Of a stretch of 32,697 nucleotides of DNA, positions 1-32,697 are shown piece after piece. The notes beneath the pieces are model-generated. The model ran no database searches. It was not told where the DNA came from and worked only from the letters and a program-made list of their open reading frames with translations. The position numbers and the translations under genes are program-made. Source of the DNA: a virus; the IMG/VR virus record IMGVR_UViG_3300050821_010849, positions 1 to 32,697 of that record. One strand, given 5' to 3'. The number at the start of each line of letters is the position of its first letter. The stretch's first letter is position 1.

Positions 1-1686
1 GGGGCGATAGTAATAGAGGCAGCTTCCATCCGGGCAATGAGCGACAAGCCATCCTCCCTCAACCCGATACTCAATTCCCGCCGCATCAAACATTCTTCCG
101 GGGTTTTGCACTGCCGAGAGTGCGGCATCTTGCAAGTCCCGCCATAGACCAGGCACTTCAGGGGCCCAATCATTTCGATAGGCATCTACCACTCCTTTGG
201 CAAACTTCGGAGTGTCTTTAGGGCAGTATCGGTTTCGAAACTTATCCCAACCCATCTGGAAGCCGCAGCCTAATACGGTATTCTTGCCTGTCTGGCGCTT
301 CTCGACATCGGCCTTGGTCAAGGTTCCGGGTTCAGTGTGGTAGATGACGCTGGCCATATCGAGGTAAACGTCATGACCCGAGACCATAAGGGCAATTTTG
401 TCCCGCTGACCCGCGATAGCGAGAACGAGACGAGCCTCGATATTTGACCAGTCGCCGATGAGAAACACATGGCCGTGCCGACTGACAACTGTATGCCGAA
501 GGGCAGATGCCAGGACCTCGATCGGATGGGCGGCAGACCCGTCATCTTTAACTAATCCCAACGCGACCACGCTCTCTCGATCGCCCGTCGTAACTGCTTT
601 CGCCAGCAGCTCAGCGTCGGGGCTTCCACCCTCTCTTCTTCGGACAATTCCTCGGGGCATGTTGTGGGGGTTGAGGAGGCGTCCAGCCCATCTTCCTGTA
701 CCAGCTCCGTGGTACTGCAGAAGACGAAAGATCCTACCATCCGAATCGATACACTTTTCCATTCGAGCGTACTTCGTGATTGAAGAGCTTCCAATAAGTG
801 CTCTAATAATAAGCGCTCGTGTGACGTTTGAGGGCAGAGCAGCAATTCCATTCCCAATGTCCCCCATTCTTCCGCCGTTACCCGCATCGTCAAAATCTCC
901 TATTAGATCAGTAAGGGTCTCCTTGCGGAGATCCGGTATCTCAACACCCTGATTACGTACCCAGTCCAGTACCTTATCGCGTTGGGTTGGATTTACTCCG
1001 GTGATCTCTCGGAACTCTTCGACAAGTCTAGGGGCAACATCGTGATAGATACCAATAGCACCCCGCACCATTTGCAGATCAAAGCGAAGTCCCCGTTCAT
1101 TAATTTCCTGGTCAAGATTCCAGACACGCTGTTCCGCAGGGGGCAAGTATCCAAGGAGTTCATGCACTGCAACTTCATCAGCTACGTCCTTTAGGCAGTA
1201 TGCGTATACACGCTGCATCAACTCCGGCGTACGCTTGGGCAGATACCCTTTGCGATCGTACCGGCTGAGGGAAAGAACAAGCTTATTTCCCTTCATATCC
1301 TTCCCCGGTAAGCCCAATGCCAAGAGCAGCTTTTCGAGCTTACCGGGGAGCCCCCTATAGAATGCAATGGCCATCGTGTCATGCCAGCGATGGTTCGGCA
1401 CGTCCGGGAAGCCATACTCGGGGACCATGATGTTCCGCCAGATGTCTTTCTCAAACCCTACGTTATGAGCAATAAACACAACGCTGTGATTGCAACCCAA
1501 ATTGTAAAGCCAATGATTAGTGCTGAGGTCAGAGGGACGCCAGAGTTTGGTTGTTCCACCAGCATTTACTCCTAGACAGAGGATTTCAGTAGCCCAGTGT
1601 TTCGAGTAGACTGTGGACCCCACCTCAGAAAGATCCAAAATGGGGTTCGCAGTCTCAAAGTCGAGCACAAGCTCGTTTGGACGCAT
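1..1686 (-). CDS. Family A DNA polymerase with 3'-5' exonuclease domain (3' end outside window)
   Basis: Replicative phage DNA polymerase that copies the phage genome. 562 codons are visible and the frame runs open off the left edge. The N-terminus carries a DEDDy proofreading exonuclease: Exo I LDFET (D9, E11), Exo II HNVGFEKD (D81) and Exo III YCLKD (Y163, D167). The polymerase domain has motif A, GDWSNIEAR (D412, E417), and motif B, with R464, K468 and a Gly/Phe stretch to about residue 476. Motif C (HDE) should lie beyond the window. The ATG at 1686 is 5 nt after the stop of the SSB gene and has no clear Shine-Dalgarno, so it is probably translationally coupled. Its neighbours (SSB, DUF2800 nuclease) fit a self-contained replication operon. 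The family assignment is secure; the exact subfamily is not. Confidence 0.95.
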   Translation of the reverse strand, partial: MRPNELVLDFETANPILDLSEVGSTVYSKHWATEILCLGVNAGGTTKLWRPSDLSTNHWLYNLGCNHSVVFIAHNVGFEKDIWRNIMVPEYGFPDVPNHRWHDTMAIAFYRGLPGKLEKLLLALGLPGKDMKGNKLVLSLSRYDRKGYLPKRTPELMQRVYAYCLKDVADEVAVHELLGYLPPAEQRVWNLDQEINERGLRFDLQMVRGAIGIYHDVAPRLVEEFREITGVNPTQRDKVLDWVRNQGVEIPDLRKETLTDLIGDFDDAGNGGRMGDIGNGIAALPSNVTRALIIRALIGSSSITKYARMEKCIDSDGRIFRLLQYHGAGTGRWAGRLLNPHNMPRGIVRRREGGSPDAELLAKAVTTGDRESVVALGLVKDDGSAAHPIEVLASALRHTVVSRHGHVFLIGDWSNIEARLVLAIAGQRDKIALMVSGHDVYLDMASVIYHTEPGTLTKADVEKRQTGKNTVLGCGFQMGWDKFRNRYCPKDTPKFAKGVVDAYRNDWAPEVPGLWRDLQDAALSAVQNPGRMFDAAGIEYRVEGGWLVAHCPDGSCLYYYRP

Positions 1687-1691
1687 ACTAG

Positions 1692-2459
1692 CTAAAAGGG
1701 GATCTCATCATCCCAAAGTTGATCTTGTTTGGGGGCACCTTTGAGATGGCGCTGCACTTTATTAAAGAGACCAACAACTGTTGGATTGAACTCAGTAGTG
1801 GCACCGGCAACTACCGGGGGCTTATATGTGTACGCTCCAAGATCTGCTCGAGCCATGCCGATGCGCTCGCCTTCACCGGTGGCACAAACCTCGTTAACGT
1901 AAGCGGTAATTCCCCAGCTAGTAGCGCTGAAATCATATCCCTGGAACGAAACCTTTCCAAGCGCCATCATGCCGCGATAGAAATGCTTCTGAGCAGCTGC
2001 TCGAGCTGCCGCGTCGTCGAGCTGTTTAAATTCAATTTCCGACCCTTTTTGTACCGGAATAATCAAAGTAGGCGGATATATTTCTTGTGAAGATGTACGG
2101 AGTATAACTTTGCCGGCACAATGCTGTTCATAATCATCCTTCCACTCTTTACCGGCTCGTTCCATGGATCTACGTGAATTTTCAATATGAGCCTCACCAC
2201 TCAAGAAAGGCCAATGATAATCTTTGTGCGGCACCATACCTTGCAACGGCTGCTTCCGATCAGCTGCAACCTTGCCAAGCAGATCCTTAGCAACTGCAAG
2301 CATTGCCTCCAAGTCAGGGTCATTCTTCTCGATGATCCACTGTACCTGAAAATTCTTGCGGCTCTGGTCAGTCCCCTTAACAGCTCTAGGATTGAAGAGT
2401 TCGATCCAGTTGAGCATCTTTGGCCGAGCAGAAATCAGGAAAGGGATATTTTGTGCCAT
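1692..2459 (-). CDS. Single-stranded DNA-binding protein, gp2.5-like (DUF2815 family)
   Basis: Predicted ssDNA-binding protein of 255 residues working with the polymerase encoded directly downstream. Its C-terminus is acidic and ends in WDDEIPF. An acidic tail closing with an aromatic residue is the hallmark by which SSB and T7 gp2.5 contact replication partners. The body resembles the DUF2815 family, which commonly sits beside phage family A polymerases and DUF2800 proteins. The ATG at 2459 is chosen because GGAG lies 6 nt upstream; a longer frame would need the TTG at 2471. A structured leader lies just upstream. DUF2815 membership is recalled from sequence style, not computed. Confidence 0.8.
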   Translation of the reverse strand: MAQNIPFLISARPKMLNWIELFNPRAVKGTDQSRKNFQVQWIIEKNDPDLEAMLAVAKDLLGKVAADRKQPLQGMVPHKDYHWPFLSGEAHIENSRRSMERAGKEWKDDYEQHCAGKVILRTSSQEIYPPTLIIPVQKGSEIEFKQLDDAAARAAAQKHFYRGMMALGKVSFQGYDFSATSWGITAYVNEVCATGEGERIGMARADLGAYTYKPPVVAGATTEFNPTVVGLFNKVQRHLKGAPKQDQLWDDEIPF

Positions 2460-2471
2460 TTTGTACTCCAA

Positions 2472-2619
2472 AGGTTAAGGTTAGGTGCCGGCCACGACCT
2501 CGACAGAGGAGGAAAACGAGGTCTGCCGGCGGACGGGGTTTTCTACATGCACGGCACTCACCGTCTAATCCGTGTCCGCTCTACTGCGCTTAGCGCAACC
2601 CCAGCGGCAGGGGGATAGC
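2472..2619 (-). promoter_or_regulatory. Structured leader upstream of the SSB gene
   Basis: This is a 148-nt gap in an otherwise closely packed operon. It contains an imperfect inverted repeat: GCCGGC at 2487-2492 pairs with 2525-2530, and GACCTCG at 2496-2502 pairs with CGAGGTC at 2517-2523, leaving a 14-nt loop. On the transcribed strand the hairpin is followed by pyrimidine-rich CCTAACCTTAACCTT and then the SSB Shine-Dalgarno. There is no U-tract, so it is not a standard terminator. It could be a processing site or translational control element; the function is unknown. Confidence 0.4.
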
Positions 2620-2874
2620 CTAAAGAGATATCAGCCACGCGTAAACCAGCCCTAGAACAATCCCCAAAAACACCATCAACCCCAACCATCCCATATCACT
2701 CAAGAAAGGGCGATCATCCATTGGGAGTGGCCGGTCGATCCGCATCCTCTCTTCAGGAAAACCGGCAGCCTTAAAGTCCTCGTATTGCTCTGGGGTTACA
2801 ATCAACGGCGGCGGCTCGCCTTCACCACCAGAAGCCACCCAAGTTTCACGCACACGCTGCTCTAGTCTTGTCAT
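2620..2874 (-). CDS. Small single-span membrane protein, unknown function
   Basis: This 84-residue product has a soluble, charged N-terminal part containing a PPPLIVTPEQY stretch. It has one hydrophobic helix at about residues 61-83 (GWLGLMVFLGIVLGLVYAW), predicting a C-terminal membrane anchor with the N-terminus probably cytoplasmic. The ATG overlaps the stop of the DUF2800 gene as ATGA, so translation is probably coupled. I do not recognise the family. Membrane-tethered small proteins are common in early phage operons but nothing here fixes a role. Confidence 0.75.
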   Translation of the reverse strand: MTRLEQRVRETWVASGGEGEPPPLIVTPEQYEDFKAAGFPEERMRIDRPLPMDDRPFLSDMGWLGLMVFLGIVLGLVYAWLISL

Positions 2875-4031
2875 GGTTTGGCCCCAAGATAAGCTTGATA
2901 GTTGTCGACCGGCTTGTTTAGAGATACCGCTTTGCGCCTGTCGGATATCGGAGCGGTCGTGTACCCGTTATCCGGCGCTTCCGCCCAGATTTTAGTAAGT
3001 CTTTTTGCTCTAGCACCAAACTCGTTCTCAAGCTGGCTAGGGCTCTTCAGTGCCGGCATGGTATAGCGCTCGGGACCCAATACCGCCAGGGCATCCTCAG
3101 CACCGTCTTTCCACTGCCGAATTGCCTTAGCAGCCACCAGCTTTGATCCGGGCACTAGCTTTGTGGGGTCACGAATATTGCGGGCATGAACTTCGGCCTC
3201 GATCGCTGCAATCTTCATTTTCACGGTAGGCAAATAGCTGTATAGGGTGCCCAACTCCTCGTTGCTGTAGTTGGCCCCTGGCGCATACCGGTCCACGTTT
3301 ACCAACTGCTTAGCGATGGCGGGGCACTGTCGTTTACAGGGACAGAATCGACACCACTCACCAGGGTTCAATACCTTACTCTCAGGCCAAGGAGATCTCG
3401 GATCTGCCGCTTCCATTGCCGGAAATAGAACCGTATCAAACCAGCGCATCAGGTCCGGGACTTCTAGTTCGTCGCTTCGATCAGGACCATCTGGATGGAA
3501 TGCACGAGGTTGGCTAATGCGCAGGCGCACTCGGCGCACTTCGGGCAGGTCGAGAATGAAGCCAATTGCGTACATGCGCAGTTGGGGGTTCCCAACCGCA
3601 TCAACTGCAATACCCGCTCCATGTTTGTAATCGATAATCTCTGCTTCATCACCAGCAACGATTCCAACGTCAAGGGTTCCATAAAAAAGCTCGTGCAACT
3701 CGGGACGGTGCATTGGGTACTCAACAAAGATCGTTACCTCGCCGAAAGCCTGCTTGAAGACCTCGATGCGGCGACGTACCAGGTCGACGAAATCCTGCAT
3801 CGCCTGGACCTCGAGAAGGCTGAACTCACAGCCCCAGTCCTGTTCAAGAACCTCCCACACCTCGTGATAATTGCTCAGAGCGAAGGCAACGAGCTTATGA
3901 GCTGCAATGCCGTGGCGAGTGTATTCCGGCTCAATATTTGGGGGCTGGATCTTCTCCGCCAGGCGTATCGAACCGGGACAGTTGATGTACCGTTCCGCAG
4001 CCGATGCGCCCAGTGGAGAATGTTCTCGCAT
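2871..4031 (-). CDS. DUF2800 protein, Cas4/RecB-like PD-(D/E)XK nuclease
   Basis: Predicted DNA exonuclease of 386 residues. It has the layout of DUF2800 and related Cas4/AddB-type nucleases: an N-terminal cysteine (C18, in YINCPGS), a core with H45, D121 (GTLDVG) and D134-x-K136 (EIIDYKHG), then a C-terminal cluster CRFCPCKRQC (C227, C230, C232, C236). C18 plus three of the last four cysteines would bind an iron-sulphur cluster by analogy. Its position two genes from DNA polymerase suggests end-processing in replication or recombination. The ATG at 4031 lies 1 nt after the preceding stop, with no clear Shine-Dalgarno. The nuclease fold is well supported; the substrate is unknown. Confidence 0.85.
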   Translation of the reverse strand: MREHSPLGASAAERYINCPGSIRLAEKIQPPNIEPEYTRHGIAAHKLVAFALSNYHEVWEVLEQDWGCEFSLLEVQAMQDFVDLVRRRIEVFKQAFGEVTIFVEYPMHRPELHELFYGTLDVGIVAGDEAEIIDYKHGAGIAVDAVGNPQLRMYAIGFILDLPEVRRVRLRISQPRAFHPDGPDRSDELEVPDLMRWFDTVLFPAMEAADPRSPWPESKVLNPGEWCRFCPCKRQCPAIAKQLVNVDRYAPGANYSNEELGTLYSYLPTVKMKIAAIEAEVHARNIRDPTKLVPGSKLVAAKAIRQWKDGAEDALAVLGPERYTMPALKSPSQLENEFGARAKRLTKIWAEAPDNGYTTAPISDRRKAVSLNKPVDNYQAYLGAKP

Positions 4032-4032
4032 G

Positions 4033-4275
4033 TCAGAACTGCAGATATATCCGGGGTCGGCGATGGACGCTCAGAATTCCATCTTCCGTAATCTCAATAA
4101 TCATAGTCTGGCCGGGTAAGAGGAGCAACGGCTCCCCGTTCTCGTTTGGAGGGTTCAGGTTTGTATAGCTGCTATCATCGTCCCGGTTAGTACGAACCCA
4201 CACTTCAAGCGCTTTAACCCGCCGATCCTGTAGAAGTTTAACCATCAGATTAGGCCACGCAATCGACGTCGACAT
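4033..4275 (-). CDS. Hypothetical protein, 80 aa
   Basis: Small acidic/basic mixed protein with no recognised domain. Its ATG shares an A with the upstream stop (TAATG), and its own stop is 1 nt before the DUF2800 start. This puts it firmly in the replication operon with coupled translation. The second half (GQTMIIEITEDGILSVHRR) looks like short beta strands. No function is proposed. Confidence 0.7.
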   Translation of the reverse strand: MSTSIAWPNLMVKLLQDRRVKALEVWVRTNRDDDSSYTNLNPPNENGEPLLLLPGQTMIIEITEDGILSVHRRPRIYLQF

Positions 4276-4883
4276 TACAGTGTCTGCAGTTCAGCAAGGA
4301 ATCTAGCGCGCTGAGCCTGCGGAATCGAAGCTACGGCGCCGTCAGTGAAGTGCTGGATAATGCCTTGAATTGCAGCCTTGTTTTTGATCCGGTTATTTGT
4401 CTCGTTGCAAGCAGCGTTAAGCTCTTTGTCACTGATCTCTGCTACAGCCGGGCCCCAATCTTCAGGGGGATCATCTGCCAGCTGGGAGATATTACGGGGT
4501 TGAAGCGCTTGGATGCCTTCTTCGGAAGGCTCCGTAACATCAGCACCGTTCGCAGAGACTGAATACGCAGCTTGGGTAGCTGCCATCTCGGCTCTGGTAC
4601 GCCGATGGCGTTTCTGCGACTGAACGGGTACCGTACTCAGCTCAACAGCCTCGGTCTGCTCCAAACCGTCGATAATAACCTCGGGGGTGTGCTTGATCGT
4701 TACCACTGTGGCTAGAGCTTGTGCGAGCTGACGTACCGCTTGATGCCGTACCGCATCCATCAATGCATTGGGATCGTCGGTACCTTCAATAGTGTAATGG
4801 ACTTCAGCTTTAGCTTCCTTGTGGCTGTAGTCGCCGGTGTTGATACGGCGGACGATAGAGATACTTCCTGCTGTAATGGGCAT
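4275..4883 (-). CDS. Hypothetical early protein, 202 aa
   Basis: Unrecognised protein with two apparent parts. The N-terminal 75 residues contain a probable beta-hairpin (SISIVRRINTGDYSHKEAK) followed by a helix rich in Ala and Gln. After a Pro/Ser/Glu-rich linker with a basic patch (KRHRRTR) there is a helical C-terminus (SDKELNAACNETNNRIKNK onward). The ATG at 4883 has AGGAG 5 nt upstream, one of the strongest ribosome sites in this operon. This suggests higher expression than its coupled neighbours. An accessory replication or recombination role is plausible from context only. Confidence 0.75.
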   Translation of the reverse strand: MPITAGSISIVRRINTGDYSHKEAKAEVHYTIEGTDDPNALMDAVRHQAVRQLAQALATVVTIKHTPEVIIDGLEQTEAVELSTVPVQSQKRHRRTRAEMAATQAAYSVSANGADVTEPSEEGIQALQPRNISQLADDPPEDWGPAVAEISDKELNAACNETNNRIKNKAAIQGIIQHFTDGAVASIPQAQRARFLAELQTL

Positions 4884-4891
4884 TACTACTC

Positions 4892-5077
4892 CTAGTTTAG
4901 GACTCCGGACATTACTACCCCAACGCAGTCTTCAAGCGTTTGGATAAGCGCCTGTTGCTCAATTAGGGGAAAGGTTTTCTGCGACTGTAAATGTCGCAGT
5001 GCTTTGCTCACATACTGCTGGCACTGGTTTAGCTTTAAGATCGCCAAATATCGCTTCTCTTCTTCCGCCCTGGGCAT
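4892..5077 (-). CDS. Hypothetical helical protein, 61 aa
   Basis: Almost entirely helical small protein containing a KLNQCQQYVSKALRHLQSQK amphipathic stretch. The start overlaps the previous stop as TGATG and the stop lies 8 nt before the next ATG. No family is recognised. It is kept because of its tight operon fit on both sides. Confidence 0.6.
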   Translation of the reverse strand: MPRAEEEKRYLAILKLNQCQQYVSKALRHLQSQKTFPLIEQQALIQTLEDCVGVVMSGVLN

Positions 5078-5280
5078 CAGGAAACGGGCTCCTCTGTTGC
5101 GCGAGTACCGCCATGGGAGCCAACGTGAGACTCGACACCTTGGGGCATAATCTCCTCGCCTGGCGGATGCTGGTACAAGTGACCGTCCCGAAGGTACAGC
5201 TTAAGACCTAGGGAATTAACGATCTGTTGGGCCTTATTTTTGTCCATACTCCCGGCATAATGGAGTACTAGTTCAGGCAT
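5077..5280 (-). CDS. Hypothetical protein, 67 aa
   Basis: The start is set at the ATG at 5280, which has GGAG about 9 nt upstream and overlaps the preceding stop by 8 nt. A longer frame reaching 5373 would overlap the convincing upstream gene by 101 nt and is rejected. The product begins MPELVLHYAGSMDKNKAQQI and continues with a short helix and a DGHLYQH segment. The C-terminus is Gly/His/Thr-rich and probably disordered. No function is recognised. Confidence 0.6.
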   Translation of the reverse strand: MPELVLHYAGSMDKNKAQQIVNSLGLKLYLRDGHLYQHPPGEEIMPQGVESHVGSHGGTRATEEPVS

Positions 5281-5452
5281 CGCGTATTTCTCCACGCTCC
5301 CGATCTTTTCGCCGATCCATGCTGTTGTGAACGACGGCGCCGTTGTCGTCGACCGGTCGGCACCAACAATCACGAGTAGTCACGTGGGGTTTCAGGTCTT
5401 GATAGGGAACTACATGCTGCAGCCCATCATCAGCTTCTATAACCTGCCACAT
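5273..5452 (-). CDS. Hypothetical phage protein, 59 aa, with HVVPYQDLKPH and CWCRP motifs
   Basis: The pattern HVVPYQDLKPHVTTRDCWC followed later by VVHNSMDRR resembles a small phage protein I have seen often, in which an HVVP..DL..H segment precedes a Cys-x-Cys and a final HxxMDxR. I cannot name its function. The ATG at 5452 is preferred because it lies 1 nt after the upstream stop, the spacing used elsewhere in this operon. The longer frame to 5485 would need a TTG start inside the upstream gene. Confidence 0.7.
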   Translation of the reverse strand: MWQVIEADDGLQHVVPYQDLKPHVTTRDCWCRPVDDNGAVVHNSMDRRKDRERGEIRDA

Positions 5453-5453
5453 C

Positions 5454-6170
5454 TCAAGAGGCCGCTGCCCAAGTCGAATCTTCAATGAGCTCGTCAGCTC
5501 GGTCCTCGATCATTTGTAGCAAAGATTTACGCTCATCTGAAGTCATCTTTTTGACGAGAAGAAAAGTCCGATTAACAAGTCGCTGAGATGACTGTTCAGA
5601 CCGAGCGTGGGCTTGCATGACCCGCCGCTGCTGATCCTTTATAGCCGCTAAGCGCTGCTTTTCTTCGATCTTGGCAAGTTGATCGGCCGACAACTTTCTC
5701 TCGGGCCTCTCTTTCGGCTTTGGCTTGTAGGGCAGTGCGAGCTTTACAAAGCCTTTAGTAGTCGGAATACCGCTCTCCAGACGCTTTGATCGCTCGAGAG
5801 CCCCCTTGCTTGGGTCAACAAGGTATTCATTAAACTTCTTTTCGGGGATCAGCGCGATCAACTGCCACCATGAACGCTGATCCTTTGAGATCCGGCTGTA
5901 CCACTCGGGAAGCTCATGGTCATTCGACCGAGTCGAACCACCACGATTGCTGCCTTTTCGAGCCCCCGCACCGGGCCGAGATGAAAGACCCAACTTCTGA
6001 AGCTCGGTACCAATGAACCGTTCTGCCTTTAGCCGGGCTCGAGCGGCATGCCGCTCACCTTCGTAGTTGCCGGCAACATGCAATACCTCTTCGATCGCAG
6101 TAATTTTGCTGTGGGTCTCGACTGCCTCTTCAACCGATTTGGGCGTCTCAAACTGAACAATGTCACTCAT
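5454..6170 (-). CDS. Hypothetical DNA-associated phage protein, 238 aa
   Basis: Basic, mostly helical protein. The N-terminal 70 residues (KITAIEEVLHVAGNYEGE, then a run of helix ending ERFIGTELQKLG) resemble a helical domain found in phage and plasmid proteins linked to DNA methylases or regulators. A Gly/Ser/Arg linker follows (GARKGSNRGGSTRSNDHELP), then a segment with two tryptophans and a long charged helix. The ATG at 6170 has an AGGTAGGA ribosome site. The linker-coding DNA (5915-5943) contains a 29-bp hairpin sequence that recurs in the late region with its loop inverted. The role is unknown; nucleic-acid binding is an inference from charge. Confidence 0.75.
   Translation of the reverse strand: MSDIVQFETPKSVEEAVETHSKITAIEEVLHVAGNYEGERHAARARLKAERFIGTELQKLGLSSRPGAGARKGSNRGGSTRSNDHELPEWYSRISKDQRSWWQLIALIPEKKFNEYLVDPSKGALERSKRLESGIPTTKGFVKLALPYKPKPKERPERKLSADQLAKIEEKQRLAAIKDQQRRVMQAHARSEQSSQRLVNRTFLLVKKMTSDERKSLLQMIEDRADELIEDSTWAAAS
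5915..5943. repeat. Dispersed 29-bp hairpin repeat, copy 1 (loop CCGAG)
   Basis: Reads CATGGTCATTCGA, loop CCGAG, then TCGAACCACCA. The TTCGA/TCGAA arms (5 bp) and TGGT/ACCA outer pairs make a small hairpin. It lies inside the coding sequence of the 238-aa protein, encoding GGSTRSNDH on the minus strand. The second copy at 17961-17989 is identical except that its loop is the reverse complement, CTCGG. Confidence 0.9.
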
Positions 6171-6183
6171 TGGCTTTTCCTAC

Positions 6184-6444
6184 CTAAAGCTGAAATTTGG
6201 AAGTACTGCCGTAGCGCTTTTCACCCAGCGCTTTCAACATTGTGAGCTGGGTTTCAATAGTTTGGACCATTTTAGCGAACTGTTCGGGGGTCAGAGGATA
6301 CACATGGCTGTTAGAAACAGGAGCGTGAAGAATACGGAAACACTTAATGAGATTTTTCATACGAAGCTCCACAACCCGCTTTGTACGATCGGCGGGATCT
6401 TCGCCCTCTTTCGGGTCCGGCTCCCAGAGCTCGACTTCAGACAT
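6184..6444 (-). CDS. Hypothetical early protein, 86 aa (first gene of leftward operon)
   Basis: Acidic N-terminus (MSEVELWEPDPKEGEDPADR) followed by a predominantly helical body ending in a basic, Gly/Ser-containing tail. It is the first gene after the predicted leftward promoter at 6480-6508; AAAGG about 8 nt before the ATG serves as ribosome site. No family is recognised. Leading position in a replication operon would suit a regulator or host-takeover protein, but no motif supports this. Confidence 0.7.
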   Translation of the reverse strand: MSEVELWEPDPKEGEDPADRTKRVVELRMKNLIKCFRILHAPVSNSHVYPLTPEQFAKMVQTIETQLTMLKALGEKRYGSTSKFQL

Positions 6445-6479
6445 ATTTCACAAACCTTTCAAGCATTAGAATTTTTTGA

Positions 6480-6508
6480 AATATGCGATCGTACCGTACC
6501 GTTGTCAA
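6480..6508 (-). promoter_or_regulatory. Sigma70-type promoter for the leftward replication operon
   Basis: On the minus strand the -35 is TTGACA (6508-6503), a perfect match, then a 17-nt spacer, then CATATT (6485-6480), four of six matches to TATAAT. The spacer holds a GGTACGGTAC tandem pair next to a CGATCG palindrome, possible operator sequence. Transcription would start near 6473, giving a short leader before the ATG at 6444. Confidence 0.7.
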
Positions 6509-6526
6509 CAAAAATTATAAGATCTT

Positions 6527-6543
6527 GCACTCCACTGCAGTGC
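6527..6543. promoter_or_regulatory. Palindromic operator candidate in divergent intergenic region
   Basis: A perfect 10-bp palindrome CACTGCAGTG (6533-6542) is nested in a wider inverted pair, GCACT (6527-6531) and AGTGC (6539-6543). It lies between the leftward promoter and the primase-helicase ATG at 6587, where a repressor could control rightward transcription. A weak -35/-10 pair (TTGCAC, 17 nt, CATCAT) overlaps it. This is inference from position and symmetry. Confidence 0.35.
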
Positions 6544-6586
6544 GTACCATCATAGAAACCCCCTGTATCCTTCCTGTCGAGAGATC

Positions 6587-8422
6587 ATGCCATTCGATTT
6601 TTGCAGGGCTGCCATCTTCCCACTGCAACCCGGTACCAAGATCCCGCTAGAAGGTTCCCGCGGCTATAAGGACGCAAGACCCGGGCACCCAATTCCTTTA
6701 GGATGTAATATTGGCTTTGTACCGTACTCACTCGGCCTTATTGCGATAGACCTCGATCCGGGTCACGATATGAACTGGGTTGCAGCAAATCTGCCCACGA
6801 CCTTAACGGTAAAAACTCCTCGCGGTTTCCACCTTTATTATAAGTGCGAAGAGCGGTTCGGGAACGGCCGGCTGGGTCCTCATATCGATGTCCGATCGGC
6901 AAACGGGTGCACCGTGCTGCCGCCTTCGCAGCTTGCAAACGGATCTCGCTACACTTGGGTCAATCCAGAGGTCGAACCGGTTGCGCTCCCAGATCACGTC
7001 CTGGCGATGCTACAGGTTCAGCGGAGGATTGAGCATCAGCCGCTGGCAATGGACGCTGGAGACGATAACGAGAGCAATCTTGCGAAAGCTAGAACACTTC
7101 TAAAGAACATAGACCCGAGTAAGAACGGGTATGACATTGCATGCTGCCTGCGGCGGGATATAGGGCTATCCCACAATGCAGCAGTCGAGGTGTTTCAGGA
7201 GTGGAGTGATACGCTCGATTGGCCGTGGGACTACGAGAAAATTTGGAGTGTGTGCCGTAATGCCGGTCGATATGGTCACGGGGACCAGGGGCGGTATGGA
7301 GGGGCCGGTATTGGCGCCTACGACCCCTCCACTGCATCAGTTCATCTAGGGGATGGTTTTAATCCATGGTCAAATGGTCATGATACATCCTCGAGCAATG
7401 GTACCATGCCGGAGCTAGATAATACGGCACGAGGCTGGCTGCAACGAGAATTAAAACCTGCAGAGCAAATGATCGGACCCATCAACACCCAAAGCCGGGT
7501 GATGCTGGTGGCCCCCACCGGGATTGGCAAAACCCATGTCGGGATGGCGGTTGCCGTTGCGGTTGCCGCAGGAGCGGGGTGGCTGCATTGGACGGGTTCC
7601 CAAGCTAGGCGCGTGTTGTATCTCGACGGTGAAATGCCACGGCCGTTGCTGAAGGAGCGGCTGATCGATGCCCTAGGGCGTGTTGAGAATAATTGGGAGG
7701 TAATGGATAATTTAGTTTTGGTATCGACAGCTGATTATCCAGATCTTCCGTATCTCAATATTGATAATAGCTGGGTAAACAGCTTGGTTGCACTGCACCA
7801 ACCGGCGTTAATTATTTTTGATAATATCCAGGCATTAACCAATGGTGACCAAAAGAGTGGTGAGACTTGGCAATCGATGCTGAAGTGGATGCGGTCATTG
7901 ACGGACGCCGGTATCGCGCAATTGTGGATACATCATGCAAATGAGCAGGGGGGTATGTACGGCGACAAAACACGCGGGTGGCAATTGGATACGATTATTG
8001 AGTTGACCAGGGTGCATGAGGCTGGGGATCTAATTTTCGATCTCAAATATACGAAGCACCGGGAGTTGCATCCGAGAGTTAATCGTGCAGCATATGCGAG
8101 TGGACGGGTATCCCTTGAAAATGATCGATGGAAATTCATTTCTGTTGAGTTAATTCGTCGTCGTGATCTCGATATAGCTTTAGCTGGTGAATCCGAACAA
8201 GGGATCTCCATAGGACAGTTGATCAAACGTTTACAGGATAACGGAGATTCGCGAACAGCTTCAGCTATTAAGAAAGATCTGCAAAGATTTTCACAAACTT
8301 CCTCTGCCCAGTTATATATTAAACCGGGGATAAACCCGATAAAATGGGGACATCCGGGCTACGATGAAGGGGTCATGTCCCAGGCTGTCCCTGTGGTTGA
8401 AAATAAAGCTGAAAGCCCTTAA
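6587..8422 (+). CDS. Bifunctional AEP primase-polymerase / RecA-fold helicase fusion
   Basis: This 611-residue protein would prime and unwind phage DNA. Residues 1-130 form an archaeo-eukaryotic primase (prim-pol) domain: metal-binding DLD (D55, D57), RGFHLYY with H82, and IDVRSANG followed by LPPS (D101-S114). Residues 290-500 form a RecA/DnaB-like or RepA-like ATPase: Walker A APTGIGKT (K315, T316), a YLDGEMP segment, Walker B LIIFDN (D412) and an IHHANE sensor-like motif. The remaining C-terminal part is unassigned and could be a helical DNA-binding region. The ATG at 6587 has a weak GAGAG upstream. It is divergent from the polymerase/SSB operon and completes a replisome. The last 76 bases contain three of the GGGACA hexamers of the downstream cluster. 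Confidence 0.9.
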   Translation: MPFDFCRAAIFPLQPGTKIPLEGSRGYKDARPGHPIPLGCNIGFVPYSLGLIAIDLDPGHDMNWVAANLPTTLTVKTPRGFHLYYKCEERFGNGRLGPHIDVRSANGCTVLPPSQLANGSRYTWVNPEVEPVALPDHVLAMLQVQRRIEHQPLAMDAGDDNESNLAKARTLLKNIDPSKNGYDIACCLRRDIGLSHNAAVEVFQEWSDTLDWPWDYEKIWSVCRNAGRYGHGDQGRYGGAGIGAYDPSTASVHLGDGFNPWSNGHDTSSSNGTMPELDNTARGWLQRELKPAEQMIGPINTQSRVMLVAPTGIGKTHVGMAVAVAVAAGAGWLHWTGSQARRVLYLDGEMPRPLLKERLIDALGRVENNWEVMDNLVLVSTADYPDLPYLNIDNSWVNSLVALHQPALIIFDNIQALTNGDQKSGETWQSMLKWMRSLTDAGIAQLWIHHANEQGGMYGDKTRGWQLDTIIELTRVHEAGDLIFDLKYTKHRELHPRVNRAAYASGRVSLENDRWKFISVELIRRRDLDIALAGESEQGISIGQLIKRLQDNGDSRTASAIKKDLQRFSQTSSAQLYIKPGINPIKWGHPGYDEGVMSQAVPVVENKAESP

Positions 8423-8526
8423 AAACTGCCAATGTGTGGGGACAAATTTGATGTCCCTGAAGGCGGGGACATTGGGACATCCCCTATAGGGGATAGGATG
8501 TCCCTAATGCCCTTTGTCCCTGTCCC
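8347..8526. repeat. Cluster of eleven GGGACA/TGTCCC hexamers with central palindrome
   Basis: Exact copies: GGGACA at 8347, 8439, 8466 and 8474; TGTCCC at 8376, 8386, 8452, 8499, 8515 and 8521 (start positions), plus a near copy GGTCCC ending at 8533. That is ten certain exact copies; the GGTCCC site makes eleven if counted. Inside is a compound palindrome at 8474-8504: GGGACAT, then a perfect CCCCTATAGGGG (8481-8492), then ATAGG and ATGTCCC. A second pair, GGGACA (8439) and TGTCCC (8452), encloses AATTTGA. The cluster spans the end of the primase-helicase gene and the convergent gap. There is no U-tract, so a simple terminator is unlikely; an origin or protein-binding array is possible. Confidence 0.8.
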
Positions 8527-8532
8527 AGGTCC

Positions 8533-8793
8533 CTACCATCGCCTCAGCATCATGAGGTTGCTGTTAAGGATCATACTCTGCCCCTGGGACTGTAAGCTGT
8601 TGCCGGCATCCAAGATAGCTGCTTGGGTTCGGGTAAGGCGGTTCTCATCACGAGTTTGAAGACAAGAGGCCATAGCTTGGGAACCCAACTCAAAGCCATA
8701 GTCGACGCACGCGGTTTGGTCGCGGAGCCTCTGTTCGGCTGGGGAGATACAGGATGCTGTGAGAAGCGATATGGCAAGAACGGTGTACTTCAT
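8533..8793 (-). CDS. Small lipoprotein, unknown function
   Basis: The 86-residue precursor has a lipoprotein signal peptide: MKYTVLAISLL then lipobox TASC with the modified cysteine at residue 15. The mature part is about 70 residues, polar, helical and Gln/Asn/Ser-rich with two further cysteines. AGGAG lies 8 nt before the ATG at 8793, inside the end of the upstream gene, so the two form an operon. Size and lipidation would allow an outer spanin or a superinfection-exclusion lipoprotein, but there is no proline-rich region and no partner nearby. Confidence 0.75.
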   Translation of the reverse strand: MKYTVLAISLLTASCISPAEQRLRDQTACVDYGFELGSQAMASCLQTRDENRLTRTQAAILDAGNSLQSQGQSMILNSNLMMLRRW

Positions 8794-8799
8794 GATGGT

Positions 8800-9138
8800 T
8801 CACTCCTGGGAGCCGAGCTTGAATTCCTCGAATTTTGGTCGCTCGGATTTACCAAATTCGGTTTTGACGGCTGCAACCCATTTGTCGAGGGTATCGCATA
8901 TTTTGCGGGCCTCGGTAGGGGTGTATTCATAATTGGGGCCAGCCATATGTTCAAGGCGTTGGAGAGTATAAGCGATCTCAGCCATACGGCGATCTATATA
9001 CATGAGGAATCGGCGGCGTTTATCTTGTGGGGTGTTGGTATACTTGGTCGCCGGATTGGGTGCGGTTTGTGCACGGCGTGGCATGGAATGTTTACTCCGA
9101 GCCTTTCGAGGTGGTGGGAATTGATACACGGTACCCAT
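8800..9138 (-). CDS. Hypothetical helical protein, 112 aa
   Basis: The basic, proline-rich N-terminus (FPPPRKARSKHSMPRRAQ) is probably disordered. It is followed by two to three helices (DRRMAEIAYTLQRLEHM and ICDTLDKWVAAVKTEF). AGGAG lies 8 nt before the ATG at 9138. It is the first gene of a two-gene leftward unit with the lipoprotein. I do not recognise it. Confidence 0.7.
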   Translation of the reverse strand: MGTVYQFPPPRKARSKHSMPRRAQTAPNPATKYTNTPQDKRRRFLMYIDRRMAEIAYTLQRLEHMAGPNYEYTPTEARKICDTLDKWVAAVKTEFGKSERPKFEEFKLGSQE

Positions 9139-9536
9139 GGCCCATACTCCTATTTGGGATAAAATGCAAGCATTTCGTTATAGGTATCGGTATTTTGGAA
9201 GTTTATAAATGTGTGGGAAGAAAGCTGGTTTTTGAGAAAATTAACTACATATCTCATTGAGTTGATACAACCTCCAGCAGCATAACATTCCGGGTTTTTG
9301 ACGTTAATTTACGTTCCGTTAAGTTTATTTGTTCCTCATTTGCCAACATTCTAAGATCCTTCATTTGTTTGTGGATGTTCGTGTTTGTTAGCTCATATTC
9401 ACCATAAAATTATGGGTTGATGGATGGGTTCAGGTCAATACCTATTAGGGGTTAATATCCTTACGCATATGTTTAATTTGTTCGTAGGTGTTCGTTTGCG
9501 TAACCTGCGGCAGCCTGTCACACCGTCAGCTCACGA
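9139..9536. promoter_or_regulatory. 398-nt AT-rich divergent control region
   Basis: No coding sequence is visible here. Divergent genes start at both edges, so promoters in both directions are expected. On the minus strand a TATAAC -10-like hexamer (around 9178-9183) precedes the 9138 gene, but its -35 is poor. On the plus strand a TTGACG at 9298-9303 has no good -10. Three TGTTCGT copies occur at 9376-9382, 9479-9485 and 9489-9495. T-rich tracts are frequent. No repressor gene is visible in the window. Confidence 0.5.
9479..9495 (+). promoter_or_regulatory. Tandem TGTTCGT operator-like repeats
   Basis: Two TGTTCGT copies begin exactly 10 bp apart, one helical turn, about 40 bp upstream of the HTH gene. 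A third copy lies at 9376-9382. Helically phased direct repeats in front of an excisionase-like gene are typical of recombination directionality or regulator sites, so autoregulation or Xis binding is a reasonable inference. Confidence 0.4.
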
Positions 9537-9860
9537 ATGCGTGATATGTCGTGGATTATGACAGAACGTTTACAGCTTTTATCGATCGAGGAAGCGCGTC
9601 GCGAGTTGGGCGGCATATCCCGCACCACATTTTATGTGGCGGTGTTGCCCAAGTTAGAGGAGCTGGCGCAGGACCGTGATGGAAAAGGTGCCACCATTAA
9701 GCTCGGTCGGCGTCGATTGATCCTGCGTCAGTACCTTGATGAGTTTTTACTCAGCTTGTGGCATGCCTGGTGGTTCCTCATGCCTATTACGATCTTGCAC
9801 GTTCACAGCTTTGGCTGGCTTGGTGTTTGCCACGGGGTGCTGTGTCCTGGGGTAGTTTAG
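9537..9860 (+). CDS. Excisionase/AlpA-like helix-turn-helix protein with hydrophobic tail
   Basis: Residues 13-72 form a small MerR/excisionase-like winged HTH: LLSIEEARRELGGISRTTFYV (helices 1 and 2), then a KLGRRRLILRQYLDEFL wing and helix. Such proteins activate or direct site-specific recombination, and the integrase lies 0.4 kb away in convergent orientation. The ATG at 9537 is used, but the ATG at 9558 fits the domain equally well; neither has a strong ribosome site. The last 35 residues (from LLSLWHAWWFLMPITI onward) are strongly hydrophobic and unusual for this family. They could be a membrane tether or the result of a frameshift or mutated stop. Confidence 0.6.
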   Translation: MRDMSWIMTERLQLLSIEEARRELGGISRTTFYVAVLPKLEELAQDRDGKGATIKLGRRRLILRQYLDEFLLSLWHAWWFLMPITILHVHSFGWLGVCHGVLCPGVV

Positions 9861-9863
9861 GGG

Positions 9864-10118
9864 TCAAATGGGTCCTGATTGATCTGTGTTCGCTGTGCAT
9901 GCATCGGCCTCGGCCTTTGTTGCATGGTTGTGGTCGGGGTCAAGACAGGACCAATTGGATTCTTGACCAAACGGGGCGCCACACCAAGGGCAATAGTTAA
10001 TCGGGGCTAGTTTGTAACCCATAATGTATTTTTCGTTTAGGGTATATATTAATGGGTCGTATGCTTCATTATCCGTTCCAGGTTGGAGTGCTTTCTCTAG
10101 TTCCTTGCAGCAAGTCAT
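9864..10118 (-). CDS. Small zinc-ribbon protein, 84 aa
   Basis: Contains CPWCGAPF, a classical half zinc ribbon, plus an N-terminal TCCKEL and a later C..DPDHNH that could complete the metal site. The ATG at 10118 overlaps the preceding stop as ATGA and has a GAGGGTGAGAAA ribosome site. It is the last gene of the integrase operon and ends 3 nt from the convergent HTH gene. The function is unknown; nucleic-acid or protein contact is inferred from the ribbon. Confidence 0.65.
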   Translation of the reverse strand: MTCCKELEKALQPGTDNEAYDPLIYTLNEKYIMGYKLAPINYCPWCGAPFGQESNWSCLDPDHNHATKAEADACTANTDQSGPI

Positions 10119-10291
10119 TTTCTCACCCTCGGGGGTTTTGGCTCTATGTGGCCGTCTATCCAGCGTTCACCGCGAAAGCGGGGTTCAGTGCGCTTGGCAA
10201 GCGCTAGATCGAGGTATTTACCACACAGTGGGCACCAATTGTCGGCGATATCGTTTGCGCTTAATTCCTTGCCACATTCATGCTCGGTCAT
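10115..10291 (-). CDS. Small zinc-ribbon protein, 58 aa
   Basis: Starts MTEHECGKELSAND and carries WCPLCGKYLDL, similar in design to the neighbouring 84-aa protein; the two may be paralogous. The ATG at 10291 is chosen over a longer frame running to 10372 inside the integrase gene, because it follows the integrase stop by 4 nt. It shares with the next gene the ribosome site GGTGAGAAA. The C-terminus is basic and proline-rich (EPKPPRVRK). Confidence 0.65.
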   Translation of the reverse strand: MTEHECGKELSANDIADNWCPLCGKYLDLALAKRTEPRFRGERWIDGHIEPKPPRVRK

Positions 10292-10295
10292 TTTC

Positions 10296-11468
10296 TCACC
10301 ATACAGCTGAGGGAAAACAGAAGTGGGCCCATGTGTGCATGAGCTCGCGACGTTTTTCGAATAGGTCTCCACGGCGGTAGGCTGCTTCGGCTCGGTTGGT
10401 GATCACGTGGGCTAGGACCATCTCTCGGAGTTCACCCGGTGTGTTGGTCTCTTCGCTGCACCAGTCGCTGAAGGTGCTGCGGAAGCCGTGAACGGTTAAT
10501 GATTGGTATCCGAGGCGTCGTAGTAACGCTAAAGTTGTGGTGTCGCCTCGATAGCCTAGGGGGAGTGCCAGAAGCTGCTGGGCGATGTGTTGGGCTTGGG
10601 GCGACAGGGGTATCCGGAACTCGCTTCGCATGGTCCTGCGGCCTTTCATGCGGTTCGCAGGCACGGTCCAAGTTCCACCCTCGAAATTGAATTCGGACGG
10701 GTCCATTTGGCGGATCATGCCAACACGTGCGACTGTCAGGATCACGAATGAGAGTGCGAGAGCAGCTGCGTCGGGATGTTGTTGCAGCTTGGCCATGAAC
10801 GCGGGCAATTCGGGATAGGGTAAGGCGTCAAAGTGCTCGATTTGGTGGATGTCTTTGGGGAGTAGGTTTTCGAGATGACCTTTCCACCTTGCGGGGTTTT
10901 CGCCTTCGCGGTAGCCTTGTGCTCGAGCCCAGTCCAACACGTTTTCGATGCGGCCGCGTATCCTGGTCGCACTCACGTGGTTGAGCAGCCAGATTTTTTC
11001 GAGCGCTCGGATTATTAGCTTAGTGTTGATTTCTTGAACTGGCAGGTTGCCGAGTGTCGGAAATATGTGGCGTTGCAGTGAGCCGACCCACTCTTTTTCA
11101 TGACCTGCGGCGGTCCAGCTATGTCGAAAGGTTTCGACGTATTGCTCGGTAGCCTGTTGGAAGGTGATGAGCTTGGCGCGTTCCAATCGAGCTTGGGTGC
11201 GGACTTCGTTGCGAGCTTCGATAGGGTCAATATCGTTTCGGCGTTTGATGCGGCATTCACGAGCTAGCTCGCGTGCCTCACCTAGGCTGACAGTGTGCAG
11301 CGGACCAAGCCCCATTTCACGTAATCGGTTGTCCACTCGAAAGCGGAACACCCATGATTTGGAGCCTGATGCGCTGACACTGAGATAAAGGCCACCACCA
11401 TCGTTATAGTAGCCACGGCCTTTAGCCTTATTGACCTTCAAGGCGGTCAGTTTGCCGTATGATCTCAT
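10296..11468 (-). CDS. int: Tyrosine recombinase integrase, P4-like
   Basis: Phage integrase (390 residues) for insertion into and probably excision from a host chromosome. Residues 1-75 are a DUF4102-type arm-binding domain (GGGLYLSVSASGSKSW). Residues about 100-195 are the SAM-like core-binding domain, and residues 215-375 the catalytic domain with R248 (TVARVG), K275 (NRMKGRR), H327 and R330 (HGFRSTF), H354 (LAHV) and nucleophile Y364 (AAYRRGD). The usual ARTxE glutamate is replaced by Met (ARVGM), but the catalytic set is complete. The ATG directly follows the upstream TAA. Integrases of this type usually target tRNA genes; no normal tRNA or clear att site is visible in the window. Confidence 0.95.
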   Translation of the reverse strand: MRSYGKLTALKVNKAKGRGYYNDGGGLYLSVSASGSKSWVFRFRVDNRLREMGLGPLHTVSLGEARELARECRIKRRNDIDPIEARNEVRTQARLERAKLITFQQATEQYVETFRHSWTAAGHEKEWVGSLQRHIFPTLGNLPVQEINTKLIIRALEKIWLLNHVSATRIRGRIENVLDWARAQGYREGENPARWKGHLENLLPKDIHQIEHFDALPYPELPAFMAKLQQHPDAAALALSFVILTVARVGMIRQMDPSEFNFEGGTWTVPANRMKGRRTMRSEFRIPLSPQAQHIAQQLLALPLGYRGDTTTLALLRRLGYQSLTVHGFRSTFSDWCSEETNTPGELREMVLAHVITNRAEAAYRRGDLFEKRRELMHTWAHFCFPSAVW

Positions 11469-11786
11469 TTACTCTTCTTCGCCGTACATATTGCGTAATT
11501 CACGCTCTAAGCGGCGCTTGTTGCTGTCATAGTGCCACTCGGTGCAATCCATATAGCCATCGGCTGAGTAGCGACCGGCGTATTGATTGGGCAGATTGGT
11601 GAAGGTCTCAGGATCGGCGCGGCCATTGCACTCGTCACAGCGCAGCATTCCTGCCTCCATAGCGTCACGGCGTTCGTTGTGATCGTCATCTATCCATTCG
11701 TGTGAGTACATGGTTGCACCACACTTGGCACATTCGCATGAGTAGGTTGCGCCTTTGGGGTAGATGTATAGTTCCATGAATGCCAT
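11469..11786 (-). CDS. Zinc-binding protein upstream of integrase, 105 aa
   Basis: Two Cys-pair motifs, CECAKCGATM near residue 19 and LRCDECNGRAD near residue 49, form a probable zinc ribbon interrupted by an acidic/His segment (HEWIDDDHNERRD). The C-terminus is helical and charged. The start is placed at the ATG at 11786 because AAGGAG lies 8 nt upstream; a longer frame to 11861 would cross the promoter-like region. It is the first gene of the leftward integrase operon, its TAA touching the integrase ATG. The function is unknown, possibly a regulator of recombination. Confidence 0.7.
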   Translation of the reverse strand: MAFMELYIYPKGATYSCECAKCGATMYSHEWIDDDHNERRDAMEAGMLRCDECNGRADPETFTNLPNQYAGRYSADGYMDCTEWHYDSNKRRLERELRNMYGEEE

Positions 11787-11808
11787 CGTTTTGCTCCTTA
11801 GTTTGTGG

Positions 11809-11850
11809 GTTGACGTGGCATATGTTGCATATCGTATGGGTCGTGTCAAC
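11809..11850 (-). promoter_or_regulatory. Inverted TTGAC repeat and probable integrase-operon promoter
   Basis: GTTGAC (11809-11814) faces GTCAAC (11845-11850), with CATATG, GCATAT and GTATG elements between. On the minus strand this gives a perfect -35 TTGACA (11849-11844), but the -10 region (AACATA at 17 nt, CAACAT at 16 nt) is weak, suggesting that an activator is required. Symmetry makes it a candidate operator. Confidence 0.4.
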
Positions 11851-11970
11851 ACCTTTCCCATACTTTTTTTGATGTTGGCTTATATCATGTTGATTTTGTT
11901 GTGATCTTTGGCTTGGTGCATGATATGTGGCCGTATGTATGAATGGCACGATTATCCAGCTAGTACGCAG

Positions 11971-11994
11971 CATATGCCTATGCATATGCCTATC
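11971..11994. repeat. 12-bp tandem repeat with adjoining hairpin
   Basis: CATATGCCTATG is followed immediately by CATATGCCTATC, two 12-bp units differing only at the last base. The second unit runs into a 6-bp stem, 5-nt loop hairpin (11990-12006). Lying about 0.2 kb from the first gene of the integrase operon, it is a candidate arm-type or attachment-associated site. Confidence 0.5.
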
Positions 11995-12106
11995 CTGTTG
12001 GGATAGCCTGTGGTAGGGCCTATATCTGCGTGGGTTTGAATTGATTCAATGACTTAGCTGTTTTGGCCCATCGGTTTCTATGCGAGTGTCCCATACTTTA
12101 GAGACC

Positions 12107-12126
12107 GGGGGTAGGGTCGGGAGGGG
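12107..12126 (+). other. G-quadruplex motif upstream of terminase
   Basis: Four G-runs of 5, 3, 3 and 4 separated by TA, TC and A (loops 2, 2, 1), then five Ts. This meets the canonical G3+N1-7 pattern with very short loops, predicting a stable parallel quadruplex in the plus strand. It lies about 130 nt before the terminase small subunit start. Confidence 0.7.
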
Positions 12127-12255
12127 TTTTTCAGATCGAGCCCGGATTTCTTTTACCTACCGTCTGCCGCTAGAGAACATTTTTTAGTATTGCTACCCAA
12201 CAATTGGGGTACCATATGGAGGGCGCTTTCCTCAGTTGATGCCGGGGAGCGGTAT

Positions 12256-12711
12256 ATGTTAACAGAAAAGCAACAGCGTTATGTAGATGCAATAGTAGAG
12301 ACTGGCGGCGTAAATCATACCGAGTGTGCTCGAATAGCCGGCTATGGCGGTACGGAGGCTAATCTGCGTAAACATGCTTACGATCTTTTGAAAAATCCGA
12401 AGGTATTGGAAGCAATAGTTGAACATACCAAACTCAATATTGCCGAGGTGATGCCGGGTATTGCCAAGAACTTGATCAAGATTGCGTTGGACCCGGAGAA
12501 GCAGTCTTCCGCCAAGGTGGGCCTGCAGATGCTGGCCATGTTTGGTATCAGCCCAGTGACCAAGACCGAGAGCAAAAAGACGGTCGAGCATACCACCAAC
12601 CTGGGAGCCCTGGAGGAATTGAAATTGCTCGCAGCCCAACTCCGTGGCCTGCCGGCGCCTAAGATGATTGATGCAACCCCTGAAGAAGAGGAATGGAGCG
12701 CCTATGGCTAA
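12256..12711 (+). CDS. terS: Terminase small subunit
   Basis: DNA-packaging recognition subunit of 151 residues. The N-terminal segment (LTEKQQRYVDAIVETGGVNH, then ECARIAGYGGTEANLRKHAYDLLKNPKV) is the HTH domain of the Terminase_2/XtmA type, which recognises the packaging site. It is followed by a helical oligomerisation region and an acidic C-terminus (TPEEEEW). The ATG at 12256 has GGGGAG just upstream; the longer frame would need the TTG at 12190. It opens the late operon, and the large subunit follows after four tiny overlapping genes. Confidence 0.85.
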   Translation: MLTEKQQRYVDAIVETGGVNHTECARIAGYGGTEANLRKHAYDLLKNPKVLEAIVEHTKLNIAEVMPGIAKNLIKIALDPEKQSSAKVGLQMLAMFGISPVTKTESKKTVEHTTNLGALEELKLLAAQLRGLPAPKMIDATPEEEEWSAYG

Positions 12712-12907
12712 ATGTCAGACTTGTCGGGGTACGGGGCGGATCTGGGTAAGTTCGTATGCAGTAGTAGCGCGCCTTCCTGCCATTTTTGTTCACGAGGTTA
12801 CCAATGCATCCTATTCGGGAGAGATAGTGGTCTGTCCTGATTGTGGCGGCTCAGGGATCGAGCATTGCTGCGAGGGGCTTCGAGAGCAACCTGAGAAAAA
12901 TGACTAA
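12704..12907 (+). CDS. Zinc-finger protein with two CxxCxGxG motifs, 67 aa
   Basis: Carries CQTCRGTG near the N-terminus and CPDCGGSG in the C-terminal half, two halves of a DnaJ-type cysteine-rich zinc finger, then HCCEG. There is no J domain. The ATG at 12704 has GGAG 7 nt upstream and overlaps terS by 8 nt. Such isolated DnaJ-type fingers in phages are uncharacterised; a chaperone-like or nucleic-acid role is only inference. Confidence 0.7.
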   Translation: MAKCQTCRGTGRIWVSSYAVVARLPAIFVHEVTNASYSGEIVVCPDCGGSGIEHCCEGLREQPEKND

Positions 12908-13019
12908 GGTTTGGTGCTTCATTGGATTGCACGCATGGGTCCTCGTGCGCAGTTACGGTACCAAGCTTGTCTACCGTTGCGCCAACTGCTCCGCTCACAA
13001 AGAAGAGGAGTATCCGTGA
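12900..13019 (+). CDS. Tiny Cys/His protein, 39 aa
   Basis: Reads MTKVWCFIGLHAWVLVRSYG and ends CANCSAHKEEEYP. One early Cys, a GLHAW motif and a late CxxC-x2-H resemble a family of very small phage zinc-binding proteins. It overlaps the previous gene by 8 nt and its stop overlaps the next GTG as GTGA. The tight fit on both sides makes it likely to be real despite its length. Confidence 0.6.
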   Translation: MTKVWCFIGLHAWVLVRSYGTKLVYRCANCSAHKEEEYP

Positions 13020-13186
13020 CTGAGAAATTAAAGTGGTTCCGCATCCATTTTCAGTGCAAGAGGCATATCGGAGATACCTCATTGCCGGCCAAAGATATCG
13101 AGGATGCGGATAGGAGGTTTAAAAAGGCTTTCCCCTGGATGGTCAGCGGCCTGAATATGTGTGTGATTGAGGAAATTCGTGACTAA
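13016..13186 (+). CDS. Hypothetical protein, 56 aa
   Basis: Starts at GTG 13016, which has AGGAG 5 nt upstream and overlaps the preceding stop by 4 nt. The longer frame to 12911 would need a TTG inside the previous gene. The product (VTEKLKWFRIHFQCKRHIGD onward) has a beta strand followed by a DADRRFKKAFPW helix and no known motif. The DNA layout is the main support. Confidence 0.6.
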   Translation: MTEKLKWFRIHFQCKRHIGDTSLPAKDIEDADRRFKKAFPWMVSGLNMCVIEEIRD

Positions 13187-13352
13187 GTGCGAGAGCCCTT
13201 GTATCGACGGCTTTCGTGGCTGGTGTTGTCAGCGAGGTTTAGAGGACTGTCGATGCGAGACGGAGGGGTTAGAGGATCGTATCCCTGGTCGTGACTGCCC
13301 TTATGCCGAGCGGGTGCTTTGTTACGAGTTTTGTGAGCGTCGGCATGACTGA
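13179..13352 (+). CDS. Cysteine-rich protein, 57 aa
   Basis: Nine cysteines in 57 residues (CESPC, GWCC, DCRC, RDCPY, LCYEFC) suggest a multi-zinc or disulphide-stabilised miniprotein. It starts at GTG 13179 with GAGGAA upstream, overlapping the previous gene by 8 nt and the large terminase by 8 nt. There is no signal peptide, so zinc binding in the cytoplasm is the better guess. The family is not recognised. Confidence 0.65.
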   Translation: MTKCESPCIDGFRGWCCQRGLEDCRCETEGLEDRIPGRDCPYAERVLCYEFCERRHD

Positions 13353-14856
13353 GTGGGCTGCCTTTGATTTCGATGGTCTGACCGAGGCGCAGGCAGCCGA
13401 AGCTTTGCCCAAGATCAAGCGGATGATCGAATTGCAGCGATACCACAAGCTCGAGATGTTTCAACCTTATCCGAAGCAAGCCGAATTTTTTGAGATGGGG
13501 GCGACTAAAAGTGAGAGAATGTTTCGTGCTGGGAACCAACAAGGAAAGTCAGAAGCAGGCGCTTTTGAACTTGCTTGCCACCTTACTGGACGATACCCCG
13601 CCTGGTGGAAAGGTCATCGTTTCCACCGCCCTATTCGATCATGGATGTGTGGCGAGAGTTCGACTTCGGTTAGAGATATCCAGCAGGCAAAGCTTTTCGG
13701 CACTCCGGGAGTGCCTGAAGATCTTGGAACAGGTTTCATCCCCAAAGAGTGTATTATCGGCGCCACGGCGTCGCACGGTGCGACGGAAGCGTACGATACG
13801 GCGAAAGTCCGTCATATAACCGGCGGTACCAGTACCTTGACGGAAAAATCTTACGAACAGGGACGCCTGAAGCACCAGGGGGAGCCGGTTGACGTCATCT
13901 GGGATGATGAAGAGTCTCCGATGGACATCTACAAGGAGCATATTGCCCGACTGCTCGCCACCAACGGCATTATTTTTCTTACCTACACCCCGCTGAAGGG
14001 CCGCACGCCCCTGGTAACCCGTTTTGATCGAGAAACTGCTTCCGATCGCGGTTTAGTGAAGGTTTCCATCTGGGATTGCCTGGGACATCTCCCGCATTTT
14101 GCAACCCGAGAGATGGTAGAGGCTAAAATTGCAAAATTTGACGCCCATGAACGCCAAGCTCGCACCTATGGAGACCCGATCCTGGGTGAAGGCGCTGTTT
14201 TCACCGCCCTAGAGGAAGATCTGAAGTTTGACGTTCCTCAGCCGATCCCAACGTATTGGCACAAGCTTTGGGGGATCGATTTTGGCATAAACCACCCTTT
14301 TGGAGCCATGCTCATCGGTTGGGACAAGGACAATGATATCATTTACGTACTGGACGGGTTCCGGGTGGAAGGAGCTACCAAACTCGTACATGTCCCCCGG
14401 ATACGGGCGATTTGTTCGGATGCTCCTGTCGCTTGGCCTCATGATGGGCACGATCGCGACAAAGGTTCTGGCGAAGAGCTTGCGGAGCAGTACAAACAAC
14501 CCGCTCCCGGAATGGATGGCCTTAAGATGCTTCCGGATCACGCCCAATTCGAAGACGGTGGTTATTCGACTGAAGCTATCATTGCGGAAGTGATCGATCG
14601 GGAGAATACCGGCCGCATTAAGTACGCTCGGCACCTGAACGAGTTTTTTGAGGAACGTCGGGACTACCACAGGGAGAAGGGGCTTATTGTAAAAAAGAAC
14701 GATGACATGCTGTCCGCACTTTTCAAAGCAGTGATGGATCGAAGACATGCCAAACCCTGTGGCATGGGTGGGAGCCGAGCTAGGTACAAGCCGCCGCAGC
14801 AGGAACAGATACCCGAACAGTGGGATATCTTCTCAGGCTTGCCCATATACGGGTAG
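13345..14856 (+). CDS. terL: Terminase large subunit
   Basis: ATP-driven packaging motor and nuclease, 503 residues. The N-terminal ATPase has Walker A GNQQGKS (K68) and Walker B VDVIWDDE (D187-E189), followed by a TYTPLKG coupling motif. The C-terminal RNase H-like nuclease carries acidic residues in LWGIDFGINHP (D312), WPHDGHDRDKG and NDDMLSALF. This places it with terminases of short-tailed and related phages. The ATG at 13345 overlaps the preceding gene by 8 nt; the longer frame would need a GTG at 13291. The portal gene follows after 2 nt, the usual order. Confidence 0.95.
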   Translation: MTEWAAFDFDGLTEAQAAEALPKIKRMIELQRYHKLEMFQPYPKQAEFFEMGATKSERMFRAGNQQGKSEAGAFELACHLTGRYPAWWKGHRFHRPIRSWMCGESSTSVRDIQQAKLFGTPGVPEDLGTGFIPKECIIGATASHGATEAYDTAKVRHITGGTSTLTEKSYEQGRLKHQGEPVDVIWDDEESPMDIYKEHIARLLATNGIIFLTYTPLKGRTPLVTRFDRETASDRGLVKVSIWDCLGHLPHFATREMVEAKIAKFDAHERQARTYGDPILGEGAVFTALEEDLKFDVPQPIPTYWHKLWGIDFGINHPFGAMLIGWDKDNDIIYVLDGFRVEGATKLVHVPRIRAICSDAPVAWPHDGHDRDKGSGEELAEQYKQPAPGMDGLKMLPDHAQFEDGGYSTEAIIAEVIDRENTGRIKYARHLNEFFEERRDYHREKGLIVKKNDDMLSALFKAVMDRRHAKPCGMGGSRARYKPPQQEQIPEQWDIFSGLPIYG

Positions 14857-14858
14857 TC

Positions 14859-16736
14859 ATGGCTGATGTATATACAATCAATGTCGAGGGGCAGAGAGTA
14901 CCCCAAGACCCTGAGACAACTGAGAAGATCGAGCAGATCATCAAATTCTGGACCTTTGCGCGTCAGCTTCGTTATAATTTCGAGGTCCAGTGCCAGGAAG
15001 CCGCTCTTTTGATCTGGCCGGAGTGGGCTAATACGTTTTTCTACGGTTATGACCAGTGGCCGGGGCAGAAAAAGACCCAGCAGCAGGTCGACAGCTCCGG
15101 AATGTTGGCAAATGAGCGGTTTGCTGCCATTGTCGACAGTAATGTTACCCCAATGACCAGTGTGTGGTCAAAATTGCGTGCCAAAGACCCTGCTTTACGC
15201 AAGAAACGCCGGGTCAAGCTGTATTTTGATGAGCTGAATATGGCTCTCTGGGACGCTCGCTATGCCTCGTACGCCAACTTTCAGGGACAGAGCAATCAAA
15301 ACTATCGTGCCTTTGGTGCTTTTGGTTCGATGTATATGTTTATTGACGCGCTCGATAGTCGCTATACGCAGGGGATCTCAGGTCTGCGTAATCGTTCGGT
15401 TCCATGGGGAGAAATTTACCTTATACAAAATCATCAGGGGCTTGTTGACGGTTATTTCCGTGCTTTCCGGCGTACAGCTCGACAGATATGGCAGGAATGG
15501 CCTGATACTTTCCCGGAAGTTTTGAAAGCTCCGCTTGAACAGGGGAGCCAGCAGCTCTTCTGGATCTTACAGTACGTTTGCCCTCGTGCTGATGGCTCTG
15601 CAGTTCCTTGGCGTATGGACGCGAAGGGGATGCTTTGGGCTAGCTATTACATATCTATCGAGGGTCATGTTCTCCTCGACGAAGGAGGCTACCATTCGTG
15701 GCCTCTACCGGTGGGCCGCTATACGCAGGCTCCAGACGAAGTTTATGGACGGGGCCCCGCGTTCCAAGTTTTACCCACCCTTAAGACGCTGAATGCCGAA
15801 GAGACAATCTTCCTGACACAGGGACACCGGGCCTCCAGCCCGATCTATCTCACCTACGACGACACAATCAATTTCAAGTCGCACCCTGGTGCCTGGAACC
15901 CTGGGGGCCTGAATAAGGACGGCAAGCGGCTGATCGACATTTTGCCGACCGGGGACATCCAAATTACCCAGGAAATGAAGACGGAGCACCGCAACATTAT
16001 CAAGGACGCCTTTCTGGTGAACCTCTTCCAATTGGCCTGGGAGAACCCGAATGCTCAGCAGATGTCGGCGAGACAGGTTGTCGAGTTTATCAATGACCGC
16101 GGGATGCTCATGGCTCCTACTCTCGGCCGATTGCATTCGGAATATCTGGGGCCGATGATCCATCGTGAGTTGTCGGTACTGGCTTACAGTGACATTGGAA
16201 AGTCTCCTAATCGGCGGGTATTGCCGGAAATTCCCCCGGAGCTTAAAGAAGCCGGTGCCGAGTATGAGACCGAATGGACCAGCCCCCTAATGCGGGCAAT
16301 GCGGGCTTCCAAGACTGCCGGGTATATGCGTCTGGCAGAACAATTGGGACAACTCTCTCAGCAGACTGGGGACCCGTCAGTTACCGATATCATCACATTG
16401 GGTATTCGACGGGCGGCTCCGGCAATGGCTTGCAACGAGGATGTTGATACCGACTGGCTGGCGACCGATGAGGAGCTTGATCAGAAGTCAAAAGAGCGGG
16501 CCCAGCAGGCCGAACGTGAAGCTCGAGCCAAGGAACTGCCGGCCGAGGCTGCAATCATGAAGGCTAAGGCGATCTCCGACAAGGCCGGAGCCGGCCAGAA
16601 TACCGGCGGAACCCTGTCTGGGACCCCGGAAGGCGGTATGCCGCAGATACCCGGTAATCCCCCAGGACAACCCGGCCAGCCTAGTATGGTACCCGGTCAG
16701 CCCGGTTTACCTGGTCAGCCTCCAAGGGGTCCATGA
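14859..16736 (+). CDS. T7-like portal (head-tail connector) protein with collagen-like tail
   Basis: Dodecameric portal through which DNA is packaged, 625 residues. The length, the central region (QNYRAFGAFGSMYMFIDAL) and the typical PAFQVLPTLKTLNAEE and SARQVVEF segments match the head-tail connector family of podoviruses. The C-terminal 75 residues are first a charged helix (SKERAQQAEREARAKELPAE) and then a Gly/Pro/Gln-rich collagen-like run of PGQPG and PGLPG triplets. The ATG at 14859 is 2 nt after the terL stop; the longer frame to 14820 would begin with a GTG inside terL. Confidence 0.9.
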   Translation: MADVYTINVEGQRVPQDPETTEKIEQIIKFWTFARQLRYNFEVQCQEAALLIWPEWANTFFYGYDQWPGQKKTQQQVDSSGMLANERFAAIVDSNVTPMTSVWSKLRAKDPALRKKRRVKLYFDELNMALWDARYASYANFQGQSNQNYRAFGAFGSMYMFIDALDSRYTQGISGLRNRSVPWGEIYLIQNHQGLVDGYFRAFRRTARQIWQEWPDTFPEVLKAPLEQGSQQLFWILQYVCPRADGSAVPWRMDAKGMLWASYYISIEGHVLLDEGGYHSWPLPVGRYTQAPDEVYGRGPAFQVLPTLKTLNAEETIFLTQGHRASSPIYLTYDDTINFKSHPGAWNPGGLNKDGKRLIDILPTGDIQITQEMKTEHRNIIKDAFLVNLFQLAWENPNAQQMSARQVVEFINDRGMLMAPTLGRLHSEYLGPMIHRELSVLAYSDIGKSPNRRVLPEIPPELKEAGAEYETEWTSPLMRAMRASKTAGYMRLAEQLGQLSQQTGDPSVTDIITLGIRRAAPAMACNEDVDTDWLATDEELDQKSKERAQQAEREARAKELPAEAAIMKAKAISDKAGAGQNTGGTLSGTPEGGMPQIPGNPPGQPGQPSMVPGQPGLPGQPPRGP

Positions 16737-16927
16737 TCCGTAAGCACCTTCACGGATATCGTGAATTTATCATCATTTTTTTGATGTCACTGAACCGGCA
16801 TAAGAAGCGTGGTAATCGAGCAATACCACCTTTGGGTATCCGAATGTCGTGGAACCTTGCCAGGTGTGCATTGCAGATCAGTACCGGATGTGTATGGTAT
16901 GCTCCACGCTGGATGAGGGGTCCTTCA
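16737..16927 (+). other. Gap after portal gene with weak hairpin and T-tract
   Basis: TTCACG-GATAT-CGTGAA (16749-16765) is a 6-bp hairpin followed, after ATTTATCATCA, by seven Ts. CATCA/TGATG can also pair around the T-run. It may reduce read-through after the portal gene but is too weak for a confident terminator. An open frame starting at 16733 covers the gap but its sequence looks non-coding. Confidence 0.3.
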
Positions 16928-17104
16928 ATGACGATCGATGAAGCTGCACAGATTGCGGGAGATGTTTTACCTGAGAAGGTATTGGCTCTCCATGTCAAAG
17001 ACGAGCAGAGTAAGGTTGTGGTGTATATGGTTTTAACGGGGGTAATATTTTGTTCGGCTAACGGGATATCAATACCGGAGGATTTGACTAAATTTATTTC
17101 ATAA
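16928..17104 (+). CDS. Hypothetical protein, 58 aa
   Basis: Starts MTIDEAAQIAGDVLPEKVLA at ATG 16928, with GAGGGG 7 nt upstream. It has a helix, then beta strands (SKVVVYMVLTGVIFCSANG). The same frame is open back to an ATGA overlap with the portal gene at 16733 (123 aa), but that extension is basic and unlike a folded protein. Its stop overlaps an ATG as TAATG, now the first copy of a duplicated gene start. The function is unknown. Confidence 0.5.
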   Translation: MTIDEAAQIAGDVLPEKVLALHVKDEQSKVVVYMVLTGVIFCSANGISIPEDLTKFIS

Positions 17105-17247
17105 TGATTGAGGACACTCCGTGCCCCAATTAATCAGGCCCTGAAGTGAGGAAGGCGCTTCTCATACCGTGCTTGGACGAGCGGAGATCTGGGCGTGGCG
17201 GCCCAGCAGGGCCTGATTAATTGGGGTAGCATGATTGAGGACACTCC
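17104..17247. mobile_element. Cloverleaf-capable inserted element flanked by 17-bp direct repeats
   Basis: ATGATTGAGGACACTCC occurs at 17104-17120 and 17231-17247. Between them lie 110 nt bounded by perfect 20-bp inverted repeats (17124-17143 and 17207-17226). The interior can form three hairpins: 17146-17165 (8 bp with a bulge, GCG loop), 17167-17184 (GCTT/GAGC, GGAC loop) and 17189-17206 (CTGGGC/GCCCAG). The first direct repeat is a dead gene start, MIEDTPCPN then stop; the second begins the intact Bbp19-like gene. The upstream TAATG coupling at the first copy shows the original start. This looks like an insertion with target duplication or a templated inverted duplication; I do not recognise the element. 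Confidence 0.7.
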
Positions 17248-17554
17248 TTACAGAGGTTTATTTCATGGTTTGCGGCAGCGGATGCGGGCTTATCGTATGG
17301 CGCAGCAGCCGGGGAAGATGCTTGATGACGAGGTAATGGTTGACCTCTTCAAATTTAGCCATTTCTTTGACGATACCGACGGGGCTTTGACAACTGAAGA
17401 GGTACTGGTGCTCCGAGGCAGACAGCAGGTTATCCGGCGTATTTTACAGCATACACGCTTGACCGCTGAGGAATTATTCCCAATTTTGCAAGGGTTGGAT
17501 GAGGAGACACGCATTGCGCTATTTGATAACCGTCGTGGTATCCCTTTATCATGA
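17231..17554 (+). CDS. Bbp19-like phage protein, 107 aa
   Basis: Starts MIEDTPYRGLFHGLRQRMRAYRM. The body (VMVDLFKFSHFF, then EEVLVLRGRQQVIRRILQHT) fits the helical Bbp19-like family found near head genes of podoviruses related to Bordetella phage BPP-1. Its role is not established. The ATG at 17231 is in the right-hand direct repeat, and GGGG from the element's inverted repeat sits 4 nt upstream as a makeshift ribosome site. The frame is open back to GTG 17195 in a hairpin loop, which would add 12 residues. Confidence 0.6.
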   Translation: MIEDTPYRGLFHGLRQRMRAYRMAQQPGKMLDDEVMVDLFKFSHFFDDTDGALTTEEVLVLRGRQQVIRRILQHTRLTAEELFPILQGLDEETRIALFDNRRGIPLS

Positions 17555-17563
17555 GGATTGCTG

Positions 17564-17959
17564 ATGCCTGAGATTATGGTTGACCCCAGGGTTTCTAAAC
17601 CGATCAAGTATGATGATCGTCCGGGGCACGTGACGGAGCATGCAAAGCGTATGGGTATTTCGGAGCATCAGGCGTCCGAGGGTAACAAGCGCTTCCAGGA
17701 GTTGTGTCATAGCGCGAAACCTGGGGCTCCGGCTTATGTTGTTGATCCTGACGGGGCGCAGAGGATGGCCAACAGCCGACCGTTCTTTATTGAGAAGATG
17801 ACGCTCGGTAAAGCTCGAGATACGGGCCGGTGGATCGTCGGTGTTGGCGATGAGGCGGGTGGATCTTTTCAGGTGGGTCTACTCGAGGAGTGCTGGAAAA
17901 CCGGTGAGGAAGTCCCTCGCCGCCGCTGGCCTCATAACGCTTATCGGTGTGAGAATTGA
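17564..17959 (+). CDS. Hypothetical late protein, 131 aa
   Basis: ATG 17564 has GAGGA 6 nt upstream; the longer frame would start with a TTG. The N-terminal half contains a helix with a basic patch (HVTEHAKRMGISEHQASEGN). The C-terminal half is beta-like (RWIVGVGDEAGGSFQVGLLE). It lies between the Bbp19-like gene and the scaffold, so a head-assembly or virion role is possible. The family is not recognised. Confidence 0.65.
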   Translation: MPEIMVDPRVSKPIKYDDRPGHVTEHAKRMGISEHQASEGNKRFQELCHSAKPGAPAYVVDPDGAQRMANSRPFFIEKMTLGKARDTGRWIVGVGDEAGGSFQVGLLEECWKTGEEVPRRRWPHNAYRCEN

Positions 17960-17960
17960 T

Positions 17961-17989
17961 CATGGTCATTCGACTCGGTCGAACCACCA
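17961..17989. repeat. Dispersed 29-bp hairpin repeat, copy 2 (loop CTCGG)
   Basis: Matches 5915-5943 at every base except the 5-nt loop, which is CTCGG here and CCGAG there, exact reverse complements. It fills the 45-nt gap before the scaffold gene, with GGGAG and the scaffold ATG just downstream. Here it is non-coding, whereas copy 1 is inside a gene, so copy 2 is probably the derived one. Confidence 0.9.
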
Positions 17990-18004
17990 TCGGGAGTATC
18001 GGGA

Positions 18005-18775
18005 ATGAGTTGGACTGACGGCCTTGATGAGGCGACAATCGGCCATGCTAAGCTGAATGGCTGGCAGACTGACGGGAACCCCGAAGAGATAGCTCGTGCG
18101 GCGGTACAGGCGCATTTGACGGCTCAAAATGTTTTGAAAGCACCGGCCGGCGAGTTTCTTCGATCGACTGATACCGACGCGATGTACGCGGCCCTCGGGG
18201 CTGCTAAAGATCCAAAGGAGTACGTTTTTGACCAAGTCAAGTTTAAAGACGGTACTCCGGTTGACGACGGCTTGGCTAGTGTTCTTCGCGACACTGCCGT
18301 TCGATTGCATTTATCTCCTACCGCTGCTGCTGATTTGGCTTCGGCAGTTGTTTTTTGGGCTGAAAGCGCTGAAATTGCGGAGGCGGGGGATCGAGCGACA
18401 AAGCGTACCTCCGAAGACCTCGAATTGAGACGCTCTTGGGCCGGCAATTACGATGCCTTCAAGGCTGATGCCGATCGAGCCGCGGCTTTGCTCGGTTTGG
18501 CCCCCGACGATGTTGAGGCGCTTTTCAATACCAAGCTTGGGTACACTGGTACTTACGAGAAGTTGCGAAATCTTTCTATCCGCTTGGGTGAAAGCAGATT
18601 CCTCTCAGGTGAGCGTGGCGGCAACGATCAATTTAGGCCGATGAGCCGTGAGGAAGCTGTCGCTAAGCGTAATGAGTTTATGAACGATCCGGCTAAGGTC
18701 AAAGAGTTTCACACAAAGGATAATCAGGCGTATCTGATGCACCTCAACCGCATCATTGTCGGTATGCCTGCTTAA
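18005..18775 (+). CDS. Capsid assembly scaffolding protein
   Basis: Internal scaffold guiding procapsid assembly, 256 residues. It has the typical layout of podovirus scaffolds: an N-terminal WTDGLDEATIGHAKLNGW segment, a helical acidic middle (about residues 100-200), and a C-terminal basic capsid-binding region (MSREEAVAKRNEFMNDP, then LNRIIVG). GGGAG precedes the ATG by about 10 nt. It lies upstream of the capsid gene, as expected, although an unusual 6-kb stretch separates the two. Assignment is by composition and position. Confidence 0.7.
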   Translation: MSWTDGLDEATIGHAKLNGWQTDGNPEEIARAAVQAHLTAQNVLKAPAGEFLRSTDTDAMYAALGAAKDPKEYVFDQVKFKDGTPVDDGLASVLRDTAVRLHLSPTAAADLASAVVFWAESAEIAEAGDRATKRTSEDLELRRSWAGNYDAFKADADRAAALLGLAPDDVEALFNTKLGYTGTYEKLRNLSIRLGESRFLSGERGGNDQFRPMSREEAVAKRNEFMNDPAKVKEFHTKDNQAYLMHLNRIIVGMPA

Positions 18776-18945
18776 TGCCTGCTGTATCGCAAGCTCAGCA
18801 GCGGTTTGCTGCAATGTCGAAATCGGCAAAGGGCCGTGCCGCATTGCGAGCTAGTGGTAAAAAGCCAATGCCAACCAACGTTGCCGGTGAGTTTGCGAGT
18901 ACTGCCAGGAAGAACCTTCCCAGACATGTGAGGAAGAAAAAATGA
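18775..18945 (+). CDS. DUF3008-like small basic protein, 56 aa
   Basis: The start MPAVSQAQQRFAAM and the ending FASTARKNLPRHVRKKK match the pattern of DUF3008, short phage/bacterial proteins beginning MPAxSxAQQRFMG and ending with a STxHKxLP-K motif. The ATG shares an A with the scaffold stop (TAATG), and its stop overlaps the next ATG (ATGA). It is very basic; the function is unknown. Confidence 0.75.
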   Translation: MPAVSQAQQRFAAMSKSAKGRAALRASGKKPMPTNVAGEFASTARKNLPRHVRKKK

Positions 18946-19271
18946 TCCCCCGGTTTGCTTTGGTGCTGTTGCCCCTAGCTGTTTCGGGCTGTCAAGCTAC
19001 GGCTGGCTTACAGGCAGTGCAAGGGATTGCGGGTCAGATTCCTAGTGCTGTCGGTCAGCTCGACGATACGGTTTATGCGATAGCAGTTGCTAAGTATCAA
19101 TCGGCCCAGCGCTTCCAGGCACAGATTAACGGTACGATGCCGGCATTGCCACCGTTGCCGCCTGTAGTAGTATCTCCGACGCCTGTAGTAGTGTCTCCCA
19201 CAACGCCGGTCCCTGTTGTAGTGGTGCCGACGCCAACCGGTACTCTCCCAACCGGGCCGACTGGGAAATGA
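18942..19271 (+). CDS. Proline/valine-rich lipoprotein, possible outer spanin
   Basis: Signal peptide MIPRFALVLLPLAVSGC with lipobox AVSGC; lipidated Cys at residue 17. The mature protein has a helical segment (to about residue 65) and a low-complexity tail of VVVSPTP-type repeats encoded by tandem DNA repeats at about 19160-19240. Small proline-rich lipoproteins resemble Rz1-type outer spanins, and the next genes encode a transglycosylase-like and a holin-like protein, which supports a lysis role. No inner spanin partner is seen. Confidence 0.65.
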   Translation: MIPRFALVLLPLAVSGCQATAGLQAVQGIAGQIPSAVGQLDDTVYAIAVAKYQSAQRFQAQINGTMPALPPLPPVVVSPTPVVVSPTTPVPVVVVPTPTGTLPTGPTGK

Positions 19272-19615
19272 TCTATGTTTATAATCCGTCGCCTACGGAG
19301 GTAGCTCTTCTATGGCTTATCCGCCAGCATGAGAGCAGTCAGGACTACACGGCGGCAAACCCTCTCAGCTCTGCAACAGGTGGGTACCAGGATATCAAGA
19401 GTACCTGGATGATGTTGTGCAATTTGGCTGGCTACAGTATCTCGCAGTATCCTACTGCGGAGAGTGCGCCGCCTGCTGTGCAGGATACGTGCAACCTCAT
19501 TCTTCTTCGTCTTTACGGGGCAAACAGTTCGGCAAGTTGGCAGGCCAGCGGGCCCTATCCGAAATACTCTGAGGTTCAGGGTATGCTTCAAGCTGTAGGA
19601 GTAGCTAATCCGTGA
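19268..19615 (+). CDS. Transglycosylase/lysozyme-like protein, 115 aa
   Basis: Contains LIRQHESSQDYTAANPLSS followed by GGYQDIKSTW, the signature of the small transglycosylase/Rpf-like lysozyme fold. Glu22 in HESS is the expected catalytic acid. It should cleave peptidoglycan, either as endolysin or as a virion-borne enzyme. There is no signal peptide. The ATG overlaps the lipoprotein stop (ATGA) and its stop overlaps the holin-like GTG. Assignment is by motif only. Confidence 0.65.
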   Translation: MIYVYNPSPTEVALLWLIRQHESSQDYTAANPLSSATGGYQDIKSTWMMLCNLAGYSISQYPTAESAPPAVQDTCNLILLRLYGANSSASWQASGPYPKYSEVQGMLQAVGVANP

Positions 19616-19806
19616 ACCCGCTACACTACGGAGCTGGATCGAGTGGGGCTGCTATGTTGGCTATAGTCCTTTCGATTATCGCCCCTAAGTGGACAGGTGA
19701 TCAGGATGCTGCGGTTGCTGGCTTGGTATTCCTTGTGATCGCAGGTATCCATGTAACCGTCAATGCGTATTGGCCCCCTAAAGGAGTGAAGGATGGCTCT
19801 CACTAA
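19612..19806 (+). CDS. Holin-like membrane protein, 64 aa
   Basis: Two hydrophobic segments, about residues 12-25 (GAAMLAIVLSIIAP) and 34-54 (AAVAGLVFLVIAGIHVTVNAY), with a charged linker (KWTGDQD) and C-terminal Lys/Asp: the size and topology of a class II holin. It starts at GTG 19612 overlapping the transglycosylase stop; AGGAG is 10 nt upstream. Adjacency to a cell-wall enzyme supports a pore-forming lysis role. Confidence 0.6.
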   Translation: MNPLHYGAGSSGAAMLAIVLSIIAPKWTGDQDAAVAGLVFLVIAGIHVTVNAYWPPKGVKDGSH

Positions 19807-20185
19807 TCCGGCGTCGTTGAGTTCAAACAATCTGGCGAATGACTTGACTTTTCAAACGCGGATCAAACTTCGGCTTGCTGCGGCTTGTCAGAACATTTAC
19901 AGTAATAATGGGGTGAATGTAACCCCAGATGCGGTCCTGTTTTATACCCGGCGCCGGGCCTTTGCGGTTCAGGTTCTCATGACCCTTAACGGTGGGGCAC
20001 CCAATTATGCATTGAACTTTGCCTATATGGTTGCAAATGATGGCACAGTTTTGAGTGATGCGACGGCGGGTCTTACGGTTGACGTAACCACGTCTAATGC
20101 TGCTGCGTCTGGTAATGCGGTTACCGATGCTCACATTGATAACGCTATAGCTTCTCAGATCAACAGCTTTCTCCAAGCCGCCTAA
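19793..20185 (+). CDS. Hypothetical structural-type protein, 130 aa
   Basis: ATG 19793 has a strong AAGGAG 6 nt upstream and overlaps the holin-like gene by 14 nt. The sequence is Ala/Asn/Thr-rich with beta-prone segments (AVLFYTRRRAFAVQVLMTLN) and a C-terminal helix (HIDNAIASQINSFLQ). It may be a minor head or decoration protein on location and composition; no family is recognised. Confidence 0.65.
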   Translation: MALTNPASLSSNNLANDLTFQTRIKLRLAAACQNIYSNNGVNVTPDAVLFYTRRRAFAVQVLMTLNGGAPNYALNFAYMVANDGTVLSDATAGLTVDVTTSNAAASGNAVTDAHIDNAIASQINSFLQAA

Positions 20186-20253
20186 TGTTGTCTTGATTGA
20201 AAGGTGGCTGTACCCAACCCACTTAGTATCGTGAAGACCTTGCAAGGGTTCGA

Positions 20254-20739
20254 ATGATGCCTTTTTACTACGATATCAATCGTCCAAGTACCACAAACGC
20301 TTCGTCGGCGACCGAGAATCAAGAGCTGTGGGTTAAGACCGGGGCCGTCTATGACGCGGCTATCAAAGCCATTTATGTGTCGGCACGGTTTAACACGGCT
20401 GGTGGCGGTACTTTTCGAGCGAAATTCAATACGGGTACGACGGCCTCCGGTGGGTCGGCACAGACGCCGAGCCCGCGAAACTTGCGTGGTCCAGCAGCGA
20501 CGACGGTTTGGGCTAATGCGGGTACCTCTATTACACCTGGTGTGACCCTTACTATACGGGCTATTGCCGGGTTTGCTCAGACCGGTGGTCAAGGCGGTTG
20601 GGTAGCGATTGAGGCCCCAAATGCGCTGTATATGGGCGGCAACGCGTTGACCCCTGTTGATGCTGAGTTCACTTCTATCGCTAACGGCTCTTCGGTACCT
20701 TTTGAAGCTCAGATCGAGTTTTCCGAAGGCGGGGGTTAA
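20254..20739 (+). CDS. Hypothetical beta-rich structural-type protein, 161 aa
   Basis: Gly/Thr/Ala-rich with alternating hydrophobic strands (ITPGVTLTIRAIAGFA, then WVAIEAPNALYMGG), typical of small virion decoration proteins. AAGGG precedes the ATGATG start; either ATG may be used. The 68-nt gap before it shows no gene. The next gene overlaps its stop (TAATG). The function is not recognised. Confidence 0.65.
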   Translation: MMPFYYDINRPSTTNASSATENQELWVKTGAVYDAAIKAIYVSARFNTAGGGTFRAKFNTGTTASGGSAQTPSPRNLRGPAATTVWANAGTSITPGVTLTIRAIAGFAQTGGQGGWVAIEAPNALYMGGNALTPVDAEFTSIANGSSVPFEAQIEFSEGGG

Positions 20740-21005
20740 TGCCTGATATTCGGACCGACGTTCGTTATAGCCGACACTGGGATCAAGAGAACGAGTCTGA
20801 ATTCCCGGATAGCCGGCTTACGGGCATGGCTCGTGATCGAACAAGCGTGTATGTAGGCCGGATGGAGTGCGCCAGGGTTTTCTGTGCCAATTGTGGGAAG
20901 CCTTCCGGCGCCTCTTTGCCGGCTACCCCTTTCATTTTCTTTTTATGCGACAACTGCGCTGCCATTGGTGGCACACCGCCTGGGTGCGTACAGATCGCTG
21001 ATTAA
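20739..21005 (+). CDS. Zinc-ribbon protein, 88 aa
   Basis: Contains CANCGKPSG and LCDNCAAIGG, two CxxC knuckles separated by about 23 residues, forming a probable zinc ribbon in the C-terminal half. The N-terminal half is polar (RTDVRYSRHWDQENESEF). It is translationally coupled to the previous gene by TAATG. The role is unknown. Confidence 0.65.
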   Translation: MPDIRTDVRYSRHWDQENESEFPDSRLTGMARDRTSVYVGRMECARVFCANCGKPSGASLPATPFIFFLCDNCAAIGGTPPGCVQIAD

Positions 21006-21010
21006 GCAAC

Positions 21011-21028
21011 GGGGGTAAACAATCCCCC
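21011..21028 (+). promoter_or_regulatory. Hairpin abutting the start codon of the giant repeat gene
   Basis: GGGGG (21011-21015) pairs with CCCCC (21024-21028) around TAAACAAT, ending exactly one base before ATG 21029. The G-run is also the only Shine-Dalgarno-like sequence, so the stem could hide the ribosome site and damp translation. ATGG and CCAT at the start can form a further small stem. Confidence 0.5.
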
Positions 21029-24000
21029 ATGGCGACCATCTGGAACCCAGCTGATAACGGCGGGGGGCTAACTCTCAGCGGGGGCAATTTAACTGCTGCC
21101 GCTTCCACGAGTAATAGCCTGTGGGAAAGCGTACGATCTACCAATTCTCCCGCTAAGACCGCTGGGAAATGGCATGCGGAATTTACTGTTGGGTCATCAA
21201 CCCTTGATCAAACTTGGGTTGTGGGTATTGCGGATAGTTCTGCTACATTGTCCGGGCAGCATGTTGGCGAGACTGCGCACGGTGTTGTCTATTCTATAAA
21301 TGCTTCAGGCGCAGGTACAGATGTTATTCAGAATAATGTACCAACTAGTTACACTGCAACTAATGCGGTTGGGGATGTCATTGCGTTAGAGATAGACATA
21401 GGTAATAGTTTAATATGGTTTCAAAATGTAACGAAAGCTAGTGGATGGACCGACGGTTCCGGAGGATTTACAGGTAATCCGGGTGCGGGAACCGGCGGCA
21501 CAGCATTCACTGCCACCACAGCCGGCGGCATTATGTTGGCGTTTGGCGGGTTCAATTATGGCGGTGGTTCCCCTACCTGCACATTAAACACTACGACCGC
21601 TGTCGGCACTGTCTCATCCGGGTTCTTGGTCTGGGACGCTATACCAGAGTTTTCGGTTAGCTTTATTGCGCGGTATAAGACTTCAGTTTACGCTAAGCCC
21701 CGGCTTTCCTGGGACACTTCGCCTACACTGCCAAACCAGGGCCCCCTGGTAGCTAATCCGCATTTCATTACTCGATATCGACCCCCTGTTTACGCTAAGC
21801 CTCGGCTCTCCTGGGACACCTCGCCTACACTGCCGAACCAGGGTCCGCTGGTAGCTAACCCGCATTTTATTGGCCGATACAAGCCTGCTCCTTATGCTCG
21901 TCCAAAGCTCTCTGAGGATGCTGCCACTACCCTGCCTCCACAAATCGAAGCTCAGCCACATTTTATCAGTCGATATCGAACCCCGATCTACGCACGGCCG
22001 AGACTTTCCGAGGATGCTGCAACTACTCTGCCTCCGCAGATCGAAGCAGAGCCGCACTTTATTGCTCGATATCAACAAGGGAGGTATCAGCGGCCCAGAA
22101 CCTCGGAAGATGCTCTACCTCCACAGCTCGAAGCTCAGCCGCATTTCATTAGTCGATACCGAACTCCGATCTACGCACGTCCAAAGCTCTCTGAGGATGA
22201 ACCGACTACACTGCATATCCAGGGTGCCTTCAGTACTGTAAATGTCGCTACGGGCCAAACTAGCTTCTCGGTTGCCGTCAATGCATTCGGCATTGGAAAT
22301 ATTGTCACGGGTGCTGCGATCCTTCTTTTGGATACTGGGACAGCTGCACCCGCGGTTACGTTTACTGACAACGCTAGTACACCAAACACATTTCCCCAAT
22401 TTGATAATCCGTCTAACGGGGCTGGTCGATTTCTTATCTCGTTCGCACTGAAGATCCCGCCTGGTGGTGGTGGGGGAACCTCGATAACTTGCACGGTCGG
22501 CGGTGGGGTTACAGTCAATTCAACTCAGATTTTCTTAGATGAATGGGCTGGCTTTGATCATGTTGGTAACCATGCTGGTACCGATACTAAGTTCGATGAT
22601 CCGACCACCACCGTTCCTATAACCTCAGTTGGTCCGAATACTCTCTATTGGGGTGGGTATTTTAATAACTCGGGTGCTGATGATAGTACACCCGGCAGCG
22701 GCTTTACCGGACTCATTGACGTTAATGATGGTTTTTGGAACCCGCGTACTGAATATCTGATCCAGGCTTCCCCTGGTTCGACGGCAGTTACTTCGGATAA
22801 CCCTAATTTACGTTTTACTACAATTGTTGGGATTGTTCTCGAGACAGTTCCTGCTGCTCCGCCTATTATCGAGGCTCAGCCGCACTTCATTGGGCGGTAT
22901 CGCACTCCAATCTACGCACACTCAAAGTTATCCGAGGACGCTGCAACTACTCTGCCTCCGCAGATTGAGGCTCAGCCGCACTTTATCAGTCGGTATCGAA
23001 CTCCGATCTATGTACGCCCAAAGTTATCCGAAGATCATGCAATTACTCTACCAAGGCAGATTGAAGCTCAGCCGCATTTTGTTGGTCGGTATAAGTCGAC
23101 CTCATATCGATGGCTGCCGCATTTTCATGCTGAGACGGATACTAGCAGCAGTCTAGGTCAGCACGTTCAAAGTGCTTTCAGTACTACAAATGAGGCGGCT
23201 GGCCAAACCAGTTTTTCGGTTACTGTTAATCCGCTTGGTGTTGGGAATATTGTTGTTGGCGCCATTATTCTTATTTTGGATACAGGCGCCTCTCCTTCGT
23301 TGGTGATTACGGACAACGCGGGTACCCCGAATACCTACGTTCAGTTAGACCGCCCTAATAATGGGGCAGGCCGGTTTCTTGTTTCTTTTGCATTAAAGAT
23401 CCCCCCTGGCAGAGGCGGTGCAACTTTAATAACCTGCACTGTTGGCGGTGGACTTACCGTTAATTCAACTCAGATCTTCATTGATGAATGGGCTGGTTTT
23501 GATCATGTCGGCAACCATGCTGGGGCCAATACCAGTACTGCCAATCCGATTACCACTGGTCCGATAGCTTCGGTTGACCCTAACGCTCTTTTTTGGGGTG
23601 GGTTTTTTAATAATTCTGGCTTTGACGCTGTTTTGCCGGGTTCAGGCTTCACCGGGCTTATTGACGCTAACGATGCTTTTTGGAACCCACGAACTGAGTA
23701 TTTGTTACAGCCCGCTCCTGGTTCAACAGCAGTTACGGCATCTAATCCTGTTGGGGACTTTACTACGATTGTTGGGGTTGTTCTTGAGACTTCTCCTCCC
23801 CCGGCTGCTGAAACTCAACCCCATTTCATCGGCCGATATCGAACTTCGATTTTTGCTCGGCCAAAGTTCTCTGAAGATGCAGCAACTACACTGCCGTCGC
23901 AGATTGAGGCTCAGCCTCACTTTATTACACGTTACCGGACTGTCCGATATTTAAAGCCAGTTTTAGTATGGGATACATCGCTTACGCTGCCGTCGCAGGG

Positions 24001-24670
24001 GCCGTTTGAGGTTCAGCCTCATTTTATTTCTCGCTACAGACTTACTCAATATATCCGGCCGCGGACCTCGGAAGATCTCCTCCCCTTTGTGCAACGGGAA
24101 GCTCAGCCGCATTTCATCGGTCGATATCGAACGTTTATTTACGCTCGGCCGCGGCTTTCCGAGGATGCAGCAACCACCTTATTGCTGCAGCGGGAAGCTC
24201 AGCCGCATTTCATCGGACGATATAGGGTTCCGCGATATTACCATATCCAGGTATCCGAGGATGCGACGGGTTTAAGTTTTACTCCACCGCCGTCGCCACC
24301 GCCAACGATCGTTGTCGCACAACGGCAATATGATTATGAGTGTTCCCAGCTGGCCTCTCAATACAGTACAGGACAGTTGACTGTGCAGCAGTACTACTAC
24401 GCTTTATATGCATTGCAGTGGTATTTCTCCGGGGCGACTGACTGGAACGCTTTCCAAGCCCCCATGGATGCTGATCATGTATCGCCGTTGACCCCAAACC
24501 CAAGTTATGGTCAATCTCAGTTTATTGGTAATTTTCAAGGTTTTCGAGTGGTTGATGGGGCCACATTAATTGCAACGGCTCAAACACTCATAGCTCTTGG
24601 TTGCCCACGGAGAGCTTTTCCTGCACCGTATCCACCCAGATGGGCTTTCCAATTCTACGGGAGGCGTTGA
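21029..24670 (+). CDS. Giant modular repeat protein with SPRY-like N-terminus
   Basis: 1213 residues, function unknown. Residues about 10-205 look like a SPRY/concanavalin-type domain (WHAEFTVGS, VVGIADSS, VYSINASG, GDVIALEIDI). Then come 14 copies of a 30-34-residue unit with consensus PHFIxRYRTPIYARPRLSED followed by AATTLPPQIEAQ, arranged 6-3-5. Between the blocks are two copies of a beta-rich domain of about 210 residues (about 399-609 and 713-924) sharing DEWAGFDHVGNHAG and WNPRTEYL. The C-terminus (from about 1090) is Tyr/Gln-rich and distinct. Repeats 1 and 2 are nearly identical in DNA, suggesting recent duplication; others differ at many silent sites. It lies between lysis-like genes and capsid. 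A fibre, decoration or host-binding role is possible, but not shown. Confidence 0.85.
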   Translation: MATIWNPADNGGGLTLSGGNLTAAASTSNSLWESVRSTNSPAKTAGKWHAEFTVGSSTLDQTWVVGIADSSATLSGQHVGETAHGVVYSINASGAGTDVIQNNVPTSYTATNAVGDVIALEIDIGNSLIWFQNVTKASGWTDGSGGFTGNPGAGTGGTAFTATTAGGIMLAFGGFNYGGGSPTCTLNTTTAVGTVSSGFLVWDAIPEFSVSFIARYKTSVYAKPRLSWDTSPTLPNQGPLVANPHFITRYRPPVYAKPRLSWDTSPTLPNQGPLVANPHFIGRYKPAPYARPKLSEDAATTLPPQIEAQPHFISRYRTPIYARPRLSEDAATTLPPQIEAEPHFIARYQQGRYQRPRTSEDALPPQLEAQPHFISRYRTPIYARPKLSEDEPTTLHIQGAFSTVNVATGQTSFSVAVNAFGIGNIVTGAAILLLDTGTAAPAVTFTDNASTPNTFPQFDNPSNGAGRFLISFALKIPPGGGGGTSITCTVGGGVTVNSTQIFLDEWAGFDHVGNHAGTDTKFDDPTTTVPITSVGPNTLYWGGYFNNSGADDSTPGSGFTGLIDVNDGFWNPRTEYLIQASPGSTAVTSDNPNLRFTTIVGIVLETVPAAPPIIEAQPHFIGRYRTPIYAHSKLSEDAATTLPPQIEAQPHFISRYRTPIYVRPKLSEDHAITLPRQIEAQPHFVGRYKSTSYRWLPHFHAETDTSSSLGQHVQSAFSTTNEAAGQTSFSVTVNPLGVGNIVVGAIILILDTGASPSLVITDNAGTPNTYVQLDRPNNGAGRFLVSFALKIPPGRGGATLITCTVGGGLTVNSTQIFIDEWAGFDHVGNHAGANTSTANPITTGPIASVDPNALFWGGFFNNSGFDAVLPGSGFTGLIDANDAFWNPRTEYLLQPAPGSTAVTASNPVGDFTTIVGVVLETSPPPAAETQPHFIGRYRTSIFARPKFSEDAATTLPSQIEAQPHFITRYRTVRYLKPVLVWDTSLTLPSQGPFEVQPHFISRYRLTQYIRPRTSEDLLPFVQREAQPHFIGRYRTFIYARPRLSEDAATTLLLQREAQPHFIGRYRVPRYYHIQVSEDATGLSFTPPPSPPPTIVVAQRQYDYECSQLASQYSTGQLTVQQYYYALYALQWYFSGATDWNAFQAPMDADHVSPLTPNPSYGQSQFIGNFQGFRVVDGATLIATAQTLIALGCPRRAFPAPYPPRWAFQFYGRR

Positions 24671-24692
24671 ATTTAATACCTGGAGTGCTTAG

Positions 24693-24776
24693 TATAATAC
24701 CATCGCCGACCCTGGTGCCCCCACACCGTTGGGGGACGGTGACAAATTTGGATTACGGGCCGGGGTCGGCGTATGG
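24693..24776 (+). promoter_or_regulatory. Capsid-gene leader: -10 hexamer and start-codon-sequestering stem
   Basis: A perfect TATAAT (24693-24698) has a -35-like TTGAAT (24667-24672) at a long 20-nt spacing. Immediately after, CCAT plus CGCCGACCC (24700-24712) pairs with GGGTCGGCG (24763-24771), bulged T, and ATGG (24773-24776), so the capsid AUG is within a 13-bp stem. Inside, CCCCCA/TGGGGG (24718-24723 with 24730-24735) and CACCGT/ACGGTG (24724-24729 with 24736-24741) are mutually exclusive or would form a very tight pseudoknot; GGTG/CACC offers a third choice. Confidence 0.6.
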
Positions 24777-25717
24777 CACAAGGTTCACAGCTAGGCAACA
24801 ACCCGTATGAAGTTGAGCTAGCTACTCAGCAGTACACAACCAATCTTCAGCTTTTGCTGCAGCAGGAACGATCGAAACTTCGCGGCTATCTAAAGACGGG
24901 TAACCATGTTGGTAAGGGCGCTTCACCCGTTCAGTATATCGGAGCGCTTGAATTCAAAGCTCCGCAGGGCCGTTTTGCTCCTGTCGCTCCTCAAGAGCCA
25001 AACTATACCCGCCGGTGGGTATTCCCTCAAGACAGATCACTTGCCGTCCTTGTCGATAGTTTCGATGAGCTACGCACTACGATTGATCCGCGAGCTGGTA
25101 TCAATGCTGCCGTGGTTGCTGCTGCTAATCGTGTGCATGACGATATCGCTATTCAGGCGGCCTTTGCGAACGCGACGACCGGCGTAGATGGTACCAACTA
25201 CACCACTGAGACTTTTGTCACCGGCAACTATCAGGTTGCGCCCACGTTCGGTGGCGGTGGTAGCAACACCGGGATGATCTACCAGAAATTGGTTGAAGCC
25301 AAGCGTATCTTCCGGCACTGGGAGAACGACATGGACATGGTTCGGTTTTGCCTTGTCCTAGGCTCCCAGCAAGAAGCTGATCTCCTCAACCAAATCGAAG
25401 TGACGAGCCGGGAGTTTAATGACCAGCCGGTTGTAACCAACGGCAAGGTCACTCGGTTTATGGGCTTTGACATCATCTATTCGGAGCGCCTTCAGTACAC
25501 CTCGAGCAACCTTCGCAACTGCATCGCCTTTGTCGACGACGGCATGTACATGGGCATGTGGAAGGACATCGAGACTACGATTAGTCAGCGCAACGACCTC
25601 GAGGGTCATCCCTGGCAAGCTTACAGTATGCTGACGTGTGGCGCCACTCGACTGGAACCCGGTAAGGTCGTGCAGATCCAGTGCTTCGATACGACCGGCT
25701 CCGATATCACCTACTAA
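24773..25717 (+). CDS. Major capsid protein, HK97-type
   Basis: 314-residue coat protein. Its length, acidic/aromatic composition and features (a long N-terminal helix EVELATQQYTTNLQLLLQQE, a P-domain helix INAAVVAAANRVHDDIAIQA, and late RLEPGKVVQIQCFD) fit the capsid family of T7-like and related podoviruses. It follows the scaffold in order but is separated from it by the lysis-like cassette and the giant repeat gene. The start codon is embedded in a strong stem, and the usual Shine-Dalgarno is missing apart from GGGG. Confidence 0.85.
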   Translation: MAQGSQLGNNPYEVELATQQYTTNLQLLLQQERSKLRGYLKTGNHVGKGASPVQYIGALEFKAPQGRFAPVAPQEPNYTRRWVFPQDRSLAVLVDSFDELRTTIDPRAGINAAVVAAANRVHDDIAIQAAFANATTGVDGTNYTTETFVTGNYQVAPTFGGGGSNTGMIYQKLVEAKRIFRHWENDMDMVRFCLVLGSQQEADLLNQIEVTSREFNDQPVVTNGKVTRFMGFDIIYSERLQYTSSNLRNCIAFVDDGMYMGMWKDIETTISQRNDLEGHPWQAYSMLTCGATRLEPGKVVQIQCFDTTGSDITY

Positions 25718-25728
25718 GGTAGACGCAA

Positions 25729-26373
25729 ATGGCCGCCGAAAATAAACAGTCAACCCAGATCTCGACGCTTGACGGGTATCCGTTTACCGGCCTTAGCGGC
25801 GGATCGCAGACCGGCCGACTTACTCAAGGACAGAATGCTGCCGGTACAGTGCAGCAGGTTGAAGGGTCGGTTACCCCAACCACCGCATCTACTACTGGTT
25901 GTTATTACCAGATGGTTCGAGTACCATCAAACGTGATCATTAAGTCGGTTGAGGTAGTACAGCTTGGGGGAACCGTCACCACGTTTACCTTTGATACTAC
26001 GATCGGTATCTCGGACAGCACGATTGACGGTTCGTCTCCTGCGCTTCAGGTGGTTCCGTCTGGGCTGACTACGGTCGCAAATGCGTATATCGCCAATCCA
26101 GCGGCAACTACGACTGGCTTGACCGGTTCGGCAGCTTTGTTTTCGAACGGTGGGGCAATCCTGACCACGGCAAACGCGGGAACTTGGCAGGACGTTACTC
26201 TGCTGAAGAACTACACCCTTGCGAACATGGAACAGCCGCTCTGGCAGGCCGCGGGATATGCGTCAGATCCGGGTGGGATGTTCGATATTGTGCTTTATGA
26301 AACGGCCACACAGAGCTTTACGGGCACGATGGTCGTTGGGTTGCGGGCTCGCTTCATGACGCCGGCAGGTTGA
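25729..26373 (+). CDS. Putative head/decoration protein, 214 aa
   Basis: Thr/Gly/Ala-rich beta protein (TVTTFTFDTTIGISDSTIDG, then MFDIVLYETATQSFTGTMVV) directly after the capsid gene, starting at ATG 25729 with AAGGT upstream. Proteins of this sort and position are often minor capsid or decoration subunits. There are no catalytic motifs, and I cannot name the family. Confidence 0.7.
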   Translation: MAAENKQSTQISTLDGYPFTGLSGGSQTGRLTQGQNAAGTVQQVEGSVTPTTASTTGCYYQMVRVPSNVIIKSVEVVQLGGTVTTFTFDTTIGISDSTIDGSSPALQVVPSGLTTVANAYIANPAATTTGLTGSAALFSNGGAILTTANAGTWQDVTLLKNYTLANMEQPLWQAAGYASDPGGMFDIVLYETATQSFTGTMVVGLRARFMTPAG

Positions 26374-26374
26374 G

Positions 26375-26584
26375 ATGGCTAGAGTAGGTGTGAAAGTTAC
26401 CGGTGGTGGCGGGGCGAACCCGGCTCACCCCAGTCTACACAGCGTTACCCCGGCAGCATCTGAGGCGGGGGATGTTTATCTGAGCTATGATGACACCAAA
26501 ATCACAGGCAATGCTCAGCTCCGATCCGAGGTTGCAGCTGCACTGGGTGCCATTATCAACGGCAAGTTTTCGGCGAACAGCTGA
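26375..26584 (+). CDS. Hypothetical protein, 69 aa
   Basis: Small protein: Gly-rich N-terminus (MARVGVKVTGGGGANP), then a helix (AQLRSEVAAALGAIINGKF). It begins 1 nt after the previous stop and its TGA overlaps the next ATG. Probably a virion or assembly protein by location only. Confidence 0.6.
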   Translation: MARVGVKVTGGGGANPAHPSLHSVTPAASEAGDVYLSYDDTKITGNAQLRSEVAAALGAIINGKFSANS

Positions 26585-26955
26585 TGGCTACGACAACTAT
26601 CTATATCAGCCTCACCGGCCCCCCGCCTGAGCTACCTGATATTGGCCCTGGCTCTACGTTTCAGGGAGCTACGGTCTTAGGCCAGGTACTTGGCCGGATT
26701 ATGACGATCGGAACTTCTTCGGTTGGCGGTGCAACTTTTGAGCTTCGGATGGTGGTAAATACCGGCTCTGAGGACGTCAATACCATCTTGAGTTCTGGCG
26801 TTGACTGCTGGTCTGCTCTGGACGCCTGGCAGGCTCTCGACAAGTTTAAGTTTATCATCCGGCAGCGCGGTTTTATTCTTGGCTCTGGCGGCCCTGGAAC
26901 GGTAGCGGGAACATCTTCAGGTGTGGGTACCCAGACCATTCAACTTCCGATCTAA
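26584..26955 (+). CDS. Hypothetical beta-rich late protein, 123 aa
   Basis: Overlaps the preceding stop as TGATG. The sequence includes TTIYISLTGPPPELPDIGPG, a central VGGATFELRMVV strand, a Trp-containing helix (VDCWSALDAWQALDKF) and a Gly-rich end. The arrangement suggests a small virion protein; no known domain is recognised. Confidence 0.6.
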   Translation: MATTTIYISLTGPPPELPDIGPGSTFQGATVLGQVLGRIMTIGTSSVGGATFELRMVVNTGSEDVNTILSSGVDCWSALDAWQALDKFKFIIRQRGFILGSGGPGTVAGTSSGVGTQTIQLPI

Positions 26956-26958
26956 GTG

Positions 26959-27249
26959 ATGGCTCTTACCGGCGCTCGCACCAATGAGATCTGGTTGCAG
27001 GCTGCGGTACCTGGGACGTACGGCCCATATACCCTCAACGGCGGGTTGTTCGCAATCGTTACGGTCTGGGGTGCAAGCGCAACGATTGCTGTCAATGTTT
27101 TGGGACCAGATGGGTCAACGCAAATCCCGGTTGCAACCTTAGCCAATACGACCACTTTTCAAAATGTTTATTTGCCTTCTGGTACCTATCAGGTAGTTAT
27201 TGGTACGGCAGCCTCATCGATTTCGGTTCGTGAAATCCCGTTGAATTAG
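26959..27249 (+). CDS. Hypothetical beta-sandwich-like late protein, 96 aa
   Basis: ATG 26959 is preferred over the GTG at 26956 directly before it. The product alternates hydrophobic strands (LFAIVTVWGASATIAVNVLG, then GTYQVVIGTAASSISVREI) and is likely all-beta. It immediately precedes the tailspike gene, so it could be a small tail or spike-associated protein. Confidence 0.6.
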   Translation: MALTGARTNEIWLQAAVPGTYGPYTLNGGLFAIVTVWGASATIAVNVLGPDGSTQIPVATLANTTTFQNVYLPSGTYQVVIGTAASSISVREIPLN

Positions 27250-27253
27250 GGTC

Positions 27254-29146
27254 ATGAAAAAGCTTCTCCTTGCCCTTGGGCTCCTTCTCCTTGGGGCCTT
27301 CGGGTCCGGGGAGGCGTACGCCTGTAACGTCCCCAATCCCAACCTGCTTGCCGGCGACGGGGTCCATTCGTTTGCTGATGGTTGTCCAGTGCCTGCTGCG
27401 GCATTGAACCGAATACTCTCTACGTTCTCGAATACCATCAATGTTCCGGGGATCGATCCTCGTCTCTTTGGCGCGACGTGCGGCAATGGCGACAGTAGTG
27501 CGGGCATCCAGGCGGCGCTCAATTCTGCGGCTATAACCGGGTCTCCGCTAGGCGGTACAGTGTTAGTTCCCTGCCCCATGACGGTGACTACTGGGAACAT
27601 CAATATTTATCCGGGGACCAGGTTTTGGGGGAATGGTCCCGGTAGCGGCTCCAAAGGTCAGTCACAGATCCCTGGGCCGTCAACGTGGCCGCCTACCCTT
27701 GGCGGATCGATCAATTGTACCAACCCGACCAACCCCTGCTTCAATATTGTGGGGGAGGGGGTCGACATCGGCTACTTCCTGGTTGGAAACCCGGAGCCGG
27801 TGCCTCCGTCAGGCGGTAGCTACACACCGAGTGTCTTTCCTTATATCTTCAATGCAGCTTGTGGCGCGAATTGGCAGTCGTTGCATATGCACGATATAAC
27901 CTTCGTGTCAGCTTATAATGGTATTGATCTCGAGGGTTGTGCAAACTACAGCTCAAACAATTCAGGTGGATCTTCGGTTATTGAGCGTGTGTGGTTCAAC
28001 GTGGTCCTGAATAACGCTATTAAGGCTCACTTGATTGACTACACTCCATTGCGTATTCGGGACATCGAGGGTTGGTCAGACTGGTACTACAACGTTGCGT
28101 CATTGGGCGCTTATGTTCGGGCCAATCTCAAATTCTTTGATATTGAGTATTGTGCTGCGTGCATGATGAGTGGAGTTGAAACTCCTCCTGCGAAATACGG
28201 TATCTGGTTCGACAACGGGACGGTCTCCAACCCGAATACGACGACATTGGCGTACACGGGCACCATGACCCAGATGCATTTTAACAATTCGTGCCAGGCA
28301 ATTGCAGCGTCTAATACTGCTCTGAGCCTTTGGCTAACCATTACGGACAGCAACATTTGGGGTGACCAGAGCAGCTTTCAGTGTTCGAAGGGGCTGCCAA
28401 TGATCCAGCTCCCGTCGAACTTGGTTTATCTCTCTTTGAACGGAGTGGACGCCACCGCTATCGATACATTGACTGAAGTTGGCTGTGGTACCCCCTCGTC
28501 TGGATCGTGCCCACCCGGTGGATTTACGGGGCAGTCTTACCTTCGTTTGACTGATCTGTTTGTCAACACCTACGCTACGAATACGTCCACGGCACCGTTG
28601 CTCCAAGTGCCGGCAAACGCAATCCTTTCGATGCAAAACACCGATCCGCTCGAGTTGATCCCTTCTAATGGGTCAACGGGAAAGCTGATTGGTCCCGGCT
28701 TTGATAGTACCACTGGGTGTGATCGGCCTGTCCAGGTTGGTGGGGGGATCAATCAGAGCTATAACGCTGCGACATTGAATGACAGCTGCGGCTTAGCCAG
28801 TACGATCTCAGGTGGGGCCCAGTTTTTAGTTGGCTCTACGCTGGTCGGGAGTGTGGGGTACGGCACCGTTGCCGGTGGGGTCAACCTTTCGTCTGTTAAG
28901 AGTATCTTCCTTAATCCGGGAGGTGCGACCGGGATCGTCAACAACGTGGACGGTTCCCTCTCTTTGGTATCCAAGCTGTTCGCTGCGCTACCAACCTGCA
29001 ACAGTGGGGAATCGGGGGCGATATATCGTGTTCCTGATGTGAATACAGCTACTCCTTCAATCACCTGGGGCGCGGTCATCAATACGGGCGGAGGTAGCAA
29101 TCAAGTCATCGCAGTCTGCAACGGGGCCAACTGGATCATTCACTGA
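27254..29146 (+). CDS. Beta-helix tailspike-like protein with Sec signal peptide
   Basis: 630 residues. The N-terminus MKKLLLALGLLLLGAFGSG then EAYA before Cys24 is a classic Sec signal with an AxA-type cleavage site; it is not a lipobox. Residues about 65-110 contain DPRLFGATCGNGDSSAGIQA followed by AAL, the entry motif of pectate-lyase-like tailspikes, then long Asn/Gly/Ser-rich beta-helix coils to about 480 and a beta-rich C-terminal part. About 18-20 cysteines are spread through it, unusual for a cytoplasm-assembled spike. It probably binds or degrades surface polysaccharide. AGGG precedes ATG 27254. Confidence 0.75.
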   Translation: MKKLLLALGLLLLGAFGSGEAYACNVPNPNLLAGDGVHSFADGCPVPAAALNRILSTFSNTINVPGIDPRLFGATCGNGDSSAGIQAALNSAAITGSPLGGTVLVPCPMTVTTGNINIYPGTRFWGNGPGSGSKGQSQIPGPSTWPPTLGGSINCTNPTNPCFNIVGEGVDIGYFLVGNPEPVPPSGGSYTPSVFPYIFNAACGANWQSLHMHDITFVSAYNGIDLEGCANYSSNNSGGSSVIERVWFNVVLNNAIKAHLIDYTPLRIRDIEGWSDWYYNVASLGAYVRANLKFFDIEYCAACMMSGVETPPAKYGIWFDNGTVSNPNTTTLAYTGTMTQMHFNNSCQAIAASNTALSLWLTITDSNIWGDQSSFQCSKGLPMIQLPSNLVYLSLNGVDATAIDTLTEVGCGTPSSGSCPPGGFTGQSYLRLTDLFVNTYATNTSTAPLLQVPANAILSMQNTDPLELIPSNGSTGKLIGPGFDSTTGCDRPVQVGGGINQSYNAATLNDSCGLASTISGGAQFLVGSTLVGSVGYGTVAGGVNLSSVKSIFLNPGGATGIVNNVDGSLSLVSKLFAALPTCNSGESGAIYRVPDVNTATPSITWGAVINTGGGSNQVIAVCNGANWIIH

Positions 29147-29147
29147 C

Positions 29148-29363
29148 ATGACCCTTAAACAGTTTTTCATTATATCGACGATCGGTATCTGGGCCTTAGT
29201 CGGCATTGCTGGCTACCATGTCTTCATTGATCATGCGCTTACCGTCATGTACGTATGCGCTACACCAGAAAACCATTTGGCTGATCCAGGACCGCCACCG
29301 GGTGTGGCTTCGTCTCATTCTAGACCCGAGATGCCGGTGCCAAAGCCGGAACCGCCGAAGTGA
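29148..29363 (+). CDS. Small membrane protein with proline-rich tail, 71 aa
   Basis: One N-terminal transmembrane helix (FFIISTIGIWALVGIAGYHV) followed by a Pro/His-rich tail (DPGPPPGVASSHSRPEMPVP). It starts 1 nt after the tailspike stop, and its stop overlaps the GTG of the next gene. It could be an inner-membrane or spanin-like component but lacks a coiled coil. No family is recognised. Confidence 0.65.
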   Translation: MTLKQFFIISTIGIWALVGIAGYHVFIDHALTVMYVCATPENHLADPGPPPGVASSHSRPEMPVPKPEPPK

Positions 29364-30028
29364 CTGAGTACACGACCAATATCGATATCTGCAACAAGGC
29401 ATTACAGGAGATCGGGTGCGCCAGGATCACTTCGCTCTCTGGGAGCCGTAATGCAGACGAGTGCGGCTTCCTCTACGACAAGGCCCGGCAGGCGTTGCTT
29501 CGTGAGCATGTTTGGGGTTTCTCGATTGCTTATCAGACATTGGAACTGTCAGGTACGGTTGTTTATCAGAACCAGCTGACCCGCAATAAGTTTAGTCTCC
29601 CCACCGACTTCGTTCGGCTTGCGGATCAGAATCCGCGGCAGCCAAACCAGCTTTCTCAAGCGGTCACAGGCGGTATCAAATCAACCGATTATTCCATTGA
29701 GGGCGGGTACTTGGTGACTAATCTGCCGTCGGTGATATTGCGTTACGCCAGCAACGTGATGGATGTCACTCTAATGGACCCGCTTTTTTGTGATGCCCTG
29801 GCAGCTAAGATGTGCGTCGACGGTCTGGCTGAGATGTTGACCCAAAACATGCAAAAGCGCCAGCTGGCTGAACAGCGCTATGAGGCTCGAATTGCCCTGG
29901 CTAAGATAATTCAGACGATCGAGGCTGCCAGTGACGAACCGATTGAAGAGATGTTGAAGAGTGCTCGGGTACTCGAGCAGCCGCCGCGGCCTCAACCGCA
30001 GCAACAGCAGCAACCACAAGGGAGGTAA
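29360..30028 (+). CDS. Tail tubular protein A-like (gp11-like) adaptor, short form
   Basis: 222 residues starting at GTG 29360, overlapping the previous stop as GTGA. The N-terminus (NIDICNKALQEIGCARITSL, then DECGFLYDKARQALLREHVW) is the gp11/tail tubular A signature: paired helices contacting the portal. The middle has NKFSLPTDFVRLADQN and a late MDPLFCDALAAKMCVD helix. The C-terminus is a Pro/Gln run. It forms the first ring below the portal in T7-like phages. A second homologue follows at 30313. Confidence 0.8.
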   Translation: MTEYTTNIDICNKALQEIGCARITSLSGSRNADECGFLYDKARQALLREHVWGFSIAYQTLELSGTVVYQNQLTRNKFSLPTDFVRLADQNPRQPNQLSQAVTGGIKSTDYSIEGGYLVTNLPSVILRYASNVMDVTLMDPLFCDALAAKMCVDGLAEMLTQNMQKRQLAEQRYEARIALAKIIQTIEAASDEPIEEMLKSARVLEQPPRPQPQQQQQPQGR

Positions 30029-30031
30029 GTG

Positions 30032-30316
30032 ATGAGCAAGATCGGAGATGATCTCATCGAGGGGATGGAGAACGCGGTAGCTCACGCTCGTGATCAAAAG
30101 CCTAGGGTTATCCATGTTCCTGTAAAGGAGGAAGTGATGAAGAGGACACAACCGGTTGCTGCAGCACCGCCAACAAAGGCCAAATTGCCGCCCATCGCCG
30201 ATATCGAGGCGATGATGACGGAGTGGTTTGTTGAAGATCCGACTTGGGCAAAGCAGATATCCGATGATCTTTGGGAGCAGCTTGGTAAATCACGGGCGGG
30301 AATGTTTGATCAATGA
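30032..30316 (+). CDS. Hypothetical protein, 94 aa
   Basis: ATG 30032 has an excellent GGAGGT site. The N-terminal 35 residues (MSKIGDDLIEGMENAVAHAR onward) form a helix like those of small phage or antitoxin-type proteins. A Pro/Ala linker leads to a second helical part (IADIEAMMTEWFVEDPTWAK). An internal GGAGG-like site before ATG 30137 hints at a second, shorter product. It lies between the two tail tubular A-like genes. Confidence 0.65.
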   Translation: MSKIGDDLIEGMENAVAHARDQKPRVIHVPVKEEVMKRTQPVAAAPPTKAKLPPIADIEAMMTEWFVEDPTWAKQISDDLWEQLGKSRAGMFDQ

Positions 30317-31815
30317 GCCAGTATGGAGCTTCGGTCGATATCATCAATCGGGCTCTGCAGATCCTTGAGGTACCCCGTATCCAGACGCTTATGGACTTTT
30401 CTCCTGGAGCGATCGAGGCCGGCTTCCTCTACGACAAGATCCGTCGAGCAATGCTGCGGAGACACGTATGGACGTTTGCTACGCGACGGGCGGCTCTTCG
30501 GCCGGTTGCCACTACTACGGTTCTTTTGTCACCCGCAGCTTGGACGGCCGACATATACGAAGCAGGATCGATTGTATCCTACCAGGGTGTCCTCTACATC
30601 GCGACAATCGAAAATGCGGGTGGGACACCGGGCCAGCCCAGCTCTGGATGGGAGCAGTATTTCGGGCCGCTTACCGTGACGCCGTGGAACATTCCAACCC
30701 CAACGCCACCCCTATTGCAAGCGATTGACGTGAACCCGTACCTCCCACAGACCCCGGTGGGTGTTGGGATTACTCCTTATGGAGCTGGACCAGGGACGGT
30801 CGGGTATCATACAGGGGAGTTGACGTACCTACCGAAAGGCGACGGTACGTATCTGGTTTTCCGAGCTACTATGACAACCGCAAATAGACCTCCGAATATT
30901 CCTTCGTCGACGGTTCAGCCGGCTGGCACCAATGCACCAAACGGCCCGCTGCTTGCTGATCCTTGGGACGCTGGTATTACCTACGCACAGGGCCAGCTGG
31001 CAGCGTTTCCACCTTCGAATCTGTGGCTGTTGGGAATATCGGCAGACAGTGAAGTCTTGGGAGCGCAGGTTTATCAAAGTACGGTGGACCTTAACATCGG
31101 CAATCAGCCTGATCTCGTGCAGTCCGACGCATTGCTTACTTGGAATCCAACCAACCCATATTCTGCAGGAGATCATGCATGGGGCTCAGACAGCCAGGTT
31201 TACCAATGTTTGGTCGCGAACACGGGCCAAGATCCAACGATGGACCAGCTGTTTGCGTACTGGCTGCCAATGACGATGTGGGTTGGTACTTGGACCAATG
31301 TGGTTTCACCAAGCCCGCGGGCCTTCTCGAATGGCTGGCAATATATCGCGGGTACCCTTTCGACGATGCCAATCAACTATCCGATTACGAGTGGCCCGGT
31401 AGACGACACATTGACTTTGAACGCTTACAAATTGCCGGCAAACTGCCTTCGCGAAGCCCCCTCAGATCCAAAGCATGGAAACATCGGATGGTTGGGCGCC
31501 CCGTCAGGTGGCGTCTGGTACGATGACCGTGAGCTTGAGGGCGGCTACATCGTAACACAAGATACCAAGCCTATCATTTATCGTTTTGTAGCGGACATAA
31601 CCGACGTGTTCGCAATGGACGATTTGTTCTGCGAAGCCTTTGCAGCCTCGATCGCTCGAGCAGTCCAGCCAATACTGCAGCCTGAGCGTAACGACTTGTT
31701 CCAGAGGGCCAAGGCTGTCCTCGACGAAACAATGGATGATGCACTTAAGATTAACGCAATCGAAGCCGGTTCTGTCGAGCCTCCAGTGGATGATTTGCTG
31801 ACATGCAGACTATAG
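30313..31815 (+). CDS. Tail tubular protein A-like adaptor with carbohydrate-binding-like insertions
   Basis: 500 residues. The N-terminal 60 (SVDIINRALQILEVPRIQTL, then EAGFLYDKIRRAMLRRHVWT) and the C-terminal region (EGGYIVTQDTKPIIYRFVAD, then DDLFCEAFAASIARAV) match the shorter paralogue at 29360. Between them are insertions of about 300 residues with two segments like CBM5/12 chitin-binding modules: residues 77-118 (YEAGSIVSYQGVLYIATIEN) and 277-320 (YSAGDHAWGSDSQVYQCLVA), and a weaker third near 217-250. ATGA overlap with the gene before. Probably a tail ring component that has gained glycan-binding domains. Confidence 0.8.
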   Translation: MSQYGASVDIINRALQILEVPRIQTLMDFSPGAIEAGFLYDKIRRAMLRRHVWTFATRRAALRPVATTTVLLSPAAWTADIYEAGSIVSYQGVLYIATIENAGGTPGQPSSGWEQYFGPLTVTPWNIPTPTPPLLQAIDVNPYLPQTPVGVGITPYGAGPGTVGYHTGELTYLPKGDGTYLVFRATMTTANRPPNIPSSTVQPAGTNAPNGPLLADPWDAGITYAQGQLAAFPPSNLWLLGISADSEVLGAQVYQSTVDLNIGNQPDLVQSDALLTWNPTNPYSAGDHAWGSDSQVYQCLVANTGQDPTMDQLFAYWLPMTMWVGTWTNVVSPSPRAFSNGWQYIAGTLSTMPINYPITSGPVDDTLTLNAYKLPANCLREAPSDPKHGNIGWLGAPSGGVWYDDRELEGGYIVTQDTKPIIYRFVADITDVFAMDDLFCEAFAASIARAVQPILQPERNDLFQRAKAVLDETMDDALKINAIEAGSVEPPVDDLLTCRL

Positions 31816-31819
31816 GATG

Positions 31820-31896
31820 CACAGGAGAGCGCTCTCCCGGTGAGCTAGACTGCCATAAGGCAGCGTCGGAGTCGAACCAGCTACCTCTCTCCTGTG
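31820..31896 (-). ncRNA. Circularly permuted tRNA-like element
   Basis: Read on the minus strand from 31896: CACAGGAGAG (anticodon-stem side), AGGTA variable loop, T-arm GCTGG-TTCGACT-CCGAC, acceptor 3' side ending CTGCC, tetraloop TTAT, acceptor 5' side GGCAGTC, TA (positions 8-9), D-arm GCTC-ACCGGGA-GAGC, G, CTCTCCTGTG. The order is T-arm, acceptor, D-arm, the reverse of a normal tRNA. The ends form a perfect 10-bp helix (31820-31829 with 31887-31896) continuing the anticodon stem. Invariant bases U8, A14, G18, G19, A21, G53, UUC (54-56), G57, A58 and C61 are present. Weak points: a C-A mismatch in the T stem, an imperfect acceptor, C15/A48 in place of the Levitt pair, and no free CCA end. 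Confidence 0.6.
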
Positions 31897-31906
31897 AGGG
31901 TATTAT

Positions 31907-32697
31907 ATGGCACGTTCCAGCTGGTCGCAAACAAATTTTTTAGGCGGGGAGTGGAGCCCCTCGGCACACGGGCGGCTCGAGCTTCCTGAGTACAAGACTG
32001 CGCTTGATCAAAGCCGTAACGGGATGCCTCAGGAAGAGGGGTCCTGGGTTAGGCGTTCGGGTACTCGTATGTGTGGCCCAACCCCGAACGGTGAGTTTGG
32101 GGTTAACTTCTCTTGGGATATCGCAGGCCAGGCAATCTATGACATCGAGATCTCGGTGTCCGTAGGACAGGGTAGCGTTCTTCGTTTATGGCAAGGAGAT
32201 CAACCTCTCCTGTCTGGGTTCCCGACTACTGTTACTGCCATAACACCTACGTTCCCGGCGGTTCTTACACTTGCTGCACCGGTAACTTGGAGTACCGGGG
32301 ATGTTGTGCTGATCCAAATCGGGGCCGGGATGCTCAACGGCACCACCGATTGGGCCCCCATCCTGAACCGCCAATTGCAAGTTACCGAGATCAACAGTAC
32401 TCACTACAGCATTCCGATTGATGGTTCAACATTCCCTGGAACCCTTCCGGCTGTCGTTCACATTGGCAAGATTGCCGCGTTTAGTGTGCCGCAGTGGACC
32501 ACGGTTGCGCAATTGTTCAATATTTGTCCGCTTATTTCGACATTTAATAACGAGCTTCAGTGCTACTTTTTCTGCCTTGGTGCTCAGCCGGCAGTTTTGA
32601 CATTGACGGTACCCGGTACCTCTACGACATGGCCGTCCTTCTCTGTGACAAATCCGTACTTCCAGGGGCCTTATCAGGAGTTTTCTTTTGATCAGAA
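31907..32697 (+). CDS. Tail protein, 5' part (continues beyond window)
   Basis: 263 codons visible, open to the right edge. Starts MARSSWSQTNFLGGEWSPSA, then LELPEYKTALDQSRNGMPQE, then GSWVRRSGTR: a conserved opening found in long tail/neck proteins of podoviruses after the tail tubular A gene. The rest is beta-rich (VTAITPTFPAVLTLAAPV). GAGGG lies 6 nt before ATG 31907, immediately after the permuted tRNA-like element. Probably a tail tube/nozzle component, the counterpart in position of tail tubular B. Confidence 0.75.
   Translation, partial: MARSSWSQTNFLGGEWSPSAHGRLELPEYKTALDQSRNGMPQEEGSWVRRSGTRMCGPTPNGEFGVNFSWDIAGQAIYDIEISVSVGQGSVLRLWQGDQPLLSGFPTTVTAITPTFPAVLTLAAPVTWSTGDVVLIQIGAGMLNGTTDWAPILNRQLQVTEINSTHYSIPIDGSTFPGTLPAVVHIGKIAAFSVPQWTTVAQLFNICPLISTFNNELQCYFFCLGAQPAVLTLTVPGTSTTWPSFSVTNPYFQGPYQEFSFDQ

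Follow-up and report, generated by a model that had tools for sequence, protein, structure and literature searches.

A minus-strand permuted tRNA-like element between phage tail genes as a candidate Y-RNA-type tRNA mimic without the Ro-binding half

What kind of RNA, if any, is specified by a sequence that lies between two tail genes of a soil phage and reads as a tRNA with its halves exchanged? We examined this question in a window that comprised the whole stretch of DNA analysed (32,697 nucleotides, positions 1 to 32,697 of IMG/VR virus record IMGVR_UViG_3300050821_010849). By gene content this is a temperate, podovirus-like phage; it carries genes for an integrase (10296-11468), a primase, a terminase, a portal-type connector, and head and tail proteins, and the terminase is nearest to those of Rhizobium phages (45% identity). 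The neighbouring tail proteins encoded at 29360-30028 and 30313-31815 on the plus strand both match phrog_394, with an extra region in the second, which suggests a duplication with an insert. A Proteo-phage-1 RNA (RF03044) was also detected in the window at 2528-2613 on the minus strand, with a score of 66.8 bits that exceeds its gathering score.

The element is a 77-nt circularly permuted tRNA that runs from 31896 to 31820 on the minus strand. Its arms follow one another in the order T-arm, acceptor stem with a UUAU tetraloop, and D-arm, and a perfect 10-bp helix joins the two ends. This helix occupies the place of the anticodon stem and continues 5 bp beyond one. On the minus strand, the first half reads CACAGGAGAG AGGTA GCTGG TTCGACT CCGAC GCTGCC TTAT and the second half GGCAGT C TA GCTC ACCGGGA GAGC G CTCTCCTGTG. 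The sequence, strand, coordinates, arm order, TTAT loop and perfect 10-bp helix had all been described in the first-pass annotation, and each of them was confirmed. The element and its surroundings comprise the following features.

31820-31896, minus strand: complete permuted tRNA-like RNA (putative Y-RNA-type tRNA mimic), 77 nt
31887-31896, minus strand: 5' arm of the closing helix, CACAGGAGAG, 10 bp, which prolongs the anticodon-stem position
31882-31886, minus strand: AGGTA, the variable-loop equivalent
31865-31881, minus strand: T-arm, GCTGG TTCGACT CCGAC, with one C-A mismatch and one U-G pair
31849-31864, minus strand: acceptor stem, GCTGCC / GGCAGT, closed by the TTAT tetraloop
31831-31845, minus strand: D-arm, GCTC ACCGGGA GAGC; the TA before it corresponds to positions 8-9
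31820-31829, minus strand: 3' arm of the closing helix, CTCTCCTGTG, 10 bp
31902-31930, minus strand: sigma70-like promoter, TTGCGA (31930-31925), 17 nt, TATAAT (31907-31902)
30313-31815, plus strand: upstream tail gene (phrog_394), which stops 4 nt before the element
31896-31909, plus strand: GAGGG (Shine-Dalgarno-like) and start codon ATG of the tail gene that follows, assigned to phrog_376 by way of relative L003; both abut the element
31816-31906, no strand assigned: intergenic segment of 91 nt, reduced to just 3 nt in four relatives

A short plus-strand frame at 31817-31843 (ATG CAC AGG AGA GCG CTC TCC CGG TGA) enters the element and is in frame with the start of the tail gene 90 nt further on.

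The cloverleaf is not flawless, as the T-stem contains the C-A mismatch and the U-G pair and one acceptor-side C is unpaired. ViennaRNA gave a minimum free energy of -34.0 kcal/mol versus -31.7 kcal/mol for the cloverleaf, the D- and T-arm regions being favoured in another fold. Pair probabilities were about 0.06 for the D-arm and about 0.02 for the T-arm, whereas the outer 10-bp helix and the hairpin of the acceptor reached 0.84-1.0. Poor predicted pairing of the D- and T-arms is common among unmodified tRNA-like sequences. The minus-strand fold was only slightly more stable than shuffled sequences (z -2.05), so that the case for the element is made by tRNA invariants and pairing rather than by stability. 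These invariants are present in the D- and T-loops on the minus strand only. No CCA and no anticodon loop are encoded, and the would-be anticodon bases lie inside the perfect helix. The acceptor is closed by its tetraloop, so the first-pass annotation was correct in stating that there is no free 3' end. Because a free 3' CCA end and an anticodon loop are both missing, charging and decoding would be impossible.

ARAGORN found no ordinary tRNA in the whole 32.7-kb window. With the halves returned to standard tRNA order and CTGTGAG supplied as a 7-nt anticodon loop, ARAGORN called a tRNA-His (gtg), and the raw rotation with its loop unedited was still reported as tRNA-like. We also used a covariance model, R1, trained on 18 permuted modules from other phages and not on the window; because the training modules were chosen for pairing in the closing helix and the acceptor, pair counts in these helices are not independent evidence. 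R1 matched 31892-31824 on the minus strand with 47.8 bits (E 1.2e-13), which is far above chance, since the runner-up place in the window scored 8.9 bits. The rotated call and the R1 score thus uphold the tRNA-like structure proposed earlier. At permissive thresholds, the sole Rfam match in 501 bases around the element was to YrlA (bacterial Y RNA, RF02553), with 25.7 bits and, over the whole window, an E value of 3.9e-5. The alignment spans the whole model; the T-arm, the acceptor and the D-arm all take their expected places, whereas the terminal Ro stem is mostly unpaired. The score falls below the curated gathering threshold (25.7 versus 69). Sub-threshold YrlA matches were also obtained in 13 of 14 control genomes, where they are probably tandem tRNAs; the window, however, carries no tRNAs. 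An origin of the signal in a tandem tRNA array was ruled out, as ARAGORN found no intact tRNA flanking the element or elsewhere in the window, the two halves are base-paired to one another, and the closing helix extends 5 bp past an anticodon stem.

Bacterial Y RNAs are regarded as two-part tethers that have Ro60 at one end and, at the other, a tRNA mimic that holds or gates PNPase. YrlA is a modular RNA. Its tRNA-like domain, which comprises D, T and acceptor arms, undergoes modification by DusA and TruB, and its basal stem binds the Ro60 ortholog Rsr; a link to PNPase is also described (PMC8394870). The structure of a bacterial Y RNA (PDB 6CU1) fits onto tRNA through circular permutation (PMC11472068). 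The element shares this module architecture, and the permuted arrangement noted in the first-pass annotation is thus the signature of an RNA kind already described. An antisense tRNA mimic was among the options of the first-pass annotation and was the right one, although the architecture of the YrlA tRNA-like module went unrecognised there. Judged from its sequence, the identity of the element as a Y-RNA-type permuted module is well supported, with the closed acceptor and the loop invariants in place. Since the Ro60/Rsr-binding terminal stem was looked for and the corresponding model stem was mostly unpaired, the element does not belong under YrlA in the strict sense. The Y-RNA tRNA-like module is already known; what is new is a variant without the Ro-binding half.

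The borders of the element are visible in four relative contigs that share about 91% DNA identity on either side. The gap from stop codon to ATG is 3 nt in these contigs versus 91 nt here, and all four are missing both the element and its -10 box, as a result of either gain here or loss there. The extra stretch contains little beyond the 77-nt RNA and the -10 box, which leaves no room for a Ro stem. No convincing target-site duplication was seen at the borders, and the module was not found elsewhere in the sequence examined of the four relatives. Searches with either neighbouring tail protein returned the same four contigs only, and the Rhizobium and Microcystis phages with a related terminase gave no significant match to the element. 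Phage and plasmid records contained no close DNA relatives, and no close copies were found in IMG/VR by exact pattern; a single copy of the element is known. No TROVE/Ro60 gene was found on the 32.7-kb contig, which is itself a genome fragment.

The putative promoter ends just upstream of the 5' end, and its predicted start, near 31895-31896, coincides with the first or second base of the RNA. It is the one promoter-like site in 900 bases, where shuffled sequences predict 0.5 over both strands. At the corresponding positions the four relatives have TATCTC (TAGCTC in L002) as the -10 and TTGGGT as the -35 sequence. No terminator was found downstream of the element. We infer that the minus-strand RNA is transcribed. 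The element faces late transcription head-on and would be counteracted or silenced by late read-through, so that it is more likely to be expressed early or in the lysogen.

Pattern scans of IMG/VR for a T-arm preceding a D-arm yielded several hundred places among the matches listed, and the counts given here are not population frequencies. Ordinary tandem tRNAs accounted for 252 of 370 places among the matches listed, and 82 had no tRNA on either side. Tandem tRNAs are the false-positive mode of both the search patterns and R1, as exemplified by L329, a tRNA-Gly/tRNA-Thr pair that scored 50.5 bits. We tallied by hand the modules that share a contig with a TROVE/Ro60 gene. Among the matches listed, this was the case for 26 of 36 modules with a conserved outer (Ro-type) stem motif and for 1 of 28 tandem-tRNA control contigs, which indicates that most outer-stem modules are phage Y RNAs. 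The TROVE test therefore led us to reject the idea that the larger group of permuted phage elements represents novel permuted tRNA genes, as they are mostly Y RNAs where the outer stem is conserved. Among the matches listed, TROVE was present on 1 of 12 contigs whose module has an upstream ACAGCAA flank (for example L061:2136+, L120, L215, L203 and L073) and, where no flank type was recognised, on 6 of 22, with 4 of these 6 above the curated cut-off. Four loci checked singly with YrlA, including L068 and L204 from Ro60 contigs, reached just 37-48 bits, under the gathering score of 69, so that a sub-threshold YrlA score appears normal for phage members. ARAGORN and the Rfam gathering scores thus miss many phage RNAs of the Y-RNA type. 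Y-RNA-like loci with a GGTTAC... flank (L068:2350+, L313:49-, L258:7020- on the reverse strand, L133:10045+, L083:1658+ and about 30 more) likewise escape Rfam gathering scores. Many have an intact anticodon-like arm with a CU-NNN-AA loop ahead of the T-arm, and most of their contigs have TROVE/Ro60; these loci combine features of Y RNAs and permuted tRNAs and merit a model of their own.

Permuted modules also occurred on contigs without a TROVE gene. L198 (2816-2946, minus strand) and L209 (2032-2167, plus strand) each have two successive permuted modules between tRNA-Lys and tRNA-Trp, and L082 has one module with a 6-bp helix within an array of 30 tRNAs; TROVE was found on none of these three contigs. 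L198 and L209 are related (70-80% DNA identity), and comparison of their closing helices revealed three two-sided compensatory changes and zero broken pairs. Because the helices covary and the contigs are without TROVE, we conclude that some phages maintain Ro-less permuted modules as RNA structures. L167, which has a 6-bp helix between tRNA-Ala and tRNA-Cys and lacks TROVE on its 265-kb contig, was excluded from the Ro-less count together with L200, as the outer stem seems to be present too.

From these findings, the element is probably a Ro-less tRNA mimic of the Y-RNA type that stands alone, has a promoter of its own and occupies those host proteins that recognise tRNAs by their elbow. A minus-strand noncoding RNA gene would produce the effector module of a Y RNA, closed by 10 bp and without a Ro60-binding stem. 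The D- and T-loops would dock into a tRNA elbow, and the RNA might then occupy host elbow readers, such as modification enzymes of the TruB/DusA type, PNPase, RNases, and defence or toxin enzymes that attack tRNAs. A role as decoy or modulator appears most likely. The tRNA-like domain of YrlA has been proposed as a possible competitive inhibitor of an anticodon nuclease in a study of an RNA-repair operon (PMC7790460), and phages reportedly counter tRNA-attacking defences with tRNAs (PMC11555353, PMC10264068). A stand-alone mimic might fit this logic of phage counter-defence. As many antiphage defences attack tRNAs, a tRNA mimic without a cleavable anticodon loop is a testable form of this idea, and the retention of the mimic end alone, in a minimal helix-closed form, suggests that it has a use of its own. 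More tentatively, the element may belong to a phage class of Ro-independent elbow mimics, Y-RNA-derived or convergent, that are gained and lost as promoter-bearing cassettes and act as decoys against host proteins that bind or attack tRNAs.

It is unlikely that the element is instead a decaying relic, that is, a full Y RNA or a tRNA-derived insert that drifts without function between the tail genes. Its absence from close relatives, the T-stem mismatch, the unpaired acceptor-side base and the YrlA score under the gathering threshold would suit a relic, whereas the perfect 10-bp helix, the intact loop invariants and the fitting promoter would not be expected of one. The integration-related relic suggested by the first-pass annotation is also unlikely, the integrase gene being 20 kb distant. 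We consider it improbable that the structure that matters is a plus-strand mRNA hairpin acting in cis, as an RNase III site or as a regulator of initiation at the tail gene downstream, with the tRNA likeness a mere matter of ancestry. The 10-bp stem does form on that strand, where it abuts the GAGGG ribosome site, but the D- and T-loop invariants belong to the minus strand and would be superfluous in a hairpin, folding of the plus strand does not surpass that of shuffled sequences (z -0.75), and the four relatives manage without the element. Still less probable is a complete Y RNA system in which Ro60 comes from the host or from a phage gene outside the contig and binds through an unrecognised stem; the contig is incomplete and many phage Y RNAs share one with Ro60, but a Ro stem has no space given the positions of the promoter start and the insertion borders, and the terminal stem of YrlA is unmatched. 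Finally, processing of a permuted gene to a functional tRNA-His(GUG), as in algae and archaea and as the first-pass annotation had also entertained, is very improbable, for the ARAGORN call that favours it depends on an anticodon loop obtained by manual removal of three bases (CAC) that lie in the perfect helix, there is no CCA, the acceptor loop is 4 nt, and we know of no bacterial enzyme that splices a permuted tRNA of this kind.

The putative mimic can be set against its closest known systems. It shares with YrlA the order of T-arm, acceptor hairpin and D-arm, the closed acceptor, the loop invariants and a helix at the anticodon-stem position, but differs in the missing Ro-binding terminal stem and internal loop, in its 10-bp closing helix, in its length (77 nt versus 114 model positions), in its sub-threshold score and in a contig without a Ro60 gene. 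Phage Y RNAs on Ro60 contigs (L204, L068) have the same tRNA-like module, which is matched by the same models, but they have an outer stem that bears a GGTTAC-type motif, TROVE on the contig and, in some cases, an anticodon-like hairpin. In algae and archaea, permuted tRNA genes likewise place the 3' half before the 5' half, whereas the element has a long perfect closing helix and no usable anticodon loop, CCA or splice motif. In the modules of L198, L209 and L082, as in the element, nothing separates the closing helix from the tRNA core, no Ro stem is recognised and the contigs are without TROVE; those modules differ in that they lie among tRNA genes on the same strand, rather than singly between tail genes, and have helices of 5-6 bp.
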